Assembly (NCBI GenBank): GCA_017412605.1 | Contig: JAFPWY010000012.1 | Coordinates: 1 to 64,000 of the forward strand | Direction of reading: 5' to 3' | From: Fibrobacter sp. | Lineage (GTDB): Bacteria > Fibrobacterota > Fibrobacteria > Fibrobacterales > Fibrobacteraceae | DNA length: 64,000 nt | Part shown: positions 1 through 64,000 of the stretch, one piece after another | How positions within the stretch are numbered: position 1 is the stretch's first letter | Layout of the letters: every line of letters begins with the position of its first letter | Notes under the pieces: generated by a model | What the model saw: only the letters and a program-made list of their open reading frames with translations | The model's database searches: none | Told to the model about the DNA's origin: nothing | Made by a program: the position numbers and the translations under genes

Positions 1-1
1 A

Positions 2-235
2 ACGCACTTCAAGCAGAAATTCGGCTACGACGGGGAAATGGACCAACCGGTTCGCGGCAAGGCTGGAGATTTGTTCAGGCAGGGGTACCTGCACTGGAAC
101 AAGCGTTCGGAGAATGGCCGCAGGGTGGGCACTGGCGTCTATATTTGGAAGATTTTCTTCAAGTTCGAAGACGGACACAAGGAAACGCGAATTGTCAAGA
201 CGGGTGTCTATCGCCGCGGTCATAAGAAGAAGTAA
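2..235 (+). CDS. C-terminal end of a large secreted protein (partial, 5' end outside window)
   Basis: An open frame enters from the left edge and stops at 233-235; there is no start inside the window. The 77 visible residues closely match the last 77 residues of the vWA protein that ends at 5232, including the run Q-K-F-G-Y-D-G-E-M, the L-H-W-N core and the closing Y-R-R-G. The pattern L-x-W-N-x-R-S-E-x-G-R-x-V-G-x-G-x-Y-I-W-K resembles FlgD-type Ig-like C-terminal domains, which in T9SS bacteria often serve as sorting or anchoring ends. I infer a surface or secreted paralogue of the next gene. The upstream domains cannot be judged. The stop is followed within about 12 bases by the dispersed repeat at 247-355. 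Confidence 0.75.
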   Translation, partial: THFKQKFGYDGEMDQPVRGKAGDLFRQGYLHWNKRSENGRRVGTGVYIWKIFFKFEDGHKETRIVKTGVYRRGHKKK

Positions 236-246
236 GTGGAGTAGAA

Positions 247-355
247 TTTAGAGGCTAGGATCTAGAGAATAGGGGGTGGCACGGCTTTGCCGTCTTATAA
301 TGACGCACGAAGTGCGTGATTTTTATTCACTAGCCTCTAGATTCTAGTCTCTACG
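247..355. repeat. Dispersed heptad/hairpin intergenic element, copy 1
   Basis: CTAG-containing units of about 7 bp open the element (250-270). Two short hairpins follow: ACGGC-TTT-GCCGT at 281-293 and ACGCAC-GAA-GTGCGT at 303-317. The element closes with complementary CTAG-containing units at 329-352. The ends are imperfect inverted repeats of each other. The same layout recurs at 5226, 17694, 19262 (inverted), 45540 and 50268. No open frame crosses it. Confidence 0.85.
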
Positions 356-465
356 CCCTTGATTTAAAATAAAATAATTTTTTTTGTCCGTTTAGGATAA
401 AATAAGTATATATTTGAGGCGGGATTGTTTTATTGTAATCTTCATTATTTGAAGAGGGGGGCTGG

Positions 466-3400
466 GTGTTTTTCTTTTTTGTTTTGTTGTTCTGTTCTGC
501 AATATTTGTAGCAACAGCCAATGCCGATGTTACCATTGAAGGGGATCCAAATCCTTACAATGTCGCTATTGGCGATACGCTTTCCGTCACATCTAGGACA
601 AGTCTTCAGGTCGGCGAAAATTTTGTCAAGTGGGAGATTGTCTCTGGAACGGGGACCTTTGTTGACAAATTTGCCGATTCCACAGGATTCATTCCTTCGT
701 CGGACCCGGTCGTAATCAGGAGAGAAACACAAATCCTGCCTATCTACGAAATATCCGAACTGCCGACCACATTCTATTTTAACGAAAATAGTGCGAAAAT
801 TCCCCAAAATGGGCTCTATGGCGTCCGGATGTTTTTTGAAACCGGCAATGGTGGAGATTACGCGCTGCTTTACAAAACGGGCCAGCCTGTGAATGTCGTT
901 TACTACTATGAGGACTCGACGTTCGCCAAGAATACGCCCGACGATGCTACTTATACATTTTACATGCAGCGGGATTGCCGTAACGGTAGGTGTGTAATTA
1001 AAACCCCGCCCAAAACAAAGGTCTACGTTTTTGTCTATCTGCCGCCCGGCCCTAATTCCGACATGGAAGATGCGCTCACCGTCCAAATGGTCCCGTCTCA
1101 TACCTTGCAACTTACGAGAACGGGATCCGGAACGGTTTATTTAAGCTGCTTGGATACGCTTATGTCAACATGCAAATGGGCTATGGATAGCGATACAATC
1201 CAGCTTGGCTGTTATCCGGATAGAGGTCTCGCTTTCGACCGTTGGGAGGTTGCATCCGGTCCCTGTTCCATTTTAGATTCCTCTATTCAAACTGCCAAAG
1301 TCATCAACATGACGGGGGATTGCAAGGTCAATGCGGTATTCCGTAATGGGATTGTTTACCCCATCATCGATGTCTCTACCGAATACAATTTCCATAAACA
1401 TGTGTATTCGCAGCAAAACGCCTCTCTTGGTCCCGGTGTTCGGCTTTCTTTTGTTGCGCCAACTACCGGAACCTACAATATTATCGTAACAAATGGTTTT
1501 TCGCAAGATCGCTTCTTTTATCACCGGTACACGGGCTTCTTCGCCAGGGAAGAAATCTCTAAGGAGGTCATTGACAATTATGTTGATACGGTGAGCCTTG
1601 TTGCCGGGGATACTGTCGGCGTCATTGTTTACAACGATTTAAAGACTGACAGTGTTTTCTTTATCAATTATACGATGCAACAAGCATATAGGCTTTCGCT
1701 TTCTCAGGATGGGCACGGCAAGGTGTCTCCATCGGGAGGCTATTCTCCAGCTTATGCGAATACAAGGTATCCTATTTCTACTGAGGCCAATACGGGCTAC
1801 CGTTTTTCGGATTGGCAAATCGTATCTGGTTCTGCCGTTATCGATGATAAGTATGCTCGCAATACGTTTGTTAGTATTTCTTCGAATTCCGAACTGAAAG
1901 CTACCTTCAGACCTGTTTCCATATGCACGCTTTCCACGAAAAAAAAGACTTTCAACTATGAAAAAGATTATTATGATGAATCCACCTTGTCTGCGATTCG
2001 GCTCACTTGGACTCCGCCGGATTCGGCTTATTATGTACTCCGTTTCGATCCCGTTGATGATTTGGATGCCGTTGTCTATGGTTATGGAACCGATGGAACG
2101 TTTACGAACCCAATATCGTTTGCTTCAGCATCTCAGGCGATTGGCTTGACTGTCAAGGGAACGCCCAACGTTCCGCTTTATTGGGTTATTCAAGATTATT
2201 CTTCGGGTATCCCGAACAAATCATTTACAGCTTGGGTGGCGGCATCCCCTTATGTATTGAAGGTGAAAGCTTCCAAGGAAGGTGTTATAGAACCGTCAAA
2301 TACGATCTACACCACTCCAAATTTCGACACGCCCGTAACGGCAGTACCCCATGTCGGTTACAAGTTCAAATCTTGGGAGAAGGTCAAGGGCAAAATGACG
2401 ATTTCGTCTTTGTATAATGCCAAAACCTCCGTAGTTCTGGTGGATTCCGTCTGTACGATCAAGGCGACCTACACAAAAGACAAAACGGTTGAGCCCATCT
2501 TGAGTATTTCGAATTTGGACCTCAGTAATTACCCTGAAATTTGTACATACGTATCTATTGTAGATAGCAAAACGGGGCGCCCCTTTAACGGGCTTGGGTC
2601 TGACGACATAGACTTGACACAAGACGGGCAAAAAATTCGGCCCCAGGTTACGACCACCAAAGCTTTAGGTGGAGTTTCGGTCGTTATCGTTGTCGACGAA
2701 AGTCCCTCTATGGATGAAAATAAACGGATGCAAAAGGCTAAGGATGCCATCCGCTCCTTTATTTTCAATATGGGCCCTTACGACAGAACCGCCATTGTCG
2801 GGTTCCGTGGGTACGAAGATTCAACGTTTGTGCACCAAAAGATGACTTCAGACAAAAAACTGCTGCTCAACGCTGTGAATACTCTGATTACGAAGGGGTA
2901 TGGCACGAATGTTCTCAATGGCGCTTATGATGGTCTCAAGGAAATCGTAAACGAAACGAATACGACTGCAGTCATCATCCTCTCCGATGGAGAAAACAAT
3001 GCCGGAATAACGGATATATCTGTTGTAACCGACGAAGCCAAACGAAAGAATACATCCATTTATTCCATTGCGCTTGAAACGAGAACGACATCCCCATTGA
3101 AGGAACTTGCAGAAAATACCGGGGGAATGTTTGTCTCTGCGAGTGACGCTTCCGAACTGGCCGATATCTATGCCGATATGCGAAACAATATCCTCTCGCA
3201 GCATATCATCTGTTACCAGACTCCCGATACAATTCCAAATGGCGACGTGCATAATGTCGTTATCGGCATGACCTTCAACAAGAGAACCACCAAGGATTCT
3301 GTCCAATGGAGCGAAAAATCGATTCCGCCGAAGGTGAACCTTACGGAGGACACTTGGGACAAAATCCGGAAGTCACAACAGGCGAACAATTCCATCACCA

Positions 3401-5232
3401 TTTCAGCTTATGTCACGACTTCTTTAAGCATCAAGAACGCAAATATATTCTTGCGGAACTCCAATACGGGGAATACGCAATTTACTTCTTATTCCATGCG
3501 GCATGTCAAGGACAGTTTATGGGAATATACGGTCCCGGCGAATCTCGTTGTTGCTCCGGGAATCGACTTCTATATCATAGCGACCGATACGGCGGGGCAG
3601 TCGGGCAAGTCTCCGAGAATTACAAATCCGAGCCTGGAACCTTACACCATCTTTGTGGACAACGATATCCCTGAAATCAAGGAGGTCTCCATCGTGTGCG
3701 AGGATTCTACAAGCGACCTCAAGACTTTCACATTCCAATTGACCGACCACGATGGAATTTTTGGAGCACAGCTGTTCTACAAAGGCGAAGATGATGTCAT
3801 ATACCAAGTGAATTCCTTTGCCAACACTTATGTGGGCGATACCTGGACAACTAGGGTCCCCATGAATATCATAGAGTATGCCGGTTTCAGGTACTACCTT
3901 CGCGTAACAGATGCCCTAGGGGCGTCTGTTCGTTATCCTGAAACCGGTTTTTTGACTACAGACGCATGCGAAGAGAAGGACGTTATCCTGGAACCGGAAG
4001 ATTCGAGCTTTGTTGATTCGATTCCTAAGGATTCGGTTCCCAAGGACTCGAATATGGTTCCTTCCGATACGGTTCCCGAGGATTCACTCGCACCATCGCC
4101 CCGCGATTCTATCGTGTACTCGCTCCTTGCCGATACGGCCGAAATATACGATAAGGACTTGGACGGTCTCGCCGATTTTGTGCGCGTACACTTCAAGGAG
4201 GAACGCAGAGACAACATCACGGGTGTGGATTCCATCTTCTGGAATTCGAATCGAGGTGAATGGCGATATGTGCCGTCCGGGAAGATGAAGCAGAACCGCT
4301 CGGACGGCAAATGGTTCGAGGGCTACATCAACAAGCCGTACAAGTATGGGCTGACCAAAGCCGATACGGTAAGGAAACCTTTCCTCGCGTTTACGACAAT
4401 CTATTCCGACAAAATGGAAAACGTAATGCTCCGCGACAGGGTGGGGGCCGTCCCTGCAAGAGCGACCAAGTTCCTGGGGAAGGTGGGTCTCAAGGAATAC
4501 ATGGACCCGAACTCAGAAATTCCGCCAGATACGTTGGTCATCTGGATGTCCGAGCCGATTAGGAATGTCGGCAAAGAAAGGGGTTGGGAGAATCTGTTCC
4601 GCTATTCGGAATCTTGCGAAGACACGGTTTCGCAGCCGCTGAGTATGAAAGAGGCTCCGATAATCCGCGATAACGGTCAATTGTGGACGGTTCTCTTGGA
4701 CGGTATTTTTGTCAAGAAAGGGGCTTGCTTGTTTACCGACCCCGAAGCGAGTTACGAGGACCAGGCGGGCAACCCCATGGGGCGCGGCGGAATCAAGATA
4801 GATGGGGAGGATGGTAAAATTTATCTCGGCGAGGTGCGACCGTTGCAGGCTGTCAGCGGCATCGGCGAGACTCCGCAGTGGATTCCGCCGGAAGGCGCTG
4901 GCTGGGAGCCCCTGCCGGACACGCTTTCGGCCATCAGCGTGAAATCTTCCATGCCCTACACGGCCGAAGTCTACATCTTTAGTGCTATTTCGACTTATGT
5001 GACGCACTTTAAGCAGAAATTTGGCTACGATGGGGAGATGGAACAGTCTGTCCGAGGGTATGCCAGCGATTTGTTCAGGCAGGGGTTCTTGCATTGGAAC
5101 AACCGATCCGAGAAGGGTCGCAAGGTGGGGTCGGGCATCTATATCTGGAAGATTTTCTTCAAGTTCAAAGATGGGCACAAGGAAACGAGGGTAGTTAAGA
5201 CTGGAATTTACCGCCGCGGGAGTCGGAAGTAG
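466..5232 (+). CDS. Large secreted vWA-domain protein with InlB-type repeats
   Basis: This 1588-residue protein starts at a GTG. It has a hydrophobic signal peptide of about 20 residues ending in A-T-A-N-A. The first 650 residues contain several Bacterial-repeat (InlB B-type) modules, recognised by W-E/W-Q after a G-Y/G-L-x-F run near residues 250, 440 and 630. A von Willebrand A domain spans about residues 720-900. It carries the MIDAS motif D-E-S-P-S (about residues 743-747) and a later S-D-G-E segment. An acidic proline/serine linker with repeated P-K-D-S or P-E-D-S units lies near residues 1180-1215. The C-terminus is FlgD-like and matches the partial gene at the left edge. A role in surface adhesion is inferred from the domains. 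No enzyme domain is recognised. Confidence 0.8.
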   Translation: MFFFFVLLFCSAIFVATANADVTIEGDPNPYNVAIGDTLSVTSRTSLQVGENFVKWEIVSGTGTFVDKFADSTGFIPSSDPVVIRRETQILPIYEISELPTTFYFNENSAKIPQNGLYGVRMFFETGNGGDYALLYKTGQPVNVVYYYEDSTFAKNTPDDATYTFYMQRDCRNGRCVIKTPPKTKVYVFVYLPPGPNSDMEDALTVQMVPSHTLQLTRTGSGTVYLSCLDTLMSTCKWAMDSDTIQLGCYPDRGLAFDRWEVASGPCSILDSSIQTAKVINMTGDCKVNAVFRNGIVYPIIDVSTEYNFHKHVYSQQNASLGPGVRLSFVAPTTGTYNIIVTNGFSQDRFFYHRYTGFFAREEISKEVIDNYVDTVSLVAGDTVGVIVYNDLKTDSVFFINYTMQQAYRLSLSQDGHGKVSPSGGYSPAYANTRYPISTEANTGYRFSDWQIVSGSAVIDDKYARNTFVSISSNSELKATFRPVSICTLSTKKKTFNYEKDYYDESTLSAIRLTWTPPDSAYYVLRFDPVDDLDAVVYGYGTDGTFTNPISFASASQAIGLTVKGTPNVPLYWVIQDYSSGIPNKSFTAWVAASPYVLKVKASKEGVIEPSNTIYTTPNFDTPVTAVPHVGYKFKSWEKVKGKMTISSLYNAKTSVVLVDSVCTIKATYTKDKTVEPILSISNLDLSNYPEICTYVSIVDSKTGRPFNGLGSDDIDLTQDGQKIRPQVTTTKALGGVSVVIVVDESPSMDENKRMQKAKDAIRSFIFNMGPYDRTAIVGFRGYEDSTFVHQKMTSDKKLLLNAVNTLITKGYGTNVLNGAYDGLKEIVNETNTTAVIILSDGENNAGITDISVVTDEAKRKNTSIYSIALETRTTSPLKELAENTGGMFVSASDASELADIYADMRNNILSQHIICYQTPDTIPNGDVHNVVIGMTFNKRTTKDSVQWSEKSIPPKVNLTEDTWDKIRKSQQANNSITISAYVTTSLSIKNANIFLRNSNTGNTQFTSYSMRHVKDSLWEYTVPANLVVAPGIDFYIIATDTAGQSGKSPRITNPSLEPYTIFVDNDIPEIKEVSIVCEDSTSDLKTFTFQLTDHDGIFGAQLFYKGEDDVIYQVNSFANTYVGDTWTTRVPMNIIEYAGFRYYLRVTDALGASVRYPETGFLTTDACEEKDVILEPEDSSFVDSIPKDSVPKDSNMVPSDTVPEDSLAPSPRDSIVYSLLADTAEIYDKDLDGLADFVRVHFKEERRDNITGVDSIFWNSNRGEWRYVPSGKMKQNRSDGKWFEGYINKPYKYGLTKADTVRKPFLAFTTIYSDKMENVMLRDRVGAVPARATKFLGKVGLKEYMDPNSEIPPDTLVIWMSEPIRNVGKERGWENLFRYSESCEDTVSQPLSMKEAPIIRDNGQLWTVLLDGIFVKKGACLFTDPEASYEDQAGNPMGRGGIKIDGEDGKIYLGEVRPLQAVSGIGETPQWIPPEGAGWEPLPDTLSAISVKSSMPYTAEVYIFSAISTYVTHFKQKFGYDGEMEQSVRGYASDLFRQGFLHWNNRSEKGRKVGSGIYIWKIFFKFKDGHKETRVVKTGIYRRGSRK

Positions 5233-5415
5233 ACAGTAGGAAGTGGTTAGGGGTTAGGATCTAGAATCTAGGGGCTAGGGAGAAATATCACGGCTTCGCC
5301 GTCTTATATTGACGCACGAAGTGCGTGATTCTTTTCACTAGCCTCTAGTCTCTATTCTCTAGTCTCTCAAAGACTCACTGCTCATAGCTCATGGCTCGTT
5401 CCTCGAGCCTCATCC
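5226..5415. repeat. Dispersed heptad/hairpin intergenic element, copy 2
   Basis: Starting at the last codons of the vWA gene, the element has CTAG-type heptads (5254-5280), hairpin ACGGC-TTC-GCCGT (5290-5302), hairpin ACGCAC-GAA-GTGCGT (5312-5326) and complementary heptads of the type CTAGTCT (5336-5368). A second, different heptad run with units of the type CTCATAG follows (about 5374-5412). All units keep a 7-bp spacing although their sequence changes along the array. Confidence 0.85.
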
Positions 5416-5502
5416 CCCTTGGTTTCTTTTTTTTTTCTTGTGTAAGAGGGGTATATAATGTACTTTCTGCATATAGCGAACTTGTTCAAACGAGGTGCGA
5501 CT

Positions 5503-5916
5503 ATGGATTGCAGGATACTTGTACGGTTTGTCGGTGTCGAAGCCGACCTGAACGCCCTGTGGGACGCTTTCATGGAGCAATTCCCCGAGGCCGAGCTCCC
5601 AAGCGCCGATTCCGGCGAGTGGTATTCCGTCGACGAGGTTATGCAGGACGAATACGAGTGCCGTTTCGAGGAACTGCCCGAGGGCCCCCTCGTTGCGGTT
5701 GACGGATGTCTGCTTGTGGAGGAAGCTCCGCCCGAGGACATCCTGAACGACCTGATGGAGCGTTTTGAACGGGTTTACGGGATTTTCAAGTGGTCGACCG
5801 TCGAGGTGGGCTACGGCTGCGGCTCCAGTGAGGGCTGGGGCGAGTTCAATCCGGATTATGCCGACAACGGCTCTGACGAGGCGAACGAAATTTCCGAAGC
5901 TGTACTTGGGTTCTAG
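5503..5916 (+). CDS. Small acidic protein of unknown function
   Basis: This is a 137-residue acidic cytosolic protein with no signal peptide or membrane segment. The frame is open from 5458, but the ATG at 5503 is preferred because an AGGTG-like ribosome site lies just before it and the upstream residues have no clear counterpart. The sequence is rich in Glu/Asp and aromatic residues (V-G-Y-G-C-G-S-S-E-G-W-G-E-F near the end). No family is recognised. It stands alone between repeat copy 2 and the endoglucanase gene. Confidence 0.6.
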   Translation: MDCRILVRFVGVEADLNALWDAFMEQFPEAELPSADSGEWYSVDEVMQDEYECRFEELPEGPLVAVDGCLLVEEAPPEDILNDLMERFERVYGIFKWSTVEVGYGCGSSEGWGEFNPDYADNGSDEANEISEAVLGF

Positions 5917-6005
5917 GCGGGAAAGTGTGTTTTGTGTCACTTGAGTTTTCTGCCTAAAAAAGTTAATCTTATGGGAGGTTTGGCGGTCGGGTGCATGGAG
6001 GTTTT

Positions 6006-7682
6006 ATGAATTGTTTGCGTTTTCTGTCGGTCTGTCTTGCGGCTGCCGTCACTTCTTCTTTTGCGGTCCTCGACTTGCCGAGTGCCCAGCCCAAGGTGGA
6101 TGCGTCCTACTGGAATGCGGCGCTTGACAGTACCTGGCAGGGCATGATCCGCCGCAACATCAATCCGTACAGTGCCGGTGCCGGCCTGATTCACCGTCCC
6201 AAGAGCGAAACTCCGGGTGATGCCGTGAGCGAGGGCGTGGGTTACGGCATGCTGGTTGCCCTCTATGCGAACGACCAGGCCTCCTTCAACAAGATGTGGG
6301 AAAAGGCGAGCGAGACCATGTGGAACGGGGAATTCCATGACTGGCACATGGATCCGAGCGGCAATATTCCGATGGATGGTCATGGTGCCGCGACCGATGC
6401 CGAAGAGGATATCGCGCTTGCCCTTATTTTTGCGGACAAGCTTGTCTCTGCCGGAAAGTGGACTGCCTATACGTCTCCGTTCTTGAATAAGACCTATGCG
6501 GAACAGGCTCAGAAACTCCTGGATAAGATGTGGGACACGAAGCAGATTCGTTCCGAAGGTATCGTTGCGCCGGGTGCTGGCTGGGGCGGTTATGAATTCG
6601 TGAATCCCGGGTATTTCTCCCCGGCCTGGTACAAGGTGTTCGAAAAGTTCGACAAGTCGGATGCCAATCGGTGGAAAACGGCTGTTGACAAGTCCTACGA
6701 GATTATTTCCAAGAGCCCCGGATACAGCATGGGCATGGTTCCCGACTGGATGACTCCGGAAGGCGGCTGGGTCGGCTCGGAAGGTCTTGGCTACAACGCC
6801 TACTTTGAAAGCCGTGCTTTCTTCAAGGATGCCATCCGTATTCTGTGGCGCGTGGCCATCGATGCCATCTGGTTCGACGAGAGCCGTGCCAAGGACTTCC
6901 TCAAGAATGCGCTGAAGTTTATCAACGACAAGGGCGGCCCATCTGCCGCGAACTTCTACCAGATCGAGAAGGCGGGCGAACTGTTGCCGGCCGAGGACAA
7001 GTGGAAGGAATTTAACGACTCGAAGAACGAATCGACATGGCGCTACCGCAGGGAACATAGCCATTTGACCATTGGCATGTGGGCCACTGCGGCGATGGCC
7101 GTGGGCGAGGCTGCGGACAGGATTGCCTTTAGCGAGGAAATGGCCAAGTTCTACGAGGGTGGTGACTATTTCGGACTCGCGAACGACACTTCGGCTGCGC
7201 TCGAAGATACTCTGCATAACGAGATGTACTTTGACCAGTTCCTTGCTTGGTTCGGGACATCGCTCATGAGCGGTGCGTTCGTGAACGTGGTCGATGCCAT
7301 CGACAATCCCAAGACGGCGACTCCGGGTGATTCCTCGTCGTTGACGAAGATTCCCGAAGTTCCTGTGGATTCCGATACGGTCGTCGTCGATACGTCGAAC
7401 CATCAGGATTCGGGCAAGGGCAATGAAGAGCCTGGCGATGACAAGATTATCGCTGGTGCGGCTTTGGCAGCTTCGAGCATCCGCTTTGTCGAGATGGATG
7501 GCGGCGTGATGTTCTCTGCCGACTATCCCGTGAAGTGGGCCGTCTATGACCTTACCGGACATAGGGTGCTTTCCGCCTCGGGCAAGAACTTCCTCTGGAA
7601 TACTCGCGGTATGAACGGAGTGTACGTTGTCAAGGCCCTATGCCGCGGGAGCAGCTTTACGCACAAGGTGCTTGTTCGCTGA
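6006..7682 (+). CDS. Secreted endoglucanase, glycoside hydrolase family 8
   Basis: The product has 558 residues and a signal peptide ending S-S-F-A at about residue 20. Residues 30-420 match GH8: the S-E-G-V-G-Y-G-M motif places the catalytic acid at Glu76, and A-T-D-A-E-E-D-I-A (129-137) fits the GH8 signature region. GH8 enzymes cleave beta-1,4-glucans with inversion. An Asp/Ser/Thr/Pro linker follows (about 425-480), then a beta-rich C-terminal domain (V-Y-D-L-T-G-H-R-V near 515, ending K-V-L-V-R) like the sorting domains of T9SS-type exporters. GGAGG lies just before the ATG at 6006, which is preferred over the in-frame GTG at 5991. Its role is extracellular cellulose or glucan breakdown. 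Confidence 0.93.
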   Translation: MNCLRFLSVCLAAAVTSSFAVLDLPSAQPKVDASYWNAALDSTWQGMIRRNINPYSAGAGLIHRPKSETPGDAVSEGVGYGMLVALYANDQASFNKMWEKASETMWNGEFHDWHMDPSGNIPMDGHGAATDAEEDIALALIFADKLVSAGKWTAYTSPFLNKTYAEQAQKLLDKMWDTKQIRSEGIVAPGAGWGGYEFVNPGYFSPAWYKVFEKFDKSDANRWKTAVDKSYEIISKSPGYSMGMVPDWMTPEGGWVGSEGLGYNAYFESRAFFKDAIRILWRVAIDAIWFDESRAKDFLKNALKFINDKGGPSAANFYQIEKAGELLPAEDKWKEFNDSKNESTWRYRREHSHLTIGMWATAAMAVGEAADRIAFSEEMAKFYEGGDYFGLANDTSAALEDTLHNEMYFDQFLAWFGTSLMSGAFVNVVDAIDNPKTATPGDSSSLTKIPEVPVDSDTVVVDTSNHQDSGKGNEEPGDDKIIAGAALAASSIRFVEMDGGVMFSADYPVKWAVYDLTGHRVLSASGKNFLWNTRGMNGVYVVKALCRGSSFTHKVLVR

Positions 7683-7707
7683 CTTGGAATGTATTGAATT
7701 GTTTATC

Positions 7708-7739
7708 GGGCGTGCATGAAAGTGTGCGCCCCATTTTGC
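7708..7739 (+). terminator. Possible intrinsic terminator after the GH8 gene
   Basis: A 9-bp stem (7708-7716 with 7723-7731, two G-U pairs) has a 6-base loop and is followed by a short T run. It lies 25 bases after the endoglucanase stop. The T tract is weak. Confidence 0.4.
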
Positions 7740-7752
7740 TATATTGGGGACC

Positions 7753-8274
7753 ATGCAGAAAACAGACGAAAAAATGCACGATGCTGCGGATATGCAACCG
7801 AAACCGGTGAAGGATTCGGTTGTTGTCACCCGCGATATTGTCCACCCCTCCGACGTGAACGCACACGGAATTGTGTTTGGCGGTTACATGATGTCGCTTT
7901 TGGACAAGGCGGCGTGTATTGCCGCATACACCCATGCGGGCAAGAAGGTGACTACGGTGGCAATGGACGGGGTGCGCTTCTACAAGCCTGCTGTGGTGGG
8001 AACCATCCTCACGATACGTGCATCCGTGAACAGGGTGTTCGGCTCGTCGATGGAAATCGGCCTCAGGGTGACGGGAATCTTGCCTGGCGTTCAGGACGAG
8101 GAAGAGCTGATCTGCCGTGCCTACATGACCTTTGTCGCCATTGGCAAGGACGAAAAACCCGTGCATGCGGCTCCCGTCGTTCCCGAAACGCCTGATGAAA
8201 TCAGGCGCTACGAGGAGGCCTTGGCCCGTCGCGAGTCGAGAATCGCCCTCAAGAATTCGCTGGAATCCCGCTAA
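7753..8274 (+). CDS. Acyl-CoA thioesterase, hotdog fold (YciA/ACOT type)
   Basis: This 173-residue protein has the hotdog acyl-CoA hydrolase pattern H-P-S-D-V-N-A-H-G-I-V-F-G-G-Y-M-M near residues 34-50, which carries the catalytic Asn/His/Gly area, and M-D-G-V-R-F further on. Enzymes of this family hydrolyse short or medium acyl-CoAs in the cytosol. The ATG at 7753 is used; an in-frame TTG at 7744 is less likely. A charged 25-residue tail follows the domain. The convergent U32 gene ends only 3 bases downstream. Confidence 0.85.
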   Translation: MQKTDEKMHDAADMQPKPVKDSVVVTRDIVHPSDVNAHGIVFGGYMMSLLDKAACIAAYTHAGKKVTTVAMDGVRFYKPAVVGTILTIRASVNRVFGSSMEIGLRVTGILPGVQDEEELICRAYMTFVAIGKDEKPVHAAPVVPETPDEIRRYEEALARRESRIALKNSLESR

Positions 8275-8277
8275 CCT

Positions 8278-10785
8278 CTATTCGGGACAGTTCCCTTTTT
8301 TCCGATCTATCCAGGTGCTTTCGTTGAATAGCTGGCCTTCGCTAAGGCCGTATTTTTCCTCGACTCCGGCTTGTGCGATTGCGGCGTCGATGCTTATGTT
8401 GCCGCGGATGGCTGCAACGTAGGTCTGCACCTTGCGGCGCGCTGTTTCGGGGGACTCGTCGAGCAGCTCTATCCTGAAATTTCGGACGCCTGCGGCGGTG
8501 AGGCGCGGGTATAGCTTGAGTGCCGATTGTGGTTTGCCTACGAAAAGCGTGTTGCGACATTCGGCATCGCTCTGCAAGAAATGTTTTTCTCCCTTGTGGT
8601 CGAGGATTTCCACCTTGTGAAGCGTACAGATCTTGCCACATTCGGGGAAGCGCCTGCCATCGGTGAGAGCCCTCGCGAACGCACAGTATTCGGAGTGGAA
8701 AGCCGGCATGTATTGGTGGAGTGCCAGTTCCAGGCGGCTCGCGTCGATGTGGTCGAGCAGGTCGAAAAGCTGTGTGCTGTTCAGGTCCCAGGAGGGGTGG
8801 AGCATGTCGAGGCCTTGACCGAGCAGCCATTCATAGCTTAAGCTGTTTGCCGCATTGAGGCTGTAGTCGCCGTGGAGCGGAATGCCGCTTCCGCTCAGGA
8901 TGGCAAGTGCTCCGAGGCTCCGCACTAGGGCAAAGTCGGGGGCGAGGCGCAGGATGTTCTTGAGGTAATGGTTTTCGCCGGGCTTGTGGATGCGAAGCGT
9001 CGCCATGCCGGCTTTCAGCCCGAGTTCGCGGATTTGTTCCAGCGGCTCGTCGTACTTGACGCCCCAGTCAAAGTCCATAATGGCGCTGTCAATGTCGAGC
9101 CCGCGCAGCGCCTCGATCTGGTTGGGGCGGCGGACGAGCACGGAAATGTTTGCCTTTTGCAGTGCCGGACGGTCCTGGTGGCTTGCGGCTGCATGTGCCA
9201 GGAGCGTGTGCCCTAGTTTTGCATCCGGGGCGAGCATCATGCGTGCGGTGCGTGCGTCGTCCATGGCTGCCGTCGCCTTTTGGCGAAGGCCGCGCAGCAC
9301 TTTCCCGGGAACGAATGCGTTGGCCGGGACTCGGATGTCCAAAGAATGGGGCGCGTAAGCCGTCGAGCCGAGGGCGGAAAGCTCCTTTTCGGCCAGTTCG
9401 CGGAAGTCTCGCTTTTTGCCGCTTGTGCTGTCTGCCGTATCGCGGCTGGCTTCCACGGCGAAGTCGCTTTCGATTGAAATCTTGTGGTCGGCGTCGTCGA
9501 ACATCGTGAGGCGCAGCGGTTCCCCGATTTTTCCGCTCAGGACCATGTCGGCGGGAATGCGCCTGCTTTTTTCGCGGTCGTTGAACGTGTGCTGGAGTTC
9601 TTTTTCGAGGGCGGGGGAGTCGTTGCGGTAGGCCTTCATGCCGGGGGCGATTTTACGCAGCTCGAAATTTCTGCCGAACTGTAGGCGGATTAGGCCTTTT
9701 TGTGCGGTCACGCCGTACAGGCGGCCACCTTCGCTGACGCCCGTTTTAGGGTTCTCGAAAAGGATGCCGTCGCCTTGGCGGGGAAGCGCCGTGATGCCCC
9801 CATCGGGCATGGAAACTGCTATGCTGTCCCGTTCTATGCGGGAAACTTCGCCCAGGTATTCCCCGTGGTGGTTGCTGAAGGTTCCGTCGACGAGCGCCTG
9901 GTGGTCGACCCCGTCGAGCCAGCCGGTAGAAAGTCCGCGCGAGAACAGGACCTCGAGCGGTTCCATGTCTGTGGCGGGAAGCTTGTCGTGGGTGTCGAGG
10001 GCCTTGTTGTAAGCCTTGGCGACTGCGGCCACGTATTCGGGGCTCTTGAGGCGGCCTTCGACTTTAAGTGAATCGATGCCGATTTCTTCGAGGTCGTTAA
10101 GTCTGGGGAGCGCACAGAGGTCGTGCGGGCTAAAGAGGTACTGCGCGTCCGTGTCGCGGAATTCCTTGCCGTCTACGAAAATGCGGTAGGGGAGCCTGCA
10201 ACTTTGGGCGCACTGGCCTCTGTTCGCGCTGCGCCCGCCGAAGTTCTCGCTGGTGAGGCACTGGCCCGAATAGCTCACGCAGAGCGCCCCGTGTATAAAG
10301 ACTTCGAGTTCAAGCGGTGTCGCCTGTTTAATGGAGGCAATTTGCTTTAGGGAGAGCTCGCGGGCCAGCACGGCGCGGTTGAAACCCAGTTGCGAGACAA
10401 GATTCACGGCTTCGGCGCTGGCGAGTGTCATTTGTGTGCTGGCGTGGATTTCCTGGTCCGGCGCGATGGCCTTTATAAGGCGGGCGAGGCCGATGTCTTG
10501 GATGATGAACGCGTCGGGCTTGAGCGAGATGATTTTTTCGAGGAAATCGGGCAGGTCGCGGATCTCGCGCTCGAACACGAGGATGTTCATGGCGAGGAAC
10601 GTGCGGACCCCGCGGATCCTTGCGTAGCGGACCATCTCGGCTACGTCCTCGAACGAAAAGTCCTCGGTGCGTCCGCGGGCGTTCCAGTGGGGGACGCCGT
10701 AATAAACCGCGTCGGCTCCGTTCTGGATGGCGGCTTCCAGCATATCCCGCGTACCTACGGGCAACAGTAATTCCGGTCTCTTCAC
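8278..10785 (-). CDS. rlhA: U32 family protein, RlhA-like (23S rRNA hydroxycytidine synthase type)
   Basis: The protein has 835 residues. The N-terminal half is a U32 'peptidase' domain opening P-E-L-L-L-P-V-G. Its conserved block I-H-G-A-L-C-x6-C with C-x3-C places cysteines at 169, 176, 192 and 196, the set that binds Fe-S in characterised members. A long C-terminal extension resembles DUF3656. In E. coli this architecture is RlhA, which makes 5-hydroxycytidine at C2501 of 23S rRNA. It is longer than E. coli RlhA. A second U32 protein of the shorter TrhP type is at 34215, which supports splitting the two roles. The substrate assignment is by architecture only. Confidence 0.75.
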   Translation of the reverse strand: MKRPELLLPVGTRDMLEAAIQNGADAVYYGVPHWNARGRTEDFSFEDVAEMVRYARIRGVRTFLAMNILVFEREIRDLPDFLEKIISLKPDAFIIQDIGLARLIKAIAPDQEIHASTQMTLASAEAVNLVSQLGFNRAVLARELSLKQIASIKQATPLELEVFIHGALCVSYSGQCLTSENFGGRSANRGQCAQSCRLPYRIFVDGKEFRDTDAQYLFSPHDLCALPRLNDLEEIGIDSLKVEGRLKSPEYVAAVAKAYNKALDTHDKLPATDMEPLEVLFSRGLSTGWLDGVDHQALVDGTFSNHHGEYLGEVSRIERDSIAVSMPDGGITALPRQGDGILFENPKTGVSEGGRLYGVTAQKGLIRLQFGRNFELRKIAPGMKAYRNDSPALEKELQHTFNDREKSRRIPADMVLSGKIGEPLRLTMFDDADHKISIESDFAVEASRDTADSTSGKKRDFRELAEKELSALGSTAYAPHSLDIRVPANAFVPGKVLRGLRQKATAAMDDARTARMMLAPDAKLGHTLLAHAAASHQDRPALQKANISVLVRRPNQIEALRGLDIDSAIMDFDWGVKYDEPLEQIRELGLKAGMATLRIHKPGENHYLKNILRLAPDFALVRSLGALAILSGSGIPLHGDYSLNAANSLSYEWLLGQGLDMLHPSWDLNSTQLFDLLDHIDASRLELALHQYMPAFHSEYCAFARALTDGRRFPECGKICTLHKVEILDHKGEKHFLQSDAECRNTLFVGKPQSALKLYPRLTAAGVRNFRIELLDESPETARRKVQTYVAAIRGNISIDAAIAQAGVEEKYGLSEGQLFNESTWIDRKKGNCPE

Positions 10786-10819
10786 GGTTACAATGATAGA
10801 AAAAAACTACATTTGGACC

Positions 10820-11050
10820 ATGATGAAAAAATGGGCCTACCTTGTGTTGTTGTTTTCGTTTTGTTGCTGTGCATCTTCGGCGCTGCTGGCTTGCTCGGAT
10901 CCAGAAAAGGCTGCCGAGGTCGAGAGGCTTGCCATCCGCAACGAGGCGATGAGGCGTACCGTGGATTCGCTGCAAGACGAGGTGGATATCCTCAAGGCGC
11001 AGAGCGATTCGGTCAAGAACGAGCTCAAGTCGCTCGACATGCACCGCTAA
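10820..11050 (+). CDS. Small lipoprotein with a coiled coil
   Basis: This 76-residue product has two lysines and a hydrophobic stretch followed by the lipobox L-L-A-C (cysteine at about residue 25). After the cysteine comes one amphipathic heptad-like helix (about 30-72) with regular Leu/Val/Ile, charged in between. The start ATG-ATG at 10820 is chosen because it begins the signal peptide. It is divergent from the U32 gene. It resembles Lpp-like or other small periplasmic coiled-coil lipoproteins, with no specific family recognised. Confidence 0.65.
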   Translation: MMKKWAYLVLLFSFCCCASSALLACSDPEKAAEVERLAIRNEAMRRTVDSLQDEVDILKAQSDSVKNELKSLDMHR

Positions 11051-11071
11051 GCGTGCTTTTTATATAGTTCC

Positions 11072-12166
11072 TTAACTAGAACGCAAGAAAACTTTTTCGA
11101 GCCTTTCGATAATTTCGTCTATGGGCGTGAAAGCGCACATGGGGAGGCTGACTGCCTTTTGACTGGCCATGTCGGCGGCGTTTTCTGCATAACGTGCGGA
11201 AAGTTCTGCAAAGCAAGGCTGCTTGTGCAACGGCATGGGGTAGTGGATGCAGTGGGGGATGCCCGCCCTGTCCAGTTTCGCGATGAATTCTTCGCGGTTG
11301 TCCGCGAGCAGGGTGTACTGGGCGTAGGTGCTCGTGTTCCCGTCGGCGACCTGCTGCGGGCTGAGCCCTTCGATGTTTGCAAAAAACTGGTCGTAGCGTT
11401 CGGCTATCTTCCTGCGGCTTTCGAGTTCTGAGTCCAGGTGGGCGAGCTTCACGCGCAGGACTGCCGCCTGCAGTGCGTCGAGCCTGCTGTTCGTGCCGAC
11501 AACCTTGTGAAGATAGCGTTCCTCGCTGCCGTGGTTGGCAAGCATCCGCACTTTCTGCGTAAGATCCTTGCTTGCGGTGAAGATGGCACCGCCGTCACCG
11601 TAGCAGCCGAGGGGCTTGCTCGGGTAGAAACTGGTGATGGCCATGTCGCCGAGGGTGCAGGCGCGTTTGCTGCCTTGCATGGCCCCAAAGGCCTGCGCGG
11701 AATCCTCGAGGAGCCAGAGTCCGTGGCGCCGGGCAATCTCGCGGAGCTTCTCGTAGGGGGCACACTGGCCGAAGAGGTTGACCGCGATGATTCCGCGCGT
11801 CAGCGGGCCGACCAGGGATTCGACGCTCTCGGGGGAAATCTGGAGGGTGCGGGGGTCGATGTCGGCAAAAACGGGGGTCGCCCCGAGCCTCGCGACGCAT
11901 TCCGCCGGGGCGATAAAGGTGAAGTCCGGAACGACGACCTCGTCCCCCGGTTGGACGCTGAGGGCGGTCAGGGCGATGGTGAGCGCGTCGGTCCCGCTGG
12001 CGCAGGTGACGGCGTATGTACCGGTGTAGGCGGAAAGTTCTGCTTCAAGTGCAGCCACTTCCTGCCCGCCTATATATATTCCGCTGTCGAGCACAGCCTT
12101 CTCGGCTTTTTCGAGTTCTTCTCGGTAAGCTTCTCTCTGGCCCTGGATGTTCACGAACGGAATCAT
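11072..12166 (-). CDS. DegT/DnrJ/EryC1/StrS family aminotransferase
   Basis: The product has 364 residues from the ATG at 12166 (M-I-P-F-V-N-I). An upstream in-frame start at 12211 would add 15 residues that do not fit the family. The PLP fold shows S-G-T-D-A-L near 57-62, Asp155 in L-E-D-S-A-Q-A-F-G, and the PLP lysine at about 184 in F-Y-P-S-K-P-L-G. These enzymes aminate keto-sugar nucleotides used in surface polysaccharide synthesis. No sugar-nucleotide partner gene lies next to it, so the substrate is not assignable. Confidence 0.88.
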   Translation of the reverse strand: MIPFVNIQGQREAYREELEKAEKAVLDSGIYIGGQEVAALEAELSAYTGTYAVTCASGTDALTIALTALSVQPGDEVVVPDFTFIAPAECVARLGATPVFADIDPRTLQISPESVESLVGPLTRGIIAVNLFGQCAPYEKLREIARRHGLWLLEDSAQAFGAMQGSKRACTLGDMAITSFYPSKPLGCYGDGGAIFTASKDLTQKVRMLANHGSEERYLHKVVGTNSRLDALQAAVLRVKLAHLDSELESRRKIAERYDQFFANIEGLSPQQVADGNTSTYAQYTLLADNREEFIAKLDRAGIPHCIHYPMPLHKQPCFAELSARYAENAADMASQKAVSLPMCAFTPIDEIIERLEKVFLRSS

Positions 12167-12330
12167 GCTGTCAAATATAGAAATGCGCCGCTTTTGGGCG
12201 GGACTTTGCAAAAAAACTGCGAAAAATGTTCGTATTTCGTCTTTTTTTGACCTTCCCCTTGAAATCTCCGAATTTTTTACTAACTTTGTGCCAACATTTT
12301 TAAGTAGGTTTTCACCCGGAGAAATATAAG

Positions 12331-12591
12331 GTGCCTCAACATAAATCTTGCAAAAAGCGTTTGCGTCAGGCCGAAAAGGCCAATGCCATGAACCGTTCCG
12401 TTCGTTCTGCGATCCGTTCGAGCCTCAAGGTCATCCGTTCGGCTGCTTCTAAGGAAGACGCCCTCAAGGAAATGCCGAACCTGTTCAGCATGCTGGACAA
12501 GGCTGCCGCCAAGAGCCGTGCCGGTTTCAACGCCAATCGCGCTGCGAACTACAAGGCCAAGGCCGCCAAGGTCGTCAACGCCCTTGCTTAG
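12331..12591 (+). CDS. rpsT: 30S ribosomal protein S20
   Basis: This 86-residue, strongly basic protein begins with GTG. It has the S20 pattern H-K-S-C-K-K-R-L-R-Q near the N-terminus and a basic, alanine-rich C-terminal helix with N-R-A-A-N-Y-K-A-K. S20 binds 16S rRNA early in 30S assembly. It is a single gene followed by a clear hairpin terminator. Confidence 0.95.
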   Translation: MPQHKSCKKRLRQAEKANAMNRSVRSAIRSSLKVIRSAASKEDALKEMPNLFSMLDKAAAKSRAGFNANRAANYKAKAAKVVNALA

Positions 12592-12624
12592 TTTCTAGGT
12601 CTCCTAGTTGTTTGTTCACGAGAA

Positions 12625-12650
12625 CCAGCACGCCTAGCGTGCTGGATTTT
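12625..12650 (+). terminator. Intrinsic terminator after rpsT
   Basis: A perfect stem CCAGCACGC with GCGTGCTGG surrounds a short loop (12625-12645) and is followed by a T-rich run. It lies 33 bases downstream of the rpsT stop. Confidence 0.7.
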
Positions 12651-12782
12651 CGTGTATTTTGTCGTTTTAAGAATTTCGTCGCTTTGACCAACTTTGTAAA
12701 AAAAACATTCTGAGGTTGCGAATTTGGCCTTTAATCGGGCTTTTTTTGTGGCGTTTTTTTAAAAAACACCTGCGAAGTCTAT

Positions 12783-13745
12783 GTGGGGGTCGCATTTACG
12801 GGACTTTTTACTATTTTCAAGTCCGTGAATTTTGCAAAGACGACTATACATTTTCAGAATTCGACTCGCTCGATAACGGTCCATTTGCCGGAAATTTTGT
12901 TCCGTGCAAGCACCTGGATCAAGGTTATCGTCCTTGTCGGCGTAGTTCTCTTTGCGATACAGCTTGTCACGATTTCCCTTTATGACGGCTTGCTTTCTCA
13001 GGGGCTTTCCAGCCGTCTGGGGTTAGGTCGTGATCTTTCCAAGATCCAGGAAACGGTCGATTACCTTTCCATGACTTCGGACGACTTTTACAAGGACGAA
13101 CGCAGGCTTCATGCCCGTTACGGCCTGCCTGTGCCGGACGAGGCTACCCGCGAGATGGGTACCGGTGGCGAAATCGCATCCGATTCGCTCCTGCTCCGCG
13201 GTATGTCCCCGGTGCTCGAGAAAGCTGCGGAACTTCAGGAAGAAACGGACCGCCTGAAAAGCAAGTTCTACAACAACGGCGAGTCTTTCTCTTCTCTTAC
13301 CCATTATATCAACCAGAGACAGGCCATTTGGCGGTTCGTGCCGTCCATCTGCCCGACACAAGGGCATTATGCGTCCTCCTTTGGCCCGCGTATCCACCCC
13401 GTTACCGGTGAAGTGGGTAAGATGCACAACGGTATCGACATCGGCAACGACCGCTGGACCCCGATTTTTGCCTCGGCGGACGGTGTGGTCGAGATTGCCA
13501 AGTTGAGTCCTTCCTTCGGGAATTACGTAATGCTGGACCACAGCAACGGGCTCAAGACCGTCTACGCGCACATGCAGATGTATGTCGTGAAGCCGGGCGA
13601 GTTCGTCCGCCGCTACCAGCTAATTGGTTACATGGGAAATACCGGTCTCTCTGTTGGCCCGCACTTGCATTACGAGGTGTGGGAGAACAACCACCCGGTA
13701 AATCCGCTTGCCTATATTTTGCCTAACGACCACTCGGTCGAGTAG
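12783..13745 (+). CDS. Membrane-anchored M23 family metallopeptidase
   Basis: The protein has 320 residues with one membrane segment (about 46-66), a helical periplasmic stretch, and a C-terminal LytM/M23 domain. The zinc ligands are visible as M-H-N-G-I-D (His215, Asp219) and H-L-H (294-296). The ligand set is complete, so it is probably an active peptidoglycan endopeptidase rather than a degenerate EnvC/NlpD activator. The start is uncertain: the frame opens with GTG at 12783 and no strong ribosome site is seen. Confidence 0.85.
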   Translation: MGVAFTGLFTIFKSVNFAKTTIHFQNSTRSITVHLPEILFRASTWIKVIVLVGVVLFAIQLVTISLYDGLLSQGLSSRLGLGRDLSKIQETVDYLSMTSDDFYKDERRLHARYGLPVPDEATREMGTGGEIASDSLLLRGMSPVLEKAAELQEETDRLKSKFYNNGESFSSLTHYINQRQAIWRFVPSICPTQGHYASSFGPRIHPVTGEVGKMHNGIDIGNDRWTPIFASADGVVEIAKLSPSFGNYVMLDHSNGLKTVYAHMQMYVVKPGEFVRRYQLIGYMGNTGLSVGPHLHYEVWENNHPVNPLAYILPNDHSVE

Positions 13746-13815
13746 GTGCCTTCTCTGCTAGTTTTCTTGGCGCTGGTCTGACCGGCGGTAGCGAAGGGTT
13801 CCCCACGGGGGAATA

Positions 13816-15207
13816 TTGAAATCCATTCCATTCATGGCGTCGCTGGCGTTTGCCTGCCCGATGTTTGTGGAGTTTTTCCCGGACCCGACGGCCGTCCGCG
13901 ACGAGGAAGGCGAGTACGTCGAAATCCGTCTTGACGATTTTTCTGCCGACAGCCTGTTCGTGGCCTTCGAATCGAAACCGACGCTCTCCTTTGCCTACCC
14001 TGCAGGGTCGAGGCTTGTGCTGGTGCACGATTCCGCCTTCTGTCCCGATGCCCCGAAGATTTCGTGCGGCTCTCTCGGGAGTGTCGCCATGCCCAACTCG
14101 CGCGAGTCCACCTGGAAACTGTGGGCGGGGGATTGTTCCGATTCCGTGGCGCTCCCCAAGCCCAAAGCGGGCTATGCCTTCCAGAGGGTTCGCGAGACGG
14201 ACGAGTGGACGTTTAGCCGGGGGACGCCCGGGACGGCCGACCCGGATTACGAGGTCGGTTTCGACGATTGCGGGCTTGCTAGTGTCAAGGCTGTTTACGG
14301 CGGGGGCGAATGGGCCGTTTCGGGGTGGTTGAGCGGTTGTGATTCGGCCGCGTTGGCCGTGGAGTCCCTGAATCTCTCCAAGTTGGGGGGATGGCGCCTT
14401 GATACGGTTCCCGTGGCAGGGCGGTTCTCGCTGCAGTTCCGCGGGGATGCTGTTTGGCTGAGACTGCGTCTGCCCCGCGACGAGGCTCCGGCGAACGATT
14501 TCCTGGATACGCTCCTCTTGCGGCGAGGAACTTCGCCGCTGGTCATTTCCGAAATACACCATTGCCCCTCGGAGCCCGAGCCGGAGTGGATCGAGCTCTA
14601 CAACGGGTCACGCTATTCGCTCCCGCTGTCACGGGTACAGTTCCTTGGCCGGAGCGGTTTCCTTTCGGATTCCATTGCTCCTTATGGGAGTGTCTTGGTG
14701 ACGCGCGACTCGCTTTCGCTCCGCAGCTCCATCGGTTTCAAGGATGTGCGGATTATTCAGGCGAATTTCGGCTACTTGAGCAATACGGGTGGATCCGTGC
14801 TGCTTGCGGTCGACAGTTCTGTGGTGGACAGCGTCGGCTGGGACAAGAATACGGCGAAATGTCCGGCTGGTTTCAATCCGCGCACGATGCTTTCCGAAAA
14901 CACGCCCGGCTTTTTGGGCTACGCCTCGCAGAAAGCTGTAGGGGAGGCGCCCTTCCGGTACACGCTCTCCTCGAGAGTCGTGCGCCGGAGGGGCGACCCG
15001 CTGCGCATCCGCGTGGATGGAGAGTCTGTTGTGTCGCTCAAGTTGCTGGACTCGGCCCGCAGGGAGGTCTGGTCGTTTGTCGTCCCGCCATCGTCGGGCA
15101 AGTGGTGGGTGGTTCCGGCGGCGGAAAGGCTGGGCGTCGGGGTAGGTTATGTTTCGCTCTCGGTGGGGGAATATGCGTCGGTCGTGGGTATTGTGGTTAG
15201 GCCTTAG
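13816..15207 (+). CDS. Exported lamin-tail-domain protein
   Basis: This 463-residue protein begins at TTG 13816 with a short signal-like stretch (K-S-I-P-F-M-A-S-L-A-F-A). A lamin-tail-like module is visible near residues 238-330 (V-I-S-E-I-H-H, then P-E-W-I-E-L-Y-N-G), and a shorter E-Y-V-E-I-R segment near residue 35 may be a second, decayed one. Such modules occur on cell-surface proteins and some exonucleases. No catalytic domain is seen. The C-terminus is beta-rich and sorting-domain-like. It overlaps the next gene by 35 bases. Confidence 0.65.
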   Translation: MKSIPFMASLAFACPMFVEFFPDPTAVRDEEGEYVEIRLDDFSADSLFVAFESKPTLSFAYPAGSRLVLVHDSAFCPDAPKISCGSLGSVAMPNSRESTWKLWAGDCSDSVALPKPKAGYAFQRVRETDEWTFSRGTPGTADPDYEVGFDDCGLASVKAVYGGGEWAVSGWLSGCDSAALAVESLNLSKLGGWRLDTVPVAGRFSLQFRGDAVWLRLRLPRDEAPANDFLDTLLLRRGTSPLVISEIHHCPSEPEPEWIELYNGSRYSLPLSRVQFLGRSGFLSDSIAPYGSVLVTRDSLSLRSSIGFKDVRIIQANFGYLSNTGGSVLLAVDSSVVDSVGWDKNTAKCPAGFNPRTMLSENTPGFLGYASQKAVGEAPFRYTLSSRVVRRRGDPLRIRVDGESVVSLKLLDSARREVWSFVVPPSSGKWWVVPAAERLGVGVGYVSLSVGEYASVVGIVVRP

Positions 15208-15904
15208 CGTGAACCTTTGGGCCGCCGGCGGGGCGGTTCCGTTTGTACCGACGGTGCGGGGCGACCTGGCGCCGGCTGGATTTCCCGGGTTTTACACGTC
15301 CCCGGCGCGGATTGCCGCTCCCGGTTTTGCGCTTTCGGCGGTGTACGGCGCGGGGGACGTGGACGAGTTTGCCTATGCTGGCTACGGGGAAGCTGGTGCC
15401 GGTCCGCTCCGGTTGGCTTTTTTCAGTGCTTTCCACGGGCTCGACAGCCTGTACAGGCAGTCCTATTCGGAAATGCAGACTTCGTTGCCTGTGGGAATGT
15501 TTGTCCTTGGCGCCGCCTATGGGCTTTCGATGGAGTGGCTCCCCGGAGCCGAAAGATGGGCGAGACACCGCTACAAGGCGGCGACCATGTTCTTGTGGCG
15601 GGACTTTGCCGTGGGAGGGATGGCCTATGGTTTTACGGATGAACGTATCGATGGGCTCGGCGGGTTTCACTGGGAGCCGGACGGGAGTTTTTCTTTTTTC
15701 CTGGAGGCTGACAGAAACTCGGTCTGGATAGGGAATGGGGTCCGCTTTCGGTATGGCGAGGTGCATTTCCGTTACGGATTCCCCGATTTTGCGGTCTCGT
15801 TGCTTTTCTGCGCCAGCTGGGAGGGATGGTTTGCCGGGATGATGGCGGGTTCGGGTGGAGTCCCCGTTTTGGGGGCTTTTTCGGGGAAAAGGCTTGCAAA
15901 ATGA
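15173..15904 (+). CDS. Exported protein, probably outer-membrane beta-barrel, unknown function
   Basis: The product has 243 residues from the ATG at 15173, which begins a good signal peptide (M-R-R-S-W-V-L-W-L, cleavage near A-A-G-G-A). The rest alternates short aromatic-rich strands with Gly/Asp turns, as expected for an outer-membrane barrel or a PorV/PorQ-like fold. No family was recognised by eye. It starts inside the lamin-tail gene, so the pair is probably co-translated. Confidence 0.6.
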   Translation: MRRSWVLWLGLSVNLWAAGGAVPFVPTVRGDLAPAGFPGFYTSPARIAAPGFALSAVYGAGDVDEFAYAGYGEAGAGPLRLAFFSAFHGLDSLYRQSYSEMQTSLPVGMFVLGAAYGLSMEWLPGAERWARHRYKAATMFLWRDFAVGGMAYGFTDERIDGLGGFHWEPDGSFSFFLEADRNSVWIGNGVRFRYGEVHFRYGFPDFAVSLLFCASWEGWFAGMMAGSGGVPVLGAFSGKRLAK

Positions 15905-15920
15905 TTCGGTGATTGACGGA

Positions 15921-17240
15921 ATGTGGAATAATTTGTTTATTTTGCAGTATATGAATGAGCTAGTGGTTGATGGTGCGTTCAACTGGACTGTGGCATGGAG
16001 CTTCCTGTGCTGCGTCCTGTTGGTGGTATCGTCCGTGGCGATACTGTATATCCGCGACAACCGCGAAAAGCAGAAACTCTATAAACTGTTTGCTGGCCAT
16101 ATGGGCGAATTCATCGTCGTTCTTTCTCCGAAGATGGAATTCCTCTACGGTCTCCCTATTTTTTCCAGCGATCCGTTTTTCGGGATGATTAACCGCGAAC
16201 GGTCCCTTGAAGTATTTCTCCCTGCGGCAGACTGGATTCGTCTCAGTGCCTATTTCAAGGATACGGACCGTCATCCGAATATGCCCTTTGTGCTTTCTTA
16301 TGACGATGGAGGCGAAGCTCCCATCTGGTACGAGTTGCGTTGCGTAAAAAAGTATTATTCCTCGGTAGAGTTCCATTACGTGTGCTTTATCAGGAACATC
16401 TCTAAGGAAGTCGAAATCAGGAAGAACAAGGAAGATGTCGAATCGAAACTCAGGATGCTCCTCGAGAATACGGGTGACTTCATCTGGAAATTCGATGTCG
16501 AAAACCACAGACTGATAAGCCTTACCCAGGCATCTGCCGATAGCTACCGGATTATCCCGATTCCTGTGGGGGAGGTCGACTTGCATATGCTTGTCCCGCC
16601 GCAGGATTATGACGTGCTTATGGAACTAATCAACCAGCATGTGCTGGCTTACCATAGGACGGGAAATATCGATGATGGTGATGTCAATACGAAGATTCGC
16701 GGTTACCGCCAGGACAAGTCGATGGTGTGGTACGACCTGCATTGCAAGTTGGAAGTGAACGACGATGGTCACCTTTTCTACAGGGGCGTGGCACGCCGCA
16801 TGGACGTGATGCTCGATAACCCGCTGTTCAGTACCGACGAGGAAAAGGATGCAATGCTTGCGGCGGCAATGTCCTTCCCCGATATTCGTACTTTCTGGGT
16901 GGATAGAAATTTTGTTGTGCAGGGCTGTAACCAGGCGTTCTCGCTGGATATGAAACGGAGCAATCCTGATGATATCAACGGAACTTCGTTGGAAAAACTG
17001 ATTCCGGAAAAGTATTTCTCGGTGATTGCCCGAAAAATTGATGATGTCTTCAGTATGCGCAAGAGCGTTGTCTGGAAGGATGTCTTCATGTCCTCCGACC
17101 AATATATTGTTTTTAATGCGGTTCCGTTGACGACGGAAAGTGGACTGGTTCAGCGCGTTATGTGCCTGTACCTGTTGTTGAATCCGAACGAGATTCTATC
17201 GACGAAGGTAGAACCTACAAACAAGGAAGAAAAAAAATGA
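15921..17240 (+). CDS. Membrane-anchored PAS sensor protein without an output domain
   Basis: The product has 439 residues with one membrane segment (about 22-45), then three PAS-like regions (about 60-170, 185-300 and 320-425). Cues are F-I-W-K-F-D-V-E-N-H and F-W-V-D-R-N-F-V-V-Q-G-C-N-Q-A-F. No kinase, GGDEF, EAL or HTH follows, so any output must go through a partner. The ATG at 15921 is chosen; 15951 is an alternative. The 3' end overlaps the rhodanese lipoprotein start by 4 bases (ATGA), which suggests a shared transcript. Confidence 0.7.
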   Translation: MWNNLFILQYMNELVVDGAFNWTVAWSFLCCVLLVVSSVAILYIRDNREKQKLYKLFAGHMGEFIVVLSPKMEFLYGLPIFSSDPFFGMINRERSLEVFLPAADWIRLSAYFKDTDRHPNMPFVLSYDDGGEAPIWYELRCVKKYYSSVEFHYVCFIRNISKEVEIRKNKEDVESKLRMLLENTGDFIWKFDVENHRLISLTQASADSYRIIPIPVGEVDLHMLVPPQDYDVLMELINQHVLAYHRTGNIDDGDVNTKIRGYRQDKSMVWYDLHCKLEVNDDGHLFYRGVARRMDVMLDNPLFSTDEEKDAMLAAAMSFPDIRTFWVDRNFVVQGCNQAFSLDMKRSNPDDINGTSLEKLIPEKYFSVIARKIDDVFSMRKSVVWKDVFMSSDQYIVFNAVPLTTESGLVQRVMCLYLLLNPNEILSTKVEPTNKEEKK

Positions 17241-17689
17241 AAAAAGTTATAGCGCTTTCTCTTTTGGCGATGATCATGACTGCCGGCTGTAATGAAACGC
17301 CGAAGGCCGAAACTCAGGCCGCTCCGGCGGCGCAGCCAGCCGCAGTGCAGCAGGCTCCGGCCGCAGAACCGACCCCTGCTCCGGAGGCTCCGAAGGCTGC
17401 TATCACTAATGTGGAATGGGCGCAGGCTCTTGAAATGCAGAAGAACGGTGCGGTGCTGATCGACGTGCGCACTCCGGCAGAGGTGGCCGAAGGGACGGCT
17501 CCGGGTTCCATCAATATCCCGCTCCAGGAAGCCGAACAGCGTATTGCCGAATTCCCGAAGGACAAGGACTTGCTGATCTTCTGCCGCAGCGGTAAGCGCA
17601 GCATGGCCGTTTCGAACTTCCTGATCCAGAACGGCTACGAACGCGTATTCAACGTGGTTGGCGGATTCCTCGCGTTCCCGAAGAATTAG
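17237..17689 (+). CDS. Rhodanese-domain lipoprotein
   Basis: This 150-residue lipoprotein has lipobox M-T-A-G-C (Cys18). An Ala/Pro/Gln-rich linker (25-55) follows, then one rhodanese domain. The active-site loop F-C-R-S-G-K-R-S has the catalytic Cys at 116. Single-domain rhodaneses move sulfane sulfur. The periplasmic anchoring and coupling to a PAS sensor hint at a role in sulfur or redox signalling, which is inference. Repeat copy 3 starts 5 bases after its stop. Confidence 0.87.
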   Translation: MKKVIALSLLAMIMTAGCNETPKAETQAAPAAQPAAVQQAPAAEPTPAPEAPKAAITNVEWAQALEMQKNGAVLIDVRTPAEVAEGTAPGSINIPLQEAEQRIAEFPKDKDLLIFCRSGKRSMAVSNFLIQNGYERVFNVVGGFLAFPKN

Positions 17690-17693
17690 AATT

Positions 17694-17816
17694 CAGGGAT
17701 TAGGGGCTAGGATCTAGAGGCTAGGGAAAAATAACACGGCTTCGCCGTCTGTTATTGACGTACGAAGTGCGTGATCCTTATTCCCTAGATTCTAGTCTCT
17801 AGCCTCTATCCCCTAA
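17694..17816. repeat. Dispersed heptad/hairpin intergenic element, copy 3 (ribD leader)
   Basis: CTAG heptads (17700-17726), hairpin ACGGC-TTC-GCCGT (17736-17748), hairpin ACGTAC-GAA-GTGCGT (17758-17772, one G-U pair) and closing CTAG heptads run up to 4 bases before the ribD start. It fills the whole gap between the rhodanese gene and ribD. No FMN riboswitch is seen there. Confidence 0.85.
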
Positions 17817-17819
17817 CAA

Positions 17820-19130
17820 ATGAACTACCTACAACTCGCACTCGAAGAATCTTTCTTCTCCATTGGCGTGAGCCGCCCGAACCCGGCGGTGGGTGCTGTT
17901 GTTGTCAAGGATGGAATCGTCGTGGGCAGGGGGCGTACGCAGCGCCCCGGCAATGCCCATGCCGAAGTCATGGCGCTGCGTGACGCGGGCGAACTCGCCC
18001 GCGGAGCGGCCATATACGTGACGCTCGAGCCGTGCTGCCACTATGGCCGCACGCCCCCCTGCACAAAGGCAATCATCGATGCAGGGATAACTGAGGTGTA
18101 CTTTGCGCATGCCGACCCGAATCCCGTTGTGCGCGGCAAGTCCCGCCAGATTTTGGAAGATGCCGGTATCGTCGTCTACGAAGGCGAGGATGCTTGTGTA
18201 AGGGCTTGTTATAACGACGGGCAGGAAAACGACCTTCATCCATCTCCGAATGCTTCGTGCGAATGCGGCGTTTTCGGTTACGGCTCCGCCTCTGGCAATG
18301 CCGTGGGCCGTCCTGGTTCTGCATCTGAAGAGTTCAAGGCGGAAGGCCGTTTTGTCTACATGCAAATTTCGCGTTTCTTTGAAGCGTATGATTATTTTGT
18401 TTGTAATAAGCAAACTTTTGTCGAAATAAAGATTGCCGTATCCGAAGACGGGTTCATGGGTTGTGTCGCTACGAGCGGAAGCCACCTTCCGCTGAAGATT
18501 ACAGGCCAGGGGGCAAACTGCTGGAACCACGAACTGCGTGCCATGAGCGATGCTGTGCTGATTGGCGCAGGGACGCTCCTTGCTGACAACCCGCGGTTGG
18601 ATGTGCGGTATGTGCAGGGGAACAATCCCGTAAAAATAGTTTGGGCCGGTCACCACGAGTTTACTTTGGACGAAGTTCGCTCGCTGGCGGTATTTGCTTC
18701 GTGCAACGTTTCGTGTGGCGAAGGCGCTCCGGTATCCACTCCGATTGTGTTCAGTTGTGTTGCCCAGCCGCAATTGGACGGAATTGCCGAGGTCGTCGAA
18801 CTTCCGCATGCAAGTTTTGCGGAAAACTGGTGTGTTATGCTGGCGAACCTTTCCGAACGCGGGATGCACCGCCTGATGGTGGAGCCGGGTGAATGTCTGG
18901 CGCGTGAAATCCTTTCTGCCGGAACGGATTTAAAAATGTCCCTTTGGAACCGATTGGATCTGTGGCGTTCCACGGATCCTTCCGTCGAGGCGTCTCTCGA
19001 ACGTTTGATTGATTGTGGGGAGGCTAAATGTGGTCTTGAGTTCCCGGGCCTCCCATCTTGTGCCGTCGCCAAGGAATCCGTGATGATCGGACCCGATGTG
19101 CTGACGGTGTATTATAGCGGTGAGCAGTGA
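17820..19130 (+). CDS. ribD: Riboflavin biosynthesis protein RibD (deaminase-reductase)
   Basis: This 436-residue bifunctional enzyme deaminates the pyrimidine intermediate made from GTP and then reduces its ribose side chain. The deaminase zinc site is complete: H-A-E (47-49), P-C-C-H-Y-G-R-T-P-P-C (Cys72, Cys81). The reductase domain shows V-E-I-K-I-A-V-S-E-D-G-F and I-G-A-G-T-L-L-A-D-N-P-R-L. Between them lie about 50 extra residues (about 130-185), Ser/Gly/Cys-rich, not found in E. coli RibD. It is the first gene of the rib cluster, although a repeat-filled gap of 487 bases separates it from ribE. Confidence 0.93.
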   Translation: MNYLQLALEESFFSIGVSRPNPAVGAVVVKDGIVVGRGRTQRPGNAHAEVMALRDAGELARGAAIYVTLEPCCHYGRTPPCTKAIIDAGITEVYFAHADPNPVVRGKSRQILEDAGIVVYEGEDACVRACYNDGQENDLHPSPNASCECGVFGYGSASGNAVGRPGSASEEFKAEGRFVYMQISRFFEAYDYFVCNKQTFVEIKIAVSEDGFMGCVATSGSHLPLKITGQGANCWNHELRAMSDAVLIGAGTLLADNPRLDVRYVQGNNPVKIVWAGHHEFTLDEVRSLAVFASCNVSCGEGAPVSTPIVFSCVAQPQLDGIAEVVELPHASFAENWCVMLANLSERGMHRLMVEPGECLAREILSAGTDLKMSLWNRLDLWRSTDPSVEASLERLIDCGEAKCGLEFPGLPSCAVAKESVMIGPDVLTVYYSGEQ

Positions 19131-19617
19131 GGCTCGAGGCACGAGGCAAGGGGCTAGAAAATACCTTTGACCACTTAGTGCTTTTATACGATACTTGGTG
19201 CTTTAGCACCTTAGTAGAGTTATCCCCTTTGGGGAAGCACTTATGTGGGCATGGCCCCTTAGGGGGAGACTAGAGAGGCTAGTGAAAAAGAATCACGCAC
19301 TTCGTGCGTCAATAACAGACGGCGAAACCGTGATATTTCGCTCTAGCCCTAGATCCTAGCCTCTAGATCCTAGCCTCTAGATCCTCTGATGGAGATTGCT
19401 TCATGGCTATTCGCCCTTCGCAATGACACCCGCACTGTCTACTGGTACTCTCGCTACGCTCAAGTACCAAATGCTCGGCTCGGCCATGTTCAAGCAAGCT
19501 TGACCGCGGCGCTCGCCTTACGCATTTGTCCTACTGTCTATTTCCTACTACCTACTACCTACTTTCTCTCGTCTCTCGTCTCTCGTCTCTCGTCTAAATT
19601 TCTACATTTGTCCCCGT
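19131..19617. repeat. Repeat-filled intergenic region between ribD and ribE
   Basis: There is no gene here. From left to right: several small perfect hairpins (GGTGC-TTTA-GCACC near 19198-19211, CCCC-TTT-GGGG near 19225-19235, CCCC-TTA-GGGG near 19256-19266); an inverted copy of the heptad element with ACGCAC-TTC-GTGCGT at 19295-19309 and CTAG heptads to about 19385; a 37-bp repeat (19391-19427) also present inverted at 45512-45548; then heptad runs of CTACTAC type (about 19541-19566) and exact CTCTCGT units (about 19566-19594). The ribE start follows 23 bases later. Confidence 0.85.
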
Positions 19618-20217
19618 ATGTTTACTGGAATTATTCAATCTACCGGCGAAATCGTCTCGATAGAGGCTCGTGGTGATGCCCTTTCGATGCGTCTCAAGTC
19701 GCCGGGATTCTTCAAGAATTGCAAATTGGGCGACAGTGTCGCCAACGATGGCGTTTGTTTGTCTATTGAAAGTTGTACTGATGACGAGGCGGTCTTCTGC
19801 CTTATGCACCAGACGGTCGAAAATACGGCTTTCAAACAGGCTGCCGTCGGGAAATTGGTCAATTTGGAACTTCCGTGCCGTGCCGACAGCTTTATGGGCG
19901 GGCACTTCGTGATGGGCCATGTGGACTGTATTACCGAGGTAATCCAGGTTGTTCCGCGCGAAACGGGCGTGGAAGTCGACCTCAAGATGCCTGCGGACCT
20001 CAAGCGCTACATTATCCGCCGCGGTTCCATCTCCCTGAACGGCATCAGCCTTACGGTGGCCGAAAAGTTCGAGGACTCCATCCGCGTGTGCATCATCCCC
20101 GAGACGCTTGCCCGCACGAACCTGCGCAACTGGGTTGCCGGGACCATCGTGAACGTGGAAGTCGACATGCTCGGCAAGTACATTGAAAATTATCTGAAGG
20201 AACGTGACCTTGCTTAA
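19618..20217 (+). CDS. ribE: Riboflavin synthase, alpha subunit
   Basis: This 199-residue protein opens with the family hallmark M-F-T-G-I-I-Q. Its two lumazine-binding barrel repeats are visible (residues 1-95 and 96-195), the second marked by H-F-V-M-G-H-V-D and S-L-N-G-I-S-L-T-V. It dismutates two 6,7-dimethyl-8-ribityllumazine molecules into riboflavin. It overlaps ribBA by 14 bases, indicating translational coupling. Confidence 0.95.
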
Positions 20218-21448
20218 TACGATTGAAGAGGCCATAGAAGATTTTAAGAACGGCAAGTTTTTGATCGTGGTCGATGACGAGGACCGCGAGAACGAGGGCG
20301 ATTTTGTCATCGCCGCCGAGAAGATTACTCCTGAAAAGGTGAACTTCATGCTCCACGAAGGCCGTGGCGTGCTCTGCTGCCCGCTGCCCATCAAGCGCTG
20401 CCATGAACTCAACCTCACGCGCCAGACGGCCGAGAACACCTCGATTCTGGGCACGCCGTTTACCATCATGGTCGACAAAATTGAAGGATGCACCACGGGT
20501 GTTTCCGCCCACGACCGCGCGGCGACCATTCTCGCACTTTCCGACCCGAACTCCAAGCCGAGCGACTTCGGGCGGCCGGGGCATATCTCGCCCCTGTACG
20601 CCCAAGAAGAGGGCGTACTCCGGCGCGCAGGCCATACCGAGGCTGCGGTGGATTTGGCGAAGCTTGCGGGCCTGCGCCCGGCGGCCGCCCTTATCGAGAT
20701 CATGAACGAAGACGGGACGATGGCCCGTATGCCGCAACTGCAAGAAGTGGCAAAGAAGTTCGACCTCAAGATTATCTCTATCCACGACCTTATCGACTAC
20801 CGCCTCAAGAACGAAAAGTTGGTGCAGCGTGTGGCTGCTCCGCACGTGACGACCAAGTACGGCGATTTCAAGGCTTATGCCTACCGCAGCAAGACCGACG
20901 GCGTGGAACACGTGGCCTGGGTCGCGGGCAACCCCGACTTCAGCAAGCCGGTGTACGTGCGCGTACACAGCGAATGCCTTACGGGCGATATCTTCGGTAG
21001 CCTCCGCTGTGACTGCGGCGAACAGTTGCAGTCTGCCATGAAGTTCATCGGCGAGCACGGCGGCGTATTCCTGTACATGCGCGGCCAGGAAGGCCGTGGC
21101 ATTGGCCTCTGCAATAAGCTGCGTGCTTACGAGTTGCAGGAGAAGGGCATGGATACGGTCGAGGCGAATCTGCACCTCGGGTTCAAGTCGGACCTCCGCC
21201 AGTACGGTACCGGTGCCCAGATTCTTGCAGACCTCGGCGTGAAGGAAATGCGCCTTTTGACAAACAACCCGAGCAAGATTTCGGGCATTTCGGCTTACGG
21301 GCTCAAGATTGTGGAACGCGTGCCTATCGAGGTCAAGCCGAACAAGGAAAACCTTTTCTACCTGCTCACCAAGCAGAAGAAGATGGGTCACCAGCTGCAC
21401 GTGGATTCCGATGCTGCCGGCGAAAAAGTTTTAAAAGAGGAAAAATAA
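20204..21448 (+). CDS. ribBA: Bifunctional DHBP synthase / GTP cyclohydrolase II
   Basis: The product has 414 residues from a GTG. The N-terminal half (1-200) is 3,4-dihydroxy-2-butanone-4-phosphate synthase, with the acidic loop [10 protein letters not shown] (24-33). The C-terminal half (205-395) is GTP cyclohydrolase II, with zinc cysteines 258, 269 and 271 in [15 protein letters not shown] and the G-Q-E-G-R-G-I-G-L motif. Together they feed both branches of the pathway. It overlaps ribE, and ribH starts one base after its stop. Confidence 0.95.
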
Positions 21449-21449
21449 G

Positions 21450-21917
21450 ATGGTTAACGAAATCAAGAATTCCCTGAACGGGGCGGGACTCAAGGTGGCA
21501 ATCGCCGTCGCCCGCTTCAACGAAGTCGTGACCGACAAGCTCCTGGAAGGGGCGCTCCGCCAGCTCGAGCTGCTGGGCGTTGCCGAAAAGGACGTGACCG
21601 TCGTGCGCGTTCCGGGCGCATTCGAACTCCCGGGCGTGTGCCGCAGGCTCGCCGATTCCAAGAAGTACAGTGCCGTGATGGCCATCGGCGCCGTGATCCG
21701 CGGCGAGACCAGCCACTACGACGTGGTGGTGAACGCCTCTACCGGTGGTGTCGCAAGCATTGCTGCCGAAGGCAAGCTCCCCGTGATTCTCGGAATCCTC
21801 ACGACCGATACCGTGGACCAGGCGATGAACCGCGCCGGCCTCAAGGCGGGCAATCTCGGGAGCAACTGGGCATCCACTGCCGTCGAAATGGCAAATTTGT
21901 ACAAGGCTTTGTCCTAA
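21450..21917 (+). CDS. ribH: 6,7-dimethyl-8-ribityllumazine synthase
   Basis: This 155-residue protein carries A-R-F-N-E near 20, V-P-G-A-F-E-L-P, A-I-G-A-V-I-R-G-E-T-S-H-Y-D (the His of the active site) and the G-N-L-G-S-N-W-A C-terminus. It condenses the two products of RibBA and RibD into lumazine. It completes the riboflavin set in this window. Confidence 0.95.
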   Translation: MVNEIKNSLNGAGLKVAIAVARFNEVVTDKLLEGALRQLELLGVAEKDVTVVRVPGAFELPGVCRRLADSKKYSAVMAIGAVIRGETSHYDVVVNASTGGVASIAAEGKLPVILGILTTDTVDQAMNRAGLKAGNLGSNWASTAVEMANLYKALS

Positions 21918-21960
21918 CCATTTGCCCTAACCACCAACCACTAATCACTAACCACTAGTT
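21918..21960. repeat. Heptad array directly upstream of nusB
   Basis: Units of the type CTAACCA or CTAATCA are spaced at 7 bp and occupy nearly the whole gap between ribH and nusB, up to the start codon. No Shine-Dalgarno sequence is left for nusB. The same unit type precedes nuoA at 60658. Confidence 0.75.
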
Positions 21961-22398
21961 ATGAACGTAAGTTATCGACCAGCCCGTGAATTTGCAATGC
22001 AGTTGCTGTATGCGATGGAAATTACCGGTGCCACGGCAGGGGAGGCCCTTCCGGGGGTGCTCGAAAGTCGGTCTATTACCGATGACCAAAAAAAGTATGG
22101 AATGAAACTGGTAGACCTTGTTCAGGCCCATAGAGAAGAACTGGACGAGGATATCAAGAACGCTGCCGTGCATTGGGAAATCGACCGCATGGCAAAACTT
22201 GACCGCATCATCGTCCGCATTGCGATGGTTGAACTCCTGTATGTCCCGGAAATCCCCATGAAGGTGGCCCTTTCCGAATCGGTGCAGATTGCGGCCAAGT
22301 ACAGCACGGATTCTTCGAGTTCGTTCGTTAACGGTCTTTTAAATGGCTTCATGCAGAAGCATGGAATTGTCTCTAGCTCTCAAAATAAGGAGAAGTAG
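21961..22398 (+). CDS. nusB: Transcription antitermination protein NusB
   Basis: This 145-residue all-helical protein has the NusB pattern R-E-F-A-M-Q-L-L-Y, D-R-I-I-V-R-I-A-M-V-E-L-L and a closing F-V-N-G-L-L-N-G. It binds boxA with NusE/S10 for rRNA antitermination. The ribH-nusB neighbourhood is widely conserved in bacteria. DUF2723 starts 2 bases after its stop. Confidence 0.92.
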   Translation: MNVSYRPAREFAMQLLYAMEITGATAGEALPGVLESRSITDDQKKYGMKLVDLVQAHREELDEDIKNAAVHWEIDRMAKLDRIIVRIAMVELLYVPEIPMKVALSESVQIAAKYSTDSSSSFVNGLLNGFMQKHGIVSSSQNKEK

Positions 22399-22400
22399 TC

Positions 22401-25400
22401 GTGATAAAGGAAAAATGGATGAAACACATTTTTGCCGGCATATCCTGCCTGGTCGCACTCATCGTCTATGCGATGACGATGGCGCCGACCGTTAGTTTTT
22501 GGGATTGTGGCGAATTCGTCGCTTGTGCCAATACGCTTGGCATTCCCCATCCTCCTGGAACCCCGTTCTTCGTGTTCTTTGCACGTGCCGTAATCGTGCT
22601 GCTCCCGTTTGTGGGTGAAATCGCGAAGCGCGTGAACTACATTTCCGTGGTGAGCTCTGCGGCTACCGTCTACGTGACGGCTCTGTTCGCTTGGGAATTC
22701 CTTGCCTCCATCCTCAGGAACGACGCTCTTGCTGCCAAGATTTCTGAAAAGGTTCGCATGTTCGTGCTTGGCTCGGCCTCTCTGGTCGCCGGTTTCCTCC
22801 TGACCTTCTCCGACACGTTCTGGTTCAATGCCGTCGAAGCCGAAGTCTACGGCCTCGCCATGTTGATCCTGATGCTTGTCTCCTACCTCGGCCTGGTCTG
22901 GTACAACAAGAAGGACGAAGAAGGTAGTGACAAGTTCCTTATCTTCATCTGCTACATCGCTTTCCTCGGTGTGGGCGCGCATCTTTACACGATGCTTACC
23001 ATCCCGGCCGTGTTCGTGCTGCTTCTCATTGCGCAACCGAGCAAGATCAAGGAACGCATTCCTATCTGGATTACGGGTACGCTTCTTTGCTCCGTCATCT
23101 ACATGGTATCTGCCTTTATCGAACTTTCCTTGGGTTGCCTTGTCGTGCTTGCCGTCCTGACGCTTGCCAAGCCGTTCAATGCCAAGGTTAACAAGGCTGT
23201 CCGCCTTTCTCTCGCTTTCTCCTTCTTTGCCCTTATCGGTTACAGCACTCACCTCTACATTCCTATCCGTTCCGAACTGAACCCGATCATCGACGAAAAC
23301 GATCCTGAAATCAACATCCGCGACGAACAGGGCAACCTCCAGCTCGGCAACCTGTTCAAGTCCGAAAACTGGGAATCCTTCAACAACTTCGTGGAACGTA
23401 AGCAGTACGGCTCCGAGAGCATGATCGCCCGCGCCTTCTACCGCCGTTCCCAGCTGGCCCACCAGTTCCTCAGCTTCCCGAGCATGAGCTATGGCGGCTA
23501 CCAGATGGCCCAGTACCTGCCTTACAAGGTGGGTGGCGTGAACTACGCCAATGGTGTGTACACGTTCGACCCGGCCGACAACGAACCGCTGGAACGCTTC
23601 GGTATCAAGTTCCCCACGCAGATGATTTTCATGGGTGACTCGATTGTTCCGCAGCTGCTCATATTCATCCTCTTCAACGGTCTGCTGGTCCTTGTTTGCG
23701 TCTTTGCTTGCAAGCGCAATCGTCATCTGGGTATTTTCCTTTCCGTTCTCTATGCGCTCTGTTCTCTCGGCTTGATTTTCTACATCAACTTCGCCGACGG
23801 TACCCGCATGGAACAGCGCGACCACGACCAGTGGGTCTCCGCGATGACCCGTAACGTTGCCGACCTGAACCGTGCCGGTGCAGGCATCACCTCTGTTCCC
23901 GACCCGAACGACTTGCTGGATGCCCGTCAGGAAATCGAGCATAACTCCATCCGTCTCGAATTCCTCCGCCAGCACAAGGCTCCTGCAGCGACTATTTCTG
24001 CGCTCGAGGCCAAGATCAACGACCTCAAGAGTTCCAGCATCTGGACAACTTGGACCAAGATCGAAAACGCCTATGCCCAGGTGGGTCAGCGTGCCCCGTT
24101 CCCCGAGGCTGTCCACATGGAAGTCCGCGAACGTGACTACTTCTATACCCCGGCGTTCATCTTCATGAGCATGATGCTCGGTATCGGTGCGGGTATTCTC
24201 GTGTTCCTTGCCGCAACGTCTGCCCAGTTTGCTGCTTTCGCATCTCCTCTTGCAGCTCTCCTTGTCCTTGTCTCCTTTATTATTCCTTGCTGCTCGAACT
24301 ACAAGGAACATGACCGTTCCGGTCTCTGGGTCCCGTGGGATTATGCGTATAACCTGCTCAATAGCTGCCGCCCGAATGCCATCCTGTTCACGAACGGCGA
24401 CAACGACACCTTCCCGCTGTGGTTCGCCCAGGAAGTTGCCGGTATCCGCAAGGACGTGCGCGTCGTGAACCTCTCCTTGGGTAACACGGACTGGTACATC
24501 AAGCAGATGCTCGACAATCCGCCGATTCTCAAGTTGAGCTATGACAAGGATGGCATCAAGCGCGACATGGTATTGGACTACAGCTACGGCAACAATCCCA
24601 ACCATCTCACGGCGACTTGGGTCAAGAACGCAGAACGTCTCATGCCCAAGCTGAAGGAACGCATTGACCAGATGGAAGGCCAGCAGCTTTCTGCTGCCGA
24701 TTCTGCAAAGCTCCTGCAGCTCAAGGTGCACTACCAGGTGTGGGATGCCTTCCACGACTGGGCTGCCCGTACCCGTAGTGGCGTGATGCTGACTCAGCAT
24801 AAGCTTGTCATCGACCTTGCCATGCAGAACATGGACAAGCCGATCCATTTCTCGACGACTGTCGGTATGTCCAATTTCATGGGTCTTGAAAAGTATATGA
24901 TCCAGGAAGGCATGATTTACGATTTCCAGAAGGGTGACCTGACTGTTCGTCGTGGTGACTTCAATGCCGAACGTACGGCCAACTTGATTGACAGCGTCTA
25001 CAAGTTCCGCGGCCTCGGCGATGGCACTGCTTTCGTGAATAGCGAAACGCTTCGCCTGCTTTCCAGCTACATCTCCTTGTACCTGCAGATTTCCTTCGAC
25101 GCCCGCGAGAAGATTTCCGCTATCCGTAGCGAGAAGCCTTACACGATTCTCCGCAAGGCTCAGGTGGACGCTCTCGCTCTGAATGCCATCAAGTTCCTCG
25201 AAATGGGTATGTACCAGTTCCCGGATGAATGGCGCAACTACTGGGCTGCAGCTTACGTCTACGAAGCTGCCGGCATGAAGCAGCCTGCTCTTGATGTACT
25301 TGCCCGTGGTCTCAAGCACGTCCCCGCTTACGACGAGGGTGGACGCAGCCGCCTCGCCGTTAGCCTTAAGTCCATGGAACAGATGCCGGACGAACCGCCT

Positions 25401-25487
25401 GCTATCGAGCCTGAAACGCCGGAATCCGATTCCGGGGCTAAGGACAGCGCTTCCGACAGCACGCCTGTTGTGGCTTCTGCAGAATAA
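22401..25487 (+). CDS. DUF2723 (PMT-like) multi-pass membrane protein
   Basis: The product has 1028 residues. An N-terminal block of about 12 membrane segments includes the acidic loop F-W-D-C-G-E-F near residue 35, typical of DUF2723. A large C-terminal soluble region starts near residue 640 with G-D-N-D-T-F-P-L-W and V-V-N-L-S-L-G-N-T-D-W-Y, both hallmarks of the family. The family is related to protein O-mannosyltransferases (GT-C fold) but lacks a proven substrate. Two polyprenol-phosphate-sugar synthase-like genes follow directly, which fits a lipid-linked sugar donor. The gene is GTG-initiated. Confidence 0.85.
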   Translation: MIKEKWMKHIFAGISCLVALIVYAMTMAPTVSFWDCGEFVACANTLGIPHPPGTPFFVFFARAVIVLLPFVGEIAKRVNYISVVSSAATVYVTALFAWEFLASILRNDALAAKISEKVRMFVLGSASLVAGFLLTFSDTFWFNAVEAEVYGLAMLILMLVSYLGLVWYNKKDEEGSDKFLIFICYIAFLGVGAHLYTMLTIPAVFVLLLIAQPSKIKERIPIWITGTLLCSVIYMVSAFIELSLGCLVVLAVLTLAKPFNAKVNKAVRLSLAFSFFALIGYSTHLYIPIRSELNPIIDENDPEINIRDEQGNLQLGNLFKSENWESFNNFVERKQYGSESMIARAFYRRSQLAHQFLSFPSMSYGGYQMAQYLPYKVGGVNYANGVYTFDPADNEPLERFGIKFPTQMIFMGDSIVPQLLIFILFNGLLVLVCVFACKRNRHLGIFLSVLYALCSLGLIFYINFADGTRMEQRDHDQWVSAMTRNVADLNRAGAGITSVPDPNDLLDARQEIEHNSIRLEFLRQHKAPAATISALEAKINDLKSSSIWTTWTKIENAYAQVGQRAPFPEAVHMEVRERDYFYTPAFIFMSMMLGIGAGILVFLAATSAQFAAFASPLAALLVLVSFIIPCCSNYKEHDRSGLWVPWDYAYNLLNSCRPNAILFTNGDNDTFPLWFAQEVAGIRKDVRVVNLSLGNTDWYIKQMLDNPPILKLSYDKDGIKRDMVLDYSYGNNPNHLTATWVKNAERLMPKLKERIDQMEGQQLSAADSAKLLQLKVHYQVWDAFHDWAARTRSGVMLTQHKLVIDLAMQNMDKPIHFSTTVGMSNFMGLEKYMIQEGMIYDFQKGDLTVRRGDFNAERTANLIDSVYKFRGLGDGTAFVNSETLRLLSSYISLYLQISFDAREKISAIRSEKPYTILRKAQVDALALNAIKFLEMGMYQFPDEWRNYWAAAYVYEAAGMKQPALDVLARGLKHVPAYDEGGRSRLAVSLKSMEQMPDEPPAIEPETPESDSGAKDSASDSTPVVASAE

Positions 25488-25502
25488 TAATCAGTCGAGG
25501 TT

Positions 25503-26429
25503 ATGATGGATTTGAGCATGGTCATTCCGGTCAAGGACGAAAACGAGAACCTGCCGGACTTGATGAAGGAAATCGCTGCCGCGATGGAACCGACCGGTTT
25601 CCAGTACGAGGTGCTTATTATCGACGACGGAAGCCGAGACAATACCTGGGAGGTGGTCGAGAACCTCTCCAAGGAATTCCCGTTTGTCCGGGCTTATCGC
25701 TTCCAGTTCAACTGTGGCAAGGCTGCCGCCCTCGCTTATGGATTTTCCAAGGTGAAGGGTCGCTATGTCGCCACCTTGGATGGAGATTTGCAGGACGATC
25801 CCCTCGAGATTCCGAAGATGATCGATATCCTCAATCAAGGCTATGACCTCGTTTCCGGCTGGAAGGTGCGCCGCCTGGACCCCTGGCACAAGACCATGCC
25901 GTCCAAGCTGTTCAACCTGACGGTTTCTATTGTTTGTGGGCAGCGCCTGCACGATTTCAACTGTGGCATCAAGGCGTACCGCAGCTGCGTGGTCAAGTTC
26001 ATCCAGCTCTACGGTGACTACCACCGCTTTATCCCGGTCATGGCAAAGTGGCAGGGGTTCCGTATAACGGAAATGCCTGTTGCCCACAGGGCGCGCGTCC
26101 ACGGGGTCTCCAAGTATGGAGTCTCCCGCCTGGTCAGCGGGTTCCTGGACCTCGTTTCCCTCATGTTTATGCGCAGTTTCTCTGCGAAACCGCTTCATTT
26201 CTTCGGGCTTATCGGACTTCTGTTCATGTTCCTTGGCCTCGGGGTCTGCGGCTACTTTGGTTATGAATGGTTCAATACGGGCGCCTTGCATGTTCGTCCG
26301 CTTTTGTTGGCTGGTGCCTTCGCGTTGGTGATGAGCGTCCAGTTCATTTCCCTGGGATTGCTGGGAGAGATGCTGAATGGCAACAAACAACGTTCTTACC
26401 CGGTTGCCGAGACGATAAGAGATAATTAG
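25503..26429 (+). CDS. GT2 glycosyltransferase with C-terminal membrane segments (GtrB/ArnC-like)
   Basis: The product has 308 residues. The GT-A domain (1-225) shows V-I-P-V-K-D-E, D-D-G-S and the metal-binding L-D-G-D-L-Q-D-D. Two membrane helices follow (about 235-260 and 270-292). This layout is that of polyprenyl-phosphate sugar transferases such as GtrB, ArnC and YfdH, which load a sugar on the lipid carrier on the cytoplasmic side. The ATG at 25503 is followed by a second ATG. I infer that it feeds the DUF2723 protein. Confidence 0.87.
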   Translation: MMDLSMVIPVKDENENLPDLMKEIAAAMEPTGFQYEVLIIDDGSRDNTWEVVENLSKEFPFVRAYRFQFNCGKAAALAYGFSKVKGRYVATLDGDLQDDPLEIPKMIDILNQGYDLVSGWKVRRLDPWHKTMPSKLFNLTVSIVCGQRLHDFNCGIKAYRSCVVKFIQLYGDYHRFIPVMAKWQGFRITEMPVAHRARVHGVSKYGVSRLVSGFLDLVSLMFMRSFSAKPLHFFGLIGLLFMFLGLGVCGYFGYEWFNTGALHVRPLLLAGAFALVMSVQFISLGLLGEMLNGNKQRSYPVAETIRDN

Positions 26430-26462
26430 ATTAGTTTATGAAAAGTATGGATAGGAGTAAGA

Positions 26463-27176
26463 ATGTCGTTCCCTAAAAGTTTGGTTATTGTCCCGACCTA
26501 CAACGAGAAGGAAAACATCCTTCTCATGCTGGACGCCATCTTGCAGCAGCATGAATGCTTGGAAGTGCTGGTTGTCGATGACGGCTCTCCGGATGGTACG
26601 GGTGATATGGTCGCTGCCGAGGCAGAAAAGAATTCCCGTATCCACCTGATTCGCCGCAAGGGCAAGATGGGACTTGGCTCTGCTTATGTGACTGGCTTCA
26701 AGTGGGCTCTGGAACGCGACTTCGAACGTGTGTTCGAGATGGATGCCGACTTCAGCCATTCTCCTACGGACTTGACCCGTTTCTTGGAAACGGCAGAGGA
26801 TGCCGATCTTGTGCTGGGCAGCCGCTACATGAAGCAGCGCATCAGCGTCGTGAACTGGGATCTTCGCCGTCTCATTCTGAGTTACGGTGCGAATGTGTAC
26901 ACTCGCATGGTTACGGGGCTTCCGATTAGCGATGCGACCGGCGGTTTCAAGTGCTTCCGTCGTGAAGCACTGCAGGCGTTGAATCTCGACAAGATGAAGA
27001 GCGACGGCTATTGCTTCCAGATCGAGACGACGTTCAAGATTTGGAAGAAAGGGCTCCGCGTGAAGGAAATCCCTATCGTGTTTACCGACCGCACTCGCGG
27101 TACCTCCAAGATGAGCGGCGGCATCATCTCCGAAGCCTTCTTCCTGGTGCTCAAACTTCGCCTTGGACTCGCGTAA
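26463..27176 (+). CDS. Polyprenol monophosphomannose synthase-like GT2 enzyme
   Basis: This 237-residue soluble enzyme matches bacterial Dpm1/Ppm1: V-P-T-Y-N-E-K-E-N, V-V-D-D-G-S-P-D-G-T, E-M-D-A-D-F-S-H, and G-S-R-Y near 120. It has no membrane segments. The family moves mannose from GDP-Man to polyprenyl phosphate. AGGAG lies before the ATG. Its presence next to DUF2723 strengthens the lipid-linked glycosylation reading. The sugar itself is not proven. Confidence 0.88.
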   Translation: MSFPKSLVIVPTYNEKENILLMLDAILQQHECLEVLVVDDGSPDGTGDMVAAEAEKNSRIHLIRRKGKMGLGSAYVTGFKWALERDFERVFEMDADFSHSPTDLTRFLETAEDADLVLGSRYMKQRISVVNWDLRRLILSYGANVYTRMVTGLPISDATGGFKCFRREALQALNLDKMKSDGYCFQIETTFKIWKKGLRVKEIPIVFTDRTRGTSKMSGGIISEAFFLVLKLRLGLA

Positions 27177-27177
27177 T

Positions 27178-27191
27178 TAGACGAGAGACGA
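27178..27191. repeat. Two-unit heptad array before a glycosyltransferase start
   Basis: Two near-identical units of GACGAGA type end at the start codon of the GT2 gene at 27192. It is short, but the same unit recurs in the longer arrays at 44705-44832. Confidence 0.5.
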
Positions 27192-28883
27192 ATGTACTCC
27201 TGCTCCATCATCATCGTTGCGTATAACTCCTGTGATTTCATTCCGGCGTGTTTGAAGTCGGTCCGTGACGCATGTGAAGGAATTGATTCCCAAATTATCG
27301 TTCTGGACAACGGTTCCTCCGAACCGATTCTCCCCGAGATTAAGAATTTTTTCCCGGAAGTGCTTTGGCTCGATTCCAAGGAGAATCTCGGGTTCGGGAA
27401 GGGCTGTAATCTGGCCGAAAAACAGGCGACCAAGCCGTTCCTGTTTTTCATCAACCCAGACACGGTTGTGTCTCGCGATTCGTTCACCAAGGTGCTCGAC
27501 TTCATGGAGGAACATCCGGAATCGGGTACGGTGGGCTGCCGCATCTTGAACGAGGACGGAACGCTCCAGTGGGCTTGCCGTAGGTCTTTCCCGACGATTA
27601 TTTCGGCGGTTTCCAAGACGGTCGGCCTTGCCGCAATGTTCCCGAAGAGCAAGCTTCTGGCCAGCTACAACATGACGTATGCCGACCCCGACGCGGTTAC
27701 CGAGGTGGACGCCATCAGTGGTTCGTTCTTCTGTATCAAACGCGACCTGTATGAGTCCCTGAAAGGCTTTGACGAAGATTTCTTCATGTATGGCGAAGAC
27801 TTGGATCTTTGCTTTAGAACAAAGGCTGCGGGCTACAAAAATTACTACACGCCGTCGACGAATATACTGCATTTCAAGGGTCAGAGCTGCCGTACGCGTC
27901 GTTGGGGTTCTTATGTGGACTTCTACAAGGCGATGCTTATCTTTGTGCGCAAGCACAAGGACCTTTACTTTGTTCCGAACTTCCTCGTTTCGTTCGGTAT
28001 TTTGTTCGCTGCGTTCGTGGGCATGTTCTCGCGCCTGATTCCGAAGTTCTGGAAGATGTTCCTCGACCTGGGCGTGGTGGCACTGTGGGCGTTTACGTTC
28101 CTGAACTATGAGGGTATTCAGTCGTATGTGTGCTTCCAGGATTCCAGCTGCCTCGAAGGTGGATGTGATGCGATTGATACGGTTATTAAGCATCCCATTG
28201 CGGATTTTGCACAGTTCGAAGACTGGTGGCTTGTAGGCTTGGTTGTTGTCGTAAATTTTGCGTTTCTTGTTTTTCGCGGGGAATATACGGAATCTAGCCT
28301 CAAGGGCGAAAAGTTCTTGCGCTACCTGATACCGCTGAATCTGCTTGCGGTGGGCGGGTATGAAGTTTTCCGCTACTTTACGCAGGTGCCGGTCGTTGAA
28401 GACGATTTGAGCACGTTGCCCTACGATTCGCGTTTGATTGTGTTGATGACCTGCTCCAGCCTGTTTATCCCGCTTGCCCTCTTTGCATGGCGCCGCGTCG
28501 CATTCTGGATAAACTATTTCTACCGCATCTTTGCGAAAAAGCGTCACCGCTCCATTTTGCTCGGCGGTTCCGAAGATTCCCTCCAGACTTGGTTTGATCG
28601 CTACAACGTCATTCCCGGCATCGAAATCCTGGGATGCGTCAGCGGCGAACCCGAAAAGATTAGCGAGGAAAACCGCGAACACCTCCTGGGAAACCTTTCC
28701 GAGATGGAATCCATCTGCAACCGTACCGGCTGCCGTGAACTCCTTGTCGTCTCGAATTTCTCCGGCTACAGGGAACCTTTCGACATCGGGTGGCTCGATA
28801 AGCTCGGTTTGAACGTCTTTTTGCTCATCGGGGACGGAAAAAACGGCAATTATGCCCTTGTGGACCTCAAATATCTGCATTAA
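27192..28883 (+). CDS. GT2 glycosyltransferase fused to membrane segments and a CoA_binding_3-like domain
   Basis: The product has 563 residues. Residues 1-255 are a rhamnosyltransferase-type GT2 domain (S-I-I-I-V-A-Y-N-S, L-D-N-G-S, N-P-D at 88-90, F-M-Y-G-E-D-L-D). Several membrane helices lie between about 265 and 440. The C-terminal 110 residues (I-L-L-G-G-S-E-D, then I-L-G-C-V-S-G and R-E-L-L-V-V) resemble the nucleotide-binding CoA_binding_3 domain normally found in front of WcaJ/WbaP sugar-phosphate transferases, but no transferase domain follows. The fusion is unusual. It probably acts at the membrane in glycan assembly. Confidence 0.75.
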   Translation: MYSCSIIIVAYNSCDFIPACLKSVRDACEGIDSQIIVLDNGSSEPILPEIKNFFPEVLWLDSKENLGFGKGCNLAEKQATKPFLFFINPDTVVSRDSFTKVLDFMEEHPESGTVGCRILNEDGTLQWACRRSFPTIISAVSKTVGLAAMFPKSKLLASYNMTYADPDAVTEVDAISGSFFCIKRDLYESLKGFDEDFFMYGEDLDLCFRTKAAGYKNYYTPSTNILHFKGQSCRTRRWGSYVDFYKAMLIFVRKHKDLYFVPNFLVSFGILFAAFVGMFSRLIPKFWKMFLDLGVVALWAFTFLNYEGIQSYVCFQDSSCLEGGCDAIDTVIKHPIADFAQFEDWWLVGLVVVVNFAFLVFRGEYTESSLKGEKFLRYLIPLNLLAVGGYEVFRYFTQVPVVEDDLSTLPYDSRLIVLMTCSSLFIPLALFAWRRVAFWINYFYRIFAKKRHRSILLGGSEDSLQTWFDRYNVIPGIEILGCVSGEPEKISEENREHLLGNLSEMESICNRTGCRELLVVSNFSGYREPFDIGWLDKLGLNVFLLIGDGKNGNYALVDLKYLH

Positions 28884-28953
28884 TCTGCTCGGGACCGAAT
28901 TTTTTTCCCGAAATGAAGTTATTTTTACGTAAGTAATTGATATTAAAGGTGTT

Positions 28954-29214
28954 ATGTTCGATACGAATCTTTTAAATGTCCTTTGTTGCCCGGAATCCCG
29001 TGGCGCTCTCAAGCTGGCAGACGACGCTTGTCTCGCTGCCGTAAACAATGCTATTGCCGCGGGTTCCCTGAAGAATATCGCGGGTGAGAAAATATCCGAA
29101 AAGATGGAAGAGGCCCTTGTTTCCGAGGACGGAAAGCGCCTCTACCCGATTCGCGAGGGTATTCCGGTACTTTTGTCTGACGAAGCGGTTGCGCTTCCAT
29201 TAGGGGGAGTCTGA
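28954..29214 (+). CDS. Trm112-like small protein
   Basis: This 86-residue protein has the Trm112/UPF0434 pattern: L-L-N-V-L-C-C-P-E at the start, a variable central helix, then Y-P-I-R-E-G-I-P-V-L-L near the end. Only the N-terminal cysteine pair of the possible zinc site is present. Members act as small chaperones of methyltransferases or as stand-alone proteins. It overlaps the next gene (TGATG). Confidence 0.75.
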   Translation: MFDTNLLNVLCCPESRGALKLADDACLAAVNNAIAAGSLKNIAGEKISEKMEEALVSEDGKRLYPIREGIPVLLSDEAVALPLGGV

Positions 29215-31562
29215 TGGCTGTTACTCTGGAACAATTGAAGAAGACGATTGGCAAGAAGAAGGGGGTCTCGATGGCCTTTGCCTGGCTTGCCGACATGGAG
29301 CGAGCTTCGGGTGACCTGGATGGCTCCCTGCGCAGGGTGAATGCCGGGCTTCAGAGCTTTGCCGTCGACCTTCCGGGGATGTTGGTCCGCTCGAGAATTC
29401 TTTTCGAGAGGGGAGAGTTTGAGGAATGCATCAAGGAATGCGAAAAGGCTCTCAAGAGCGATCCCTTCTGCTTGTCTGCCCAGAAACGTATGGGCGATGC
29501 CTACGACCAGTTGGGCAACGAGGCTGAACGTAACAAGTGCTACCGCCGTGTCCATGATATGGATCCGCTCGACAATTTCTGGAAAGAAGAATACGATGTC
29601 GTGCTGGCTACGGCTGCCGCAGTTCAGGATTCCGACTTTGTCATGCCCGGCCTTTCCGGCGAAGGTACGGAAACTTCTTCGGATGGCGGTCTTTCGTTCC
29701 TGTCTTCGGGTGACAGCGATGGCTCTCTGTTTGTGAAGGAAAACTCCGTCAATCCGGACGAACCGGCTCCCGAGGAGTCTTCCGGTATTTTTGAAAAGTC
29801 ACTTGATTCCAGCGCCGATTCTGTGTCTTCTATTTTCTCGAAGTCTGCAGAGGACAATACGACGAAGTCCCCGTTCGAAGACTTCTCCATTGACGAACAG
29901 GTCGGTTCTATTGAGGATGCCGACGCTTCCACGACCGGCTCTTCCGAAGAAGACCCGTTTGCCGCACTCTCTGCCTTCTTGCCCAGCGACGATGGTGTGG
30001 ACGCCTCTGCGATGGACAACTTGCAGGAGTCGCTTGATGCCGCCATGGCGGACATCGATTCCGGCGATGCGGACAAACTGGATGAGTTCTCCGAAGATGA
30101 CAATATTTCCGGCGGCGATGTTTCCAATGTCTTTGCCAGCATGTTTGGCGATGACTCGTTGGAGCCGGAAGAAGAATCTGCGGAAAGTTCGCCGTTCAAT
30201 CATCTGAACATTCCGAATGAAGTTTCTCCGGACGATTTTAATGCGAAGGAAGTCAAGTCCGAAGACATGTCCCTTACGAACGACGAGAACTTGTTCGGGC
30301 TCATGGAAAAAATTGACGTGCATTCCGAGGCTCCGGAAGCCGAAGAAAACGTTGCTCCTGCGGAAAGCGCTCCTGCCGCTGAGGCTGTCGAGGATAAACC
30401 GCAGAGTGTGGACAGCGCCTTCGCTAGCATCTTTGGCGAAGATGAACTGCCCGAAGAGAATCCGCAGAATACCGCAAAGGTTGAAGCTGTTGAAACTCCC
30501 GCTGCGGAACCGGTCGCTGAACCGGAGGCTCCCGTCGAGGAACTTGCCGAGGAAGATCCGCTTGCTGAACTTCAGGAAATTACGCCTGTGGAACCGCCCC
30601 CTGCAGCTCCTGCTCCGGCAGCAAAGCCTGCCGCGGAAGACGGACCTCAGAGCCTGGATAGCGCCTTTGCGAGTATCTTCGGCGAAGACGAACTCCCCGA
30701 AGAACATCCTCAGGAATCGACAACTGCGCCTGCAGAAGAGACTCCTGCCGACATGACGCTCTCTTTTGATAGTGATTCTGTTGGCTCCTTGAATTCCATC
30801 TTTGGTGAAGACGAAACTCTTGAGGAAACTGCTAGCTCGGATGACGACATTTCTGCCGTATTCAGCGAAAATTCTGACATTTCTGTCGTGAAGCCTGACG
30901 AAACTGTTGAACCGGAACAGGAACCTGTGCTGGGTTCGCTTTCGGAGCAGGTGGCCAAGGCCGAAGACGAACTTGAGCTTCCGCCAACCATTAGCGATTC
31001 CGAACAAGCTTCCGGCGAAACGGAGACTATCGAAAAGGAAGTGGGTTCGGCGCTCAATTCTATTTTGGGTGATGACGACCTCGACCTGCCCGAACCGGCT
31101 CCCGTCAAGGAAGAAGTCCCGACGCAGGAATCTACGAGTGCAGCCATCGAAGAACGAGTGATTCCTTCCAGTGCGGACGCAACTCTTGAAGCCGAAGTGA
31201 ACGGCGCGTTCAAGGGACTGTTCTCCACGGAAGACGATTCCCTCTCTGAAGCGGAAGTGAATGATGAACCTTCCAACAAGGGGCTGGACTTCCTCATGTC
31301 CGGTGACTCCGACGACGAAGTTTCTGTCGGGCTCATCAAGGATCCTTCCAAGCCGCTCGACCGTGGCGCCGCCGATATCGACGAAAGTCTAAATACGAAG
31401 ACGCTTGCCGAAATCTATTTTGAACAAGGTCTCTACGGCAAGGCTCTGGATATTTATCAGGACCTTTGCATGAAGGAACCGAAGAACGCGGAATATCGCA
31501 GCCGCTTAGAAGAAATCGAAAAGATTTATCGTGAAAAGTTCGGAGGCAACGCAAATGGCTGA
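29214..31562 (+). CDS. Acidic TPR protein with repeated FGEDE motifs
   Basis: The product has 782 residues. An N-terminal TPR block (about 20-125) is followed by a very acidic, probably disordered region (130-710), then one C-terminal TPR (about 725-775, L-A-E-I-Y-F-E-Q-G-L-Y-G-K-A-L). The disordered part repeats a short motif of the type S-I-F-G-E-D-E-L-P-E-E at about residues 407, 486 and 525, with degenerate versions (M-F-G-D-D-S, I-L-G-D-D-D). The C-terminal TPR matches proteins seen next to pilT, and pilT starts 8 bases before its stop. A scaffold role for the pilus motor is inference. Confidence 0.7.
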   Translation: MAVTLEQLKKTIGKKKGVSMAFAWLADMERASGDLDGSLRRVNAGLQSFAVDLPGMLVRSRILFERGEFEECIKECEKALKSDPFCLSAQKRMGDAYDQLGNEAERNKCYRRVHDMDPLDNFWKEEYDVVLATAAAVQDSDFVMPGLSGEGTETSSDGGLSFLSSGDSDGSLFVKENSVNPDEPAPEESSGIFEKSLDSSADSVSSIFSKSAEDNTTKSPFEDFSIDEQVGSIEDADASTTGSSEEDPFAALSAFLPSDDGVDASAMDNLQESLDAAMADIDSGDADKLDEFSEDDNISGGDVSNVFASMFGDDSLEPEEESAESSPFNHLNIPNEVSPDDFNAKEVKSEDMSLTNDENLFGLMEKIDVHSEAPEAEENVAPAESAPAAEAVEDKPQSVDSAFASIFGEDELPEENPQNTAKVEAVETPAAEPVAEPEAPVEELAEEDPLAELQEITPVEPPPAAPAPAAKPAAEDGPQSLDSAFASIFGEDELPEEHPQESTTAPAEETPADMTLSFDSDSVGSLNSIFGEDETLEETASSDDDISAVFSENSDISVVKPDETVEPEQEPVLGSLSEQVAKAEDELELPPTISDSEQASGETETIEKEVGSALNSILGDDDLDLPEPAPVKEEVPTQESTSAAIEERVIPSSADATLEAEVNGAFKGLFSTEDDSLSEAEVNDEPSNKGLDFLMSGDSDDEVSVGLIKDPSKPLDRGAADIDESLNTKTLAEIYFEQGLYGKALDIYQDLCMKEPKNAEYRSRLEEIEKIYREKFGGNANG

Positions 31563-32676
31563 ACAGCAGGAACGTCGTATTGAGCTCCGCATCGAGCACC
31601 TTCTCCGCGAGATGGTGAACCGCAAGGCTTCGGACCTTCATATCCGTGTTGGCGCCTCTCCGACATTCCGCATCAACGGCCTGTTGCAGCGCCCGTTCGA
31701 CATCAAGGTCGATGGTATCATGATGGATTCCTTCTTGGACGATATCATGAATCGCGACCAGAAAGTGCGTTTTGAACAAAATAAGGAATGCGACTTCGCC
31801 GTGGGCGCTCGCGAACTCGGCCGCTTCCGTGTGAACGTCTTCCGCCAGCGCGGTTCTATCGCTATCGTCATTCGTCACATCAAGGCGAAGATTCCTCTCT
31901 TTGAAGACCTTCATTTGCCAGAGGTCATTCGTGACATGGCGCTTACCAAGCGCGGGCTTGTTCTTGTGACCGGTACGACGGGCTCGGGTAAGTCGACGAC
32001 GCTTGCGTCCATGATTGACCATATCAGCAATCACGAGTCGGTCAACATCATTACGGTCGAAGACCCTATCGAATACCTTTACAAGGACAACAAGGCGATT
32101 ATCTCGCAGCGCGAGATTGGCGTGGATACCTTGTCTTATGGTAACGCCCTGCGTGCTGCATTGCGTCAGGACCCTGACGTATTGCTGATTGGCGAAATCC
32201 GTGACCTCGAGACGATGCAGATTGCCTTGACCGCAGCCGATACGGGTCACATGGTTTTCGCAACTATCCATACGACGAATGCGACGGAAACGATTCACCG
32301 TGTGCTTTCGATGTACCCGCCTCACCAGCACGACGAAATCCGCTTGTTGCTAGCTGAAGTGCTTGCCGGTATTATTTCTTTGCGCCTGTTGCCGACCAAG
32401 GACGGGGACGGTCGTGTCCCTGCTGCCGAAATCCTCGTGAATACGGGGGCCATCAAGGAATACATCCAGGACAAGGACAAGATTGACCTTGTGGAGCAGG
32501 CCATTGCCGAAGGGCATATGCAGTATCGTAGCCAGACCTTTGACCAGGCGCTGCTCGAACTGTACAAGGAAGAAAAGATTTCGCTTGAAACGGCCATGCG
32601 TGCCGCAACGAACCCGGATGACTTCGACCTCAAGATTCGCGGTATCTCCGGTACGTCCGAACGCAGCTGGATGTAG
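31555..32676 (+). CDS. pilT: Type IV pilus retraction ATPase PilT
   Basis: The product has 373 residues from the ATG at 31555, which has GGAGG upstream. The PilT fold shows the N-terminal A-S-D-L-H-I-R-V-G, Walker A G-T-T-G-S-G-K-S (140-147), the Asp/His boxes with E-D-P-I-E-Y, G-E-I-R-D-L-E-T and T-I-H-T-T-N-A. PilT hexamers depolymerise pili for twitching or DNA uptake. PilU is an alternative label. No pilin, pilB or pilC gene lies in the window. Confidence 0.92.
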   Translation: MAEQQERRIELRIEHLLREMVNRKASDLHIRVGASPTFRINGLLQRPFDIKVDGIMMDSFLDDIMNRDQKVRFEQNKECDFAVGARELGRFRVNVFRQRGSIAIVIRHIKAKIPLFEDLHLPEVIRDMALTKRGLVLVTGTTGSGKSTTLASMIDHISNHESVNIITVEDPIEYLYKDNKAIISQREIGVDTLSYGNALRAALRQDPDVLLIGEIRDLETMQIALTAADTGHMVFATIHTTNATETIHRVLSMYPPHQHDEIRLLLAEVLAGIISLRLLPTKDGDGRVPAAEILVNTGAIKEYIQDKDKIDLVEQAIAEGHMQYRSQTFDQALLELYKEEKISLETAMRAATNPDDFDLKIRGISGTSERSWM

Positions 32677-32682
32677 CGTTAA

Positions 32683-34206
32683 ATGTCAAGATCTATCCTG
32701 TCTTTTATCTTTGTCCTGGTTCTTGGCGGCATGCTTTCTGCGATGGCCGCATCTCCGGTGATTGGCCCGGAAAAATCCAGGAACCTGAAACTTCTAGAGG
32801 CATCCCCGATGCTGTTCGAGTTGCATCGCCAGACAACAGGCGACCACTTGCAGTATTTTGCCTATCCCCGCCGCGATACAAATTTTATCAAGCACTTTAG
32901 TGAAACCGAAGGGACTGCGCTGCTTTATGTGGACCGTATTCCCGAAGATTCCTCCGCAACTTCTTCGCGCCCGTCGTCCTACGGCCTTGCCGCATCGGTT
33001 GTGGGTGGGGTAGACTACCGTGGGGGTAAGGCCCTTGGGGACACCATCTGGCCTGCTGCCGACGGGGGAATTTATCTGCGCGGCTTTATCGATTCGGTAG
33101 ATTTCGTCTTGGATGCTCGCATATACGACGAGGGCCATTCTGCGGATTCGGCTCGCTCGTTTGACCGCGAGTTCCTGGAGGTTCAGAAGGGGGAGGACAA
33201 TTCCGGTGTGGAATATGTGAGCTACGCCCGCTACCGTGCGCATTTCGCCTTCAACTACGACTGGCTCCGCATTGATTTTGCCCGCGACGTGATGCATTGG
33301 GGACCCGGTTACTATAACAACCTCACGCTCAACCAGTTCGCTCTTCCTTACAACATGCTCGCTATGGACATGTTCATTGGCCCCCTGCATGTGCTTACCT
33401 TCTATGGTGACCTGAGAATTTACAACAACAGCATGAGCATCAAGAACAAGGACGAGCTGCGCCACCTGTTTGGTCACCGCTATGAACTGGCTGTCGGAAA
33501 TGCGACTGTCGGCATAAGCGAACTCCAGGTGCTTTACGACAACATGAAGCCGTGGCTGTTTGTGCCCTGTGTCCCGCTGTTCATGGAAAAGGGCAATTAC
33601 AGCGAACGTTCCAATAACGGGGCGCTTGCGATGGATTTTAACTACCGTTTGTTCAACTGGATGCGCCTGTACACGGAATTCTTCATGGACGACATGGAAA
33701 GCCCGGTGAGCTTGATCAAGAACGACAATATCGAGGCCAAGTGGGCGTGGATGGCCGGTTTGCAGGCTGCGCATGATTTCAAGGTGAAGGGCAAACTGCT
33801 CGAGGCGGGGACTATTGCTGAATATGCGCGGATAGAACCTTATGTCTATTCGCATTTCATCAAGAATACGGCCCAGCTGGCTCATCTGGGGTACCCCCTC
33901 GGCAACCAGAATGGCCCGAACAGCATGGTTGTTGATTGGACGGTCTATGGGCGCTATGACGGTCGTTTCTTCGCGTCGGTGCGCAATTCCTGGTTCTGGA
34001 AGGGAACGGATTACGGCAGCGCTATCAACGATACGACACCGAAAACGGACCATATGAAAATTTCGAAGAGATTCCTGGACGGAGCCAAGATGCAGTATTC
34101 CATAACTCCGTCGTTGGGTTACGAGGGAAACTATGTTTCCTTCATGGGCGAAATCACGCTGATAAACGATGAGAAAGTTTATCTCCGCGCCGGGTTTAAG
34201 TTTTAG
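32683..34206 (+). CDS. Wzi-like outer-membrane protein (capsule assembly type)
   Basis: This 507-residue protein has a signal peptide ending A-M-A-A-S. The mature part is a large barrel-like, aromatic-rich sequence. Near residue 205 the block R-D-V-M-H-W-G-P-G-Y-Y-N-N-L resembles the capsule assembly Wzi family, in which a tryptophan-glycine-proline loop is conserved. Wzi binds exopolysaccharide at the cell surface. Assignment is by this block only. Confidence 0.6.
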   Translation: MSRSILSFIFVLVLGGMLSAMAASPVIGPEKSRNLKLLEASPMLFELHRQTTGDHLQYFAYPRRDTNFIKHFSETEGTALLYVDRIPEDSSATSSRPSSYGLAASVVGGVDYRGGKALGDTIWPAADGGIYLRGFIDSVDFVLDARIYDEGHSADSARSFDREFLEVQKGEDNSGVEYVSYARYRAHFAFNYDWLRIDFARDVMHWGPGYYNNLTLNQFALPYNMLAMDMFIGPLHVLTFYGDLRIYNNSMSIKNKDELRHLFGHRYELAVGNATVGISELQVLYDNMKPWLFVPCVPLFMEKGNYSERSNNGALAMDFNYRLFNWMRLYTEFFMDDMESPVSLIKNDNIEAKWAWMAGLQAAHDFKVKGKLLEAGTIAEYARIEPYVYSHFIKNTAQLAHLGYPLGNQNGPNSMVVDWTVYGRYDGRFFASVRNSWFWKGTDYGSAINDTTPKTDHMKISKRFLDGAKMQYSITPSLGYEGNYVSFMGEITLINDEKVYLRAGFKF

Positions 34207-34214
34207 GGGTTACG

Positions 34215-35528
34215 ATGACAGTTAAGAAACCGGAACTCTTGGCGCCGGCGGGCGACCTCGTCCGCATGCGCTATGCATATGCTTATGGTGCCGACGCTGT
34301 TTACGCCGGCCAACCCGCCTTTTCGTTGCGTGCGCGCGAAAACGGCTTCAGAAACCTAGACGACCTTGCGGAAGGCATAGCCTATGCGCACAGTCTAGGA
34401 AAAAAGTTTTATCTGACGAGTAACGTCATTCCGAGGAACGTGAAGGTCGAGGCCTTCCAGAAGGCGCTGCTTTCCGCCCTTGAACTCAAGCCCGATGCTT
34501 TGATTGTCGCGGATCCCGGCTTTGTCGGCTGGCTTCGCAAAGTCTCGCCACAGACAGAAATCCACCTCTCCGTACAGGCGAATACGACTAATTATCTTGC
34601 CGCATCGTTTTGGAAGGATTTGGGGGTACGCAGGATTATCCTGAGCCGTGAGCTTCGTTTGTCTGAAATTTTGGAGATAAAGGAGCGTGTTCCGGACCTT
34701 GAACTGGAGGTGTTCGTCCATGGTGCCGTTTGTATGGCGATGTCAGGACGTTGTATGCTTTCTAACTGGGTTGCTCACAGGGATGCCAACCAGGGCGCTT
34801 GCAATAACTCTTGCCGTATGCCGTACAGGCTTTACGCGAACCCGGAACCGCAATGTGACGAATATCACACTCACGAAGGGAGCTTCTCCTTGCAGAGGAC
34901 GGACAAGCCAGAACTCGATCCCATTGCGCTGGACGAGGACACTTGGGGCACGTACTTCATGAGCAGTCGCGACCTTTGCGCTCTGGATGTTGTTCCGGAA
35001 CTTGTCGCTGGCGGGCTGGATTCTTTCAAGATCGAGGGCCGTACCCGTTCGGTGTATTATCTGAGCCAGGTTGTGCGCGCCTATAGGATGGCGATTGATT
35101 CCGTGGTGGCGGGGGCGGGGGTTCCCGAAGAAAGTCGCCGTGCCATCGATTTCGTGGACGGTCGCGGGTTCATGCCGGGATTTTTGCGTGGGCCGCTTCC
35201 GCAGAATTACGAGGCCTCGCATGTGGATGCCGCCGGCGGTTGCGTCGCAGCACAGGTGACCGAGTTCGAGTCGGGTACGGGAGCATTGAAGGTGAATGTG
35301 AAGAATCCATTCTCGGTGGACGATTCGCTGGAATTGATGACCCCGGAAGGCATGGAGCCCATTGAGGTGTCGGCTTTGATTGATTTTCGAGGGCAGGCGG
35401 CCGACAGGCTCAATCCTGGCACGGAAGGGCGTATTTTGTTGCAAAAAGATGTGCAAAATATCGCAAATAATGCGAATTATGCCTTTGTTGTGAAGAAGAA
35501 CACCTTTTCGTCTGCCGACAAAACATAA
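34215..35528 (+). CDS. trhP: U32 family protein, TrhP-like (tRNA 5-hydroxyuridine type)
   Basis: This 437-residue protein has the U32 opening P-E-L-L-A-P-A-G-D and the conserved cysteine block V-H-G-A-V-C-x6-C with C-x3-C (Cys173, 180, 196, 200). The I-E-G-R-T-R motif follows, with a beta-barrel C-terminus. E. coli TrhP (YegQ) with this length makes 5-hydroxyuridine at tRNA position 34 using prephenate. It contains an insert near 210-240 not usual in the family. The longer paralogue at 8278 would then be the rRNA enzyme. Confidence 0.78.
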   Translation: MTVKKPELLAPAGDLVRMRYAYAYGADAVYAGQPAFSLRARENGFRNLDDLAEGIAYAHSLGKKFYLTSNVIPRNVKVEAFQKALLSALELKPDALIVADPGFVGWLRKVSPQTEIHLSVQANTTNYLAASFWKDLGVRRIILSRELRLSEILEIKERVPDLELEVFVHGAVCMAMSGRCMLSNWVAHRDANQGACNNSCRMPYRLYANPEPQCDEYHTHEGSFSLQRTDKPELDPIALDEDTWGTYFMSSRDLCALDVVPELVAGGLDSFKIEGRTRSVYYLSQVVRAYRMAIDSVVAGAGVPEESRRAIDFVDGRGFMPGFLRGPLPQNYEASHVDAAGGCVAAQVTEFESGTGALKVNVKNPFSVDDSLELMTPEGMEPIEVSALIDFRGQAADRLNPGTEGRILLQKDVQNIANNANYAFVVKKNTFSSADKT

Positions 35529-35537
35529 ATTTGTCGT

Positions 35538-35975
35538 ATGGCTGTTGATGAAAATACGAGAAAGAGAAACGCTCTGGAACTTTATCAGATCGATGAGGAT
35601 TCCATTGTTCCCTTTTTCAGAGGTCACATAGCCGAACTGCGAAAGTTTATCCAGGAACATTCCGAGTCGAATTTATCCTTGCTCGAACTCTTGAAGCAGT
35701 TTATCCGCATTTACCGCTTGCCGTTCAACATGCAGCGCTACATGTCGGTGCAGAGCACATTTATCCGCGAGACCTTGCAGGAACGCGTGCAGAACAGGCA
35801 GGATGCCGTGAGCCACTGGATCCAGGAGCATGCCGGCCGTCACCGCGACAGGATGATTCAGCTCCAGTGCCTGTTCCTGGACCGCATCAGGGCACGCCTG
35901 CTTCCGGAAATCCAGAAGATGCTTGACGAACCGGAAGATTCCGGAAAAGACGATTCTTCTGACAAAAAAGTGTGA
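35538..35975 (+). CDS. Small helical protein of unknown function
   Basis: The product has 145 residues, predicted all-helical, with many charged residues and a disordered Asp/Ser/Lys tail. There is no signal peptide or membrane segment. No family is recognised. It follows trhP by 9 bases on the same strand and is closed by a strong terminator. Confidence 0.6.
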   Translation: MAVDENTRKRNALELYQIDEDSIVPFFRGHIAELRKFIQEHSESNLSLLELLKQFIRIYRLPFNMQRYMSVQSTFIRETLQERVQNRQDAVSHWIQEHAGRHRDRMIQLQCLFLDRIRARLLPEIQKMLDEPEDSGKDDSSDKKV

Positions 35976-36031
35976 TTTGAAAGTCGTTGATAGTCAACGT
36001 TTTCCGCTCGAAAAATTAGCTTGTTTGCAAG

Positions 36032-36073
36032 AAAAATGGCGTTTTTGAAGCAAAGACGCCATTTTTGTTTTAT
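36032..36073 (+). terminator. Strong intrinsic terminator upstream of dnaA
   Basis: A nearly perfect hairpin of about 16 bp has the outer stem 36032-36042 paired with 36056-36066, extended inward around an AAG loop. It ends in a T-rich tract. It closes the transcript ending at 35975 and isolates dnaA. Confidence 0.8.
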
Positions 36074-36364
36074 GGGTACGTGCTCGTTTGTGTATAATTT
36101 TGTTGCAAAAATAATTATGGAAAAATGTCAAGGGATGGTTATAAATTTTTCTGTTGATAGAATGTGAAATTTAAGGGATGTTTTTTTGATTGGTAGGTTA
36201 TTAACTCGGTCAATGATGGTAGCTGGATTGGGGTGAAAAAAAATTTGCCCTTTTTGGGGCCATTCTGCGGGTTTTCAAAAAAAAAGGAATGTCCTCCCCG
36301 CTATGGCAAAGGCTTTATTTAATTTTTTCGTAAGTTTTTTGCTACCTATTGATTTGGAATAACT
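36067..36364. other. AT-rich gap upstream of dnaA, possible origin region
   Basis: These roughly 300 bases hold no gene. They are AT-rich with runs of A and T and two copies of AAGGGATG at 36130 and 36173. No clear cluster of canonical DnaA boxes (TTATCCACA) is visible on either strand. The position next to dnaA makes it a natural place to look for oriC, but the sequence alone does not show one. Confidence 0.25.
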
Positions 36365-37807
36365 GTGGAAAATACCGTTACTTTATTGAATTTGTCGTCG
36401 TCGCCGTGGCTTCGTGTTCTTGAGTACGTTCGGTCGAAGTGCAATGAGTTTGGTTTGGCTTTTTTGGATGCGGTCGGCTTTGAAGGTATCCAGGACGGAT
36501 ACGCCCAGCTGACCGTGCCCGACACGTTCCGCGCGACATGGCTAGATAGCCATTATGGCGATTTGTTCCGCAAGGCGTTCAGCGCCGTACTCGGTTCCGA
36601 GTTTGTTGACTACACCATCCGCCTTTTGGCTCCGTCTCCGGCTGTTCCCGAGATGAAGCTTGCTACGCCGCCGGTCGTGCGCCCGGTTGTCAAGGCTCGG
36701 GTCAAGCAGCCGGCCAGTGAAGGTCTCAAACTGTACGCCCGGTTCACTTTTGACAACTTTGTCGAGGGATCGTGCAATTCCACGGCACTTCGTGCATGCA
36801 AGACTGTTTCCGAAAATCCCGGTAACCCGTCGCTCAATCCTTTGTTTGTCTATGGGGCTTCGGGCCTCGGCAAGACGCACCTGCTGCAGTCCATTGCCGC
36901 CGACCTGGTTGCAAAAAGGCCGGAGATGCGCATTACGTACTGTCATGCCGCAGATTTCCTCCGCGATTATACGGGCATTTACAAGAAACCTTCGGAATCC
37001 CGTCAGAACCAGGAAAAGTTTGAACAACGTTATATGGGCTGCGACTGCCTGTTGCTCGATGATATCCAGTGGATAGAACAGGGCGAGAAGACGCTTGAAA
37101 AACTCTTCTCCTTGGTGGCGTACCTGCGTTCGCATGGCAAGCAGGTGGTCATCTCGTGCGACCGCCATCCTTCCAGTTTCTGTGCTGGCGAGGTGTCTAC
37201 GCCGAATCGCAAGTCGGCTATCCCGCACATCTCCAAGACCTTCCTTGCTCAGCTGGAATCCTGCGTAGCCGTTGGGCTGGACGAGCCCGATATGACGACG
37301 CGTCTGAATCTCATCGAGAAAAAATCTATGCACGTGCCTTTCGTGGACCGTGACCGCGAAGAGATTTGCCGGTTCCTCTCTGTCCCGCCGCGCAGCAATG
37401 TCCGCGATATCGAGGGGTTGATCAACTGGCTCGATGCGATGCACACTTTGAATGGTGTCGAACTGGATTTTGCCTGTGTCAAGCGGCTGATGGGCGATTG
37501 CAAGAATGGCGGTGCCGGTACGGCGCTTACCGTCAGGAGCATTGCCGATACGGTCGCGTTCCAGTTCAACGTGGATTTTCTGGCGCTTGCCTCGAAGCGT
37601 CAGGACGCAGCGGCCTCGGTCCCGCGCAAAGTGGCCATGATGCTTTGTCGCGAATATACTTCTGAGTCGCTTGTTTGTATTGGTGAAATGTTTAATCGCG
37701 ACTATGCCACTGTAATTGCCGCCTTGAAATCCCTTAAAGTGCAGATGGAAAAGGACGCTAGCCTGAGGAGGCGCGTCGAAGACATCCGCTACATGTTGGA
37801 AGCGTGA
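36365..37807 (+). CDS. dnaA: Divergent DnaA-family replication initiator
   Basis: This 480-residue protein has the DnaA domain order: N-terminal domain (1-90), Pro/Val/Lys-rich linker (91-118), AAA+ domain (about 120-375) and helix-turn-helix domain IV (about 385-480). Walker A is G-A-S-G-L-G-K-T (164-171) and Walker B is L-L-L-D-D (229-233). Two key sites differ. The box VII region that normally reads R-S-R-F lacks both arginines (E-S-C-V at about 298-301). The DNA-recognition motif R-D-H-T-T-V is R-D-Y-A-T-V (445-450). dnaN is not next to it. It may be the main initiator of this phylum or a second paralogue. It starts with GTG and overlaps the next gene. Confidence 0.85.
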   Translation: MENTVTLLNLSSSPWLRVLEYVRSKCNEFGLAFLDAVGFEGIQDGYAQLTVPDTFRATWLDSHYGDLFRKAFSAVLGSEFVDYTIRLLAPSPAVPEMKLATPPVVRPVVKARVKQPASEGLKLYARFTFDNFVEGSCNSTALRACKTVSENPGNPSLNPLFVYGASGLGKTHLLQSIAADLVAKRPEMRITYCHAADFLRDYTGIYKKPSESRQNQEKFEQRYMGCDCLLLDDIQWIEQGEKTLEKLFSLVAYLRSHGKQVVISCDRHPSSFCAGEVSTPNRKSAIPHISKTFLAQLESCVAVGLDEPDMTTRLNLIEKKSMHVPFVDRDREEICRFLSVPPRSNVRDIEGLINWLDAMHTLNGVELDFACVKRLMGDCKNGGAGTALTVRSIADTVAFQFNVDFLALASKRQDAAASVPRKVAMMLCREYTSESLVCIGEMFNRDYATVIAALKSLKVQMEKDASLRRRVEDIRYMLEA

Positions 37808-38682
37808 TGAAGGCACTGATTACGGGAGGTGCTGGCGTCGTAGGGAAGGCGCTTTGCAGGGAACTCCAGGCCCGTGGTGTGTGTGTTCGGGTCTTGGCCC
37901 TCCCCGGCGATACTTTGGCTAGTTCGCGAATCCCTTCGGGGGTGGAGCTGGTTTATGGAGACGTTACCCATTACGGTTCGCTCCGCCCCGCTTTTGATGA
38001 TGTCGACATGGTTTTTCATCTGGCGGCCATCCTCCTTTCTACGCAGCCCAGCGAGTTTGAACGGATCAATACGCAGGGGACGCGAAATGTTATATCGGCT
38101 TGCCAGGATGCGGGTGTTCGGCGCCTGCTTTACGTGTCGAGCATTTCTGTCACCTATCCGATTCTGACGCCCTATGGGCAGAGCAAACTGGACGGGGAAA
38201 GCCTTGTTCGGGAATCCGGTCTGGACTGGACCATCGTGAGGCCTACGCTGGTCATTGGCGACGGTGGCGGCATCGAGTTCAACATGTTCGCAAAATACGT
38301 GTCGCGGTTCCCGGTGTATTTCTTGCCGGGAGGGGGAATGGCGCTGAAGCGGCCTGTCCGCAGTGTCGACCTTGTCCAGGGAATTGCAGCTGCCGGGCTA
38401 GAAGAATGTGCCATCTGGAAGACGTATGCCTTGGCTGGTCCTTCGGTCATGACGATGGCGCAGATGGCGGAGGCCATTTTACGTATGCGCGGACTCAAGC
38501 ACCGGATGCTTAAACTGCCGTGGTGGCTTTGCAAGCGGCTTGCTGTTCTGAGGGCGTGGATCGGCGGAAGCAGCGTGTCTGCGGAGCAGGCCCTGGCCGG
38601 TTTCCTCTACGATGCGGCACCGTCTATCGAAAACGCAGAAAAAGACCTCGGATATCACCCGAAATCGCCTTTTGATGCATAA
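37807..38682 (+). CDS. NAD-dependent epimerase/dehydratase (extended SDR)
   Basis: This 291-residue protein has an N-terminal Rossmann motif G-G-A-G-V-V-G and D-V near 52. The catalytic pair Y-G-Q-S-K lies near 120, after Ser in V-S-S-I-S. Members act on sugar nucleotides or steroid-like substrates. The start overlaps the dnaA stop (TGATG), so it is translated with dnaA, an unexpected pairing. Confidence 0.85.
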   Translation: MKALITGGAGVVGKALCRELQARGVCVRVLALPGDTLASSRIPSGVELVYGDVTHYGSLRPAFDDVDMVFHLAAILLSTQPSEFERINTQGTRNVISACQDAGVRRLLYVSSISVTYPILTPYGQSKLDGESLVRESGLDWTIVRPTLVIGDGGGIEFNMFAKYVSRFPVYFLPGGGMALKRPVRSVDLVQGIAAAGLEECAIWKTYALAGPSVMTMAQMAEAILRMRGLKHRMLKLPWWLCKRLAVLRAWIGGSSVSAEQALAGFLYDAAPSIENAEKDLGYHPKSPFDA

Positions 38683-38768
38683 ATCGCCATTTTTCATGAA
38701 AAAAATTTTTTTCGTGAGCCGTTTTTGTGTATATTCTTAGTGTAGAATTATAACACAGGCTTTGTACT

Positions 38769-39917
38769 ATGAAATTGCACTATCTTTTGGCCGGATGCGT
38801 GGCCGCCACACTCGCCTTTACAGGCTGTGGTTCCGATTCCAGTTCTGATACTTCCATCGACCGCGAGGATGTTTCTTCCTCCTCTTCCAGCATTGAAGCG
38901 CAGTCGTCTTCGTCCAAGAAGGTGTCCTCTTCTTCTGAAAAGAAGGAAGAGCCTGATGGAGTCCGTGCGGCAACTCTCGACGACCTTTCTCGCAATATGC
39001 TGCTCGATATTGACGGGCACAATGTCCACATGGTTGCCGGATCCAAGAAGGGTATGTTCTCGTTCTGGGTCGTCGATACGGGCGAGGTGGTCGTGGTGAG
39101 TGACTTCGAGGGCGGAGTTATCTCCATTGACGAAGACAATTCTGCAACCTCCATCATCAATAAGCTGGACGATAAATATTTCCTCGCCAAGATGGCTAAG
39201 GGCATGACCATCAAGTTCACGGTGGATTCCGACACCCTACTGTATTCTGTGGATAAGGGCAAGGCCAAGGCGGTTCAGGTGGAACAGATCCCGGCCGGCA
39301 ACACCTATATCAGCAAGTACGACGATATGGTGGGCAAGAAGATTACATGCAAGTCCGGCGATACGACGGATGTCTACCGTTTCTACGATGGTCGTTACAC
39401 CATGGAAAGCTCTGCGGGTAAGAAGACTCTTCTGCTGGTGGGCGGATACGCCGATATCCATCGCGGCAAGCTTATCCTTGTGCCGGAATACTTCTCCGAT
39501 AACGTGATGTCGCTTTACATGTATGTCGTGTCCTCGTCGTTTGACCTCGATATACGAGGATGCTCCAGCGAGAAATTCAAGATCGCTAATGTCAAGGAAG
39601 CTGACCTTGCCGACAACTGGTACAGCTATGATAAGGATCTCAAGCTGGATTGGACTTTCGTCTTGCAAGATGATGGAACGTTCAATCTGGAAGGTCGCAG
39701 CAACGAGCCCGAACAGAAAAAGGCGGGTCTCTGGTCCCTTTATGGCGATGTGCTGCTGATGAGGGCTGAATCATGCCTTGACCCGAAATCTTGTGAGACG
39801 ATTGTCATGGGGAATATTGAGGACTTCGAGAAGGGCAAGGGCTTTACCTTCAAGCATTCTAGTGGAGAGGTTCCTCCGATGCCTACGGAGTGGGTTCTCC
39901 AGAAATATGAAGACTAA
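38769..39917 (+). CDS. Fibrobacter-type lipoprotein with a poly-Ser linker
   Basis: This 382-residue lipoprotein has lipobox A-F-T-G-C (Cys20) followed by Ser/Asp/Glu-rich runs up to residue 60, a feature shared with other Fibrobacter surface lipoproteins. The rest is a mixed alpha/beta region with no recognised domain. The segment with W-T-F-V-L-Q-D-D-G-T-F and G-L-W-S-L-Y-G-D is lipocalin-like in pattern but not diagnostic. Confidence 0.7.
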   Translation: MKLHYLLAGCVAATLAFTGCGSDSSSDTSIDREDVSSSSSSIEAQSSSSKKVSSSSEKKEEPDGVRAATLDDLSRNMLLDIDGHNVHMVAGSKKGMFSFWVVDTGEVVVVSDFEGGVISIDEDNSATSIINKLDDKYFLAKMAKGMTIKFTVDSDTLLYSVDKGKAKAVQVEQIPAGNTYISKYDDMVGKKITCKSGDTTDVYRFYDGRYTMESSAGKKTLLLVGGYADIHRGKLILVPEYFSDNVMSLYMYVVSSSFDLDIRGCSSEKFKIANVKEADLADNWYSYDKDLKLDWTFVLQDDGTFNLEGRSNEPEQKKAGLWSLYGDVLLMRAESCLDPKSCETIVMGNIEDFEKGKGFTFKHSSGEVPPMPTEWVLQKYED

Positions 39918-39923
39918 TTTTTT

Positions 39924-40343
39924 ATGGAAAAATTTGCTCGCACTTTAAGGTCGTTAATCTTTTTATGCATTCTCTTTTCTTCCTTCGCTTTTGCGCAGGA
40001 GGAAAAGGCCCCTTCCGAAGGTGTGGTCCCCGCTGCGGAGGTCGCTGCCGAGCTGAGCGTCCGCGACAGCGTTATGGCTGCCCGCGAAAATGCCTGCAAG
40101 GCCGAGACGGATTCCCTGCGTACGGCAATTGAGTCCGAACAGGCCAAGAGCGCCAACTGGGAGCAGAGCTACAATACGGTAAAGCAGGACAACTCGGTTT
40201 GCCAGCAGGCGCTGCGTGTCGCAATTGATTCTAGGACGAACAAGGATGGTTCTGTGAAGAAAGAAGCCGCTATGATGTCCGCGTCTTCTTTTCTAGGTGG
40301 TGTTTTAATGGGGATGCTTTTGTTTTGGTTGATTCTCGATTAA
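39924..40343 (+). CDS. Exported coiled-coil protein with a C-terminal membrane helix
   Basis: The product has 139 residues with a signal peptide ending S-F-A-F-A-Q. A helical region with two cysteines (about 50-100) follows, then one C-terminal membrane segment (about 117-138, with G-G-V-L-M-G-M). No family is recognised. It lies 6 bases after the lipoprotein gene and 21 before the next, suggesting one transcript. Confidence 0.6.
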   Translation: MEKFARTLRSLIFLCILFSSFAFAQEEKAPSEGVVPAAEVAAELSVRDSVMAARENACKAETDSLRTAIESEQAKSANWEQSYNTVKQDNSVCQQALRVAIDSRTNKDGSVKKEAAMMSASSFLGGVLMGMLLFWLILD

Positions 40344-40364
40344 CAAAATAGGAATGAGGTTGGT

Positions 40365-41900
40365 ATGAGAAAAATTGGCATCGTCATAACTACAGCGCTT
40401 GCTGCCAGTTTGTCTTTTGCTGCTGGTCCCGATGCATCCCCGGTGTTCCAGATGGGCAAGTTGCTTGCCCCGTTGGGCTCGGTATCCATGAAGACTGCGG
40501 AAATTGCGGCGTATATGCCCGATTTGAAAAAGTTGTTCGTGGTGGGTGACGAGCCCATCATGGAAGTCGTTTCGCTCGACAAGCCCGAACAGCCCAAAGT
40601 CCTGGGTGCGATGAAACTCATGGGCCGCGGTTCCAGCGTGAGTGTGTTCGACAACTTCGTTGCGGTGAGTGAGATTGCCGATCCCGAGCAGGATCCTGGC
40701 TATGTCGAAATTTTCCAGATCGTCGAGGACGTGCCGAGGAAGGTCGGGTCGTACAAGGTGTGCTCCCAGCCGGACATGCTTACATATACGCCCAACGGCA
40801 AGAACATTCTCGTCGCGTGCGAGGGTTCCCCGAACAAGGACATGAGCGTGGATCCGGAAGGTGCCATTGCCATTTTGACGCCTGGACGTTTGAACAAGAA
40901 GGATTCCCTGCTGGTCAAGGTCAGTATCGTCAACTTCAAGAAACTTAAGGACAGCGACTTGATGGATGATGGCGTGCGTACGATTGGGACCAATCCCTAT
41001 GCGCAGACGCTTGAACCCGAGTATATCACGGTTTCCAAGGATTCCAAGACGGCGTGGGTTAGCCTGCAGGAAAACAACGCCATCGCGAAGATCAACATTC
41101 CCGCAAAGAAGGTTGTCGGTGTGTTCCCGCTGGGAACCGTGGATCATTCGAAGCCTGGCTTTGGCGTGGATGTGCGCAAGAACGGAAGCATCGGGATTGA
41201 GAACGTGCCTGTGCGCGGATTGCGTCAGCCGGACGGCATCAGCTATTTCGAGGCGGACGGAAAACCATATATCATCACGGCGAACGAAGGTGCCGAAAGT
41301 GACGACTTTAAGGCTTGGACCGACGTGACGAATGCTTTGTCGATGTTTGAACGGGGACGCCTTGATGAGGATAAGTTCAACGGCGAAGCGCTCAGTGCGC
41401 TCAAGACTTTGAAAATCAGCAGCACGGACTTCTGTGCCGAAGGGCAGAGAAAGTGCCCTTACGTTTACAGCTTTGGTTCTCGCTCCATCAGCATCTTTGA
41501 TGCGAACAAGGGCGAACTCGTGTGGGATTCCGGGGACAAGATTGAACAGATGCTCGCTACGGTCGCTCCGGATTACTTTAACTGGAATTCCAAGAAGGAC
41601 AAGGTCAAGAAGGATGCGCGCAGCGATAACAAGGGTTGCGAACCTGAAAACGTTGTCGTGGGCATGATCGGGAACCATCGCCTCGCCTTTGTCGGCCTGG
41701 AAAGGATGAGCGGCGTTGTCGTGTTCAACATCACGAACCTCGACAACCCGAAGATTATCGACTACTACATGGATCCGAAGGACCGTGGTCCTGAAGGCCT
41801 GCTGTTCATCCCCGAGGAACAGAGCCCCGTTCCCGGCAAGGCGCTGTTAGTCGTCGGTTACGAATACAGCAAGACGCTCACGATTTATACAGTGAAGTAG
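40365..41900 (+). CDS. Choice-of-anchor I domain protein
   Basis: This 511-residue exported protein (signal ending S-F-A-A-G) has a beta-propeller-like body. Marks include E-P-E-Y-I-T-V-S-x-D, A-W-V-S-L-Q-E-N-N-A-I-A, the I-T-A-N-E-G-A-E-S-D-D segment, and the C-terminal G-P-E-G-L-L-F-I with L-V-V-G-Y-E-Y-S-K-T. These fit the choice-of-anchor I family, found on secreted proteins with varied C-terminal anchors. No catalytic function is established for the family. Confidence 0.8.
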   Translation: MRKIGIVITTALAASLSFAAGPDASPVFQMGKLLAPLGSVSMKTAEIAAYMPDLKKLFVVGDEPIMEVVSLDKPEQPKVLGAMKLMGRGSSVSVFDNFVAVSEIADPEQDPGYVEIFQIVEDVPRKVGSYKVCSQPDMLTYTPNGKNILVACEGSPNKDMSVDPEGAIAILTPGRLNKKDSLLVKVSIVNFKKLKDSDLMDDGVRTIGTNPYAQTLEPEYITVSKDSKTAWVSLQENNAIAKINIPAKKVVGVFPLGTVDHSKPGFGVDVRKNGSIGIENVPVRGLRQPDGISYFEADGKPYIITANEGAESDDFKAWTDVTNALSMFERGRLDEDKFNGEALSALKTLKISSTDFCAEGQRKCPYVYSFGSRSISIFDANKGELVWDSGDKIEQMLATVAPDYFNWNSKKDKVKKDARSDNKGCEPENVVVGMIGNHRLAFVGLERMSGVVVFNITNLDNPKIIDYYMDPKDRGPEGLLFIPEEQSPVPGKALLVVGYEYSKTLTIYTVK

Positions 41901-42098
41901 GTGTGAGGTCGGTCGCCTTCGGCGACCTTTGAGTGATGAGGTCGCCTTGTTACACAAGGCTATGAGAAAAAGTTTGGCGACGATGCCGTAATTCAAGACT
42001 TGCTAATTGATTGGCATAGTCGCTGTTATGTCTTTGGGTAGACCTCGAAGGCTCTTTAGCGCCAAGCTCATAGCTCATAGCTCAAAGCTCAATGCTCT
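41901..42098. repeat. Hairpin and heptad array between the choice-of-anchor gene and hrpB
   Basis: A perfect GGTCGCC-TTC-GGCGACC hairpin lies at 41911-41927, followed by a TTT run, and could end the plus-strand transcript. Heptads of the type GCTCATA run over about 42067-42096. The hrpB stop codon (42082-42084, minus strand) lies inside this array. Confidence 0.75.
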
Positions 42099-44697
42099 CT
42101 GGCCATGGGTGCTTGGGGTAGCGGCCGCGCAATTCCTTGCGCACTTCGGCGTAGGTGTTTTGCCAGAATCCTGTTAAGTCCCAAGTCTTTTGGATAGTGC
42201 GGAAGTTCGGTGCGAGGATGTCGTACCGGACTTTTAATTTGCCGTCGGCAATCTTGTGTTCGCCGCGGAGTTGCATGAAGTCCTCGATACGCGCTGAAAT
42301 CTCGACGAGGACGCCTTCGATACTTTGTACGGACTTTCCGCTGTCATCGATGGCAACAGCCTGGTAGCTGTACCGCGCGCGCTTGCCGTTGGGGAGCACG
42401 TAATGGTCGGGGAAGGTCTTGTTTAACCAGGCGAGCATGGACTTGCCGAAGTATTCTTCAACGATGTTCCTGTAGCGGCTTTCGTCGATGTCGCGCAGCA
42501 AAAAGATTCCGCTTGCGAATTCGTCAAAGATCAGTTCCATGTCCTCTTCGTTGAATTCGGGCAGGCCATATTCGGGATAGAGCTTGGCGGCAAGGCGCAT
42601 CTTGATGAGTTGCGTCTGCATTTGCTCGGTGCGATAGCGGCCGCTCCAGTTTTCCTTTTCAATCTTTTCTCGCCAGGCGTTGACGGTGAGTTCCTTGAGC
42701 TTGGCAAGCACCTTGGGCGAGGCTTCCTGCGGGATGATTTCCTTGCGGGAAAGTTCTGTCGTGGTGCCGTCGGCATTTTCGGTTTCGCTGATTTCTACGC
42801 CGATGAACCGTTCCTGGCCGCTGCGCCACAGGAGCTCGTAGCGTGTCTTGGCGGTGTTCCCGCCGAGCATGTCCTGGGTGATGGGGGCGTACAGGTTGAC
42901 TTTGAGTTCGGACTTGCTGCCGCCACCGGTGCGTAACATCGTGAGCGCGAGGATAGCGTAAGGCGGCTCTGCGACTTGCAGGCGGATGATGTTCTGGTTT
43001 GCAAGTTTGTATGCGGAACCGCTCGGCGTGGCGAGTCTGTCGGGGAAAGCCTTTAAGAGGTTGAGAGCTACGAGGTTTGAGGTCGTCGCTTCGCTCCTTT
43101 GAGGTGTGGGGCTCGCGACCTGGTCCCGGTAGTCCCGCAGTTGCCGGAGTGTAAAGCTCACTTCGCGCGGGACGTTGATGCTCTTGGAAAGCGTGTCGGC
43201 GGCAAGCGTCAGGATGTCCTGCGGTACCTTGGATTTCTGCAGCGTTTCGGTGCCGGAGTGAACCCAGGCGAGAGCGGCTAGCAAAAGGTCGGGGAGGTCG
43301 GCCTGGCTCTGCGCCGAGGCAAGAAGCAGGGCGAGCGGGATGCTTGAAACAGGCGTGCGGATGGCTTTGAGCCCGAGTTCTGTGATGGCTTCGTCCTTGA
43401 GCATCCCGAAACCTTCGAGAAGTTTGGTCGCCGCAATCTTGCGTGCTTCCGGAATGGGGGTGGGTAGTTCTAGTTGAGATTGCTTTGCTTCGCTCGCAAT
43501 GACAATGTTGCTGCGCTCCTCGCTCCTCGCTCCACGAGCCTTGAACCTCTCTAACGCTGCCTTCTGCAGCAGCAATTCCGACGGCTCGATTTGCAATACT
43601 TCGGGCACGATTCCCCTGGGCATGCGTGTCTCGGAATCCTCGCTCCAGAGGCGGATGGCGCAGCCATTCTGCGTACGGCCGCTACGGCCGCTGCGCTGGA
43701 TGGCGTTCTGCATCGAGATGGGGAGCGTGCGCAACACGTTCACCTTCTCGCTGTCGTCGTAAAGGCTCACGCGTTCGATACCACTGTCGACGACGCCGGT
43801 GACGTTTGGGACGGTGATGGAGGTTTCGGCGATGTTCGTGGTGAAGATGACGCGCGGACGTTCGGTGACTTCAAAGATGCGGTCTTGCGTTTCGCGGTCT
43901 TGCCCGCCGTAGAGCTCCAGGAATTCGGCGCAGTTGTTGCCGAGCGCTTCGGAGGCGGCGCTGTGGCAGCGGGCGATTTCGGCCTTGCCCGGCAGGAATA
44001 CCAGCGTGGTCTGCCAGATGTTGTTGCGGTAGAGTGTCCGGAGAGCCCGCACCACTTCGGCGTCAATGCCTACACCCGAAACGAGCGAATTGCCGGTGGC
44101 CGGGGCCTGGTGGATAATTTGTACGGGAAACAGCGGGTGGCCGAGCTGTAGGCATTTGACGCCGAGAACCGCTTCGAGTTCCTCGCGGTTCAGCGCCGCC
44201 GACATCACCGCAACCCTCGGTAAGGTCCCTGAACTAGTCGAAGGGCCGTCCATCTTTCGTCTTTCGTCTTTCGTCTTTCGTCTATTGAAATACGCGAACA
44301 GCAAATCCATGTCGGCCTTGCGCTCGTGGTACTCGTCGAACACGACCCAGTCGGCGTCCATCTTGCCGTGCAGGAGTTCCTGCAAGAAGTTTCCGTATGT
44401 CTGGAAGAGGATGCGAGTGCCTTCGCTCTTGCAGCTGTCCTGCCGGAACTGGTAGCCGACCGTCTTGCCGCAGGGCTCGCCGTGGAGTTTTGCAGAAAAC
44501 TGCGCTAGCGAGAGTGCCGCGATACGGCGGGGCTGCAACACGACGATGCGCCCCTTGCAGTGCTTGCTTAAAAAGTAGGGGATGAACAACGACTTGCCCG
44601 AACCCGTGGGCGCCTCGATAAGTAGGTTGCGGGACGCTTCAAGCGCCGCTTCCAGCTTTCCTTCTTCTTCCGCGAGTGCAAGGTCGTTATAGGTCAT
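42082..44697 (-). CDS. hrpB: ATP-dependent helicase HrpB
   Basis: This 871-residue DExH helicase shows Walker A A-P-T-G-S-G-K-S (29-36), D-E-Y-H at 121-124 (HrpB-type variant of DEAH), S-A-A, and motif VI Q-R-S-G-R-S-G-R (334-341). The HrpB C-terminal domains follow. Three segments look like in-frame repeat insertions rather than conserved sequence: about residues 141-160 (Lys/Arg-rich, then G-P-S-T-S-S-G-T), 386-410 (N-I-V-I-A-S-E-A-K-Q-S-Q) and about 526-540. All three coincide with heptad or dispersed repeats at the DNA level. Its cellular role is unclear even in E. coli. Confidence 0.9.
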   Translation of the reverse strand: MTYNDLALAEEEGKLEAALEASRNLLIEAPTGSGKSLFIPYFLSKHCKGRIVVLQPRRIAALSLAQFSAKLHGEPCGKTVGYQFRQDSCKSEGTRILFQTYGNFLQELLHGKMDADWVVFDEYHERKADMDLLFAYFNRRKTKDERRKMDGPSTSSGTLPRVAVMSAALNREELEAVLGVKCLQLGHPLFPVQIIHQAPATGNSLVSGVGIDAEVVRALRTLYRNNIWQTTLVFLPGKAEIARCHSAASEALGNNCAEFLELYGGQDRETQDRIFEVTERPRVIFTTNIAETSITVPNVTGVVDSGIERVSLYDDSEKVNVLRTLPISMQNAIQRSGRSGRTQNGCAIRLWSEDSETRMPRGIVPEVLQIEPSELLLQKAALERFKARGARSEERSNIVIASEAKQSQLELPTPIPEARKIAATKLLEGFGMLKDEAITELGLKAIRTPVSSIPLALLLASAQSQADLPDLLLAALAWVHSGTETLQKSKVPQDILTLAADTLSKSINVPREVSFTLRQLRDYRDQVASPTPQRSEATTSNLVALNLLKAFPDRLATPSGSAYKLANQNIIRLQVAEPPYAILALTMLRTGGGSKSELKVNLYAPITQDMLGGNTAKTRYELLWRSGQERFIGVEISETENADGTTTELSRKEIIPQEASPKVLAKLKELTVNAWREKIEKENWSGRYRTEQMQTQLIKMRLAAKLYPEYGLPEFNEEDMELIFDEFASGIFLLRDIDESRYRNIVEEYFGKSMLAWLNKTFPDHYVLPNGKRARYSYQAVAIDDSGKSVQSIEGVLVEISARIEDFMQLRGEHKIADGKLKVRYDILAPNFRTIQKTWDLTGFWQNTYAEVRKELRGRYPKHPWPESIEL
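43078..43122. repeat. In-frame dispersed repeat inside hrpB (third site)
   Basis: A GAGGTCG and CGACCT inverted pair surrounds a GCTTCGC core, resembling the hairpin element at 41901. It encodes a Ser/Thr/Pro-rich segment in HrpB. Confidence 0.45.
43476..43540. repeat. In-frame dispersed repeat and heptad array inside hrpB (second site)
   Basis: A GAGATTGC...GCAATGAC segment (43476-43503) is a variant of the 37-bp repeat found at 19391 and 45512. It is joined to units of the type CCTCGCT at 7-bp spacing (about 43511-43540). Read in frame on the minus strand, it gives the A-S-E-A-K-Q-S segment. Confidence 0.7.
44218..44282. repeat. In-frame heptad array inside hrpB: four exact CTTTCGT units
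   Basis: Four identical 7-bp CTTTCGT units run from 44254 to 44281, next to a C-T-A-G-T-C-G-A-A-G-G containing segment. They encode the Lys/Arg/Asp-rich insert at about residues 141-160 of HrpB. One unit gained or lost would shift the reading frame. Confidence 0.85.
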
Positions 44698-44704
44698 GAT
44701 GCGT

Positions 44705-44832
44705 TGCTAGACGAGAGGACGGACCTGCGGTCCTACAGACGAGAGACGAAAGAAAAATAATGGTGCTTCGCACAAGTACGAAAAAAAATCTCTCGTCTTT
44801 CGTCTACCAGCGAAGCGGTCTCTCGTCTAATT
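44705..44832. repeat. Inverted heptad arrays between hrpB and the next gene
   Basis: Units of GACGAGA/GACGAAA type (about 44705-44753) face units of CTCTCGT/CTTTCGT type (about 44791-44830). Between them are small hairpins GGACC-TGC-GGTCC (about 44715) and GTGC-TTC-GCAC (about 44763). The two sides can pair with each other. Confidence 0.75.
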
Positions 44833-44833
44833 T

Positions 44834-45298
44834 CTACCTCGGGTATTTCAGCTTTTCGCCAGTGGCTGCGTCCATGTAGGGCGGCTTGCCTTCGCGGAAC
44901 TTCTGGTTGATGACGAGGTTCTCGATACGGCGACGCAGTCCCTGTTCCGTCTTGCAGAAGAAGTACACGACCTTGTTCGTGCCGGGCACGAGGAACATGG
45001 CGAGTTTGTACTTCTGGCGGACGGCACGGCGGAAGAACATCATGTCCTCTTTCTTGGGAATGACGAGGTTGCTGCCTTCCTTGGTTTCGCAAATCATGTC
45101 GGCATCAGCGAGCAGGGCCTTGGACTTCTGCTTGAGGGCTGCGAAGTTCGGCTCGGTGTTCTTCTTGATGGTTTCGAGGCTGAACGCTCCACCACCTTCC
45201 TTGAGGGCCTTGCGGACGCCGCGGAAAGCGAACACGGCAAGGACGATGACGACCAGTGCGACAAGATACGGCCAGTAGTTGGCGAGAAAATCTAACAT
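44834..45298 (-). CDS. Single-pass membrane protein of unknown function
   Basis: The product has 154 residues with an N-terminal membrane helix (about 8-27) and a basic cytosolic domain. Pattern cues are L-E-T-I-K-K-N-T-E and M-F-F-R-R-A-V-R-Q-K-Y-K-L. There are conserved-looking cysteines but no recognisable motif. It is the only gene between the two repeat blocks at 44705 and 45343. Confidence 0.6.
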   Translation of the reverse strand: MLDFLANYWPYLVALVVIVLAVFAFRGVRKALKEGGGAFSLETIKKNTEPNFAALKQKSKALLADADMICETKEGSNLVIPKKEDMMFFRRAVRQKYKLAMFLVPGTNKVVYFFCKTEQGLRRRIENLVINQKFREGKPPYMDAATGEKLKYPR

Positions 45299-45342
45299 AG
45301 GGACCTCGGGGGTTCTGTTTTACGCCCGCAAATATAGAAAAA

Positions 45343-45716
45343 AGGGAGGAGGGGCTAGGATCTAGGGGCTAGGGAAAGACGAGTGAGAAGTAGGAAGTAG
45401 ACAGTGGTTGGTGGTTAGGGATAAATAGAGAATTTGTCATTCGCAGGCGCATGACTCGTCGGCTCAGCCATGCCGAAACGCAAGCGTTTTGGCGTGGCAT
45501 TCGCCTTGGTTGTCATTGCGAAGGGCGAATAGCCCTGAAGTAATCTCCGTTAGAGAATCTAGAGGTTAGAATCTAGGGGCGAGGGAGAAATATCACGGCT
45601 TCTCCGTCTTAATTGACGCACGAAGTGCGTGATTCTTTTCACTAGCCTCTTGCCTCGTGCCTGAAACCTCACTGCTCACTGCTCGTGCCTCGAACCCCGA
45701 GCCTCGTGCCTCATTT
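45343..45716. repeat. Dispersed repeat block with 37-bp repeat and heptad element, copy 5
   Basis: The block covers most of the 436-base gap before the Omp85 gene; no gene is present. CTAG heptads (45352-45372) come first, then units of the AAGTAGG and TGGTTGG types. The 37-bp repeat lies at 45512-45548, inverted relative to 19391-19427 with only two differences. The hairpin element follows (degenerate ACGGC hairpin at about 45595, ACGCAC-GAA-GTGCGT at 45616-45630). The block closes with CTCACTG/CTCGTGC-type heptads. Confidence 0.85.
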
Positions 45717-45734
45717 TTTCTATTTTTCCTTTTC

Positions 45735-47111
45735 GTGATTGATTTTGTGAAAATAGTAGGTCTTCTCGTCGGGTGCTGTGCCTTTGCTGCCTTTGCCGAG
45801 CCATCTGTCGCCCCGGAAGCGGGTGCCGCCGGTTGCTCCGATGGCGTGGTGGTCTCGTCCATTGAATTCAAGGGCCTGGAACATACGAAGCCGCGCGTCG
45901 TGGAACGTGAACTGCTGAACCGTGTGGGGGAGCCGTTCTCCGCTGAAAAGTTCGAAGCTGAAAAACTCCGCCTGCAGGACCTGGACCTGTTCACCGAAAT
46001 CACCGTAGCCTGCACCCCCGCAGCTCCCCAGCCCTCGCACCTCGCACCTCGCTCCTCGAGCCTTACTTACACCTTCAAGGAAATTTTTCGCTGGATACCC
46101 TCTCCGGCGGGCAAGGAAACTGACCGCGACGGGCTTATGCTCGGCCTTGCTCTTGCGAACCTCAACGTACTTGGCGAAGATATCCGCGCCGAAATCCAGT
46201 ACCGTACATCCACCGACCCGTTTCTTGACAATAACGAGTACGCTTTATATGTGAGTTCCCCTTACTTTTTCGGGCTCCCGCTCGGCTGGAATTTCGAGTT
46301 CCTGCGGACCGACAGCTATGACGATATCCGCGGTTACCAGGACGATAGCTGGCTGGTAGATCTAGACCTGGATTATGCGCTTCTTCCTCATTTGTCTCTC
46401 CTGGGTACGCTTGCGGGTAGAATCTTGGAGAGGGCCGCGTTCTTGCCTGAATTCGGTTTGGGCTTTGCGTTCGATTACCGCGACAGCAAGCTTGATTCGC
46501 GCAAGGGTGTATATTACGAATACATGCTGACTCACGTGGGCGGCACGGACGAGTTCTTGGTGGCCTGTGAAGGTGGTTGCGAGAGCTTGGGGAGCGAGGA
46601 CTACTGGGAACTCTTGACGGACGCCCGCGCCTATTTTACCGTGAGCCGTTTTGTGACCGGTGCGACGGCTCTCGCGCGCTTCCGCCCGGGTGACGTGAAG
46701 TTCTACGACTACTATTACCACGGGGGACCGAATACTTTCCGCGGTCGTGGTGGTACTTCCTTCGGCGGTGAAGATGATGAGGCCGATTCTGTACGCCTTG
46801 GGGTTCACGAGGTTCTGCTCACTCTTGAAGAGCGCTTCGTGCTGATGGAACGGCATGCTGCAAGCGTACTGGGTGTCAATTTCTTCTACGGGGTGCAGCT
46901 CGTTGCCGGCCTGGACGGAAGCCTCCTGTGGGACAAGGGACACCCCGGCTGGGAAGATTACGAGGGGGCCGTCTATGGCGGTGTCCATCTGGTTATCCCG
47001 GCTCTTGACCGAATTCGATTTGAGGTGGGCTATAGGCCAGATAGGGGAGAGCCCGCATTCTATTTCGGGCTGTTTGACAAGGTCACTTCGGCTCGCTGGC
47101 GCAGCCGCTGA
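45735..47111 (+). CDS. Small Omp85-family outer-membrane protein with one POTRA domain
   Basis: The product has 458 residues from the GTG at 45735 (another GTG at 45747 is possible). The signal peptide ends A-F-A before E-P-S. The upstream ATG at 45657 would translate repeat DNA and is rejected. One POTRA domain (about 38-95) shows I-E-F-K-G-L-E-H and F-T-E-I-T-V. The Omp85 barrel follows (about 115-458), with the G-P-N-T-F-R-G-R-G pattern near residue 335. A proline/serine-rich insert at about 96-110 comes from a heptad array. It is shorter than BamA, so it is more like a TamA-type or patatin-less member. Confidence 0.8.
   Translation: MIDFVKIVGLLVGCCAFAAFAEPSVAPEAGAAGCSDGVVVSSIEFKGLEHTKPRVVERELLNRVGEPFSAEKFEAEKLRLQDLDLFTEITVACTPAAPQPSHLAPRSSSLTYTFKEIFRWIPSPAGKETDRDGLMLGLALANLNVLGEDIRAEIQYRTSTDPFLDNNEYALYVSSPYFFGLPLGWNFEFLRTDSYDDIRGYQDDSWLVDLDLDYALLPHLSLLGTLAGRILERAAFLPEFGLGFAFDYRDSKLDSRKGVYYEYMLTHVGGTDEFLVACEGGCESLGSEDYWELLTDARAYFTVSRFVTGATALARFRPGDVKFYDYYYHGGPNTFRGRGGTSFGGEDDEADSVRLGVHEVLLTLEERFVLMERHAASVLGVNFFYGVQLVAGLDGSLLWDKGHPGWEDYEGAVYGGVHLVIPALDRIRFEVGYRPDRGEPAFYFGLFDKVTSARWRSR
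46031..46065. repeat. In-frame heptad array inside the Omp85 gene
   Basis: Four 7-bp units run from 46033 to 46060: two exact CCTCGCA, then CCTCGCT and CCTCGAG. They lie between the POTRA domain and the barrel, a loop position likely to tolerate insertion. Confidence 0.75.
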
Positions 47112-47208
47112 CGCCCTTGACCTTTTTGTAAAATTTTGTTAAATTTGAGTTGCTTTTTTGGTATGAAAGATAAATCGGGCTCGATGTGAGCCCCTCTGGA
47201 GAAAATAG

Positions 47209-47799
47209 ATGTCAATAAATTACCTGGATCTCCCCATTGGTCGCAAGTACCCTTACGAGGTGGAATGCGTGGTGGAAATCGGCAAGGATACAAGCCTCAA
47301 GTACGAATATGACGAGCGCCTGCATGTGTTCCGTTTGGACCGCTGCCTGCTCAGTTCTATGAGCTATCCCTGCACATATGGCTTTATCCCGAGCACCAAG
47401 GCCGACGACGGCGACGCGCTCGACATGCTTATCTACAGCCCGGCCTCGATGATGACGGGCACTGTCTGCACCTGCCGCGTCATCGGCGCACTCGACATGA
47501 CCGACGGCGGCAAGAAGGACTACAAGGTCCTGGGCGTACCGGTTTTCAACCCGCGCCCCATCAAGGACATCGGCGATGTGGACCAGATGTTCCTGCGCAT
47601 CACCAAGAACTTCTTCCAGAACTACAAGGAACTGGAAGGCAAGGACGTGCAGATTGGCGAATGGCAAGACGCTTCGTTTGCCCGCGAAAAGGTGATTGCC
47701 GCCCATCGTGCCTATTTCCAGAACCAGGTGCAGATTCCCGATACCTACTACCAGGAACCGGAACACGGCGACCATCTCCCGCCCGAAGAACTCATCTAG
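47209..47799 (+). CDS. ppa: Soluble inorganic pyrophosphatase, family I
   Basis: This 196-residue enzyme hydrolyses pyrophosphate to drive biosynthetic reactions. The active site is visible: Y-E-V-E near 16, Y-G-F-I-P, the metal-binding D-D-G-D-A-L-D (near 66), and G-V-P-V-F-N. GGAG lies upstream of the ATG. A clear terminator follows. Confidence 0.93.
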   Translation: MSINYLDLPIGRKYPYEVECVVEIGKDTSLKYEYDERLHVFRLDRCLLSSMSYPCTYGFIPSTKADDGDALDMLIYSPASMMTGTVCTCRVIGALDMTDGGKKDYKVLGVPVFNPRPIKDIGDVDQMFLRITKNFFQNYKELEGKDVQIGEWQDASFAREKVIAAHRAYFQNQVQIPDTYYQEPEHGDHLPPEELI

Positions 47800-47820
47800 C
47801 GCGGCTCGGAACTTTATTTT

Positions 47821-47841
47821 GGGGCGAAAGCCCCTTTTTTT
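47821..47841 (+). terminator. Intrinsic terminator after ppa
   Basis: GGGGC-GAAA-GCCCC stem-loop with a tetraloop is followed by seven T. It lies 21 bases after the ppa stop. Confidence 0.88.
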
Positions 47842-47973
47842 GTGCGTAAACATGTGATTTTCTTTGCATTTTGCGAAAAAAAAGGGGGATAGCTGTTTGA
47901 AAAGCGGTAAAAAGATGTATTTTTGTAAGCAACTAGTTACAATTCTATAGTAGGCTAGCCTACAGGAGTTAAG

Positions 47974-50220
47974 ATGATTTTAAAACGCAGTTCTTTTATG
48001 ATGCTGGGTTCAGCGGTCTTTTCTGCGGCCCTGCTTCTCAGCGCTTGCGGCGATAGTTCGTCGACTACTAACGGAGACGATGATCTCGGGGTGACCGAGG
48101 TCAAGGCGAAGTCCTCCAGTAGCAGTAAGAAAAAGAATTCCAGTTCCAGTTCCGATACATCGGTGAATGATGCCGAGGATCCGTCTGATCTCAAGGAATC
48201 CAAGTCCTTGCCTGCGCCGTCGGGTGTGACCCTGACCAAGCTTGCCCCGAGCGTTTGGGAACTGACCTTCTCCTACGAATCGGACGAAGCCGAAAAGTTT
48301 GTCGTGCAGCGTTTTGCTCCTGGGAACAAGTCCTGGGAGGAATATGACGAAATCGATGCCGAAATGACTCGATTCCTCGTCGATGGCGCAGACAATGGCG
48401 GTTACTACTACCGTTTTGCCGCAAAGAACGACAAGACTCGTTCCGCCTACACCAAGGAAGTGTTTGTTTCCGATGAAGCTGAATATGCCGATGGCATCAG
48501 TCTCGCCGCTCCTACGGCAAAGCCGAACGTCTCCGAGGAAAACGTCCTCGAAATCGTTCTTACCGGGAACTACCCGAGCAAGAAGATTTTGAACTCCACT
48601 TACAACAAGAATTCCAAGGGCAAGACCGTTGGCGGCGTGTACTACCAGGCGCGCTTTGTGACGGGAGCCGAGAAGAGCGTCGACACGGTCAAGGTCAGTG
48701 CCGACAAGTCTTCCATTTCCAAGGAATTCAAGAATGTTGATGAACAGTGCAACGCCTATGCTCAGATTCGCGTAGTCTGGACTGACAAGAACGGTGTTTC
48801 CGATTACGGCGACTGGTCCGACCCGATGGGTTCGAAGGCCGGCACGAATGCCAACCTCATTGACGAGGATGGCCGCTGCAATGGCAAGGGCTCTTCCGAC
48901 GATGAAGACTCGGGAAGCAGCTCCGAAAAGCCGGGTGTCTCCTTTGCTGTTCCGACAAACCTGATGGTGCAGAAGCAGGATGCTGGCACCTGGATGCTGG
49001 AATGGTCGTATGTGCCGGTCAAGACTCGTCCGGAAGACGGCTTTGTTGTCCAGAAGCTTGACTTGGAAAAGAGCAAGTGGGAAAATTTTGATACTACCGG
49101 TGCTGGCGTCTATCGTGCCATGATTACTGGACTTACCGATCCTTACAACTATTTCCGCGTGGCTGCTTTTGATGACGATGGCAAGTCCGATTTCTCCTCG
49201 GATGTGCTTATCGCGCTTACGGAAGAAGATGCCGAAGCGATCACCGTCGCTCCTCCTGCAAATGTCACTATCGCACGTATCGCACCGAGCGTCTGGGAAC
49301 TCAGCTGGCAGTACGACATTTCGACCGACAATCCGGATAGGAAATTCATCATCCAGTCTTCTAAGCTGAAAGACTTTGAATGGACTGATGTGGAAACCGA
49401 TATTGAAGGTAACGTGCGTTATTACCGTATTCAGGGTCGTGACAAGATCGAGACCTATTACCGCATGGCCGTCATCGACAAGGAAGATACTTCCGCCTTT
49501 ACGGAAGCGGTCCAGTTGACTCCGGAAATTCCGTACCGCGAATACATGGCGCTTGATGTTCCTGTTCCGTCGATGAAGATGGTCAAGTGGTACACCACGG
49601 CCTACGAAGTGGACCAGGATACTTCTACGAAGACCGATATATCGTATGTTGATGCTACAGCGTCATACACGATTACCGGTAACTTTATCAGCAAGTATAT
49701 CGCCGAATCGGAATATACGGATACTGTTTACTATGAGGCCCGCTGGTTCACTTCTCTGCAGCATTATAATGACTTCAAGATTGAAGGGTGCGAAGGCAAG
49801 AAAAATTCGGATGCTTGTGATAGCTGCTATTGGACTGAAGCATTCCCGTATGCGGAACCGTCCATCACTAAGGGATTCTATGAATCCGATTCGATTGTTG
49901 CTTCCATCTGGGAAAATGGTCAAAAGAAGGATTCCGTAATGGAGATGCACGAATATTGTGTATATAAATCCGGTTACGTATCATCTGATCACTCGAAGAT
50001 TTATGATCCTTCCACAGATGAATCTACACGAATCAGGCTAATGAATAGAGAAGAGATTATGTCCTCGTGCTTGCTAAGCTATCTCCGCGGACTTTGTGAC
50101 TACTTCGTACAGCTCCGCATTGTCTGGACCGACAAGAATGGCGAGACAGACTGGAGCGAATGGACGCAGCCGTTCAGTATCTCGGATATTGGTGGTGCTG
50201 AAGACATCTGCAGTAAGTAA
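47974..50220 (+). CDS. Fibrobacter-type lipoprotein with FN3-like repeats
   Basis: This 748-residue lipoprotein has lipobox L-L-S-A-C (Cys25) and Ser/Lys-rich runs (28-70). At least three FN3-like modules start near residues 78, 325 and 425, marked by P-S-G-V-T-L-T, P-T-N-L-M-V-Q and P-A-N-V-T-I-A followed by W-E-L or W-M-L-E-W. A different repeated module contains I-R-V-V-W-T-D-K-N-G near 270 and 725. Ordinary FN3 modules mediate extracellular binding, so a surface binding role is inferred. Confidence 0.72.
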   Translation: MILKRSSFMMLGSAVFSAALLLSACGDSSSTTNGDDDLGVTEVKAKSSSSSKKKNSSSSSDTSVNDAEDPSDLKESKSLPAPSGVTLTKLAPSVWELTFSYESDEAEKFVVQRFAPGNKSWEEYDEIDAEMTRFLVDGADNGGYYYRFAAKNDKTRSAYTKEVFVSDEAEYADGISLAAPTAKPNVSEENVLEIVLTGNYPSKKILNSTYNKNSKGKTVGGVYYQARFVTGAEKSVDTVKVSADKSSISKEFKNVDEQCNAYAQIRVVWTDKNGVSDYGDWSDPMGSKAGTNANLIDEDGRCNGKGSSDDEDSGSSSEKPGVSFAVPTNLMVQKQDAGTWMLEWSYVPVKTRPEDGFVVQKLDLEKSKWENFDTTGAGVYRAMITGLTDPYNYFRVAAFDDDGKSDFSSDVLIALTEEDAEAITVAPPANVTIARIAPSVWELSWQYDISTDNPDRKFIIQSSKLKDFEWTDVETDIEGNVRYYRIQGRDKIETYYRMAVIDKEDTSAFTEAVQLTPEIPYREYMALDVPVPSMKMVKWYTTAYEVDQDTSTKTDISYVDATASYTITGNFISKYIAESEYTDTVYYEARWFTSLQHYNDFKIEGCEGKKNSDACDSCYWTEAFPYAEPSITKGFYESDSIVASIWENGQKKDSVMEMHEYCVYKSGYVSSDHSKIYDPSTDESTRIRLMNREEIMSSCLLSYLRGLCDYFVQLRIVWTDKNGETDWSEWTQPFSISDIGGAEDICSK

Positions 50221-50244
50221 ACCTGCTTGACGAAATTAAACGAG

Positions 50245-50266
50245 CCTCCCTTCGGGGAGGTTTTTT
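50245..50266 (+). terminator. Intrinsic terminator after the FN3 lipoprotein
   Basis: CCTCCC-TTCG-GGGAGG stem-loop with a stable UUCG loop is followed by six T. It lies 25 bases after the stop. Confidence 0.9.
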
Positions 50267-50267
50267 G

Positions 50268-50474
50268 TATGGTAGGGGGTAGGATCTAGGGGCTAGGATC
50301 TAGGGGCTAGGGAGAAATATCACGGCTTCGCCGTCTGTTATTAATGCACAAAGTGCGTGATAATGAGAAGTGAGGTCGGGGCTAAAGCCCCTTTGAGCAG
50401 TCAGCAACGAGTAGCAAAACTGCAGAAACTATACCTCATGGCTCACTGTTCATTGCTCATGGCTCACGCCTCTA
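50268..50474. repeat. Dispersed heptad/hairpin intergenic element, copy 6
   Basis: The clearest CTAG array runs from 50274 to 50314: alternating CTAGGAT and CTAGGGG units at strict 7-bp spacing. Hairpin ACGGC-TTC-GCCGT lies at 50322-50334, a shortened GCAC-AAA-GTGC hairpin near 50346, GGGGC-TAAA-GCCCC at 50378-50391, and GCTCATG-type heptads close the block. The nuoN stop codon (50472-50474, minus strand) lies at its right edge. Confidence 0.88.
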
Positions 50475-51914
50475 GAACGTAAATCCGCCAAAGATGTTGT
50501 TGCTCAGGAAGGGAAGTACGCCGAGCAGCACGACAGCGACGGTAAGCGCCACGATAATCGTTCTTTGGCGCTTTGTAAGGCGCAACGGTGAGAGGTGGTC
50601 TTCGGGCTCGTCGATCCAGGCGCTCTTGATGAGCTGCAAGTAGTAGTAAAGGGCGACGACGTTGTTCAGTACGGCAAAGGCCACGAGCGCATAGTGACCG
50701 GTTGTTGCGCCGGCGAAGAACAGGTGGAATTTGCCGAAGAAGCCAGCAAGGGGCGGAATGCCCGCAAGGCTGAACATGGACACGGCTAGCGCAATGGCGA
50801 GTGCCGGGTTCTGCTTGCTGAGCCCGCGCAGGGAGTCGAACGTCTCTTCGCGGTGGTGGCCGATGATGCCGAAGATGAAGAATGCGAGGTAGTTCGAGAG
50901 CGCGTAGACGAACAGGTAGTAGATGATGGCCGTGCGTGCCATCTCGACGGGCCCGAGGAGCGCAATCATGATATAGCCGGCCTGCGCAATGGAACTGTAG
51001 GCCATGAAGCGGCGGAGGCGTGTCTGCTTGAGAGCGCCCAGGTTGCCGACAAAGAGCGTTGTGCCGGCGAGCAGAGCGATGAACGGAGCCATCTGTTCCT
51101 GCACGGGGGCGAGGGGGCCGAAGACGAGCACGACGAGGAAGGCGATGGCCGCCGCCTTGGACGTGACGGAAAGGACCGCCGTCACCGGAGTGGGGGCGCC
51201 TTCGTAGACATCGGGGGCCCAGGTGTAGAACGGGAACAGCGTGAGCTTGAAGCCTATTCCGCAGAAGAGGAACAGGATGGACAGCCACAGCAGCGGGTGT
51301 GTCGCGCTGGCCTCGACAGCCATGCGGATGTCGTTGAAGTAGATGGAGCCCGAGAAACCGTACAGGTAGCTGAAGCCGAACAGCTCGAACGCTGTTGCTA
51401 CAGAGCCCATCATGATGTACTTTGTGGCCGCCTCGGAGCCCAACTGGTCTTTCTTGTTCCAGGCTGTGAGCGCATACATCGGAATGGTGGCGATTTCGAG
51501 GCCGAGGAAGAACGTGAGCATGTCGCATGCCGAGACGATGGTGAAGCCGCCAAAGGTGGCAAACGCTATCGCGCCGGTGAATTCCGCAATCTGGTGCATT
51601 TGCGGCTTGCCGTCGGCCCCGTGCTCGAAGTAGTCTTTCGAAAGCCACATGCCGAGCATGGCCGAAAGCATGAGCACTTCGCGGATGAGCACGCCGAAGT
51701 CGTCAATTTTCCAGTTGCAGATGAAGAACTTGCCGACGTTGTTGGTGAGCGGGATGAAATTCAGAAGGACGAAGATGGCGATGAAGCCGATGTTCGCGAT
51801 GCGCCAAGGAATCTGCGAGCGGTAGCTGCAGAAAAGCCTGCTCCCGATGACAATGAACGGGAAAAGTAGGAGGAGCGCGTCAGGAATGATGAAGTTCGGT
51901 AGGATAAAGTTCAT
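50472..51914 (-). CDS. nuoN: NADH-quinone oxidoreductase subunit N
   Basis: This 480-residue antiporter-like subunit of complex I has about 14 membrane helices. Conserved features are the Lys in K-A-A-A-I-A-F (TM7 region), Y-S-S-I-A-Q-A-G-Y, and L-A-G-I-P-P-L-A-G-F-F-G-K. It is one of three proton-pumping modules with NuoL and NuoM. It is the last gene of the minus-strand operon. Confidence 0.95.
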   Translation of the reverse strand: MNFILPNFIIPDALLLLFPFIVIGSRLFCSYRSQIPWRIANIGFIAIFVLLNFIPLTNNVGKFFICNWKIDDFGVLIREVLMLSAMLGMWLSKDYFEHGADGKPQMHQIAEFTGAIAFATFGGFTIVSACDMLTFFLGLEIATIPMYALTAWNKKDQLGSEAATKYIMMGSVATAFELFGFSYLYGFSGSIYFNDIRMAVEASATHPLLWLSILFLFCGIGFKLTLFPFYTWAPDVYEGAPTPVTAVLSVTSKAAAIAFLVVLVFGPLAPVQEQMAPFIALLAGTTLFVGNLGALKQTRLRRFMAYSSIAQAGYIMIALLGPVEMARTAIIYYLFVYALSNYLAFFIFGIIGHHREETFDSLRGLSKQNPALAIALAVSMFSLAGIPPLAGFFGKFHLFFAGATTGHYALVAFAVLNNVVALYYYLQLIKSAWIDEPEDHLSPLRLTKRQRTIIVALTVAVVLLGVLPFLSNNIFGGFTF

Positions 51915-51917
51915 TGT

Positions 51918-53447
51918 TTAACCTCCAACCACGGTGGCCGTCGCGGCGGCAATCCTGTCAAAAATCGGGGCGATGCTCGTGTCAAGCATGTCGGCTATCC
52001 AGCCGGGGCAAACGCCGATAATCAGCAGGCATAAAACCAGGAAGACGACAACGATCTTTTCGCGAAGGTCGGCGTCGGTAAGCGTTTCGTACTTGGCGGG
52101 CATGTTGCCGTGCAGCATGCGGTTCGCTGTCTGCAATATGTAAACGGCTGTCGTGGTGATGCTTAGGATGGCAAGCACGGTCACGAAGCGCGTGATGGTG
52201 GAATCCTGCTGGAACGCACCGATGAAGATGTTGCTCTCGGCGATGAACCCGCTGAATCCCGGAAGTCCGAGGCCGGCGAAGCCCGCAATGACGAATCCCA
52301 CTCCGAGGAACGGGAGCTTGCGCATGATGCCGCCCATCTGGGTGATGTCGCGGGTGTGCGTGCGTTCGTAGATCATGCCAATCGTGGCGAAGAACAGCCC
52401 GGTCAGGAAACCGTGCGAAATCATCTGGAGGCTAGCACCGCGCAGGCCCACGGGAGTGAGGGCGGCAAGGCCCAAGAAGATGAGGCCGAGGTGGCTGATG
52501 GAACTGTACGCTGTGATGTACTTGAGGTCCTTGTGGCGGATGGCGATGAAGGGCCCAAGCACCACATTGAATATCAGGAGCGCGACAACGTAGGGAAGCC
52601 ATATCTTGGCCGCCTCGGGCATGAGGAACATGGCCACGCGCAGGCAGCCGTAGGCACCCATCTTCATCATCACGCCGGCAGCGAGCATGGAAACTGCAGT
52701 CGGTGCCGCGGAATGGCCGTCGGGGCTCCAGAAGTGGAACGGGAAGAGCGAACTGGAAACTGCGAAGCCCATGAACATTACGGGGAATGCCCACATCTGG
52801 AAGTTCATCGGGAGCGTAATCCTCGAAAGGGCCATGATGCTCCAGCTGTCGAGCCCGGACTGGAAGTAAATTCCGAACAGGGTCGCAAGAATCATCGAGG
52901 AGCCGAAGGCGAGCGTCAAGGTGAGCTTCTTACCGCCGTAATCCTTGTTGCCGGAACCGTACCCGGCAATCATCAGGTACATGCAGAGCGCTTCCATCTC
53001 GTAGAACACGAAGAACAGGACGAGGTCCATGCTCATGAACACGCCGTAGACGCTGGTCGCAAGAATCTGGATAAGGGCGAAGAAGATTTTCTGGTTGCCC
53101 TTGATGTTCCAGCTGACGAGCATGCCCGTCCAGACGATAGCCGAGGTGAGGAACAGCAGCAGGATGTTCAGGCCGTCGGCACCGACGGTGTAGTGCGCGT
53201 TGATGCTGTTCAGCCACGGAATGTCGGTGAAGAAACGCAGCAGGAGCGGGAATGCCTTGGGATCGGCGGGGGCTGCGCCCATGGTGTAGACGCGGTAGGT
53301 GAGGTATCCGATAATCCCCATCACGACTGTGCCCGAAATGACATGCAGCAGCTTGATTGCCTTGATGTGCGTGCTCGGAATAGGCACGCTTATCGCCACT
53401 GCCAGCAGGGGAATTGCCCAAATAACGTTAAAAAGTAGCGTATCCAT
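51918..53447 (-). CDS. nuoM: NADH-quinone oxidoreductase subunit M
   Basis: This 509-residue antiporter-like subunit shows the F-Y-E-M-E-A-L motif with its key Glu, the Lys in P-T-A-V-S-M-L-A-A-G-V-M-M-K, and Y-S-S-I-S-H-L-G. About 14 membrane helices are expected. nuoN starts 3 bases after its stop. Confidence 0.95.
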   Translation of the reverse strand: MDTLLFNVIWAIPLLAVAISVPIPSTHIKAIKLLHVISGTVVMGIIGYLTYRVYTMGAAPADPKAFPLLLRFFTDIPWLNSINAHYTVGADGLNILLLFLTSAIVWTGMLVSWNIKGNQKIFFALIQILATSVYGVFMSMDLVLFFVFYEMEALCMYLMIAGYGSGNKDYGGKKLTLTLAFGSSMILATLFGIYFQSGLDSWSIMALSRITLPMNFQMWAFPVMFMGFAVSSSLFPFHFWSPDGHSAAPTAVSMLAAGVMMKMGAYGCLRVAMFLMPEAAKIWLPYVVALLIFNVVLGPFIAIRHKDLKYITAYSSISHLGLIFLGLAALTPVGLRGASLQMISHGFLTGLFFATIGMIYERTHTRDITQMGGIMRKLPFLGVGFVIAGFAGLGLPGFSGFIAESNIFIGAFQQDSTITRFVTVLAILSITTTAVYILQTANRMLHGNMPAKYETLTDADLREKIVVVFLVLCLLIIGVCPGWIADMLDTSIAPIFDRIAAATATVVGG

Positions 53448-53453
53448 AAAAAC

Positions 53454-55406
53454 CTACAGCGGAAGTTGTCCAAAAATTCGCCAGAAGATGATTCCGACAA
53501 TGAGTGTCCCGAGATAGAAGGGCATGTAGCCGGACTGCGCGAAGCGTACCAGGTCGCCCATTTTGTGGAGTGCCTTGACCACGAAGGCGAGAAGGCCTTC
53601 GATGATGTAGTCCTGGATGAACCTTGCTGTGCGGGCGATGCCGCCGAAAACGAACTGCCGGACCACGGCGTAGTACATCTCGTCGAAGTAGAACTTGTGA
53701 TAGACCGTCTTGTACAGACGCGTACGGTTGGTCTCATCGAGGGCCTTGCTAATCTTGGCCTTGGGGCTGCAGTAGCATACCCAGGCGATGAACAGGGCTA
53801 TAAGCGCCACGGCCACGGCGATGTAAGGGAGCCACGGGAGTTCCTCGAGCTTGACTAGCTGCGGGACATGCAGGGAGCCCGGCTTGAAGTAGTGCTCGAA
53901 GAAGCCCTTGGCGATGTAGCCGCCCAGGAAACTCGGGATGGCGAGCACGACGATGGGGAGCGTCATGGCGAAGTCTTCCTTGATACGGTGACCGCGCACG
54001 AGATCGCTGCGGGGATCCCCGTGGAAGGCGAGGAAGAACATGCGGAACATGTAGAACGTGGTGAGTCCGCTCGTGAGGAGCGCGAGCGCGAATACGACGT
54101 AGTGGTGTCCCTGGAATGCCGCGAGGATGATTTCGTCCTTCGAGAAGAAACCGGAGAACGGCGGGATTCCCGAAATCGCGAGCACGCAGATGAAGCAGCA
54201 CCAGTAGGTGAAGGGCATCTTGCTCCAGAGCCCGCCCATCTTGTCAAGGTCGTTGGTGTGGACCACGTGGATGACGGAACCTGCGATGAGGAACAGGCTG
54301 CACTTGAAGAATGCGTGCGTAAAGATGTGGAATGTGGAGGCCGTCCAGCCGGTGGCGACGATGACATCGCCCATGCTGCAGACGCCGAGCGCGAACATCA
54401 TGTAGCCCAGCTGCGAGAGCGTGGAGTAGGCGAGGATGCGCTTGATGTCCTTCTGCGTGCAGGCGATGACTGCGGCAAATACCATGGTGAAAGCGCCCAC
54501 GACCATGATGATGTTGAGTGTGCCCTTGCAGACGGCGAAGAACGGGAACAGACGGGCGACGAGATAGACGCCGGCCACGACCATGGTCGCACTGTGGATG
54601 ATGGAAGATACCGGTGTCGGGCCTTCCATGGCGTTCGGGAGCCAGATATGCATCGGGAACATGGCGGACTTGCCCCAGCCACCGATGAAGATGAGCACGG
54701 CGCCGAGAATGAGCGCGTCGGCCTGCGAGATGGTGGTGATGCCCAGGTTGATGGTCGTGTGGTAGAAGTCGTGCAGGGTCAGGTCGTTGATGACGGAGAA
54801 GTCGAATGAGCCGACGATGTAGCTCACGAGCACGATGCCACATAGGAAGAAACTGTCGGCGAAGCGGGTGAGGATGAACGCCTGCTTGGATGCGCTGACA
54901 GCCGAGGGCTTGTGGTACCAGAAGCCGATGAGCAGGTAGCTGGAAACACCCACCAGTTCCCAGAAGATGAACATCTGGAAGAGGTTTGTTGCAGCAACGA
55001 GACCGAGCATAGAGAAGCTGAACAGCGAAAGAAGGCTGAAGAAGCGCCCAGCCGAGCGGTCCTTGCGCATGTAGCCGATGCTGTAGATGTTCACCATGAA
55101 GCTGATGAAGGTGACGACGACCATCATCATCATGGAAAGCGGGTCGGTTAAGAGGCCGATGTTCGCGTTGAAACCGGCGAAGGGCAGGAAGGTGAATTCG
55201 TAAGGAATCACCTTCCCTGGCGCCATCCCGGACGTGAAGTAGTCGACAGCGACGAGGATGGCGCAGACCGCCGCGATTCCGTTCCCGATGACCGCGATCG
55301 CGGCGGCACCCTTCGCCGAGCGGTTCCCGACGAACAGGCCGTTGATCACGAATACGAGTAGCGGCAGGAGGAAAATAAAGTAGCTGAGGGTAATTCCGTT
55401 AATCAT
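53454..55406 (-). CDS. nuoL: NADH-quinone oxidoreductase subunit L
   Basis: This 650-residue protein is the distal antiporter-like subunit with the long lateral helix at the C-terminus. The W-E-L-V-G-V-S-S-Y-L-L-I motif, the H-I-W-L-P-N-A-M-E-G-P-T-P-V-S block and H-A-F-F-K are clear. It starts inside nuoK (8-base overlap). Confidence 0.95.
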   Translation of the reverse strand: MINGITLSYFIFLLPLLVFVINGLFVGNRSAKGAAAIAVIGNGIAAVCAILVAVDYFTSGMAPGKVIPYEFTFLPFAGFNANIGLLTDPLSMMMMVVVTFISFMVNIYSIGYMRKDRSAGRFFSLLSLFSFSMLGLVAATNLFQMFIFWELVGVSSYLLIGFWYHKPSAVSASKQAFILTRFADSFFLCGIVLVSYIVGSFDFSVINDLTLHDFYHTTINLGITTISQADALILGAVLIFIGGWGKSAMFPMHIWLPNAMEGPTPVSSIIHSATMVVAGVYLVARLFPFFAVCKGTLNIIMVVGAFTMVFAAVIACTQKDIKRILAYSTLSQLGYMMFALGVCSMGDVIVATGWTASTFHIFTHAFFKCSLFLIAGSVIHVVHTNDLDKMGGLWSKMPFTYWCCFICVLAISGIPPFSGFFSKDEIILAAFQGHHYVVFALALLTSGLTTFYMFRMFFLAFHGDPRSDLVRGHRIKEDFAMTLPIVVLAIPSFLGGYIAKGFFEHYFKPGSLHVPQLVKLEELPWLPYIAVAVALIALFIAWVCYCSPKAKISKALDETNRTRLYKTVYHKFYFDEMYYAVVRQFVFGGIARTARFIQDYIIEGLLAFVVKALHKMGDLVRFAQSGYMPFYLGTLIVGIIFWRIFGQLPL

Positions 55407-55704
55407 GCAAATCCCTCAACTGGTCGGCGTCAAGGCTGTGGTGGCGACGGTACATGTTGACGATAATGGCAAGGGCGATTGCCATTTCGCATGCCGTGAC
55501 CGCAATGACGAAAATGCTGAAGAGTGCGCCCGCTGTGGAATCTTTCGCGCTGAAATAGGCGAAGGAGATAAAGTTGATGTTCGCCGCATTCAGCATGAGC
55601 TCGATGGAAATGAGCATGCCGATGAGGTGGCGCCTGCGCATGAGACCCCATACTCCGATACCGAAGAGGAGGAACGCGAGGATAAGGCAGTTCATCAAAG
55701 TCAT
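55399..55704 (-). CDS. nuoK: NADH-quinone oxidoreductase subunit K
   Basis: This 101-residue, three-helix subunit has the conserved membrane glutamates in I-S-I-E-L-M-L-N-A-A and A-C-E-M-A-I. The start at 55704 (ATG overlapping the nuoJ stop, ATGA) is chosen over the longer upstream frame because it gives the usual family length. Confidence 0.93.
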   Translation of the reverse strand: MTLMNCLILAFLLFGIGVWGLMRRRHLIGMLISIELMLNAANINFISFAYFSAKDSTAGALFSIFVIAVTACEMAIALAIIVNMYRRHHSLDADQLRDLHD

Positions 55705-56273
55705 TCTTTTTCCTCCTTGCTCCTGCGCGCAACGGTGATTGCGCAAATGAGCGTCATTAGGAGAAGGATACTTACAATTTCGAAGGGGATGACAAATCCG
55801 TCCGCACCGTAGCCGAGAAGGCGCAGGGCGAACTGTTCCAGCGAGGCGTAGTTGTCGGGTGCGGCGACCGTCCCGCTAGAAAGCTCGGGCAGGGGCAGGA
55901 TGCACTTGATCATGACGAACACGAACGCGATCGAGATGACAAACGCCGTGAAGATGCGCGGCACCTTTGTCGTGAAGGCGTCCTCGCCGAGGTGGCTTGT
56001 TAGCAGGATGGTGAAGACGACGAAGATGACGACACCTCCGACGTAGACCATCACCTGGGCGAGCGCGATGAACTCGGCATGGAGCAGCAGGTAGAGGATG
56101 GCCGTCGTCACGAAGGAGAATATCAGGAACACCGCGCTCTGCAGGATGTTCTTCACGGCGACGGTCATCACTGCGGTAATCAGGATGATGAGCGCAACAA
56201 CGTAAAAGGCGATGTCCGTGCCGCCGAGCGGGAAGGACAGCGGGAAATCGGGAATGGTCAGGTTCGGGAACAT
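55701..56273 (-). CDS. nuoJ: NADH-quinone oxidoreductase subunit J
   Basis: This 190-residue, five-helix subunit has the V-Y-V-G-G-V-V-I-F-V-V-F motif. The start at 56273 overlaps the nuoI stop by one base; the longer frame would be out of family. The C-terminal F-E-I-V-S-I-L-L-L and charged tail are typical. Confidence 0.92.
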   Translation of the reverse strand: MFPNLTIPDFPLSFPLGGTDIAFYVVALIILITAVMTVAVKNILQSAVFLIFSFVTTAILYLLLHAEFIALAQVMVYVGGVVIFVVFTILLTSHLGEDAFTTKVPRIFTAFVISIAFVFVMIKCILPLPELSSGTVAAPDNYASLEQFALRLLGYGADGFVIPFEIVSILLLMTLICAITVARRSKEEKE

Positions 56274-56746
56274 TAGCCTTGTCCCTCCTTCTTGTTCAAA
56301 ATCATTTCGAGCGAAGACGGATCCGTCGTCGCGACCTCGAAGGCCGGGCTCATGACGATGGCGCCGAAGGGGCACGCCTCGACGCAGAGGCCGCACTGGG
56401 TGCAGCTTGCGAAGTGGTAGACGTAGCGGCCCAGCACCTTCTTGCCGGCGATATTCTTTGTCGAGAGCACGTTGATGCTCGCGTTGGGGCAGGCCCTTTC
56501 GCACATGCCGCAGGCCGTGCAGCGGTTGTTGCCCTCTTCGTCCTCGACCATCTCGAGCCTACCGCGGTAACGCTCGTGCATTTTGAGAGTCTTCCTGTTT
56601 TCGGGATACTGCTCGGTGACGATCTTCCACGGACTCAAGAAATACTTGAGCGAAACGGAAAGGCCGCAAATCAGGCTCCAGGGACCCGTGATGCAGCGCT
56701 TCAGGTAGCGCTTGAAATATTGAACTAACGTAATATTCTCTTGCAT
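56273..56746 (-). CDS. nuoI: NADH-quinone oxidoreductase subunit I
   Basis: This 157-residue ferredoxin-like subunit carries two 4Fe-4S sites: C-x2-C-x2-C-x3-C-P at 76-86 and again at 115-125. These clusters (N6a, N6b) pass electrons to NuoB. The leader region carries a short heptad array shared with the nuoH end. Confidence 0.95.
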   Translation of the reverse strand: MQENITLVQYFKRYLKRCITGPWSLICGLSVSLKYFLSPWKIVTEQYPENRKTLKMHERYRGRLEMVEDEEGNNRCTACGMCERACPNASINVLSTKNIAGKKVLGRYVYHFASCTQCGLCVEACPFGAIVMSPAFEVATTDPSSLEMILNKKEGQG

Positions 56747-56754
56747 AAAAAACT

Positions 56755-56786
56755 CTATTTACTAATCTCTAACCACAAATCACTAT
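56755..56786. repeat. Short heptad array across the nuoH stop and nuoI leader
   Basis: Imperfect 7-bp units of CTAACCA/CTAATCT type (minus strand: AGTGATT, TGTGGTT, AGAGATT) span the nuoH stop codon and the gap before nuoI. This unit type also precedes nusB and nuoA. Confidence 0.5.
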
Positions 56787-57890
56787 ATAAGCCGCGCCTG
56801 CGCCCAGGAGCAGCAGGTTGACCGGCAGCAGGAACTTCCATTCAAAATCCATGAGCTGGTCGACGCGCGGGCGGACGAACGTCCAGCGGACCATCATGTA
56901 GCACCAAATCATGAAGAATACCTTGGCAAAGAACCAGACGACTCCGGGAACCATGGTAAGGTAGTTGTCCACAGCGGCGACTCCGATGCAGGGCGCATGG
57001 AAACCGCCGAGGAAGCATGTCGTCGCGAGTGCCGAGTTCGTCACAAGGGCGATGTATTCGGCGAGGTAGAACATGGCGAACGGCGTGCCGTTGTATTCCG
57101 TGTGGTAGCCGCCGGTGAGTTCCTGCTCGGCTTCGGCGATGTCGAAGGGGGCACGGTTCATTTCGGCGGTGGAGGAAATGAAGAACAGGATGAATCCGAT
57201 GAACCCGAGAACAGGAATCTTAAAGATGAACCAGTCGGCGATGGTGCCGGCCTGGCTCTGCGTGATGGTCATCAAGTTCGTGGAGCCCGAAATCATCACG
57301 ACAAACAGGAGAATCATCGCGAACGAAATCTCGTAGCTGATCATCTGGGCGCCGCTACGGAGCGCACCCAGCAGCGAGTACTTGTTGTTGCTGCTCCATC
57401 CGCCGAGCAAGATGCCCAGCACGCCGAAACCGTTCACGGCGATAATCAGCGGGATGCCCATGGAAACGTCGGACACCACGAGGTTCTTGTCGAATGGGAT
57501 GAGGGCCGCCACCATGAAGGGCGCGATGAGCACGATCAGCGGGGCGAGATAGAACATGAGTTTGTCAGCACCGCTCGGGGCGTAGACTTCCTTGAAGAGC
57601 ATCTTGATGACGTCGGCGATGGTCTGGATGGTTCCGTGCCAGCCGAGACGCATGGGACCGAGTCGGCATTGCACGTGCGCGCAGACCTTGCGTTCCATGT
57701 AGATGAGGATGGGGGCCGAGCCGATGTTGACGGCGCATACAGCCACGATGCAGATGACTGCGTTCACCAGAAAGGCGACGATGGTGTCGAGAGTCTGGGA
57801 CTGGAGCTGTTCCGGCAGGTAGGCCGAAAGTTTCGGGACCCACTCGCGGACGAAATCGCCTATAGGATGTGTAACGGAGGGAACGTACAT
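56769..57890 (-). CDS. nuoH: NADH-quinone oxidoreductase subunit H
   Basis: This 373-residue, eight-helix subunit shows R-L-G-P-M-R-L-G-W-H-G, A-D-V-I-K-M-L-F-K-E, E-M-N-R-A-P-F-D-I-A-E-A-E-Q-E-L and G-Y-H-T-E-Y, all near the quinone channel. nuoD ends 4 bases before its start. Confidence 0.95.
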   Translation of the reverse strand: MYVPSVTHPIGDFVREWVPKLSAYLPEQLQSQTLDTIVAFLVNAVICIVAVCAVNIGSAPILIYMERKVCAHVQCRLGPMRLGWHGTIQTIADVIKMLFKEVYAPSGADKLMFYLAPLIVLIAPFMVAALIPFDKNLVVSDVSMGIPLIIAVNGFGVLGILLGGWSSNNKYSLLGALRSGAQMISYEISFAMILLFVVMISGSTNLMTITQSQAGTIADWFIFKIPVLGFIGFILFFISSTAEMNRAPFDIAEAEQELTGGYHTEYNGTPFAMFYLAEYIALVTNSALATTCFLGGFHAPCIGVAAVDNYLTMVPGVVWFFAKVFFMIWCYMMVRWTFVRPRVDQLMDFEWKFLLPVNLLLLGAGAAYIVICG

Positions 57891-57893
57891 AGG

Positions 57894-59030
57894 TTACCTG
57901 TCAATTTCGGGAATCACGGGGTCGAGGGTTGCCATGATGGTCACGAGGTCGGATATCTTGTGGCCCTGGACCATCTTGTTGAGTGCTGCGATGTGCGGGA
58001 AACTCGGGCCGCGCGTGTGGATGCGGTAGGGCTTCTCGCCGGTGGTCGCCGCCACGACGTAGGTGGCGTACAGGCCTTTCGCTGTCTCGATTTCGCTGTA
58101 GTAGCGGCCGACGGGGAGGCGGACCGGTTTTTCCTTGCTGCGCCACGGACCTTCCTTCGGGAACTTGTCGATGCACTGGCGCAAAATCTTCATGGACTCG
58201 TGGATTTCGGCGATGCGGATCTTGTAGCGGTCGTAGCAGTCACCGTTCTGGAACACGGGCACGTCGAAGTCGAGCTGGCTGTAGATGCTGTAGGGGTTTG
58301 CGCGGCGCACGTCGAAGTTCACGCCGCTGGCTCGCAGTACGGGACCCGAGCATCCGTAGGCAATGGCGTCTTCCTTGCTCAGAATGCCGATGCCGACGCT
58401 TCTTTCCAGCACGATGATGTTCTTGGAGAGGAACCTCTCGTAGTCGCGCATGGCGCCTTCGAGGTGGTCGAGGAAAGCCTTCACTCGCGGGATGAACGTG
58501 TCGGGCACGTCGTAGCGGCTTCCGCCCGGCCTGAAGAAGTTTGTCGTGAGGCGCGAGCCCGTGACTTCTTCGAGGATGTCGTGAATCATCTCGCGTTCCT
58601 TGAAGCCGAACAGCAGGCAGGTCTGTCCGCCGAGGTCGCCGCCGAAGCAGCCGTAGAACACAAGGTGGCTTGCGATACGGCCCAGTTCCTGGAGCATCAC
58701 GCGGATGTATTCGGCCTTTTCGGGAACACCCACGTTCATGCCCTTCTCGAGGGCGATGACGACACCCAGGTTGTTCTGGATGGCGGTGAGGTAGTCCTGG
58801 CGGTCGGAAAGCGCGATGTACTGCAGGTAGCTCATCGATTCCGCCTGCTTTTCCATGCCGCGGTGGATGTAGCCGAAATGCGGCACGAGTTCCACGATGG
58901 TCTCGCCGTCCATGCGGAGCGCAAGGCGCAATGCACCGTGCGTACTCGGGTGCTGCGGACCCATGTTGATGAAAAATTCTTCGGTGTTGGTTTCGCGCTG
59001 GATGCGGAATCCTGGAGGAAGTGTACTCAT
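57894..59030 (-). CDS. nuoD: NADH-quinone oxidoreductase subunit D
   Basis: This 378-residue 49-kDa-type subunit shows G-P-Q-H-P-S-T-H-G at the start, H-F-G-Y-I-H-R-G and a conserved C-terminal P-E-I-D-R. It forms the quinone site with NuoB. It overlaps the end of nuoBC by 4 bases (ATGA). Confidence 0.95.
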   Translation of the reverse strand: MSTLPPGFRIQRETNTEEFFINMGPQHPSTHGALRLALRMDGETIVELVPHFGYIHRGMEKQAESMSYLQYIALSDRQDYLTAIQNNLGVVIALEKGMNVGVPEKAEYIRVMLQELGRIASHLVFYGCFGGDLGGQTCLLFGFKEREMIHDILEEVTGSRLTTNFFRPGGSRYDVPDTFIPRVKAFLDHLEGAMRDYERFLSKNIIVLERSVGIGILSKEDAIAYGCSGPVLRASGVNFDVRRANPYSIYSQLDFDVPVFQNGDCYDRYKIRIAEIHESMKILRQCIDKFPKEGPWRSKEKPVRLPVGRYYSEIETAKGLYATYVVAATTGEKPYRIHTRGPSFPHIAALNKMVQGHKISDLVTIMATLDPVIPEIDR

Positions 59031-60286
59031 ACGGGCCTCCTGATGATTTCCGAGTGCGTGAAGTCCTTGCGGAGCGGGTAACCGACGAAATCCTTGTCCA
59101 GGAATATGCGGCGCTGGTCGGGATGTCCCTTGAAGTTGATGCCGAACATGTCGTAGACTTCGCGTTCCTTGATTTCGGCGCCGGGGTACAGGGAACTGAT
59201 GCTGTCAATCGTGGCGAGGAGTGCCGTCGGGCGCTTCTCTTCGCTAATGCTGAAGTCTTTTTTCAGTTGCACGCTCAGGAACAGCTTGTGGCCCTTGCCG
59301 ATGCTTCTCAGCATGGTCACCATGTCGAAATGGTCGTCATAGTCGATGGCGGTAATGTCGATCAGGTAGTCCATGTCAAAATCCGGATTTTCCTTCAGGA
59401 ACTTGACCATGGACAGGTAGTCTTCGGGCTCCACGAGGACCTCGAGCGGACAGTCGGCCGGAATTGCGGCCACGACATCCTCGATGGGGTCTTCGCTGTG
59501 CGTGTGAACGGTCACCTTGGGGAATTCCGCACGGAGCTTGGCGAAGAGCTCGGACTGCGTAAGCCCTGCAGCGCCCTTGGGTTCGCGGGGAACTTCGGGG
59601 AACTCTTCCTTCTTGATGCGGATGGGCTTGAAAGCGCTCTTGTAGTCGGGATGTTCTTCCTTGAACTTCGCGCGGGCTTCTGCCATTTCCTCGTCCTTCA
59701 TCTCTTCGAGGGCGGCCCAGGTCTTGGCGGCTTCGCGGTAGCGGTCCATGGTGGACACGTCTTTCGGGCGGCCAACGTGCCACGGGTGGCGGCAGGTTTC
59801 CTTCAAGATCTTTTCGCGCAGCGTGAGAAGCCCGTGGAACAATGCTTCTGGGCGCGGCGGGCATCCGGGAACGAACACGTCGACCGGGATGAGGTTCTGT
59901 GCGCCGCGGACGACGGCGTAGTTATCGTAGATGAACGGGCCACCGCTGATGGTGCATGCGCCCATGGCAATCGCGTACTTGGGTCCGGGAATCTGCTCCC
60001 AGAGCATCTGGATGGCGGGAGCCATGCGGCGAGTAATCGTACCAGCCAAAATGAAAAGGTCAGCCTGGCGGGGGGAGGCGCGGAACACTTCGGAACCGAA
60101 ACGCGCAATGTCGTAGCGAGCCATGGAACTGCTCATCATCTCGATAGCGCAGCAGCTGGTGCCGTAGGTGAGGGGCCAGATGGAATTGGCTCGGGCCCAG
60201 TTCACCACGTAGTCGACAAGGTTGACTATGTACTTGCCGCCGGGAATCGGGTCCAGGATTTTCGGGGCGTAGTTGATTATTCCCAT
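59027..60286 (-). CDS. nuoBC: Fused NADH-quinone oxidoreductase subunits B and C
   Basis: This 419-residue fusion starts at ATG 60286, inside the end of nuoA. Residues 1-165 are NuoB, with N2 cluster ligands Cys45, Cys46, Cys111 and Cys142 (T-S-C-C-A-I-E, G-A-C-T-I-S-G, P-G-C-P-P-R). A charged, probably helical linker spans about 175-255. NuoC follows (255-419), with D-Y-D-D-H-F-D-M-V and the P-G-A-E-I-K-E-R-E-V-Y-D-M-F-G-I motif. In E. coli the usual fusion is NuoCD instead. Confidence 0.93.
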   Translation of the reverse strand: MGIINYAPKILDPIPGGKYIVNLVDYVVNWARANSIWPLTYGTSCCAIEMMSSSMARYDIARFGSEVFRASPRQADLFILAGTITRRMAPAIQMLWEQIPGPKYAIAMGACTISGGPFIYDNYAVVRGAQNLIPVDVFVPGCPPRPEALFHGLLTLREKILKETCRHPWHVGRPKDVSTMDRYREAAKTWAALEEMKDEEMAEARAKFKEEHPDYKSAFKPIRIKKEEFPEVPREPKGAAGLTQSELFAKLRAEFPKVTVHTHSEDPIEDVVAAIPADCPLEVLVEPEDYLSMVKFLKENPDFDMDYLIDITAIDYDDHFDMVTMLRSIGKGHKLFLSVQLKKDFSISEEKRPTALLATIDSISSLYPGAEIKEREVYDMFGINFKGHPDQRRIFLDKDFVGYPLRKDFTHSEIIRRPV

Positions 60287-60657
60287 TTGAGAATTCCTTT
60301 TTTCCAAGCGTAGGCGAGGCCTGAGACCAGGATTGCGATGAAAATGACGAGGTCGACGATGACGACTACGGGCGAAAGCGGGGTGTTGCCCGACATGATT
60401 TCCCTGAAGTTCGCGAGAACGGGGAACAGGAACAGCGCTTCGATGTCGAACACGAGGAAGAGCAATGCAAACAGGTAGTAGCCCACCTTGAACTGGATTC
60501 TTGCGTTGCCGATGGTCTGCATGCCGCATTCGTAGGGGGCCATCTTGTTTTTCGTGTTCCTAGTGCGGTAGCCGAGCAGCAAGCCGACAACAGTCGCCGC
60601 CGCCGCGATGAACGCGCCTAGGAAAAGAAATATGGATAGGATGATATATTCGGACAT
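60277..60657 (-). CDS. nuoA: NADH-quinone oxidoreductase subunit A
   Basis: This 126-residue, three-helix subunit shows Y-E-C-G-M-Q-T (conserved Glu-Cys loop), F-D-I-E-A-L-F-L-F-P. It is the first gene of the operon. Its start codon is directly preceded by a CTAACCA-type heptad array. Confidence 0.95.
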   Translation of the reverse strand: MSEYIILSIFLFLGAFIAAAATVVGLLLGYRTRNTKNKMAPYECGMQTIGNARIQFKVGYYLFALLFLVFDIEALFLFPVLANFREIMSGNTPLSPVVVIVDLVIFIAILVSGLAYAWKKGILKWE

Positions 60658-60700
60658 GGTGAATGGTTAGTGGTTGGTGATTAGTAGTTTGTCGCAGTGA
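60658..60700. repeat. Heptad array directly upstream of nuoA
   Basis: On the minus strand, units CTAATCA, CCAACCA and CTAACCA run at 7-bp spacing up to the nuoA start codon, like the array before nusB. There is no Shine-Dalgarno sequence in the usual place. Confidence 0.75.
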
Positions 60701-60842
60701 GCCCGCTTCGCTATGAGCATTGAGCACGGCACTTCGTGCCTTTGAGTATAAATATCCATCCCATGGACACCTGTTGTTTCATGTCTCATATCTCATACCT
60801 CATATCTCATACCTCATCGCTCATTGCTCATCGCTCATCGCC
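60701..60842. repeat. Hairpin and CTCATAC-type heptad array
   Basis: A perfect GGCAC-TTC-GTGCC hairpin at 60728-60740 is followed by at least eight heptads of the CTCATAT/CTCATAC/CTCATCG type (60784-60840). The array ends at the stop codon of the next minus-strand gene. Confidence 0.8.
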
Positions 60843-61424
60843 TTAGTAGAAATTCTGCAATTCCTGTACGGTGCCGAAGAGCGTGTTGCCTATCTGGAAA
60901 CGTTCCATGACGTGCTTCATCAGTTCCTTGAACTCGTCTAGGGTGGCCGCATTCATGGCGTTGAGTTTCTGTTGGATGCTAGTGACGAATCCGGAGCCTA
61001 CCGGCTTTGCCTTCATGTCCTGCATGGATGTGCTCCACTGCTGCAGCATGCGGTCGGTCTCGATTCGCGAGATGATGTAGCGGGTTGTGGAAAGCAGTTC
61101 CTGCAAGAAGTGAACTAGGAATATTTCTTCTTGCAGAATACCCCAGCGTTTGTCCTTGGAGTAGAGCGTTGCATTGTCTGCCTTGCCGTAGAACACGGCG
61201 GCCTGCGCATATTCTAGGCAGGTCATGAGCAGGCGCTCGTAATGCTTGATTTCTTTGGCCAGGTGCTGGAACCATCCGGAATAGGTGCCCGGGGCTGATG
61301 GATCCCCGCCGGGGGTGAGGGCACGGAACGCGTAGTAGACCTCCTCGTAATAGCGGTTACGCATGCGGCAGTTGAATGCGCGGTTCTTGAGAGTGTAATC
61401 GCTATGGTGGAGTGCCGTAATCAT
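60843..61424 (-). CDS. Helical protein of unknown function coupled to rel
   Basis: This 193-residue protein is soluble and almost all helical, with H-L-A-K-E-I-K-H-Y-E-R-L-L and E-L-M-K-H-V-M-E-R-F-Q. It has no signal peptide, membrane segment or known motif. The ATG overlaps the rel stop (ATGA), so translation is coupled to the alarmone enzyme. Function unknown. Confidence 0.65.
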   Translation of the reverse strand: MITALHHSDYTLKNRAFNCRMRNRYYEEVYYAFRALTPGGDPSAPGTYSGWFQHLAKEIKHYERLLMTCLEYAQAAVFYGKADNATLYSKDKRWGILQEEIFLVHFLQELLSTTRYIISRIETDRMLQQWSTSMQDMKAKPVGSGFVTSIQQKLNAMNAATLDEFKELMKHVMERFQIGNTLFGTVQELQNFY

Positions 61425-63553
61425 GCGTTCTCAACCTCCCTTACGCCTGAGATCAAGTGGATCTTGCTGATGATTGTATCGACTTGTTCTTTGCGGAAAG
61501 CCTTGAATACTAGGCGTATCCTTCCGGAGTACTTGGCGCTGACGACAGTCATCCGATCCAGGAAAACGTTGGCATTCTTGAGTTCCTGCAATATATCTAA
61601 GGTAATATTCTTTCGGTTGTCTGTCTCGATGGTGAGGTGCGCCGTGAACGGTTTCGTGGTGTCTTCGCTCCATTTCACTGCGATTTGCTGTCCGGCGGGC
61701 AGTTCCTTGAGTGTCTGGCAGTGAATTTTGTGCACCTCGATGCCAATCTGCGGACGGAGAACGCCGACGATGTCATCGCCGGGGACCGGTGCGCAGCAGT
61801 CTGCGAAGTGGATGAGCAAACTGGTCTCCTGGCCAATCTGCAGAGGCATGTCGTCGCCGCGGTCCCGGGTAAATGTCGGGAAGAATCGCAGCGCGCTGAC
61901 TTCCTTGGGGGCGATGTCCCCGTGGCTCAAGAAACGCTGGATGTCGGCGAGAGGCAGTTCGCCCTGGCCGATGCGCTCGAAGAGGTCGTCCTTGGACTGT
62001 ACGCCAAAGTAGCGCTTGATTTCCTCTTCCTGCGGGATGTGGTCCTTGCTGATTTTTTTCAGGCGGAGTTCGCGTGTCCAGATTTCCTTGCCCAGGCTGC
62101 GAGCCTGTTGGATAATGCTGGTCTTCATCCAGCGGCGCAGTTCCTGCTTGGCCTTGACCGTCTTCACCAGGTCGAGCCATTCCGGGCTGGGTTCCTGGTT
62201 TTGGCTCTTGAGCACCTGGATGGTGGCTCCATTAGGAATAACCTTGTCCAGACTCACCACTTCGTCGTTGATGCGGGCACCGATGCAGTGCAGCCCGAGT
62301 TCGCTGTGGATGGCGAACGCGAAGTCGAGTACGCACGAGCCGTTAGGCAGTTCGATGGATGTTCCCTTTGGCGTGAAGACGGTAATGCCTTCTGGCTTCA
62401 GGTCCACCTTCAAGAAGTCCAGGTATTCCTTGCTGTCCGAAATTTCTGACTGCAACTTGACCATGTGGTCGAGCCAGGCGAGTTCTTCGCCTTCGTGTTG
62501 GGTTTCCAACTTGTATGCCCAGTGTGCCGCGAATCCTTTCTCGGCGGTGAGGTCCATGTCCTTCGTGCGGATCTGCACCTCGACCATCTTGTTCTCCGGG
62601 CCGATGACCGTGGTGTGTATGCTCTGGTAGAGGTTTGGCTTCGGTGTGGCGATGTAGTCCTTGAAGCGACTCTGCATGGGAGTCCAAAGGTTGTGGACGT
62701 AGCCCAGGGCCAGGTAGCATTCCGGAATGGTATCCACGATGATGCGGATGGCGAAGATGTCGAAGATGTCTTCGAATTGGCAGTCGCGGTTCACCATCTT
62801 GTTGTGGATGCTGTAAATGTTCTTGGTGCGCCCCTGGATGGTGCAGTCGAAGTCTTCCAGGGCCATCTTGATTTGCAGAGGCCCGATAACGGACTGGATG
62901 TACTTTTCTCGGCTTTCCTTGTTCTCAATGAGCGCTTCGACGATTTTCTGGTATTCGTCGGGATTGACGTACTTGAACGAGAGGTCTTCCAGTTCGTTCT
63001 TGAGGTTGTACAGACCGAACCTGTGGGTGAGCGGCACGTAGATGTCCAGCGTCTCTTGCGCAATGGACTTGCGCTTCTCGGGCTTCATGTACCGCATGGT
63101 CCTCATGTTGTGGATGCGGTCGGCAATCTTGATCATGATGACCCGGGGGTCCTTGGCCATGGCCGTGATGAGCTTGCGGTAGGTCTCCGCCTTCTGGGCG
63201 GTCTTGCTTGACTGCTGGGCTTCGGTAATCTTCGTGACGGCATCGACCATGAATGCTGTTTCGTCACCAAACTTTTCTGCGATTTCCTTCAATGTGTGCG
63301 GGGTGTCTTCCACTACGTCGTGGAGGAGCCCGGCAAGGACGGTAGGCTGGTCCTGCTTCAGGTCGGCGAGGATCTTTGCGACTTCGTAAGGGTGCTCCGT
63401 GTAGGGCATGCCGCTCTTGCGGTACTGGCCCTCGTGGGCGTCGGCAATGAAGGCTACTGCAGTCTCGAGAATCCCACGGTCCAGCTTGGGATTCTTGCGT
63501 ATGAGCATATCGACAATATGCACTTGGTTCGTTGTCAGACTGAGTTGATTCAT
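61421..63553 (-). CDS. rel: Bifunctional (p)ppGpp synthetase/hydrolase, Rel/SpoT type
   Basis: This 710-residue protein starts at ATG 63553 after a GGGGG ribosome site; the frame is open 40 codons further upstream but is poor there. The hydrolase domain has H54 and the H-D pair (78-79). The synthetase domain shows R-F-K-D-Y-I-A-T-P-K-P-N-L-Y-Q-S-I-H-T-T. TGS (about 390-450) and ACT (about 640-710) domains follow. With both active sites conserved, it can likely both make and break (p)ppGpp. Confidence 0.93.
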   Translation of the reverse strand: MNQLSLTTNQVHIVDMLIRKNPKLDRGILETAVAFIADAHEGQYRKSGMPYTEHPYEVAKILADLKQDQPTVLAGLLHDVVEDTPHTLKEIAEKFGDETAFMVDAVTKITEAQQSSKTAQKAETYRKLITAMAKDPRVIMIKIADRIHNMRTMRYMKPEKRKSIAQETLDIYVPLTHRFGLYNLKNELEDLSFKYVNPDEYQKIVEALIENKESREKYIQSVIGPLQIKMALEDFDCTIQGRTKNIYSIHNKMVNRDCQFEDIFDIFAIRIIVDTIPECYLALGYVHNLWTPMQSRFKDYIATPKPNLYQSIHTTVIGPENKMVEVQIRTKDMDLTAEKGFAAHWAYKLETQHEGEELAWLDHMVKLQSEISDSKEYLDFLKVDLKPEGITVFTPKGTSIELPNGSCVLDFAFAIHSELGLHCIGARINDEVVSLDKVIPNGATIQVLKSQNQEPSPEWLDLVKTVKAKQELRRWMKTSIIQQARSLGKEIWTRELRLKKISKDHIPQEEEIKRYFGVQSKDDLFERIGQGELPLADIQRFLSHGDIAPKEVSALRFFPTFTRDRGDDMPLQIGQETSLLIHFADCCAPVPGDDIVGVLRPQIGIEVHKIHCQTLKELPAGQQIAVKWSEDTTKPFTAHLTIETDNRKNITLDILQELKNANVFLDRMTVVSAKYSGRIRLVFKAFRKEQVDTIISKIHLISGVREVENA

Positions 63554-63660
63554 TACCCCCAATTTATTTAAATATTTGGCAACCCATTTGCCTTTTTTTC
63601 TAAAAAAACGAAAAAATAAGATATTCTGTGTTGTTCGGGGGTGCTTTACGTTTTGTGAAT

Positions 63661-63684
63661 AAAAAAAGGGCAACGACGTTGCCC
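63661..63684 (-). terminator. Intrinsic terminator of the right-edge minus-strand gene
   Basis: A GGGCAAC-GAC-GTTGCCC hairpin (63668-63684) is followed, on the minus strand, by a run of seven T. It ends the transcript of the tandem-repeat gene. Confidence 0.8.
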
Positions 63685-63709
63685 GAAAGTTTGTTCTAAA
63701 TGGACCGGA

Positions 63710-64000
63710 TTATTCTTTCGTAATCTTCGGCTTTTCTATGTCGATGAGGTCTCCTGGGCGGACTCCGTACAGCGGAACGATAACGTTCTCGAAGCTGCTG
63801 CTGGACTTCGGGCGGATTTTCCCAAAACTGCTGCTGGACTTGGGACGGATGATTTGCCCACGGCTGCTGCTGGACTTGAATTTGATTGGAGGTTCAATGC
63901 CGTACAGCGGGACGATGACGTTTTCGAAGCTGCTGGAACTCAAGTCGATCGGGGGCTCGATGCCGTACAGCGGGACGATGACATTTTCGAAGCTGCTGGA
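63710..64000 (-). CDS. C-terminal end of a tandem-repeat protein with VPLYG motifs (partial)
   Basis: The open frame enters from the right edge and stops at 63710-63712, giving 96 visible residues. Three near-identical units read S-S-S-F-E-N-V-I-V-P-L-Y-G (the first two followed by I-E-P-P-I), and two shorter units read S-S-S-S-R-G-Q-I-I-R-P-K and S-S-S-S-F-G-K-I-R-P-K. At the DNA level the first two full units are almost identical, so they arose by recent duplication. The first part of the protein lies outside the window. Two readings fit: a repeat linker or fibre of a surface protein, or a multi-core RiPP-like precursor with VPLYG cores. Neither can be proven here. Confidence 0.75.
   Translation of the reverse strand, partial: SSSFENVIVPLYGIEPPIDLSSSSFENVIVPLYGIEPPIKFKSSSSRGQIIRPKSSSSFGKIRPKSSSSFENVIVPLYGVRPGDLIDIEKPKITKE

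Follow-up and report, generated by a model that had tools for sequence, protein, structure and literature searches.

The prevailing view of DnaA is of one initiator protein that assembles with itself. Canonical members of the family (TIGR00362; E. coli, B. subtilis 8btg, and A. aeolicus 2hcb) have four domains, Walker A and B motifs, sensors 1 and 2, a domain I Trp, and a helix-turn-helix. The arginine finger R285 reaches the ATP of the neighboring subunit (PMC6727663), the DnaA box is contacted by R399, D433, H434, T435, and H439 (PMC7561715), and a form of E. coli DnaA that lacks domain I still unwinds but cannot load DnaB (PMC5448010). Two dnaA copies were recorded in 2011 for Fibrobacter, as for Chlamydia, Lawsonia, Desulfovibrio, Salinibacter, and Pirellula, in a study that only counts copies (PMC3080875). 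In the literature on two-dnaA genomes, we found neither finger loss nor complementary domain loss described, and a division of labor between the Fibrobacter paralogs appears to be new.

Here we describe the second DnaA (DnaA2) of a Fibrobacter sp. genome, encoded in a window of 64,000 nt. DnaA2 shares all of the canonical features listed above but lacks the arginine finger, has lost K243, has changed box-reading residues, and carries an insertion ahead of box VII. Like Hda, it is a DnaA-like AAA+ protein distinct from the initiator; however, Hda has neither domain I nor domain IV and acts via its finger, whereas both domains are present in DnaA2, and the Fibrobacter protein lacks the finger. 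With the Hda model TIGR03420 it scored 52.9 bits (cutoff, 194.8), which places it outside Hda, and with PRK12422 (NCBIfam), which we take to be the Chlamydia-type DnaA model, it scored 111 bits (cutoff, 657). The hetero-oligomeric AAA+ complexes of eukaryotes, ORC and the clamp loader, in which paralogous subunits divide the labor and some lack a finger or ATPase, offer an analogy only, with no claim of homology.

Altered residues in the window DnaA

The open reading frame was confirmed, and its product is a full-length DnaA with all domains. Pfam matched Bac_DnaA at 140.7 bits (gathering threshold, 23) and Bac_DnaA_C at 59.9 bits (gathering threshold, 31.5). The DnaA_N match was weak; domain I scored 21.3 bits with PF11638 in the genome search (curated cutoff, 24.6), and its W15 is invariant. 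The AlphaFold2 model (mean pLDDT, 77.8) has the DnaA fold, and the best structure and sequence matches in the PDB were DnaA of Bacillus, Thermotoga, and Aquifex. The TIGR00362 score of 301.3 bits is below the equivalog cutoff of 343.9; DnaA1 of the same genome scored 462. The features of the gene are as follows.

36365..37807, + strand: dnaA2, 480 aa, GTG start; the second DnaA paralog of the genome
36407..36583, + strand: domain I (PF11638, residues 15-73), with the conserved Trp (E. coli W6 = W15)
36854..36877, + strand: Walker A GASGLGKT, intact in the alignment with E. coli DnaA
37049..37069, + strand: Walker B LLLDDIQ, intact in the same alignment
37082..37084, + strand: position of E. 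coli K243, here Gly; G, S, or A in 45 of 46 genus DnaA2
37184..37225, + strand: insertion ahead of box VII (AGEVSTPNRKSAIP), genus specific; model confidence low
37238..37276, + strand: box VII (TFLAQLESCVAVG), with R281 replaced by Thr292 and the arginine finger R285 by Gln296
37397..37417, + strand: sensor 2 NVRDIEG, intact (E. coli R334 = R347)
37595..37612, + strand: minor-groove loop KRQDAA, with E. coli R399 replaced by Gln413; Q in 46 of 46 genus DnaA2
37697..37723, + strand: DNA-recognition helix RDYATVIAA, with H434Y, T435A, and H439A; D433, T436, and V437 retained

Residues were compared in an alignment on E. coli DnaA of 29 DnaA1 and 69 DnaA2 proteins, the latter comprising 46 from the genus Fibrobacter and 23 others. 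Arg occupies the finger position R285 in 29/29 DnaA1 and in 21/23 nongenus DnaA2 but in none of the 46 genus DnaA2, where Pro, Gln, His, or Asn takes its place; nine further DnaA1 also keep it, for a total of 38/38. Genus Fibrobacter DnaA2 have lost R281 as well, and most DnaA2 have lost R227. At the position of K243, which we take to adjoin the ssDNA-binding motif in E. coli, 39 of the 46 genus proteins have Gly. Tyr replaces H434 in 46/46 genus and 20/23 other DnaA2. This change is old and the finger loss younger, since H434Y is common to most DnaA2, whereas the finger, completely lost in the genus, is kept by most other DnaA2 of the alignment. The invariance in 46/46 genus proteins of Tyr at H434, Gln at R399, and Val at L290 excludes a chance match. 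All 69 DnaA2 of this alignment retain the Walker A Lys, the Walker B Asp, D269, the sensor 2 Arg (R334), and W6, and sensor 1 of the window protein is intact.

A sequence-only reading of the window had proposed a DnaA with an altered arginine finger, and this was borne out, although its pairing of R-S-R-F with E-S-C-V was 2 to 3 residues out of register with the positions given above. It had also asked whether an arginine might be present at a shifted position. The insertion ahead of box VII is variable in the genus (14 to 20 aa), and its Arg and Lys residues are scattered, vary among relatives, and occupy no invariant position. A shifted arginine was thus rejected as a conserved feature; a substitute that is confined to a single species and is not conserved is possible. 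The intact Walker motifs and the RDYATV motif of domain IV were as the reading described them; R399Q, H439A, and P423V, a further domain IV change, had gone unmentioned, and in all, the box-contact residues R399, D433, H434, T435, and H439 are Q, D, Y, A, and A. The suggestion that the protein would oligomerize differently is well supported by the loss of R285, R281, and R227. A normal motif shared by all Fibrobacterota DnaA had been named as a finding that would speak against the reading; DnaA1 proteins share that motif, and DnaA2 proteins do not.

The dN/dS ratio of dnaA2 is 0.04 to 0.18, indicating purifying selection, and the possibility of a pseudogene was rejected on this ground. The closest named relatives of the window protein are from “Fibrobacter sp.” MAGs (87 to 94% identity). 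Horizontal acquisition was also rejected: a similarity search with the window protein found no foreign relatives, and the best non-Fibrobacter matches are ordinary DnaA proteins at ~30% identity.

Two paralogs and complementary domain loss

The second DnaA suspected in the sequence-only reading does exist: of the 15 contigs of the genome, C8 carries a canonical DnaA1 (C8:19053) and C12 carries the window DnaA2. Nearly all of 167 Fibrobacterota genomes, which include MAG assemblies in which genes may be missed, have at least two DnaA proteins. At ≥90% completeness and ≤5% contamination, the single-DnaA genomes are G143 (98% complete), with DnaA1 only, and G036 (96%), with DnaA2 only; assembly gaps are possible in both, and with one paralog each they leave obligate pairing unproven. 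In a tree of 73 proteins, all 40 DnaA2 fall on one side of a branch with SH-aLRT support of 98, and a tree built from domains III-IV with 94 rows gives the same DnaA1/DnaA2 branch (SH-aLRT, 98); both trees were quick searches without bootstrap. Since both paralogs occur in deep families, they separated no later than the sampled phylum arose, and the window protein is a member of a DnaA2 clade that is old and spans the phylum. This age, together with purifying selection and the changed motifs, argues that DnaA2 is neither decayed nor a standard initiator. One DnaA1-type protein (L021, G020:C198) groups with a Bacteroidetes MAG DnaA, away from its own family, which may reflect contamination, transfer, or a long-branch effect.

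Domain I has been lost from DnaA1 in two places. In genus code g21 (family f7; G007, G008, G009, G013, and G014), DnaA1 is 345 to 355 aa long and starts at domain III; in g4/g2 (family f1; G043, G051, G054, and G056), it is 342 to 344 aa. Each shortened DnaA1 has a stop codon 2 to 28 codons upstream of its first start. The two groups are separate in the tree, and each is surrounded by relatives whose DnaA1 is full length. DnaA2 of these same genomes fills 82 to 83 of the 86 domain I columns. When eight g21 and g4/g2 genomes were searched with PF11638, domain I was found in DnaA2 alone, apart from weak non-DnaA matches (E, 0.02 to 0.7), and in control genomes G000, G101, G005, and G032 it was found in both paralogs. 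Both g4/g2 proteins (L345 to L352) are strongly derived. Their DnaA1, besides lacking domain I, no longer has R281 and in most cases lacks the sensor 2 Arg as well; their DnaA2 keeps domain I and has lost the finger and the sensor 2 Arg, with Walker B Asp mostly replaced by Asn, and is probably ATPase dead. Across these sequences, the paralogs have degenerated in complementary ways, with the finger kept by every DnaA1 and domain I by every DnaA2. Because Fibrobacter DnaA1 still has its domain I, only other genera show complementary domain loss directly.

Upstream regions, neighborhood, and predicted origin

The following features flank the dnaA2 reading frame.

36032..36066, + strand: terminator-like hairpin of 16 pairs and a T-rich tail, ending the upstream transcription unit; a similar hairpin is present in relatives
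36126..36159, + strand: conserved element TGTCAAGGGAT-N15-TGTTGATA, the sole perfect match in the genome; TGTTGATA is a DnaA box of the TTATCAACA type
36364..36372, - strand: DnaA-box-like TTTTCCACA, overlapping the GTG start; TTATCCACA in some relatives
37804..38682, + strand: NAD-dependent epimerase/SDR gene, with its start overlapping the dnaA2 stop (TGATG); the neighbor in most of the genus

With the hairpin ending the upstream unit, dnaA2 probably has its own promoter; a sigma-70 and terminator scan of the promoter region gave nothing above shuffles. TGTTGATA lies at about -215 to -230 of dnaA2, preceded by TGTCAAG, and is conserved in the genus; many other Fibrobacterota have TGTGGATA or TGTTGATA at a similar place. 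A genome-wide regulon of the -240 element was rejected, as dnaA2 alone matches it perfectly in each genus genome. The gene order U32 peptidase, small ORF, dnaA2, epimerase, lipoprotein-like ORF is shared by most of the genus and, in part, by related genera. The epimerase gene that the sequence-only reading had called coupled does overlap dnaA2, and translational coupling of the two genes is likely. Upstream of dnaA2, between PilT-like and U32 peptidase genes, the window also holds a 507-aa ORF (32683-34206) without a Pfam match, whose position is conserved in the genus and in related genera. The same reading had remarked that dnaN is absent beside dnaA2. The absence is real, but it carries no evidential weight because Fibrobacter dnaA1 does not adjoin dnaN either; only deep lineages keep yidC-dnaA1-dnaN, with DnaA1 in the order parA-rsmG-mnmG-mnmE-yidC-dnaA1-dnaN (mnmG named by position).

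In the single-contig relative G144, the sign of the sampled GC skew switches near 1.43 Mb; dnaA1 (0.79 Mb) and dnaA2 (2.39 Mb) lie elsewhere, so neither dnaA gene is at the origin, and dnaN is at 1.35 Mb. The skew minimum falls at the same rsmG-parA-parB-bactofilin genes (named from reading of the sequences, without a family search) in G000 (C2, 76 kb), G101 (C2, 827 kb), and G144. We predict that oriC is likely this region beside rsmG-parAB, far from both dnaA genes. In Fibrobacteraceae (G144 and the genus), dnaA1 is gone from the origin locus, parAB has remained, and dnaN is 16 to 80 kb off. The candidate oriC, an intergenic stretch past bactofilin, has a conserved AT-rich palindrome and a TGTTGAWR array, and some loci also have a TGTGGAWA box. 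TGTTGAWR occurs 52 times in 19 candidates, versus 2.9 ± 1.9 times in shuffles (control motif, 1 versus 1.6); one protein query used in finding the loci was approximate, being 88% identical to the true protein, and served for locating them only. The candidate of G144 is the densest TGTKGAWR site in 120 kb, but in G000 and G101 other stretches match or exceed the candidate in density. Clusters of the canonical TTATNCACA box were not decisive as a locator; skew, conserved synteny, and the footprint located the candidate. G000 has two more DnaA-box-like clusters (C2:66848-67086 and 53941-54328; four sites per 250 to 400 bp) on its origin contig, which lie ~10 and 22 kb away from the minimum of the skew and may be titration sites. 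Exact TTATNCACA boxes also occur in the window at 39248-39256 (-) and 63654-63662 (-), as TTATCCACA and TTATTCACA, in or beside ordinary genes.

Both dnaA promoters and the candidate oriC have a TTATCAACA-like box in common, and in all three a shifted box, TTWTCAACA, replaces TTATCCACA. The dnaA1 promoter of the genus carries an inverted TATCAACA/TGTTGATA pair in 10/11 cases; this pair was found once per genome in 5/6 genomes searched, the spacing in G000 being wider than the pattern allowed. DnaA1 and DnaA2 are thus probably both connected to this type of box. It is possible that the window DnaA2 binds a different origin sequence, as the sequence-only reading had suggested, and either DnaA could read the shifted box.

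A proposed two-part initiator and other possible roles for DnaA2

We hypothesize that DnaA1 and DnaA2 make up an initiator of two subunits, with DnaA2 as the partner that bears domain I but no finger, a proposal that we hold to be evenly poised between right and wrong. DnaA1 would be the ATPase and origin-reading subunit bearing the arginine finger, and DnaA2, which retains domain I and the helix-turn-helix, would bind ATP. Without a finger, Fibrobacter DnaA2 could receive another subunit's finger at its own ATP but could not engage the ATP of the next. It may join DnaA1 physically at oriC to form a mixed complex, in which it would be an end or adaptor subunit, supply domain I for helicase recruitment, and limit or orient the filament of DnaA1, possibly by capping it; both dnaA genes and oriC would be read through the same TTATCAACA-like box. 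Given the complementary losses and the role of domain I in E. coli, one complex with shared work is the simplest reading. Where DnaA1 lacks domain I, it might alternatively recruit helicase through domain III or another protein.

DnaA2 could instead be a dedicated negative regulator that binds ATP and boxes and either caps the DnaA1 filament or titrates boxes at oriC and the dnaA promoters, a role filled elsewhere by Hda, SirA, or box titration. The loss of the finger, R281, R227, and K243 in genus DnaA2 with the ATP-binding motifs kept, the DnaA-box-like sites in both dnaA promoters, and the probably ATPase-dead DnaA2 of g4/g2 would all fit. However, a pure inhibitor leaves unexplained why domain I was lost twice from DnaA1 and never from DnaA2, and Hda acts through its own finger, which Fibrobacter DnaA2 does not have; we judge this role unlikely while still taking it seriously. 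We give less credence still to a DnaA2 that left initiation and now serves mainly as a transcription factor, derived from DnaA but with a DNA specificity of its own. The conserved replacement of R399, H434, T435, and H439 in the genus, a promoter of its own with a conserved element, and evolution faster than that of DnaA1 are in its favor, but domain I and the complete ATP site are strongly constrained, no regulon is visible for the promoter element, which only dnaA2 has, and domain I has been lost from DnaA1 in other lineages. Long branches and lost catalytic residues might even suggest a decaying duplicate without function, but this is scarcely credible for a gene kept across the phylum at the dN/dS values given above, with invariant derived residues and a conserved upstream element. 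That the protein is not used for initiation, as the sequence-only reading had allowed, is less likely than that reading supposed, since in two lineages domain I is left only in DnaA2.

Extended to the phylum, the two-subunit proposal would have Fibrobacterota initiate replication with an obligate pair, DnaA1 contributing the finger and ssDNA binding and DnaA2 contributing domain I and the filament end or orientation, with the origin away from both dnaA genes in Fibrobacteraceae and TTWTCAACA as the box. We offer this wider version tentatively, as somewhat more doubtful than the pairing itself. If true, it would be a hetero-oligomeric bacterial counterpart of ORC. A finger and a helicase-recruiting domain split between paralogs would show that bacterial initiation can become heteromeric, and nature would have provided a system in which the roles of the arginine finger, domain I, and box recognition can be told apart. 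Concrete predictions of oriC and of its box are gained for Fibrobacter, whose members are major rumen cellulose degraders.

Follow-up and report, generated by a model that had tools for sequence, protein, structure and literature searches.

What is the tandem VPLYG repeat for that closes this stretch of Fibrobacter DNA, and is it a plain linker or the substrate of a modifying enzyme? The window, i.e. the whole stretch analysed, comprises 64,000 nucleotides (C12:1-64000), and the rest of the contig was read beyond 64000 for the whole gene and its surroundings.

The repeat lipoprotein and its gene cluster

The open reading frames and translations of the window show an open frame closed by a stop on the minus strand at 63710-64000. 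It contains three SSSSFENVIVPLYG(I/V) units with Ser-rich stretches between them and ends in a short tail, DLIDIEKPKITKE, confirming the alternating architecture given in the preliminary description. As also predicted there, the gene starts beyond 64000, the whole gene reaching 64408. Its 232-aa product begins with MSIFLNRHWKKIVLSVTAAFWASC, a lipoprotein signal peptide, which is followed by a Ser/Lys-rich linker and then by the repeats (Table 1). Units 1 and 2 have a DNA identity of 86%, and all differences between them, in 6 of 19 codons, are silent, whereas unit 3 is 67-68% identical to either of them and has four amino-acid changes. The peptide is thus being conserved as its DNA drifts; the repeat is genuine, but the very recent duplication proposed earlier is wrong.

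This gene closes a minus-strand run of about 15 kb at and beyond the window end, which contains 16 lipoprotein genes and two radical SAM/SPASM genes of the TIGR04133 family. The neighbours of the run, both named by inspection, are a RelA/SpoT-like gene at one end and an opposite-strand gene read as a glucuronoyl esterase at the other. Any maturase had been expected to lie beyond 64000, and the two radical SAM/SPASM genes lie approximately 3-9 kb upstream. Their products, 358 aa each and 82% identical to each other, score 624 and 592 bits against TIGR04133 (curated cut-off 425) and are full members of this family; no other protein of the genome is over the cut-off. Both match PF04055 and PF13186 and have the CxxxCxxC motif, within a CTLRCNLHCxHC region, and a SPASM domain. 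Many rumen and gut bacteria have members of TIGR04133, an unassigned, hypothetical-equivalog family of radical SAM proteins. The FibroRumin family, TIGR04136, which the preliminary description had named, likewise comprises radical SAM peptide maturases; it was rejected, since its best score genome-wide is 59.9 bits against a cut-off of 400.

Table 1. Features of the repeat gene and of the cluster to which it belongs (contig numbering)
Feature	Position	Strand	Remarks
Terminator-like hairpin and T-run	63668-63684	-	Just 3' of the cluster's last gene; consensus match only, terminator-like sites overall being not above shuffles
Repeat lipoprotein, whole gene	63710-64408	-	232 aa; lipobox ...AAFWASC; 3' part is 63710-64000
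Unit 3, SSSSFENVIVPLYGVRPGD	63749-63805	-	PLYG codons 63764-63775
Unit 2, SSSSFENVIVPLYGIEPPI	63884-63940	-	PLYG codons 63899-63910
Unit 1, SSSSFENVIVPLYGIEPPI	63947-64000 (unit end 64003)	-	PLYG codons 63962-63973
15 further xYG lipoprotein genes	64462-78831	-	Beyond the window
TIGR04133 radical SAM/SPASM gene	67107-68183	-	Beyond the window
TIGR04133 radical SAM/SPASM gene	71917-72993	-	Beyond the window

The signal peptides encoded in the cluster follow the pattern YKHWKKIxLALTALFWASC. Across 21 residues their mean identity is 50%, and 15 of the 16 end in FWxxC; for 41 other lipoprotein-like signals from this genome, the mean identity is 20% and none ends in FWxxC. This hints that the cluster signal peptide may serve also as a recognition leader. 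Those Fibrobacter lipoproteins that were scanned against Pfam and NCBIfam could not be placed in any useful family. There was no match to a Nif11 or nitrile-hydratase-like leader family in the partners scanned, which begin with a lipoprotein signal peptide.

x-Tyr-Gly accompanies TIGR04133

The 16 cluster lipoproteins are otherwise diverse, and the feature common to all of them is x-Tyr-Gly. There are 39 YG sites versus about 8 expected from composition, the largest number in 5000 shuffles being 19. Up to six such sites are present per lipoprotein, in Ser-rich linkers. Background genes of the same genome, sampled from 17 of its stretches and the window, are near expectation (325 YG versus 292). 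The YG excess recurs in loci of other Fibrobacter species, where genes were called with a codon-trained caller: 270 lipoproteins encoded at most 6 kb from TIGR04133 contain 630 YG versus 177 expected, and 248 of them have at least one, although the loci are related and the counts are not independent trials. In the same loci, lipoproteins farther off or on the other strand have 82 YG versus 74 expected, and other genes 320 versus 360. Genus-wide, no dipeptide is as enriched as YG; FG, WG and GY stand at 0.69, 1.0 and 0.58 times expectation, respectively. Only Tyr and Gly are fixed at the sites, with variable, small or hydrophobic flanks. In orthologue groups, which were too loosely delimited, YG columns are only slightly better conserved than other columns.

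The association extends beyond the genus. Of the 168 genomes of the phylum that were searched, 90 have TIGR04133. Outside Fibrobacter, 23 genes lie directly upstream of TIGR04133 and on its strand, and 22 of them encode YG (54 sites versus 15 expected, a number reached in none of 10,000 shuffles). The remaining gene was called with an internal MYG as its start, and this call may be truncated. The upstream genes often overlap the enzyme gene by a few bases. Their products are built on unrelated scaffolds, including lipoproteins rich in Ser, TIGR04134 lipoproteins whose EYG follows the lipobox, transthyretin (TTR)-like proteins and secreted proteins with a T9SS sorting tail. An enzyme and xYG partner pair is present also on a plasmid of Treponema saccharophilum. 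A profile of the YG-bearing domain matches all nine searched genomes with an enzyme over the cut-off and none of 13 without one, two 99%-complete Fibrobacter genomes being among the latter; the linkage counts are drawn from related genomes, and the joint absence is partly explained by the fact that clustered genes are lost together. Taken together, we consider it well supported, and highly probable, that xYG is the target of the TIGR04133 enzyme.

Several related loci deserve mention. In another Fibrobacterota family, a 163-aa protein (L163:8747-9238) has three copies of DSVAxKYGVITPPK, so that xYG has been multiplied in tandem there independently. In the TIGR04134 lipoproteins encoded upstream of Bacteroidales TIGR04133 genes (L121-L123), xYG is frequently present twice, just behind the lipobox and again close to the C-terminus (MYGVMSAEY, ALYGVMSAEY). 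A radical SAM/SPASM protein (L055:9263-10348, G050:C1) is 34% identical to the cluster enzyme P0002 and scores about 273 bits against TIGR04133, below the cut-off; its 170-aa neighbour has no YG, and the enzyme was used as a negative control. This protein and similar ones encoded by other Fibrobacter genomes form a separate radical SAM/SPASM subfamily.

The TIGR04133/TIGR04134 rSAM/lipoprotein pair of Bacteroidota and others resembles the Fibrobacter cluster in having a full TIGR04133 enzyme and an adjoining xYG lipoprotein, and the Bacteroidota TIGR04134 partners scored also have EYG near the lipobox. However, the cluster comprises 16 lipoproteins rather than one or few, and TIGR04134 was rejected as their identity, since neither the cluster lipoproteins scanned nor the genome contain a match over 39.8 bits, the cut-off. 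Partners in Bacteroidota are matched by the model. The structure predicted for one Bacteroidales TIGR04134 partner is a beta-sandwich similar to transthyretin-like domains; of its two YG sites, one is at the flexible start and the other in the flexible C-terminal tail (both ends of low confidence). Such positions would be reachable, suggesting that xYG sites are placed where the enzyme could act on them.

Kinship with spliceases and the predicted reaction

A precedent for an enzyme acting on such a site is the splicease PlpX, which together with PlpY cuts tyramine out of X-Tyr-Gly and rejoins the chain (PMC11002830). The tags of PlpXY are PIRP-[L/G]YG-LPI and AVAA-GYG-VVF (PMC10533398). The context [P/A]-x-Y-G-[V/I/L], which matches the XYG tag of PlpX, is found at 51% of cluster sites and 47% of sites genus-wide, versus 4% in the background. 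The enzymes are also related. In a tree from which five long rows were removed, TIGR04133 groups with TIGR04103 and the GDL-motif enzymes with support of 100/98; with the long branches kept, support is 87/86. L36, G46, W200, A211, P283 and I294 are among the residues that this clade shares and that are seldom seen in other radical SAM rows. Among NCBIfam models, TIGR04103 ranks second for the cluster enzymes, by a narrow margin (140 versus 135 bits for other SPASM models), and their scores of 140 and 137 bits are far below its cut-off of 725. We take the InterPro family of PlpX, IPR026482, to be the same as TIGR04103. On a Nostoc plasmid with a TIGR04103 enzyme, the adjoining Nif11 precursor ends in GSIALYGLPPELF (...IALYGLPPELF), nearly the same as ALYGPP or PLYGVP of Fibrobacter.

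PlpXY thus resembles the Fibrobacter system in its XYG target, with flanks as in the lipoproteins, and in the sister position of the enzymes; leader-independent use of the tag has been reported for PlpXY. By contrast, PlpX substrates have Nif11 or nitrile-hydratase-like leaders, whereas those of Fibrobacter are exported lipoproteins. In addition to its low TIGR04103 score, the Fibrobacter enzyme has no PlpY-like partner that we could see, none being matched with the Nostoc 71-aa neighbour as a query, for which there was no positive control. The GDL-motif maturases, TIGR03913, belong to the same clade as TIGR04103, and two of three Azospirillum precursors (DUF1843) have MLYG or KPYG; GDL enzymes may share the splicing target. 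Their precursors differ in being short and without a lipobox, and the enzyme is 28% identical to P0002. Precursors beside GDL-motif enzymes (L186:3028-3743, L184:3156-3572) carry LYG or PYG in Azospirillum and LYA or MYA in Aureibacter, near the start.

Since sequence evidence alone cannot demonstrate chemistry, the reaction is put forward as a prediction: TIGR04133 probably excises tyramine at xYG. The enzyme would read each [P/A]-x-Tyr-Gly-[V/I/L] site in a flexible Ser-rich linker in the cytoplasm, prior to export, and removal of tyramine at each site would leave ketoamide beta-residues in a multi-site protein. The repeat lipoprotein would be a secreted protein substrate with three target sites (VPLYG), one of 16 substrates in the cluster. 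After lipidation, the protein would display several ketoamide electrophiles at the cell surface.

TIGR04133 might instead act on xYG by another radical SAM reaction, such as a Tyr cross-link, epimerisation, hydroxylation or oxidation. SPASM enzymes perform many reactions, and chemistry need not persist between sister clades. The model of a cluster enzyme is of moderate quality (pLDDT 76), and its best matches among solved structures are the RiPP radical SAM enzymes SkfB, SuiB and PqqE; a PDB search by sequence gave only distant radical SAM enzymes. Nevertheless, no constant second reactive residue accompanies Tyr and Gly as a cross-link partner, and both site context and enzyme clade match the splicease, making another reaction rather unlikely.

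It is much less probable that the repeat is an ordinary low-complexity surface linker, in which YG is structural or adhesive and the radical SAM gene a bystander. Ser-rich linkers are common in Fibrobacter lipoproteins and the motif sits in one, but lipoproteins sampled elsewhere in the genome, Ser-rich ones included, have no YG excess. Moreover, the motif accompanies TIGR04133 across phyla on unrelated scaffolds, the YG domain and the enzyme are absent together, and the repeat peptide stays while its DNA drifts silently. The preliminary description had set a linker in a signal-peptide-bearing surface protein with no maturase nearby against a maturase substrate. The repeats do lie in the Ser-rich linker of such a lipoprotein, and the maturases are nearby; the two roles, linker and substrate, can hold together.

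Equally improbable is a multi-core RiPP precursor that would be cut to set free its modified units as small peptides, as the near-identical tandem units and the independent triple repeat of L163 might suggest, given that the lipobox and Ser linkers point to a membrane-anchored protein, that many partners have a single site in or beside a folded domain, and that no dedicated peptidase or transporter was noticed on inspection of the cluster's open frames. What stands of the RiPP reading offered earlier is the multi-site substrate of a radical SAM maturase, with no sign of a released small peptide.

Predicted surface ketoamides and their possible role

Returning to tyramine excision, the predicted surface ketoamides might act as protease inhibitors or traps, or might bond covalently to amines. 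Trapping of proteases at the surface would be a reasonable putative function, because ketoamide beta-residues are reviewed as giving potent protease inhibition, as reported from Scott et al. 2022 (PMC10373908). Among the papers searched, none names TIGR04133 or TIGR04134. The title of Scott et al. 2022 says 'peptides and proteins', and that study and Richter 2024 are probably the key prior work. Scott et al. 2022 may already include TIGR04133, which is the main risk to novelty.

We tentatively propose, as a possibility somewhat short of even, a widespread and unrecognised form of protein splicing, in which full-size lipoproteins on the surface of Fibrobacterota, Bacteroidota and Treponema would receive several ketoamide beta-amino residues from TIGR04133 enzymes, and the cell would be covered with covalent protease traps or anchors. 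The common target motif and the shared clade with a characterised splicease make the TIGR04133 reaction directly testable. If the proposal is true, backbone-edited proteins with beta-amino acids would be normal surface components of major fibre-degrading bacteria.
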